This document shows, in pieces, positions 1 to 22,663 of a stretch of 22,663 nucleotides of DNA. Below the pieces are notes generated by a model that was not told where the DNA came from, made no database searches, and saw only the letters and a list, made by a program, of their open reading frames with translations. The stretch covers positions 546,167-568,829 of the forward strand of contig NW_003149267.1 of assembly GCF_000003605.2 (NCBI RefSeq). The letters are read 5' to 3'. Every line of letters begins with the position of its first letter. Position 1 is the stretch's first letter. This DNA is from Saccoglossus kowalevskii (lineage: Eukaryota > Hemichordata > Enteropneusta > Harrimaniidae). The translations under genes and the position numbers were made by a program.

Positions 1-115
1 AATTACGGTGCGCTCCCTCCGGACTTTGTCTATGGAGGTACGCAAGGCTGTGGTGGGGACATCCATCAACCGAACACGTCCCCGTACACACAGCACTGTA
101 CGCAGGGCTAGGTAA
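1..115 (+). other. Possible partial exon at window edge, unassigned
   Basis: The first 115 bases are clearly more GC-rich than the AT-rich DNA that follows. One frame (from base 2) is open up to a consensus-like donor, AG|GTAAGG, at 115/116. The frame is arginine- and threonine-rich and includes the run INRTRPRTHS. It ends in phase 2, so it cannot be spliced directly to the phase-0 BABAM1 exon at 1472 without creating a stop. If it belongs to that gene, an intermediate exon is needed. I recognise no family. It may equally be a repeat edge. Confidence 0.25.
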
Positions 116-326
116 GGTTAGATTTTAAGTTATGAGTGCCACTAGGGAACTCTGATCCATTTGAGTGTGTTATTATGATTGGTCAGGTCAACTGCTTATA
201 TTTGATATTAGAAATCGACATGTGTACAGTACAGTGAAAGGCATAAAGCTTAGCTGTACCCTAGCTTATGAACATATTCATTAAAAAAAACTAAATACAG
301 ATCAGCAGTTTTCATTCAAATTCAAA
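116..326. other. AT-rich non-coding DNA, nothing recognised
   Basis: This stretch has short interrupted frames and no splice-bounded coding segment that I could support. It lies between the exon-like edge and a small inverted-repeat element. Confidence 0.5.
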
Positions 327-476
327 TACTGTAAAATACTTTATTTTATTCAGTGATTTTTTCTTATATTTTACATTCAACTCGTCAAAAATCAGTGAAA
401 ATAAAATACATACAAAACACCCAATAATTCTTTTCAGCGAAAATTAATTCCAGCTAAAATAAAGTATTTTACAGTA
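327..476. mobile_element. 150-bp MITE with TACTGTAAAATA termini
   Basis: The ends form a perfect 21-bp inverted repeat: TACTGTAAAATACTTTATTT(T) at 327-347 and its complement at 456-476. No coding capacity is present. The outermost TA on each side could be the target duplication, as for Tc1/mariner-type MITEs, but this is only an inference. Two related copies occur at 18690-18903 and 20921-21131, with a degenerate one near 22330. All share interior motifs such as CAGCGAAAAT, TCCAGC and AATCAGTGA. Confidence 0.75.
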
Positions 477-518
477 CATTTATTCAATATTGATTGGCTC
501 AGGAGCAAAATATTGTCT

Positions 519-948
519 ATGCCCATAATGCGCACACACACACCTTGCCTTAATCAGCCGGCCCAAATGGACATTGAGTTGGGAGCCAGTCATGCCCAGC
601 CTGATTGTAGAACGGTGACCTTGAGCATAGATAACACCAGCGCCATGATACTCTACTCAGGGACGAGTGGAGGTACGTCTGTTAAATGTCCCTGGTGCAC
701 GGCCTTCCAAAGATACGCCGGGGTTGAACAACACCTAGAAAGCCACGTGGTGATGGAAGTATGTTACGAATGCCTGCTCTACGACAAGGAGTGCGATAGG
801 CTGAGAAGCATTGCGACTCACTACCCGAAGTGTCGTGCTTGCCGCACGATCACAGTACAACCATATGTGTGACGTCTGCCACGACTGATTCGTGTCACAT
901 ATCGGGCTGGAACAACACCAGAGGCACAGGCACCCAGGCACAGACATA
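519..948 (+). pseudogene. Broken R2-like retrotransposon N-terminal ORF with three zinc fingers
   Basis: An ATG at 519 opens a 117-residue frame ending in TGA at 870-872. It carries a CCHH finger (C57, C60, H72, H76; spacing C-x2-C-x11-H-x3-H) and then a CCHC finger (C82, C85, H101, C105; C-x2-C-x15-H-x3-C). A third finger follows in the +1 frame from 868. It begins CDVCHD, passes one stop, and continues FVSHIGLEQHQRHRHPG, giving C-x2-C-x12-H-x4-H. The 'GLEQHxxxRHP' signature and the CCHH-CCHC-CCHH order are typical of the DNA-binding N-terminus of R2-type (A-clade) non-LTR retrotransposons. The frameshift and stop indicate decay. No Myb or RT domain follows. A small host zinc-finger gene is the alternative. 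Confidence 0.55.
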
Positions 949-1034
949 CTTTATTGGGTTAAACAATATTTATTCGATAGTATAATATTATACATTTGTA
1001 CCTCATCAGATTCATGAGATCTTTAGAGATCAGT

Positions 1035-1115
1035 GCGATGCTATGACTTTTTCCAGTTTTTATGTTCGATTTCATGCATAACGCGGGATCTCACAGTGAA
1101 CTGAAAATGGTCTAT
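1035..1115 (-). mobile_element. Lone terminal fragment of the 366-bp MITE family
   Basis: The reverse complement of this segment (AATAGACC... GTGAA... CGCGTTATGCATGAAATCGAA..., then a GTCATAGC-like block) aligns with the left end of the element at 2265-2630 over about 80 bases with scattered differences. No matching opposite end was found upstream, so this looks like a truncated copy. Confidence 0.6.
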
Positions 1116-1127
1116 TAACCTTAGATG

Positions 1128-1302
1128 CAAATGGCGACTGAGATCGTGCTGAGAGTGAGAGAGCTACAAGACTTGTTACATGAATCTGAAAAACAATGCA
1201 CACAGTGAGGTTAAGAGAATGGAACATTATTTGAACGGCAAGAAACAAGTCAACTTGTGGTTCTCCCGCTCTCAACAAGATCTCAGTGGCTATTTGCATT
1301 CA
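1128..1302 (+). pseudogene. Coding-like stretch split by a frameshift, unknown family
   Basis: ATGGCG at 1128 begins a frame reading MATEIVLRVRELQDLLHESE and stopping at a TGA after 25 codons. The +1 frame starting at the ATG at 1180 then reads on with similar composition (SEVKRMEHYLNGKKQVNLW...) to TAA at 1300-1302. The two frames overlap and together look like one charged, helix-forming polypeptide broken by a single-base shift. I do not recognise it. It lies directly beside a MITE end. It cannot be joined to the BABAM1 exon at 1472 without a stop. Confidence 0.3.
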
Positions 1303-1471
1303 AGGTAAATTCAAGGTAATTTAGATTTAAACATTTTGAGCGCAAACATTTTTCGAGACAACATGTACATAGTGAAAACATCCCAAAGTGGTACACCATC
1401 ATATCCGATATACTAAGTACTGGCCATCACGTAGCATATCTAGTTATATTTCAACTTTTGTTTTGTTACAG

Positions 1472-1530
1472 GTAATTTGTTTGGATCTTTCTTCTGAGAT
1501 GAATACTATTCCATTCATGTCTAAAGATGG
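1472..1530 (+). CDS. BABAM1: BABAM1 exon a (first visible), vWA strand 1
   Basis: The acceptor TTTTGTTACAG precedes GTA ATT TGT, and the exon ends in phase 2 at GG|GTGAGT. It encodes VICLDLSSEMNTIPFMSKD plus a split glycine. This corresponds to the human VIICLDLSEEMSLPKLESF segment at the start of the vWA-like domain. Confidence 0.92.
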
Positions 1531-4500
1531 GTGAGTAACAGACTACAAACAATCTGACAGTACAGTCAATTTCATGAAAGCATGAATTTTTTTTTTTTTT
1601 TCATATAAAATAAGTATAAAACTTTTATAAATATCAATTGATGATCTGCTTACTGGTTAAATTAATTAACTTAAAATTTGGTAATTAAAGTAAGGTACTG
1701 TATAACAGGTAATAAATTCAATTATACAAATTTCTATTCACAGAACCAAATATCCACCATTGCAGATGGTCAAGAGAGCTATTAATATATTCGTACACAC
1801 CAAAACTGCTATAAATAGGCAGCATGAATTTGCATTAGTGGTTCTTCAAGATAATGCATTATGGGTAAGAATTTTTTGAAATCCAACACATTTGTCACTT
1901 TTTACAAAATAAAAAATAAAAACACTTAATTTTAAAAAAAAATTTCAAAAAGTTTGATCAAAACATTATCTATTGGGCAATAGGTAATTATGTCCATTTC
2001 ATTTAAAATTATCTAAATTATTACAGAAAAATACATAAACATATGCTGAATGGAATGGACTAATTAAAATCCTCTGTTGACCTTGTTAGATTTCATTTGT
2101 CCATACATCTGTCACGGATTTTTAACCTGGAACTTGTCCTTCACTGCACAGGGTAGGGTGAGTTTTGTTTGCAGCAAAATGATTCAAATATAATACACTT
2201 TTCAATTAATTAAAGTTAAAATTTGTAAAGTAAATTAAAGTAATGTATCGTTTTAATTACATGAATAGACCTTTTTCCATTCACTGCGAGAATCACGCGT
2301 TATGCGTGAAATCGAACGTAAAACAGGACAAACAAAGGTCATAGCGTTGTAGTTGTGTCAAACATCGTGTGGGATTTGACAAACGCAAAAGTATTTTGGG
2401 GACATTTCCATGCTTAATAATGTGCTGTCCACATTTGATGATAGGCAATTTCGATTAAGTAAGGGTATTCGAAAGCAATATTCCTCTGTCGAAGACCGGC
2501 CGGTCAATGTAAGCTACGAAATAAAGAAATTCTAGTTCAAAATCAAATCGTTTGATTTTTGCGGCAGACGTTCGACGTGCGTCTTTCATGCATCTCGCGA
2601 AATCTCGCAATTGTACGGAAAATCACCTATTGAAAAATGTGTACTCTAGATTTAGCATTGTATTGCTTCAAAAATATGTACTTCTATATGCATAATGCTT
2701 GTGGTCATTTGCATACTATAATGAGAAACTACAACCATGAAGTATACAATGTAGGACAACTCACAGGGGCTATGTCATCTTCACCAGCCAAAGTCCATTT
2801 ATCTCCTCACCATTTTTCAGTGTTTACATGTTTACATCAATTTAGAGAAACTGTGTGATTCTGATGATGGACCTATGATATGTATTGTAGACAACCAATA
2901 ATAATATTCTCATGTGTGTTTTTTTCGTAGATGCATAATTTTACCAGTAACACTGAGGAGTTCTGTTATGTGTTAGCAGATCTGAACAACGATAGTGATA
3001 TTGACACCTTTGATATGTCTTCATTGTTTGATTTAATGTAAGCTTAAAAAAAAATTTTCTGTTAGTTTATTTATGGCTCATAATCCTTATTTTTGTCTAT
3101 AGACTATTGTTTTCTCTCTATACCGGTATATTTTATATATCTATACATTGTGATTAATCTTTTGTTATATATCTATTGTTATCAATCTATCTGTTCTATC
3201 CACACCCTAACATACTCTAGATACTAGTACTTGATAAAGACAGGTAGATTGAAAATACTAGTAGATAGACAACACTGGATAGACAACAATGGATAGATAA
3301 CAATGGATATATATAACAATAGATAAAGAACAATTGATTGAGTCAAATCATTTATCCAAGCCATGATTTGATTTGTTAAAAAACACTGTCAATAAATAAG
3401 CTGCTTTCTGATTGGCTTGACTGTTAGGTATTAGTGTTGTTTAGCCAATCAGGTATAGTCTTGTAAGTTACATTGATGTGACTCTGCAATAGCATTGTAC
3501 TTGTGATGACTGAGCTGATAGGAATTTGATGGATTATTTTTGAATTGATAGGTTTTTATCGTTCCCATATTCTCATTGTTGTTTATAACAATAATCTGTG
3601 GCCAGGATAACTCAGATAATTTTTATTCAATCTTTATCAACTTTAAAACAGGAAGACCTCAATGTTCTTGTAAAATACAATTCAAATGTAATCTAAAAAC
3701 AGATTTACTTGTGTGCATCTGAACCTTTATCTCTTGACACGCATAAGCGTTCTCTAATACCGTACTTGACCGCGTTAGCGCCCAGGGGCCTCAACTCAGA
3801 AAATCACAATATTTTAGGGGTGGGCGCTTACCTGAGCACCCCCCTCGAAAAAGAGTGCAAATGAAAATTTTGATTCATCAAGTGACAAATTACGTCTTTG
3901 AGGGAAAATCAAATTACTAAATTAGTTGCGTCGTCATTGATTTTCACAATGAAGAAACAGAAATGACCACAAAAAATACACACATTTTATTACAATATTA
4001 ATTACGTACCACCATAATTTACTGAATTAAAAACATTTGAGTCTGTTGGAACACAATCGAAGTCAAAATTATCATATTATTTCCACCATGATGCATTTGC
4101 AGATTTGACCTACAGCAGCGTCTATTGACCTAATGGGTCAAGTTGGTTATTAACTAATCAGAATGCTGTGTTTTGACTGACGCAATTCTTCGGAAATTCA
4201 CAAAGACTTTCCGGTAACACAATGCGGAAGTGAATTATCGATGTCGAAGTACGATCTCTTGGAATTGATTTCAGCGAATAAACGACATGGTTTTTCCAAA
4301 AAACTAATAAATAGCCATTTTTGAGAGGTAAACTGAATATGGCATGAAATATTTATCGCATTTTGCTTTTTATTAACAGGTCATTGTCGAAGCGTAGTTT
4401 ACACACGGTTATCGTATTCTACGCATTTACAACATGTTCACAGCAATCGATATCCACGCTGTATCATATAAAAACGATTACCAAGATTAGTTACGCAAGA

Positions 4501-7500
4501 CCAAGTTTTAAATTAGTTGCATTTTGAAGGGGTGAGCGCTTTGCCGAATGTGACCCCAAATATAAAAATTGCGCAAAAGTGGGGGATGGGCGCTTGCCCG
4601 GGCATGGGCGCTAACGCGGTCAAGTACGGTAATAAAAACAAACATGGTTGCCACCAGGGTTTGACCGAGCAAAGAAGTTCGCTGATTCAGATTCTATTCT
4701 AAACTTTTTGGATTTCGGCATTCCCATGGTGTATCCTTCAAAGGAAAAAATGTATAATAATAAGGTTATTACAAGGATACCTCAAAGTATGCACTCAGAC
4801 AGTATGCTGTCGTATCGACCTCCTCTGTGCATCTGTCTCTACTTGCGCTGTACTGTCTTCGTGCAATCTTTGAGGTATTCTCGTAATAACCTCATATTCA
4901 TTTGAGGATCCAACTCAAAACGGCGGCCAAATAATTCATAAATTTTATAACCACTGTTCTCATTTCATTTTCATTACTACAATGGGTATGATGTTTGACC
5001 TTTGACCCACATATCCCCACTAAACAGAAAGTCCTGCTCCCATTCCCCAAGAATTGTTCCTAATTTTGTTGATAAATTAACAGTTATTTCATTGAGTTTG
5101 TAGCCATTATGACATAATTTTCATCATAAATCACAGTATAGTTCACAAATCATGCACAAGATGATGAATAGTTTTGCTAGATTTGAATTACCCCCCCCCC
5201 CCTCCATTATTAAAATTATAACATATGGGGAAACAGTATCGTTCAATTTTTTTAAATTATGTCATGACATCATGTAATTAATTATTCATGAAGACTAACA
5301 AGTAAAAAAATTTTAAAAAGGGGTCAATATATTGATAACTCCTGTGGCATTAAACAACTTTCCCTAGGATTCATTAAATCATCTAAAACACAAGGTTGGG
5401 GTTTGAAAATGTCTTTATTAGTCCCCGTTCGGACGAAAATGTCGTATTTTGGACATGCTTTGTCAGTTTTCATTCAAACTTGGTACATAGAATATACATG
5501 TTAGGATACATGTTCATGACGATTTATTTCACAATTGGATCAAAGATGGCCGACTGGCAGCCATCTTGTTTTTTGAAAATGTTGTATTTTGGACATGCTT
5601 TATCAGTTGTCATTCAAATTTAGTACATAGATCATACATGTTAGGATACATGTCCCCGATCGTCCGTGAGTTCCTGAGTCTGTCCGTCCGTCTGTGTGTC
5701 CGTCCTTCCGTGCATCAGTCTGTCCAGAGTCATATCTCAGAATCCTTTGGACTGATTCCGTTCATTCTTTGCATGTGCCTAGTCCTTTATGTGGGACATA
5801 TGCACATGCAGCGGTTTAGCGATTTGATTCAAAATGGCCGACTGGCAGCCATCTTGTTTTTTGAAAATGTTGTATTTTGGACATGATTTGTCAGTTGTCA
5901 TTCAAACTTGGTACATAGATTATAAATGTTAGGATACATGTCCATGACAATTTATTTCGCAATTGGATCAAAGATGGTCGACTGGCAGCCATCTGGTTTT
6001 TTGAAAATATTGTATTTTGGTCATGCTTTGTCAGTTGTCATTCAGACTTGGTACATAGATTATACATGTTAGGATACATGTCCATGACAATTTATTTCGC
6101 AATTGGATCAAAGATGGTCGACTGGCAGGCATCTTGTTTGTTTTTTTATGCGGTATCTTGGACGTGCTCTGTCAGTTTTCATTCAAATTTGGCACATACA
6201 TGTACTTTATACATGTTAGGATGCATGTCCATGACAATTTGTTTCAAAATCTGGTCAAGGATGGCCGATTGATAGCATCTGATTTTTTGGCCTTACTACT
6301 ATATTTCCACAATTTATGTACCATTTTCATTCGTATTTGGCACATACATCATACATATCAGTGTGTTTCATAATCAGATCAAAGATGGCTGAATAACAAC
6401 TGTTTTTATTTTGGCCATATTACTACTACACGGAACAAGTGTTTTGATGTAAATAAACAATCTGTTGTATACGTCACTTGGAACTCAAGTTTCAAGGACA
6501 CGTCGCGATAACCCCTCCGCTTTAATATGACGAGCACAGAGAGAACTTTCAAAAATTTAACTGGGACTGTGTCATTTTCAATGACTTGTTGTTTTATCAT
6601 TTGTACGTTTTGTCCTAATTTGATCTGTTTCACTATACCACATTCTATGATTACCCTCATTCTATTTTTAGTAAGACCTCATTCAGCCAATCATGTGGCT
6701 TGCATGAAATCAATGTCAACATTTCATTCGGTATTTTCTTAATGTCGCAATAATAGAAGTATGTGCAAATTGTTTGTCTGTCTGTCCATCCATCCATCCG
6801 TCCAAAGACATTTTCTATTGTCTTTGGTTCGTCTGTCTGGCACCAGCATATCTTGTTCATATAATCCTGCATGGCAAAATAACAAAGTTAATTATTTTTC
6901 CAGTTATGAAAAAGTTGATCTTCCCCCTATTAAGGGAAATATTGAGATAATACCACCACCGTATATTGTGCGTACTATTATGATATATGGCCGATCGAAC
7001 TGTGTGCCTGAATTCCATAGCGGTCAAGAGGTAGGTTCAATAAATCTTGATGAGTTGTGATTGGTTCATTCACAATATTCTGATTTGTAAGCAGTCACGG
7101 CATTTGAAACTCTGCTTATTATTATGCCTTTTGTAGCTAAATAATCTCCCTCTAATCATGACACCTCAGATAATTTATTTATGTACATTGCTTACAAAGT
7201 GTGTTACTTGATTAGAAGTCATTATTTCATTATAGAAGTCATTATTTCTTTATAGACACAAAAGATTTTGATGCAATCCCCATACTTCTTCATGGATATA
7301 TTTTACATTCATGAAGCACCGGCGGAAAGCAATTATTGTGAGGTATGTACTAGTATGCAACCTGTTTATTTGCATATTGTATTGTTATATTGTGAGGTAT
7401 GTATGCAACCTGTGTATTTGCATATTGTATTGTTATATTGTGAGGTATGTATGCAACTGTTTATTTGTATATTGTATTTTTATATTGTGAGGTATGTATG

Positions 7501-8810
7501 CAATCTGTTTATTTGCATATTGTATTGTTATATTGTGAGGTATGTATGCAACCTGTTTATTTGCATATTGTATTGTTATATTGTGAGGTATGTATGCAAT
7601 CTGTTTATTTGCATATTGTATTGTTATATTGTGAGGTATGTATGCAATCTGTTTATTTGCATATTGTATTGTTATATTGTGAGGTATGTATGCAACTGTT
7701 TATTTGCATATTGTATTGTTATATTGTGAGGTATGTATGCAACCTTGTTTATTTGCATATTGTATTGTTATATTGTGAGGTATGTATGCAACTGTTTATT
7801 TTCATATTGTATTGTTATATTGTGAGGTATGTATGCAACCTGTTTATTTGCATATTGTATTGTTATATTGTGAGGTATGTATGCAATCTGTTTATTTGCT
7901 CATTGTATTGTTATATTGTGAGGTATGTATGCAACCTTGTTTATTTGCATATTGTATTGTTATATTGTGAGGTATGTATGAAACCTGTTCATTTGCATAT
8001 TGTATTGTTATATTGTGAGGTATGTATGTAACCTGTTCATTTGCATATTGTATAGTTATATTTATTGCATTTAAAATTGTTAAAAAAAATTGTTGCATTT
8101 CAAACTGCGCATGCACACACATAGTAATTTCTTGAAATGCATACTAATTAAGTAACTTGGCAAAAATTATGTGCAACTTTGAACACTAGTACTAGAGTAA
8201 AACACCAAAGTGCTTCTGCATTCTTCATGAATCTTCAGTTTGCTAGTTTCTGATCAAAAATCCGTCCTGAAAAACACTACATCAGTTTTTCAATTATTTT
8301 TCCAACTCATAATTATAGGATCAGTCAAATTATAACTATCATGCTGGCTATTGGAATACATTTTGTCATTTCACTTATGAATATTAATTTATGCAAATGA
8401 ATGATTTTATTTCATCCAGCCTTGTCATCCCTCTCCCTCGCTATATTTCATATTTTCAAATGTTTATATTGAGTTACTAGTAGGGATTCATAATGGAAAT
8501 ATTTGTTTTTCCATGGGTGCATGGGTTAATTAAAGTGATATCGGCAGTATTCCAGAGGTTTATGTCCCATCAAGAGTGTCAGAGTTTTATAATATAAGTT
8601 TCCTACCTTTAGTAAAAATATGTTTTTGTTTTGTTTTAGGAGATATTTGATAGTTTGTGTGAACTGGATGAAGGAGGAAAATCATTTGTGTTTGAAGTTG
8701 GCAGAAATCCAACCTATCTCCATGACAACATGGCAAAACTTGTAGCTCATCCATTACAGCGACCGTTACAGAGAAACATCAACTACAAATTAAATCATGA
8801 GATTAGCTGA
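1472..8810 (+). CDS. BABAM1: BRISC and BRCA1-A complex member 1 (MERIT40), 5'-partial, six exons
   Basis: BABAM1/MERIT40 is the scaffold that holds together the BRCC36-containing K63-deubiquitinase complexes: BRCA1-A (nuclear DNA-damage response) and BRISC (cytoplasmic). Exons are 1472-1530, 1744-1864, 2931-3037, 6904-7030, 7256-7342 and 8640-8810. Joined, they give 672 nt, or 223 residues plus TGA. All introns are GT-AG and phases are consistent. The fragment starts at the first beta strand of the vWA-like domain (VICLDLSSEM, compare human VIICLDLSEEM). It continues through HEFALVV (about 47-53), IPPPYIVRT (112-120), SPYFFMDIFYIH (146-157) and HDNMAKLVAHPLQRP (195-209), all matching the human protein nearly without gaps. 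As in human, the MIDAS DxSxS motif is incomplete. The acidic C-terminal tail is shorter. The N-terminal disordered part, about 95 residues in human, is missing and presumably lies upstream. Confidence 0.95.
1744..1864 (+). CDS. BABAM1: BABAM1 exon b
   Basis: The acceptor is TTCACAG and the donor TGG|GTAAGA, phase 0. The translation contains MVKRAINIFVHTK and HEFALVVLQDNALW, matching human MIEMFVRTK and HEFALVVVNDDTAW. Confidence 0.95.
2265..2630. mobile_element. 366-bp MITE with about 48-bp imperfect TIRs and TGA target duplication
   Basis: The left end is ATAGACCTTTTTCC..TGCGAGA..CGCG..ATGCGTGAAA. The right end, read in reverse complement, is ATAGGTGATTTTCC..TGCGAGA..CGCG..ATGCATGAAA. The trinucleotide TGA flanks both sides (2262-2264 and 2631-2633). 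There is no coding capacity. It lies in BABAM1 intron 2, and a lone related end lies at 1035-1115. Confidence 0.72.
2931..3037 (+). CDS. BABAM1: BABAM1 exon c
   Basis: The acceptor is TTTTTTCGTAG and the donor AAT|GTAAGC, phase 2. It encodes MHNFTSNTEEFCYVLADL..., aligning without gaps to human LSGLTSDPRELCSCLYDL, and then SSLFDL. Confidence 0.94.
3264..3340 (+). repeat. Short minisatellite, unit about 15 bp (GGATAGACAACAAT)
   Basis: About five diverging copies of GGATAGACAACAAT/GGATAGATAACAAT follow one another. The upstream strand at 3160-3205 carries complementary motifs (TTGTTATATATCTATTGTTATC...TCTATCC), so the two halves can pair as an imperfect hairpin across 3160-3340. Lies in BABAM1 intron 3. 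Confidence 0.6.
3758..4631. mobile_element. 874-bp non-autonomous DNA transposon with perfect 27-bp TIRs
   Basis: Both ends begin TACCGTACTTGACCGCGTTA followed by GCGCCCA, a perfect 27-bp inverted repeat (3758-3784 and 4605-4631). Subterminal repeats of the GGGCGCTT/GAGCGCTT type occur at both sides. The outer TA may be the duplicated target. There is no long ORF inside, so it would depend on a transposase in trans. Lies in BABAM1 intron 3. Confidence 0.8.
4757..4898. mobile_element. About 142-bp MITE with about 43-bp TIRs
   Basis: The left arm AAGGTTATTACAAGGATACC then TCAAAGTATGCACTCAGACAG pairs with the right arm. In reverse complement the right arm reads GAGGTTATTACGAGAATACC then TCAAAGATTGCACGAAGACAG. 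Nearly the whole element is therefore two inverted arms around a pyrimidine-rich centre. Confidence 0.7.
5191..5202 (+). repeat. Poly-C run of 12
   Basis: A homopolymer of twelve C in BABAM1 intron 3. A matching 12-G run occurs at 13991-14002. Confidence 0.9.
5405..6430 (+). repeat. Tandem array, unit about 140 bp, in BABAM1 intron 3
   Basis: Units carry TATTTTGGACATGCTTTGTC, CATTCAAACTTGGTACATAG, ACATGTTAGGATACATGTCC and AAGATGGCCGACTGGCAGCC in order. The AAGATGG block recurs at about 5542, 5831, 5970, 6110, 6257 and 6381. Central copies are very alike, and the last two are diverged. The gap between the first two is 289 bp because 5650-5815 holds a different segment rich in GTCCGTCC plus a block around TTTATGTGGGACATATGCAC. 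Several short open frames across it only translate the repeat. Not coding. Confidence 0.85.
6904..7030 (+). CDS. BABAM1: BABAM1 exon d, IPPPYIVRT block
   Basis: The acceptor is TTTTTCCAG and the donor GAG|GTAGGT, phase 0. The first base completes the isoleucine codon from exon c. The exon carries the family-diagnostic IPPPYIVRTIMIYGRS, compare human IPPPYVVRTILVYSRP. Confidence 0.96.
7214..7255 (+). repeat. Duplicated 3' splice site of BABAM1 exon e (two 20-bp units)
   Basis: AGAAGTCATTATTTCATTAT (7214-7233) is followed directly by AGAAGTCATTATTTCTTTAT (7234-7253) and then AG. Each unit ends at a TATAG that can act as an acceptor, at 7235 or 7255. Only the latter keeps the BABAM1 frame. The former would add 20 nt. 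Confidence 0.85.
7256..7342 (+). CDS. BABAM1: BABAM1 exon e, between duplicated splice sites
   Basis: The exon runs from TTTATAG|ACA to TGTGAG|GTATGT, phase 0 at both ends, 29 codons. It encodes TQKILMQSPYFFMDIFYIHE and a short variable end (...SNYCE). Human has SWKDMF-type sequence after its own variable loop. Both its splice sites are tandemly repeated: the acceptor twice, the donor 15 times. Confidence 0.95.
7339..8065 (+). repeat. 48-bp minisatellite repeating the exon e 5' splice site, about 15 units
   Basis: The unit reads GTATGTATGCAACCTGTTTA then TTTGCATATTGTATTGTTATATTGTGAG. GAG|GTATGT junctions fall with the intron base at 7343 (the true donor), 7397, 7445, 7492, 7540, 7588, 7636, 7684, 7731, 7780, 7827, 7875, 7923, 7972 and 8020. 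Spacing is 54 for the first unit (a 6-base ACTAGT-type insert) and 47-49 afterwards. The final unit is truncated. Each unit includes at least the eight last exon bases (ATTGTGAG). Confidence 0.95.
8640..8810 (+). CDS. BABAM1: BABAM1 terminal exon
   Basis: The acceptor TTTTGTTTTAG precedes GAG ATA TTT. The exon encodes 56 residues with FDSLCELDEGGKSFVFEV (human MFAFMGSLDTKGTSYKYEV) and the conserved MAKLVAHPLQRP, then TGA at 8808-8810. The tail after HPLQRP is 14 residues, shorter than the human 23 and without its acidic run. Confidence 0.95.
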   Translation, partial: EIFDSLCELDEGGKSFVFEVGRNPTYLHDNMAKLVAHPLQRPLQRNINYKLNHEIS

Positions 8811-9111
8811 TTGATGAATTGTTTTTCAAATGTAACCTTTTTATTCTTGAAAACATTCTATGAATTATTTATAAATTCCATACATTGTTGATGGAATAGC
8901 AGGAATTGTGCTTTCATGTATACTCCATCAATGAGTTACTAAGTTACTAAGTTTGAGAAAATGTTGTCTCAGCCAATTACTATTTCACTGTAAGTAGTCC
9001 AGAGAAATTGATCAACCTCTTGTAATTAACATAACTAACACATTTTACTTCAATATAAATATTTCAAAGCTGTACAAAACGAATGTCTTTGTCAGCAATT
9101 TTGTCAAAGGA

Positions 9112-9117
9112 AATAAA
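9112..9117 (+). terminator. BABAM1: Candidate BABAM1 polyadenylation signal AATAAA
   Basis: The first canonical AATAAA after the BABAM1 stop, giving a 3' UTR of roughly 320 bases. Further AATAAA hexamers at 9578 and 9595 are alternatives. Confidence 0.5.
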
Positions 9118-9134
9118 ATTTGTTGAAAAATTAA

Positions 9135-9754
9135 ATTTAGTCGGAATTTAGCTGGAAAACACTACATCTGAATTCATCAAAAACCATCACATTTGCAAAT
9201 GATTATCGGAGACTAAACTTATGAATATATTGACAGTTGTCGAATCCTATGGAAATATGTTCAAGTTGATCAATAAGTTATGAAGAGTGAATCTGAGAAA
9301 AAAAAGGCTAATATAAGCATACATGGATTAGAGAAAGACTAGGTGCTGTCATTGAATCGAATTGAAGAGTTGAAGTGGGGGTCATTACAGTGAAATCACA
9401 GGCTCAATGACAATTACAATTTTGAAACAGTGACTCGCGTAATTTTGTTTACTCATTTGAACACTCAAGTAAATTGAATTGAATGGGCAATGTGGAAAAC
9501 TTAAACAAAAGTATTTCTCAGGCATATTTGTTGGAAATTTCATCTTGCTAAAAATAGTTAAGACTGATTTATTATGAAATAAAAATGAATCAATAATAAA
9601 AATGCATTTGTGTTTTTATTCCAAAACATTTACCATAGACACATTATTGCATTATTACCCACTTTGAGAGTCTATCATAAGTTTGTATCCATCCATCCAT
9701 CCAATTTTTGTTTGGTCCATATTCTTTGTGGGCATAGTTGTGATAGTTATTTAT
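9135..9754. other. Intergenic DNA, only an (ATCC)n microsatellite
   Basis: AT-rich sequence without a supportable gene. A short ATCC run at 9686-9702 is the only regular feature. Confidence 0.5.
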
Positions 9755-9920
9755 GTTTATAAATATTTATAAATTCAAACTGACACAATAGGTTTCTAGT
9801 GCTGATGGAATAACATTGGAACATTTTCAATTGAGATTTTGCATTGTGCGCACAATGTGCATTGTGCTTGTCAATTGGCTGGTTGGATCAACTGCCATTG
9901 AATTTATAAATATTTATAAC
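9755..9920. mobile_element. Small TIR element with a central palindrome
   Basis: TTTATAAATATTTATAAATT followed by CAA at 9756-9778 is inverted at 9898-9920 (TTGAATTTATAAATATTTATAA). Near the centre is the perfect 16-bp palindrome CATTGTGCGCACAATG (9842-9857). Size and structure fit a MITE of about 166 bp. No clear target duplication is visible. Confidence 0.5.
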
Positions 9921-10814
9921 AATCTCGGGAATGGGTTTGTTGTGTCAATAGTATGGTATTATAACAAACATAATTTTGGCAGAAATTAAAAAGAGTAGAA
10001 ATAAGAGCTGTATTTAAAACCACCTTCAAATTATTCACTTTAAAGGATGGTGGTTGTTGTGTCGTGTCGCGTTGCCTGTGCGCGAGAGATGACTTTTATG
10101 ACTTTGATTCTTGTGTAGATCAACGCCTACTAAACAGATGCTACCAAAATTCATCTAGTATATTCCTGGAGTAATTGAATTGTCAAAGGAAGCTATTTTT
10201 TTTCCAATTCGATTTTTGTTTGATCTTATGTTGAGAAAGCAATTTTTTTTTACTATTGAGCCTTTGAGCCACAGCCTTTGAGTTCTTTTTAAAAATCCTC
10301 AAGCCTTCTGATTTCAAACAACGTGTTACTTCATCTATTCATGGGGTGAACATCCTAGCATTTTCACTGCCTGGCAACCATCACCGGTGAAAACAAAAGG
10401 AGAAACCTCTTAGAAAACTGTACTTTAGGCTATTTGTTGAGATTCTCCTGAACAGTGTAACATGACTACCCCTACATGTGCAATATATATAAATTTGGCT
10501 GCTTGATTAAGTTGTTTTCTTCTACCAATATTCCACAGCAACTTGCACAGAACCCATAGATTTACATGGTACAGTGGTGCACATACAAGCAACATACTAC
10601 AATGTAGTACATTTAGAACTGTTTTACTGTCATAAGATAAATGTAATTCTAATCCCTATTTTTAATAAGAAATGTTTTTAAATGTACCACTTGGTTTTGG
10701 TGCAGGCTTACTGTTACTGTTAAATCAATATACATGGAAAAGTGTTGGCCTTATTCATGTTATCTATAGGATGTGTGTGTCAGCTGTTCCACTGATATTT
10801 CAAGAACCAATTAT

Positions 10815-11400
10815 AAAATTTCAATGAAACCTATTACATAGATGCTCTTAGAAAATGCACAGATTAGATTTTGGTTGAAATCTGAAACGTAATTTAATTA
10901 GCCAATTTCAAGCATTTTTTTCTCAATAACTATCTACTGGATTTCAATGAAACTTGATATATAGATGGTCTGAGATAATGTGCAGATCTGATTAGTTTCT
11001 GGTTACAATCTGTGCCTATTAATTTGGCAATGTTTAGCACTATTGGCAGTTGACATGCAACTAGTGCTGTAATGAAGGCAATTAAGGCAAGATGTATATA
11101 CCAGATTTCCATATATGGTCATGTGACCTGATTAATATGCATAACTGTAATGTACTGAGCACTCTTGCAGATAGTGACATGCAACTAGTGTTATAATGAA
11201 AGCATCATTCAAGAGATTTGACTAATATGTCAGATGACTATATATGGTGACCATAATAATATACATAAATGTAATATAAGTACTGATGGAACATGCAACT
11301 TGTGCTATAATTGACTAGATATACATGCATCACCTAAATATTAAGTCATCATATATGGTCATGATTTCACTAAATGTTTTATCATCATAGGCAATTGGAA
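10815..11400 (+). repeat. Two adjoining diverged tandem repeats, units about 123 and 114-124 bp
   Basis: A first repeat has TTTCAATGAAAC... AGATG..T..GA.AATG..CAGAT at 10819 and again 123 bases later. It runs into a second repeat whose ACATGCAACTWGTG block recurs at 11053, 11177 and 11291, each followed by a TATATGGTCA/TATATGGTGA block. Divergence is high. No coding potential. Confidence 0.6.
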
Positions 11401-13328
11401 TCAATCTGGTCACTGATTGCTCAAATGCTCTGCTCAGTTTGTTTGTTTGTTTGTGCTATGTGTTTTAAGTATAATTAATACAGTATTTCTTATTTGTTCT
11501 TCATGCCTCCAATATCTCGGCACACAAGAGTTCTTTCTAAGCTTTCTTTGATTTATCATAGTACGAAGAGTATTTGTTTTTAATTTAATTTAATTTTTTG
11601 TAATACAATTGACGCCCTCTATCGAGGGATCTAACATGACCAACTAAACTGGAAACTGCATTTGTTTCGTGATCGGTGAACTGAGGGCGGTAGTCATGTT
11701 TGCTTTCGTGTGTCAATTGCACGCTGTGTTTATTTTTGGACGTCTGCTCTAGATTATTATTGAGGGACTGTGCCTAGATAGATCGAATCGTTGTATTGGA
11801 TCGGGGACTAGATTAATATATATAAAACAAACAGCATGTTAACGAGCTATATCGCTGTGTTATAGCCCTGTCTAGTGACGGTGTATACTGACATGCGCTC
11901 ATATAGTTGTATACAAGTATATCGACATAGCCATAGACATTTCTTAGGTGTATGACGAGAGTGTGTAATCTCTCAGGGATAAATACAAGAATTTAGAACA
12001 ATCCTTGCATTGATATGGATATCCGGGCACTACCGGTAGTAGAAATTCACCAGCGAGTAGGCATAGTGCTGAAAGTGTCTATAAATTATGTTTCAAAATA
12101 AACAGAGGTTACTTTTTGACATTTTTAATTGTCCATGGGTTCTTTTTTGACATTTTCGGGAATCAAAGGTGTCGTATTTTTGCTGTGGTGATGTAATGTG
12201 TGATATGTAGTAATGATAGGAATGTTATTTTGTTGTAAATTCGTTTCATGGAATTGTTTTTTTTTTTTAGAAATGTGTAACAAAGGGTGGGTTTTTGAAG
12301 AATGTGTTATCCCGGTCTGTGATTTTCACCAAAAGTTGGTGCCTCGCATATCCGTATATAAATAATACAAGTGGCTCCCGGGTGGACATTGGCCTACAGT
12401 AAGAACGTAGCAAGCGATAGCTCACCTGTAGAAAAAATCAGTCATTTGGATGAATAATTATATGTTGATCTCAACTTGAAGTTCGCGCTACTGTTTAGAT
12501 CTTGAACTTTTATTATATACTGTGAATATTTTACGTTTCACTTGATTAATATAAGTAATGACTACTCGCGTGGCTGCCAAGTTTAAATAAAATAAACAGA
12601 CTGAATGACTGAGTCCTACACTACGAGGTACTACAACTAATAAATCACCAATTTCGAGAAACTTGCTCATTTACAACCGAGTACTAATATATAATGTGAT
12701 AGGGGGTCCGGGTATATAATAATAAAGATCATCCCAACTGAAGTCTACAGCTCCCTTTATGCATTGCTTATGTAAGTGAAATGAACCACGGGAATACCTG
12801 CGTTAGTAACATAATGTCCTGGCATAATGTAAGAGCGATGGATTGAGTTCTACATACAATTAATAGTACAGGTGTTCATGGAGACAAATTCACATTAATT
12901 ATTTTCATAGAAGATTTGTTTAAAACCATCTCATATTATATTTTTAATGAACGCTCATAATTCACACTGAATAAAAATTGGTGTTACGTTAGATACAACC
13001 TTCATGTGTTCAAATGTCTGCTAAGTAAATCCTTTTTTGAAGATTTCAATGAATACTGTGAAAATATTAAAAGAGTGTCGCATTTTCTTTTTCAAAAATG
13101 TAGAGCATACATGGCGAATATGAAGGTCACAGCGATTTTGCATAACTTTTATTTTCTTTTAAATGTCTAGATTTTTTCAATTTCACCAGAATATGTTGTT
13201 CGTTTTTACATTCAAACCTTGTAAATTGAACTGACGAGGTATTTAGGCAATGTATGAAAATGTGAAGAAATATGACAAGCTCTCTCCGGGTATTACTCAC
13301 CTGATCGATTATTTTGATGTCAGAATTG
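11401..13328. other. Intergenic DNA with CpG-richer islands, no gene supported
   Basis: The parts around 11610-12060 and 12290-12420 have more CpG than their surroundings and could be regulatory, but I found no frame with convincing coding character or splice sites. A repeated TTTTTGACATTTT occurs twice near 12112-12165. Confidence 0.4.
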
Positions 13329-13371
13329 TATATATACATACATACATACATACATACATACATACATACAA
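13329..13371 (+). repeat. (TACA)n microsatellite
   Basis: About nine TACA units after a short TA run. Short frames on both strands here translate the repeat only. Confidence 0.92.
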
Positions 13372-13383
13372 AATATACCGGTA

Positions 13384-14267
13384 CACAATTTGCATTGATT
13401 TTTGTAAATGGTCATCTTCTGTGTCCAATGTTTTGATGTCCATTGAAATTTCAATCAAATGATCGGTAAGCATATAAAAATGTTTATTTAATGCTTGACT
13501 GTGTGATTTATTGTTTAAAATACATTGAAATATGCAAACTTATTCAACATAACAATGCCGGTTGTTATATTAATTTTGACCATTGTTTTAAGCAACTATA
13601 TTCAGTGTATGATAGGACGTTAGCATTTTCTTAGAATAATTAAATATAGAACTATATTAAGTACGAAGCGTTTTTGACTAGTATGTGCCAAAAAACCTTA
13701 AATTTCTTAAAATTGTTCATTCAATCATATGTCGTTGGTTTATGCAATGAGATACCAGTAGTTGGGGGTAATAATTGTTTCCTACCGGGTTGGATGGGGG
13801 AACACGAGACTTAAGAACTAAGTATATTTTACACGCGTTGTGTACGTCGTTATAAGTCCCATATTGAACACTGAGGACGACCACCGCCCATCAACTACCC
13901 ACTAATTCAACTTTTTTGAATGTTATTATGTGTTTTTCTTTATTATTACCCTTATTTTGTTTTTTATGGGGGCAATCTATTCACACGTGTGGGGGGGGGG
14001 GGCTAATGTATGATGGGGGCTAATGCTTACCCGCTGATAGGGAATATTTATAAAGCAATCTAATTACCTTCCCTCTGAACTCTCCGAAGACAGTGTTGTA
14101 TTTAGTAGATAATTATCCGCTCTTAGACTAACAACAATAGAGGACCTAACATGGGAGGTAAAATATTTAATGATGACGTCAATAACGGCCTGACTATTTA
14201 AAGTTCGGGGTACACGTGTTGCCTCATTGTTTAAATATAGAATTGATAATTTCTGGTCTTGCACTGA
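13384..14267. other. Intergenic DNA with a 12-G run
   Basis: No gene is supported. Twelve consecutive G occur at 13991-14002, followed by a GGGGGCTAATG repeat of the preceding sequence. Confidence 0.5.
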
Positions 14268-14336
14268 GCATTCTTCTAAATTGTCATAGCAAATACTTTA
14301 ATTTCAAGTATTTGCTATGACAATTTAAATGAATGT
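14268..14336. ncRNA. Near-perfect 69-nt hairpin, microRNA/siRNA-precursor-like
   Basis: Bases 14277-14298 pair perfectly with 14306-14327 (22 bp) around a 7-base loop (TAATTTC). Beyond one mismatch, one pair and another mismatch, pairing continues over six more positions, one of them G-T, ending at 14268/14336. The size fits a pre-miRNA, but perfect arms are more typical of a recent inverted duplication or a MITE relic. Both strands give nearly the same fold. Expression cannot be judged. Confidence 0.35.
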
Positions 14337-15599
14337 ATTCCTTAGCTGCATCGTAAACTCAGTGTTGTGTTGTCTAAGTCGTGTTTATAAAATATATTTC
14401 TGTATTTTTTTGTCTTGACCGCTAAAGCACGATCACACAATTGAAGATTTGGGATTAATGAAATAAATTTTAAAAAAATAAATGAATACAAATGCAACTG
14501 TTATTTTAGTATTCAAATGGTATTAATTTATAACCCGTATTCATTATAACACGTGTGGCGGGACTTTTAGTTTGGTCTTAGTACACAAAGACTATGGTTT
14601 ATCTCCATTGTTAAACACCGTAAAGTTAATAATTCAGGATACTAGTATTATACAATGAATTCATTCGGTTTTCTAGGTACGCGCTGGTACACAGGAACCG
14701 TGTATCGGTACCAAGAAGAGTCAGACACCACATGCAGTCCACAACGTAACACTTGATAAGAAGTTTAAACACCATGACTATTTATAGTGGAAGGCGACAA
14801 ATGTGTAATTATGCCGAAATAAAAAAAAAAATAGTCACGTGACTTTTACAGTGATCTGAAATAACGGAAGGTGTTTTTCAAAATCGAAATATTAGCCGTC
14901 ATATAAAAATAAAAATATTCATATAAAAATAAAAACCACAATACTACTGTACAATACCACTTTACCAAATCAACCTATCAAAGAAATTAGTAATGTGATA
15001 ACCACAATCAACTGAATATAAGACTCTTCCTAAATAAGTTTTAATATTTATTTTGCCGACGATGGCGCTGTTGACGACGGAGAGTTTACAATTATTGTTT
15101 TCATTCGCCAGACATAAGTACACTTACCCATTTGTTCTGTATTGCGAAAAATATTTGTTGTTCGAATATTTTTTTTTTTTCAATTAATGGGCGACGGCAT
15201 AGCTTGATACATGTCAGGCTTTCCGTTGTTTTAATACAAACGAATATTCTTTTAACTGCATCATTCGTACACAACTCTTGACATGGGCAGGAGTTAAACA
15301 GGTACCGGTGCACACGTTCTAAGCTATAATCATGGAGGTATAAACAGTCCCTCTATGTGGTAATACAGTGACCCAGGTATGAATGTCACTGGCGGATACA
15401 GGAACTCGGTAAGGAGGGGGCTCATATTAACGTGGTCTTTGTGGGCTGTCAATTGATTTGTCTTTTTTTTGCGGCTAACCGTCATTATTTGTTAAATTAT
15501 TTTCCTACAAATTTAATTCGAATATAATTTCCAAATAAAATATAAGTCAAACCTGCCAAGTTTCAGTTTATTTATACGATGTCCGTATACGATTGAAAC
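14337..15599. other. Intergenic DNA, nothing firm
   Basis: Contains an 11-A run near 14820 and a 41-codon frame from ATGGCGCTG at 15062 that ends in a T-rich stretch. Neither has supporting splice sites or family similarity that I recognise. Confidence 0.4.
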
Positions 15600-16304
15600 G
15601 CGCTCGGTTTAGCTAGAAATCTAGCACGGAACTAATATACTAATAGTTGGGTTACTCAAATAGTAAGCCAGCGACAGAAATATAAAACAATCAACCGAAC
15701 AATAATATCTCGCACGAGCATTCGCGTGTTCGCTTTATAAGACAGAGGTCACGATTAGTGGAAAACAATATAGGGCATTGACACGCGCAGTGGCAGATCG
15801 AATACTATACTGTGTGACTCATTCCCGTTCTCGTGTATTGCGAGACAACAACCAGTCGTCCCCGGAATGTGCCGTTATTGGCACACGGTGAATCGTTTGC
15901 TGCAGTCAGCGTTCTCGTAGACACTCCCAACGCGGTTGAATAACAACGTAATTACGCATTGGTGACTGGTACATGCAGCAGGGGCTCTCAGTGTTTGGCA
16001 CAATTCGAGTTTATCCAGTTATTTATTTGTGAATACGTCTTTTGTGTCGCGTCTCGTCATCGAGTCTGAAGAGAAGCGAGATGTGAATCTTGCGTTCAGC
16101 GAGTATCCATGGTCACGTTGTGAGTAGCTGAGTGCATCGTAGACGTATAATCCATTCATGAAAGGTCAAGCAGAGTTAACGAATGTATATTATAAAAGCA
16201 TAAACTCAAATGAGTGACAGTGCATTTCATTGGGTCGATGACAGACTCTGAATTCTTTTGATTTGGATTCTTATCCAAACCTCAAGTAGACTGTTGTAAA
16301 CAAC
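15600..16304 (+). promoter_or_regulatory. CpG-richer upstream region of the gene starting at 16305
   Basis: CpG dinucleotides (CGCGCTCGG, CTCGCACGAGCATTCGCGTG, CGCGTCTCGTCATCGAG) are much denser here than in the flanks. The region directly precedes a first coding exon, so it is the likely promoter. The start context CAACATGGCGGA resembles the TISU/YY1 element, which in animals is associated with very short 5' UTRs. If so, transcription would begin within a few tens of bases of 16305. Confidence 0.45.
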
Positions 16305-16411
16305 ATGGCGGAATATTCTGTTACCGTGATTGGAGAAAACGCCCTAGCATGTTTTGCTATAATTGTCTACATATTCGTGATGCTTGCCCATTTGATATCA
16401 ATAATATTCTG
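16305..16411 (+). CDS. First coding exon of an unidentified membrane protein, 3'-partial
   Basis: ATGGCGGAATATTCTGTTAC begins a 35-codon frame that ends at TTCTG|GTAAGT in phase 2, a near-ideal donor. The peptide starts MAEYSVTVIGENALACFAII and continues with a hydrophobic run (IVYIFVMLAHLISIIF). This makes one transmembrane segment or signal-anchor at residues about 14-35. The start sits in a TISU/YY1-like context (CAACATGGCGGA). No acceptor in the remaining 6.2 kb gave a convincing continuation, so the next exon probably lies beyond the window. I do not recognise the family, and the exon call rests on start context, donor and peptide character. Confidence 0.6.
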
Positions 16412-18689
16412 GTAAGTAAATCTTCTCTGTTAGCGACATTACTATAAAATAAAACAGCTTATAATATTTAGAGAGGTTCGGTTGTATCATCACTGTCTCA
16501 TCATACATGGAGAACTGACCTTGGTGTACAATAGTGGTTTCACACATATTGAATTTTGGCATTGGGATACCATTTACACATTTGTGCGTGTTACAGTCGG
16601 GGAAGGGTTATCAGTACATTAGGATAGTATACAATGTTTGATTTTTAACTTGTGCAATACACACTTGGTAAGTCCAATAGGACACAAAAATACAGTAACT
16701 TTAACAATAACAAATAAAAATAAATCTAAGATTTAGAAAATAAAATTTGACAATATGCTGTTAATAAATTATCATCACTAAAGGAATATCTATGCATATT
16801 AAAGGGAGATGGGGGATGGAGGCAGGCAGGGTCAGGGTGAATTATTGTTAGAATAATACCAGCAACTATTGAAAACAGTGGCGTAGATACTAGTCTACAT
16901 TGGTGATGGGTATTGGTTGGTATCTCGCACAATTATGCATCACCACAGTGTGTGTGGTCTTCAGTTTACATAGATATATATAAACCACTTTATACTTGCT
17001 TTTAAACCAAAGGAGCCATAATTTATAAATGTGTGTAACCAGAGGTGAACAAATACCTCTATGGTTTATCATACAATACAACGATGTGGATTAGTGCTGT
17101 ATTTTGATTGGTGCATATTGTTCTATTTTTAGTTTTTACCCCTCATTCTCTTGGATATCACAGTGGCTGCTACACATGTATATTAATCAAATGAGTGATT
17201 CATATCTCGGTTTCAAAGCACAGAGTACATGTAAAACTGTATGAGATCAACCATGGTTTGTAAAACCTACTCAAAGCAGTCTGTCCCAGTACAGTCCTAA
17301 GACTCGTAATGCTGTGAGCATGCTTGCAATAATTGAATTGTTGCTTGAATACATTAACATTTCATAATTGTATTGTCATGGTAGTTGATTGTAATATGCC
17401 TGACCTGATTGCTGCCAATTGGCCAATCTAAATAACACAGTCACACTATTTACACAGTAATACCCAATTGCTTGTGGGCTGGGTGAAAGAATTTGTTTTT
17501 TTACTAGTATTTTATTCACATGTACATGTACATGTACCTGACAACACATTTTTTTTGTATGCAGTCATCTTGCATTTATTTATTTTTCTGTCAACATACA
17601 ATTTTTTTCCCACAAAATCTTCCATCCCACACCTCAATAACAGGGAACCATTTACCTGTATGTAAATCAAATCTGTTTTATGCGCTAGTCGTTACAAACC
17701 CTGACCCTCCCCACCTTTAGGTATGTGAGAACAAGAAAAATCACCAGACTTGCTAGATATATTATGTCCCACCCCCTTGGGTAATACAAAAAATGTCTTA
17801 TCGCCCTAAGCTATCCCTTCACTATTGTCCCCAGGTTGTTATCCCAAAGTCTGATATTTCATGAGAAAATGCCCAACCCTTTCAAGCTTCGCTGAACATC
17901 GCTATCCCAAGACAAGCCCCAAAGCAGGGTCACATACTCAGAGATGATAGGTGTTTGGGTTTCATTGACTTCATTGCATTACAAGCTTGTGATTTTTTTT
18001 CAACATGAAAAACTGTTATAGATTGTTAAGTGTACCTACAAGTTCACAATGCTCTTGGTCACCATCATTTACATAATTCAAAAACTATAGTCAATAGCTG
18101 CTCTACATGTACACAAGTCTGCATCTGGTTAACAAGATATTAACTCATTGAATGCTGACACTGCCAAAATGCCTGTATATATAGATTCAGGGAAAGGTAC
18201 AATAAAAATATATGTTGTCGTATTCGTCCCAGATGTAAATTGTTTTCTAGTGGTTTACAATAACTCATGAATTGTTTTGAATTGTCTTCCAATTATTATC
18301 AAACATTTGATTGGGGTATGTCACACATGTATATTTCAGGTGTTAGATCAAAGGTCATGTTGGCCGTGATTTACAATTTTTTTTTATCACATTGATCAGT
18401 GTTTCCCCTCAAAATCACATGTACCGGTATTTATTCAAGTCACATTTTTCAGGTCAGACATTTTCTTTTTGAATAATCAAATAAAAATAAAATAGGGTAA
18501 CCATTCATCTCAATTCTCTATCGTCCATGAGTATGTCTTCAAAAGCACATCATAATATGTAGATTTATCTGAATATAAATGCAACTACTCAAATTTATCT
18601 TTCTGTGTTATTTGTATGCAGTTTAAACTATATTACATAACTTTATAATGGGTGGACAAATTTGATTTTTTGCAAATATTTTATTCAAA
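16412..18689. other. Presumed first-intron DNA, no exon supported
   Basis: Contains an ACATGT/ACATGTAC run at 17517-17538 and a C-rich, strand-asymmetric segment at about 17690-17945 that may be an old interspersed repeat. Candidate acceptors such as TTTTTCAG at about 18451 lead quickly to stops. Confidence 0.4.
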
Positions 18690-18903
18690 TACTGTAAAAG
18701 GATTAATTGTTCACTGGGTTTTAATTTTGCTTATTTCACTGACTGGAAAATGCGCTAAATTAAAACCCAGTGAATATGTAAAATTTAGCATAGAACACAT
18801 TATCTAAATGATAAAACCGTGAATTTAAAACTCACTGAATATGCCTGAAATGGTAAATTAGCGAAATTTAAACCTAGTGAAAATTAATAGTCATTTCACA
18901 GTA
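18690..18903. mobile_element. TACTGTAAAA-family MITE, about 214 bp
   Basis: Begins TACTGTAAAAGGATTAATTG and ends TCATTTCACAGTA, with longer inverted arms (GGTTTTAATTTTGC against GCGAAATTTAAACC). Interior CCAGTGAATATG and TGCGCTAAATTAAAAC motifs are shared with the other copies. Confidence 0.65.
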
Positions 18904-19854
18904 TATGGTGACTTTCATGAAGACATGAGCATTTTTTATAGGAATTTTCAAAACATTTACCCTGGAAATCCAAATAATTCACTTTAATTTGCTATACCAA
19001 GATAACATCAGCATCATTCTTTTTGACATTATTGTTAGTTTTATTGTATTAATTATGCGTGCATCTGGATAACGTAGTAATAATTCATGATAATCAGAAT
19101 TACACATCTTATAATAACATACTATTTTTTCCCTATGCATTTATGCCACAGAACTACATGTATATTTTCAGATCTTTTCTCTGTCGGAACTAGGATTACA
19201 CTAGAAGTTGTTACCATATGTTTTGATGTCGGTTTTGTGAACAACATCATATAATAAAACCATATTGTAAAAAATCATAGAAATCTGAATATCCGTTCTA
19301 ATACCCGCGAATGACCTTAAATGCATAGAAATGTAAATGTAGATCATTGTGAATAAATTATTTCATGTGTTAAACACTCTTTCAAACACAGAGACTATGA
19401 CATTCATGTCTTGTTTGCGCATCTTCATGTATTCGATAAAAACTTTTACTCAGTAAATTATCAAGAATTGTAGTGCTTTTCAATTCTCATTGGTCATTCA
19501 ATGGTTTCCCAGTTCGCCATTTCCATCTATTGTCCTTTGCACAACATGTGGGTGTGAATAGTGGCATTATATATACATTAAATACAGTAGATCTATTTCT
19601 GATCAACATTTTGGCATATATTTTTCCCATCATATTATAATGTTGTTTGAAGACTTTTATCTAGTTCATTATATTAACTATTTTCATTGTTTTGTTTTTT
19701 AAGACCTATTACGAAACCTGTAGTTGAACTTATGAAATTATGGTATCATGATCTGTACTTACAGACAAGTGACAACCAATTCGGAGTTTAAAAAAGTCAT
19801 TTTACAGTGTATATTTTTAGCTAACAGTCCTGAGTCTCGTCTTTATGCTGTTTA
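18904..19854. other. Intronic AT-rich DNA, nothing recognised
   Basis: No conserved frame, tandem repeat or clear inverted repeat was found in this stretch. Confidence 0.4.
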
Positions 19855-20364
19855 GATGCCTCAAAGCTCTTTGATTGTATGAATCAATGGACGTACATGT
19901 AGTTATGCAAATTACTCTCAAGAGGTGTGCCTAAATTTATTGTGTGTTGTTATACACACCAACAGTTTAATGTCAGATGGGCTTATTTTCTGTCTGAAAG
20001 CTTTCATGCACTAAACTTTGCGAGTCAGAGTGGTATTTTGTCACCCCGTCTTTTTACAGTGTATGTTCATGACCTTAGAAACCGGGGTCATACATGTATG
20101 TCTGGAAGATTTCTGGATCATTTGATGTTCGCTGACGACTTGGTGTAGTATTAGCTGTGTTCCTATGTATATTTAGACAAGATTAAAGTTTAATTTCTCA
20201 ATGAAAAATTATATTTAAGATTATTAATTAATGGTTTACATAGCTGGTAATGGTAATTCCAATATTAGACGTCGTATGAAATCATTTTATGCTAAGCTTA
20301 AGATACTAAGATTTTTGGATTGCTATTCTATGAATTGTTCACACATGTGGTGTATTTTCAAAGA
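19855..20364 (+). pseudogene. Non-LTR retrotransposon reverse transcriptase fragment
   Basis: Reading from GAT at 19855 the frame gives DASKLFDCMNQW, a TAG at 19900, then LLSRGVPKF, YTHQQFNVRW, SGILSPRLFTVYVHDL and FADDLV before a TAG at 20146. These correspond to RT motifs DASKAFD, RGVP, GGILSPxLFNVYxxDL and the catalytic YADD, here FADD. The block NSNIRRRMKSFYAKLKIL follows in the +1 frame from 20249. It matches the conserved DIRRQMRCFYAK segment downstream of YADD. The spacing is shorter than usual, so an internal deletion is likely. The clade is probably CR1/jockey-like. It is inactive because of stops, the frameshift and truncation. Confidence 0.85.
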
Positions 20365-20920
20365 AACACATGAGTGATGTACATGCAGATAAAATAATGC
20401 ATTCTGTATTCTGGTCTTGGTCATAACATAAGCATATTCCAAACCCTTGTGTTGAATGACTTTTTCTTTCAGCAACCTTGTCTGTTGATTTAACCTTTTC
20501 ACCACCAGACTTTCTTGCCCAAATTTTTCTGTACTTATCTCATATTCTTCAATATTTCTAGACATGAACCAACACAAAATTTGAGTCAATTTTTTCTCAA
20601 AAAAATTTTGCTATTTTTGTCCCAATCTTCTGAAGGATTGTTCAGACTATAAACAGGACTATTTTGTGAATTTGTAGTGAAAAGTGGGAACTGGTTGTGA
20701 AAAGGATAATGAGAATTAGCCAGTACAGGCAATTTTGATTCATAAAATTGTTTAAACCTATAGAGTCTGACAATCAATGCAATTATTAATCACTTACATG
20801 TGTTTCTATTAGAGCAAATACTCTATCACAAAACACTACTGACATGCACATGGTATTTAAATTAAAAATAATGAAATACCAAAGAATGGAATCTTAGGTG
20901 TTGTTTCAGTGTATACAATT
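20365..20920. other. Intronic DNA, nothing recognised
   Basis: Open frames on the minus strand have no recognisable similarity. Part may be continuing, highly diverged retrotransposon sequence. Confidence 0.4.
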
Positions 20921-21131
20921 TACTGCAGAATACTTTATTTTTCTTGGAATTTATTTTCGCTATTTTCGCTGAAGGGATGATTCCGTGAAAATAAAATCCA
21001 GCGAATATACATTTTTTCCTATATTTTACATTAATCTCATCAAAAATCAGTGACAATAAATTCCAAGCAAAACGCCCAAAAAGCCTTTTCAGCGAAAATA
21101 AATTCCAGCAAAAATAAAGTATTCCACAGTA
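20921..21131. mobile_element. TACTGTAAAATA-family MITE, 211 bp
   Basis: Starts TACTGCAGAATACTTTATTT and ends AAAATAAAGTATTCCACAGTA in near-perfect inversion. The interior shares long matches with the 327-476 copy (TATATTTTACATT, AATCTCATCAAAAATCAGTG, TTTTCAGCGAAAAT). Confidence 0.75.
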
Positions 21132-22663
21132 TCACATTCTTATACACCAGGACGGAAAACATGGTAAAACCTTTTTCAAGTAAATATTAAATGAAATACT
21201 CGAACAGAATTCATTAGTTCAACAATCCATGTGTATACAGTGTATACAAGTACTGCACAAAAATATGTGTCAGTATCATGTGATCGATGGCCTCTCCCAC
21301 CAATTGCTGACATCACATTCCACAAATAGTCCTGGTATTACAGAGTTAGTCATTGGAAAGACTTATGTATTAGAATTTACATTTTGTGATTTGTCATACT
21401 AGTAAATGTTATCCTTACATCCAAGACTGCAAACATACAAACTCTGTACCATATTTGTTTTATTTGAAGCATATGCATGACAGAGGTGTGTCTATATGGT
21501 CCAAAATAAGTCTATTTCAATGATCGAGAATTCGCTAAATATTTTTAACGTTTGATTTGTGTTTACTTTTTTTAAAGATAATCGTCTTATAAAGCAAATG
21601 CGGTTTATAGTTACTCAACAACCAACTTGTGCATCTAGACATGAATACATTTTGAAGGGCATCACTTTAAAAAAATTAAAAATTCTAGATGTGAACACCT
21701 ATATGCAAGGGACAGAGACATGCATTTAAATTCCAGAAAAGGCCTTCTTGTCACCTTGAATCATTTAATAGCATTATCAAATGAAACAGAATCCGATACA
21801 TAAAATTATAAACTGCCTGATATTATATTTCAAAACGTGATATGTTCAGGGACATTCAACAAGAGAATTTAAGGCAGAAACCAAGAAAAGCATGAAATCA
21901 CTTGTGTGGCTTTCAAAACTATATTGGACAATGATATTAAACTAAAAGTCTCAAGACATTCGGGTGTAATTTATAAAAATATCAAAATAATATGTCTTGA
22001 CTAAATGGTTTTATGGCTTGTATTTCTTGGACTGAATGTTGTGTTTCCATCATCATGATGGTGGGTTACAAATTATATGGAAACTTATGAATCTCCAAAA
22101 AGTCTTAAAACAAGACAAAATTACAAGTATTATTGTGACAGGCAATAAAGAACTTATCAGTGTTACAAAATTAATGAAAACGTCTTGAGACATTCCATTT
22201 GACTGATGAAGAAACTAGATATGACGAGTTTGAAGTGATGCAAAAGACAAATTGTAAATGAGTCTACTTGTTATACTTAATGATGTGCTGTACAGGGCTT
22301 AATAAGTTTTTTTATTCCTCTGATATCTGAATGCGCTGAATTAAATTCCAGTGAATTTTCACATTTAATCACAGAATGCAATTTTACCTTCACAAATCAG
22401 TGACTTTACAATCGTTTTCACTAAACATTGGACGATCAGATTGTGGTAAATGTTGATACATCAGAGCAAGTACCTAATGAAATTGCCACTGATTTTATCA
22501 CTACTAATCAAAACATTATAACTGTAGCCTAAACATTTTTGATACAATGTATACCTGACTGAGTCTTCGAGGCGCCATTCTGTCTTTTTCTACTCAATTA
22601 TAATGTTACGTTTGTGTGTGTGTCCCGGTAGTGTGTCCAGACACCCAGAGCATCTAACGCGGG
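21132..22663. other. Intronic DNA with a degenerate MITE at about 22330-22415
   Basis: The segment AATGCGCTGAATTAAATTCC then AGTGAATTTTCACATTTA resembles the interior of the 18690-18903 element, but its ends are eroded. Otherwise no gene or regular repeat is visible up to the window end. Confidence 0.45.

Follow-up and report, generated by a model that had tools for sequence, protein, structure and literature searches.

A minisatellite carries fifteen copies of the exon-intron junction that precedes the last coding exon of BABAM1

The window, meaning the whole 22,663-nt stretch of DNA that was analysed, corresponds to C3943:546167-568829 of an assembly with 4,830 contigs and 572 Mb in total, and a large part of the BABAM1 (MERIT40/NBA1) gene lies on the plus strand of the window. 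Translated together, the last three exons give a peptide that matched BRISC and BRCA1-A complex member 1 in the PDB with a best E of 5.6e-26 (phmmer; five distinct sequences, with residues 3-125 of 127 aligned), and a Pfam scan of the same peptide returned 0 families; in both searches the query was approximate, as it carried two incorrect residues at the exon d/e junction. The three exons placed further upstream, which we take to belong to the gene, were positioned by eye from likeness to the MERIT40 sequence. The exon set covers 1472 to 8810 and is listed here together with the array and the basis of each placement.

1472-1530, plus strand: first placed exon of BABAM1 (reading frame, splice sites)
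1744-1864, plus strand: second placed exon of BABAM1 (reading frame, splice sites)
2931-3037, plus strand: third placed exon of BABAM1, exon c (reading frame, splice sites)
6904-7030, plus strand: exon d of BABAM1 (phmmer alignment, splice sites)
7256-7342, plus strand: exon e of BABAM1, 87 nt, ending in TATTGTGAG (phmmer alignment, splice sites)
7334-7342, plus strand: the nine exon bases copied into every unit, TATTGTGAG (junction comparison)
7334-8065, plus strand: minisatellite array of 15 units (TRF, junction positions)
8640-8810, plus strand: last coding exon, f, with the stop codon at 8808-8810 (phmmer alignment, frame)

The last exon is intact and aligns with human and mouse MERIT40 through its conserved end (phmmer). 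When the corrected BABAM1 peptide was searched against the 572-Mb assembly, three matches were obtained, all at this locus (E up to 0.001), and DNA of exon e plus the first unit gave 14 matches, all inside the array, in a search that passes over very common words. BABAM1 is single-copy in the assembly, and no retrocopy or second haplotype carrying the spliced junction was found there, the peptide having matched one locus. The original prediction had assigned the array to intron 5, a number that is correct only when counting begins at the first placed exon (1472); the intron concerned is the one that separates exon e from the last coding exon. Elsewhere in the window, TRF reports a 140-bp repeat of 3.3 copies at 5829-6289, in the intron between exons c and d, and an open reading frame fragment at 19903-20148 contains HLMFADDLV, which we take to resemble a LINE reverse transcriptase motif.

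Exon e terminates in ...AATTATTGTGAG and the intron begins with GTATGT. This junction, TATTGTGAG/GTATGT, is present 15 times on the plus strand between 7334 and 8025, within a tandem repeat that TRF places at 7353-8062 with a period of 48, 14.8 copies and 95% matches. Donor-to-donor unit lengths are 54 (once), 48 (eight times), 47 (three times) and 49 bp (twice). The 48-bp unit proposed earlier therefore describes the period well, but not the first unit, which measures 54 bp owing to an extra CTAGTA, and only approximately the other 13 complete units (47-49 bp). The last unit diverges past GTTATATT at 8062, the TRF endpoint. Each of the 15 GTATGT sites has ATTGTGAG directly on its 5' side, as expected from the claim that at least the last eight exon bases are carried in every unit; the shared stretch is in fact nine bases long, and the nine-base donors are identical in 15/15 units.

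The 18-mer TATTGTGAGGTATGTATG matches the window 15 times when up to three mismatches are allowed, 14 times exactly and in unit 1 with two, compared with an expectation of 0.04 in window shuffles. Both mismatches of unit 1 fall just past the donor, leaving a 15-nt core as the only part invariant in all 15 units. The word GAGGTATGT occurs 15 times on the plus strand of the window and 0 times on the minus strand, and the 14 complete units comprise 10 distinct sequences. The array of copied junctions is thus well beyond chance, and with the identity of the gene established by phmmer, the central claim that a minisatellite copies a BABAM1 exon-intron junction stands. For comparison, four 10-kb stretches (26,586 readable bases, all others being N, a sample too small for a rate) contained seven TRF rows, none with more than 3.2 copies.

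The other end of exon e is also repetitive. A 20-bp repeat of 2.2 copies at 7213-7256 (plus strand, TRF) ends at the 3' splice site and duplicates the TTATAG acceptor, with AG at 7234-7235 and 7254-7255, so both ends of the exon lie within tandem repeats. If the upstream AG were used, the exon would start at 7236, and the resulting frame shift leads to a stop after 11 residues.

The architecture of the array suggests how it may have arisen. A tandem duplication across the junction would have started nine bases inside exon e, and its probable seed is TATT, a microhomology shared by the exon end (TATTGTGAG, 7334) and the intron sequence TATTTATTG at 8059. TATT is found at both array edges, with GTTATATT (8062) directly before the intronic TATTGCA. 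The copied segment would have comprised nine exon bases and approximately 39 (originally 45) intron bases; CTAGTA, which follows GTATGTA in unit 1 alone, would then have been lost in an inner copy, and slippage or unequal exchange would have expanded the array to 15 units. Three groups of identical sequence (4, 6 and 7; 5 and 11; 9 and 13) account for seven inner units, and the TTCATTTG variant is common to units 14 and 15 and absent from the others. Such identical inner groups and edge-unit variants are as expected from within-array copying. Private changes are not confined to the edge units but are also found in inner units 2, 3, 10 and 12, which fits more than one order of growth.

The consequences of using each copy were predicted by joining every donor in silico to the acceptor at 8640, whereby exon e takes a length of 87 nt with donor 1, 141 nt with donor 2 and 189 nt with donor 3, rising to 764 nt with donor 15.

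7343-7348, plus strand: donor 1 (GTATGT), the presumed ancestral 5' splice site; in frame, +0 residues
7397-7402, plus strand: donor 2; +54 nt, in frame, +18 residues
7445-7450, plus strand: donor 3; +102 nt, in frame, +34 residues
7492-7689, plus strand: donors 4-8 (7492, 7540, 7588, 7636, 7684); last-exon frame shifted
7731-8025, plus strand: donors 9-15 (7731, 7780, 7827, 7875, 7923, 7972, 8020); TGA stop

Only donors 1-3 of the 15 are predicted to give messages without stops that retain the normal C-terminus; donors 2 and 3 keep the frame, and the other 12 of the 14 downstream donors do not. Messages from donors 4-8 would read through the array and enter exon f out of frame, meeting a stop codon that ends 106 nt beyond the junction. 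Those from donors 9-15 all reach the TGA at 7727-7729, and the last junction follows 1, 50, 97, 145, 193, 242 and 290 nt further downstream, respectively. Under the usual 50-nt rule, the distances of 97-290 nt make donors 11-15 candidates for nonsense-mediated decay (NMD), taking exon f as the last exon, with no introns in the 3' UTR. The in-frame insertions would be placed between ...AESNYCE and EIFDSL, five residues past a three-residue gap in the alignment with human MERIT40. Because of this nearby gap, we infer that the insertion site is a loop of variable length within the VWA domain, which is reported to be C-terminal in MERIT40 (PMC7692841). Most members of the ladder of isoforms envisaged in the original prediction would accordingly be frameshifted or of NMD type, and buffering of the junction against mutation would be workable only through donors 1-3.

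Competition among the 15 sites is plausible from their sequence, but the description of fifteen equivalent donors needs qualification. The nine-base donors are identical throughout, whereas donors 2-15 are predicted to pair with the U1 5' end at -8.8 kcal/mol and donor 1 slightly less well, at -8.3 kcal/mol, and the messages differ as described above. The other four placed BABAM1 donors have predicted values of -12.0, -9.2, -4.3 and -10.4 kcal/mol, which would make the copied donors mid-strength: weaker than three of the four other donors in the gene, and not weaker than donor 1.

The reading we favour, with a probability of about 0.6, is that the array was born by tandem duplication and that donor 1 is dominant, donors 2 and 3 give minor in-frame forms, and the later donors are rarely used and mostly non-productive. 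Exon definition couples the acceptor at 7255 to the closest good donor, which gives the 87-nt exon, and donor 1 would on this ground be expected to remain dominant. Donors 2 and 3 would yield minor forms with +18 and +34 residues in the VWA loop, and later donors would be used rarely, with mostly non-productive products; most copies would be neutral. Substantial and productive use of donors 1-3, donor 1 first, is what we infer from a single gene locus, a C-terminal VWA domain and a last exon that is intact and conserved. There are counterpoints to this reading. Of the 15 donors, donor 1 is predicted to pair least well with U1, although by only 0.5 kcal/mol, and in a very young array the conserved last exon would speak only of the past. 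Furthermore, in classic experiments with duplicated donors (Eperon 1993; Hodson 2012) the intron-proximal site can reportedly prevail when several sites are bound by U1; if applied here, such a preference would favour the unproductive donors 11-15.

Two possible signs of function beyond donor choice were rejected. RNA structure does not appear to be the function of the array, as the 732-nt sequence has a folding z of +1.86 and 20/20 shuffles fold at least as well. Nor is there a genome-wide excess of such donor-word arrays. In the whole assembly the pattern GAGGTATGTN{25,55}GAGGTATGT was matched 15 times forward and 66 times in reverse, fewer than the 183 and 239 times of the pattern written backwards (all counts being matches, not loci). 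The BABAM1 array accounts for 14/15 forward matches, while 48/66 reverse matches lie on C4030 and 8/66 on C3398. The former stem from a 21-bp array of GAGGTATGTGGTCTTCATAGA near the contig start (C4030:725-1916). The latter contig carries a 38-bp array of 13.6 copies (C3398:16737-17254) directly after an open reading frame ending in TAG, and its unit repeats TCATAG together with GAGGTATGT; this looks like 3' UTR at a coding edge, apparently with no splice junction. The unit core was, as expected, not found in the prokaryote contigs scanned.

It is possible, but in our view unlikely, that the array is inert, with donor 1 as the sole donor used and the copies either silent decoys or simply removed with the intron. 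The ordinary folding of the unit RNA fits this reading, and since the paired GAGGTATGT matches are not in excess, the assembly bears no mark of such arrays being favoured. The copies nevertheless retain all nine donor bases and have predicted U1 pairing at least equal to that of donor 1, and, judging from human IFI6, near repeats can serve as donors (PMC4526556).

A somewhat more doubtful alternative is that the array tunes expression as a poison element: U1 would sit on several donors, distal ones would partly win, transcripts from donors 11-15 would be destroyed by NMD, and the repeat number would set a BABAM1 level that varies between individuals. The 15/15 intact donors and the position of the stop at 7727-7729, 97-290 nt before the last junction for donors 11-15, are compatible with such a role. 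None of the 11 variable unit columns falls in the 15-nt core, which corresponds to P=0.0086 if the core is regarded as fixed beforehand, but to P=0.136 once any 15-nt window counts. The corresponding values are P=0.074 and 0.80 for the 9-nt donor alone, and P=0.0024 and 0.043 for an 18-nt version. Left out of these 11 columns are the column of the single-T insertion, CTAGTA in unit 1 and the divergent end of unit 15. As the units are non-independent, the core was picked after viewing the array, and unit 1 is uncounted for CTAGTA, these values give only a weak hint of selection on the copied donor core. Homogenisation by itself also keeps cores alike, and the extended exons of 571-764 nt that donors 11-15 would require exceed usual animal exon lengths.

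An assembly artefact that inflated the copy number is very unlikely. Tandem arrays are often mis-sized in assemblies, and this general tendency is the point in its favour, but the 10 distinct sequences in 14 complete units and the distinctive edge units count against it because single-read stutter would give identical units. We consider it similarly far-fetched that the donor array is a self-restoring reservoir of splice sites, in which U1 on many units and scarless GAG/GTATGT splicing within the array would let repeat number apportion the output among long in-frame forms, transcripts bound for NMD and normal BABAM1, the exon being duplicated at both ends (acceptor 2.2 times, donor 15 times). 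Barely credible is recursive splicing, where the unit would also act as an AG acceptor and a donor would join a later GAG, regenerate GAG/GTATGT and leave a normal mRNA: the unit boundaries do read GAG/GTATGT and the pyrimidine content before the 14 unit AGs is 0.61 (one 0.67), as at the exon e acceptor (0.61; a comparison that leaves out two of the six acceptor rows, which are off by one base), but GAG is the least favoured acceptor triplet, a 48-nt unit is near or below animal intron minima, and a CTRAY-type branch motif is absent from the unit. The AGGT tandem duplication that this reading shares with a published intron-gain model (PMC4974935) is considered below.

If its copies are used, the array would amount to a natural titration series, in which identical 5' splice sites lie at graded distances from a single acceptor and the frame outcomes are known. 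It would then be a direct test of exon definition (first donor) against intron proximity (last donor) with donor strength nearly constant. If the copies are unused, it is an instructive neutral array.

The closest known system is human IFI6, where the minisatellite has a 12-bp unit that adds residues in steps of four, the nearest repeat donors keep the reading frame, and copy number differs between individuals. To our knowledge, the IFI6 case is known from humans only. The IFI6 (6-16/G1P3) minisatellite is described as one that 'provides multiple splice donor sites' (Turri, Cuin and Porter 1995), and two downstream repeat units are reported to be used as splice donors (PMC4526556). In both genes a minisatellite supplies multiple splice donors, in BABAM1 with TATTGTGAG/GTATGT in 15/15 units, and in both the near donors are in frame, BABAM1 donors 2 and 3 being without stops. 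This shared architecture agrees with the prediction for BABAM1 donors 1-3. The two cases differ in gene and sequence, the BABAM1 unit is longer (48 bp), and its frame is lost beyond donor 3; moreover, use of repeat donors is reported for IFI6 (PMC4526556), while for BABAM1 it is predicted. The arrangement is real and odd, as the original prediction held, but it is less singular than was supposed: it is a further case of the IFI6 kind, already precedented in human. Among the matches listed in a search of the open-access literature (titles and abstract starts), no other minisatellite spanning an exon/donor junction was found. Minisatellites (VNTRs) have been linked to altered splicing in ABCA7 (PMC5954066), MIR137 (PMC6692358) and TERT (VNTR6-1, PMC11830802); those of ABCA7 and TERT are termed intronic in these reports, whereas the BABAM1 array spans an exon junction. 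Intron gain, too, is described to arise through tandem duplications that cross an exon/intron boundary (PMC4974935), and there, as in BABAM1, splice signals are copied. The duplicated BABAM1 segment contains AGGT, as the AGGT model of intron gain requires. In the intron-gain case the 3' side of the intron was duplicated once and the new intron is supported by RNA-seq, whereas in BABAM1 the 5' side is present 15 times. If the BABAM1 copies are used, the IFI6 case would be extended to a DNA-repair gene in another animal, and boundary-spanning minisatellites would be suggested as a recurrent source of exon elongation.
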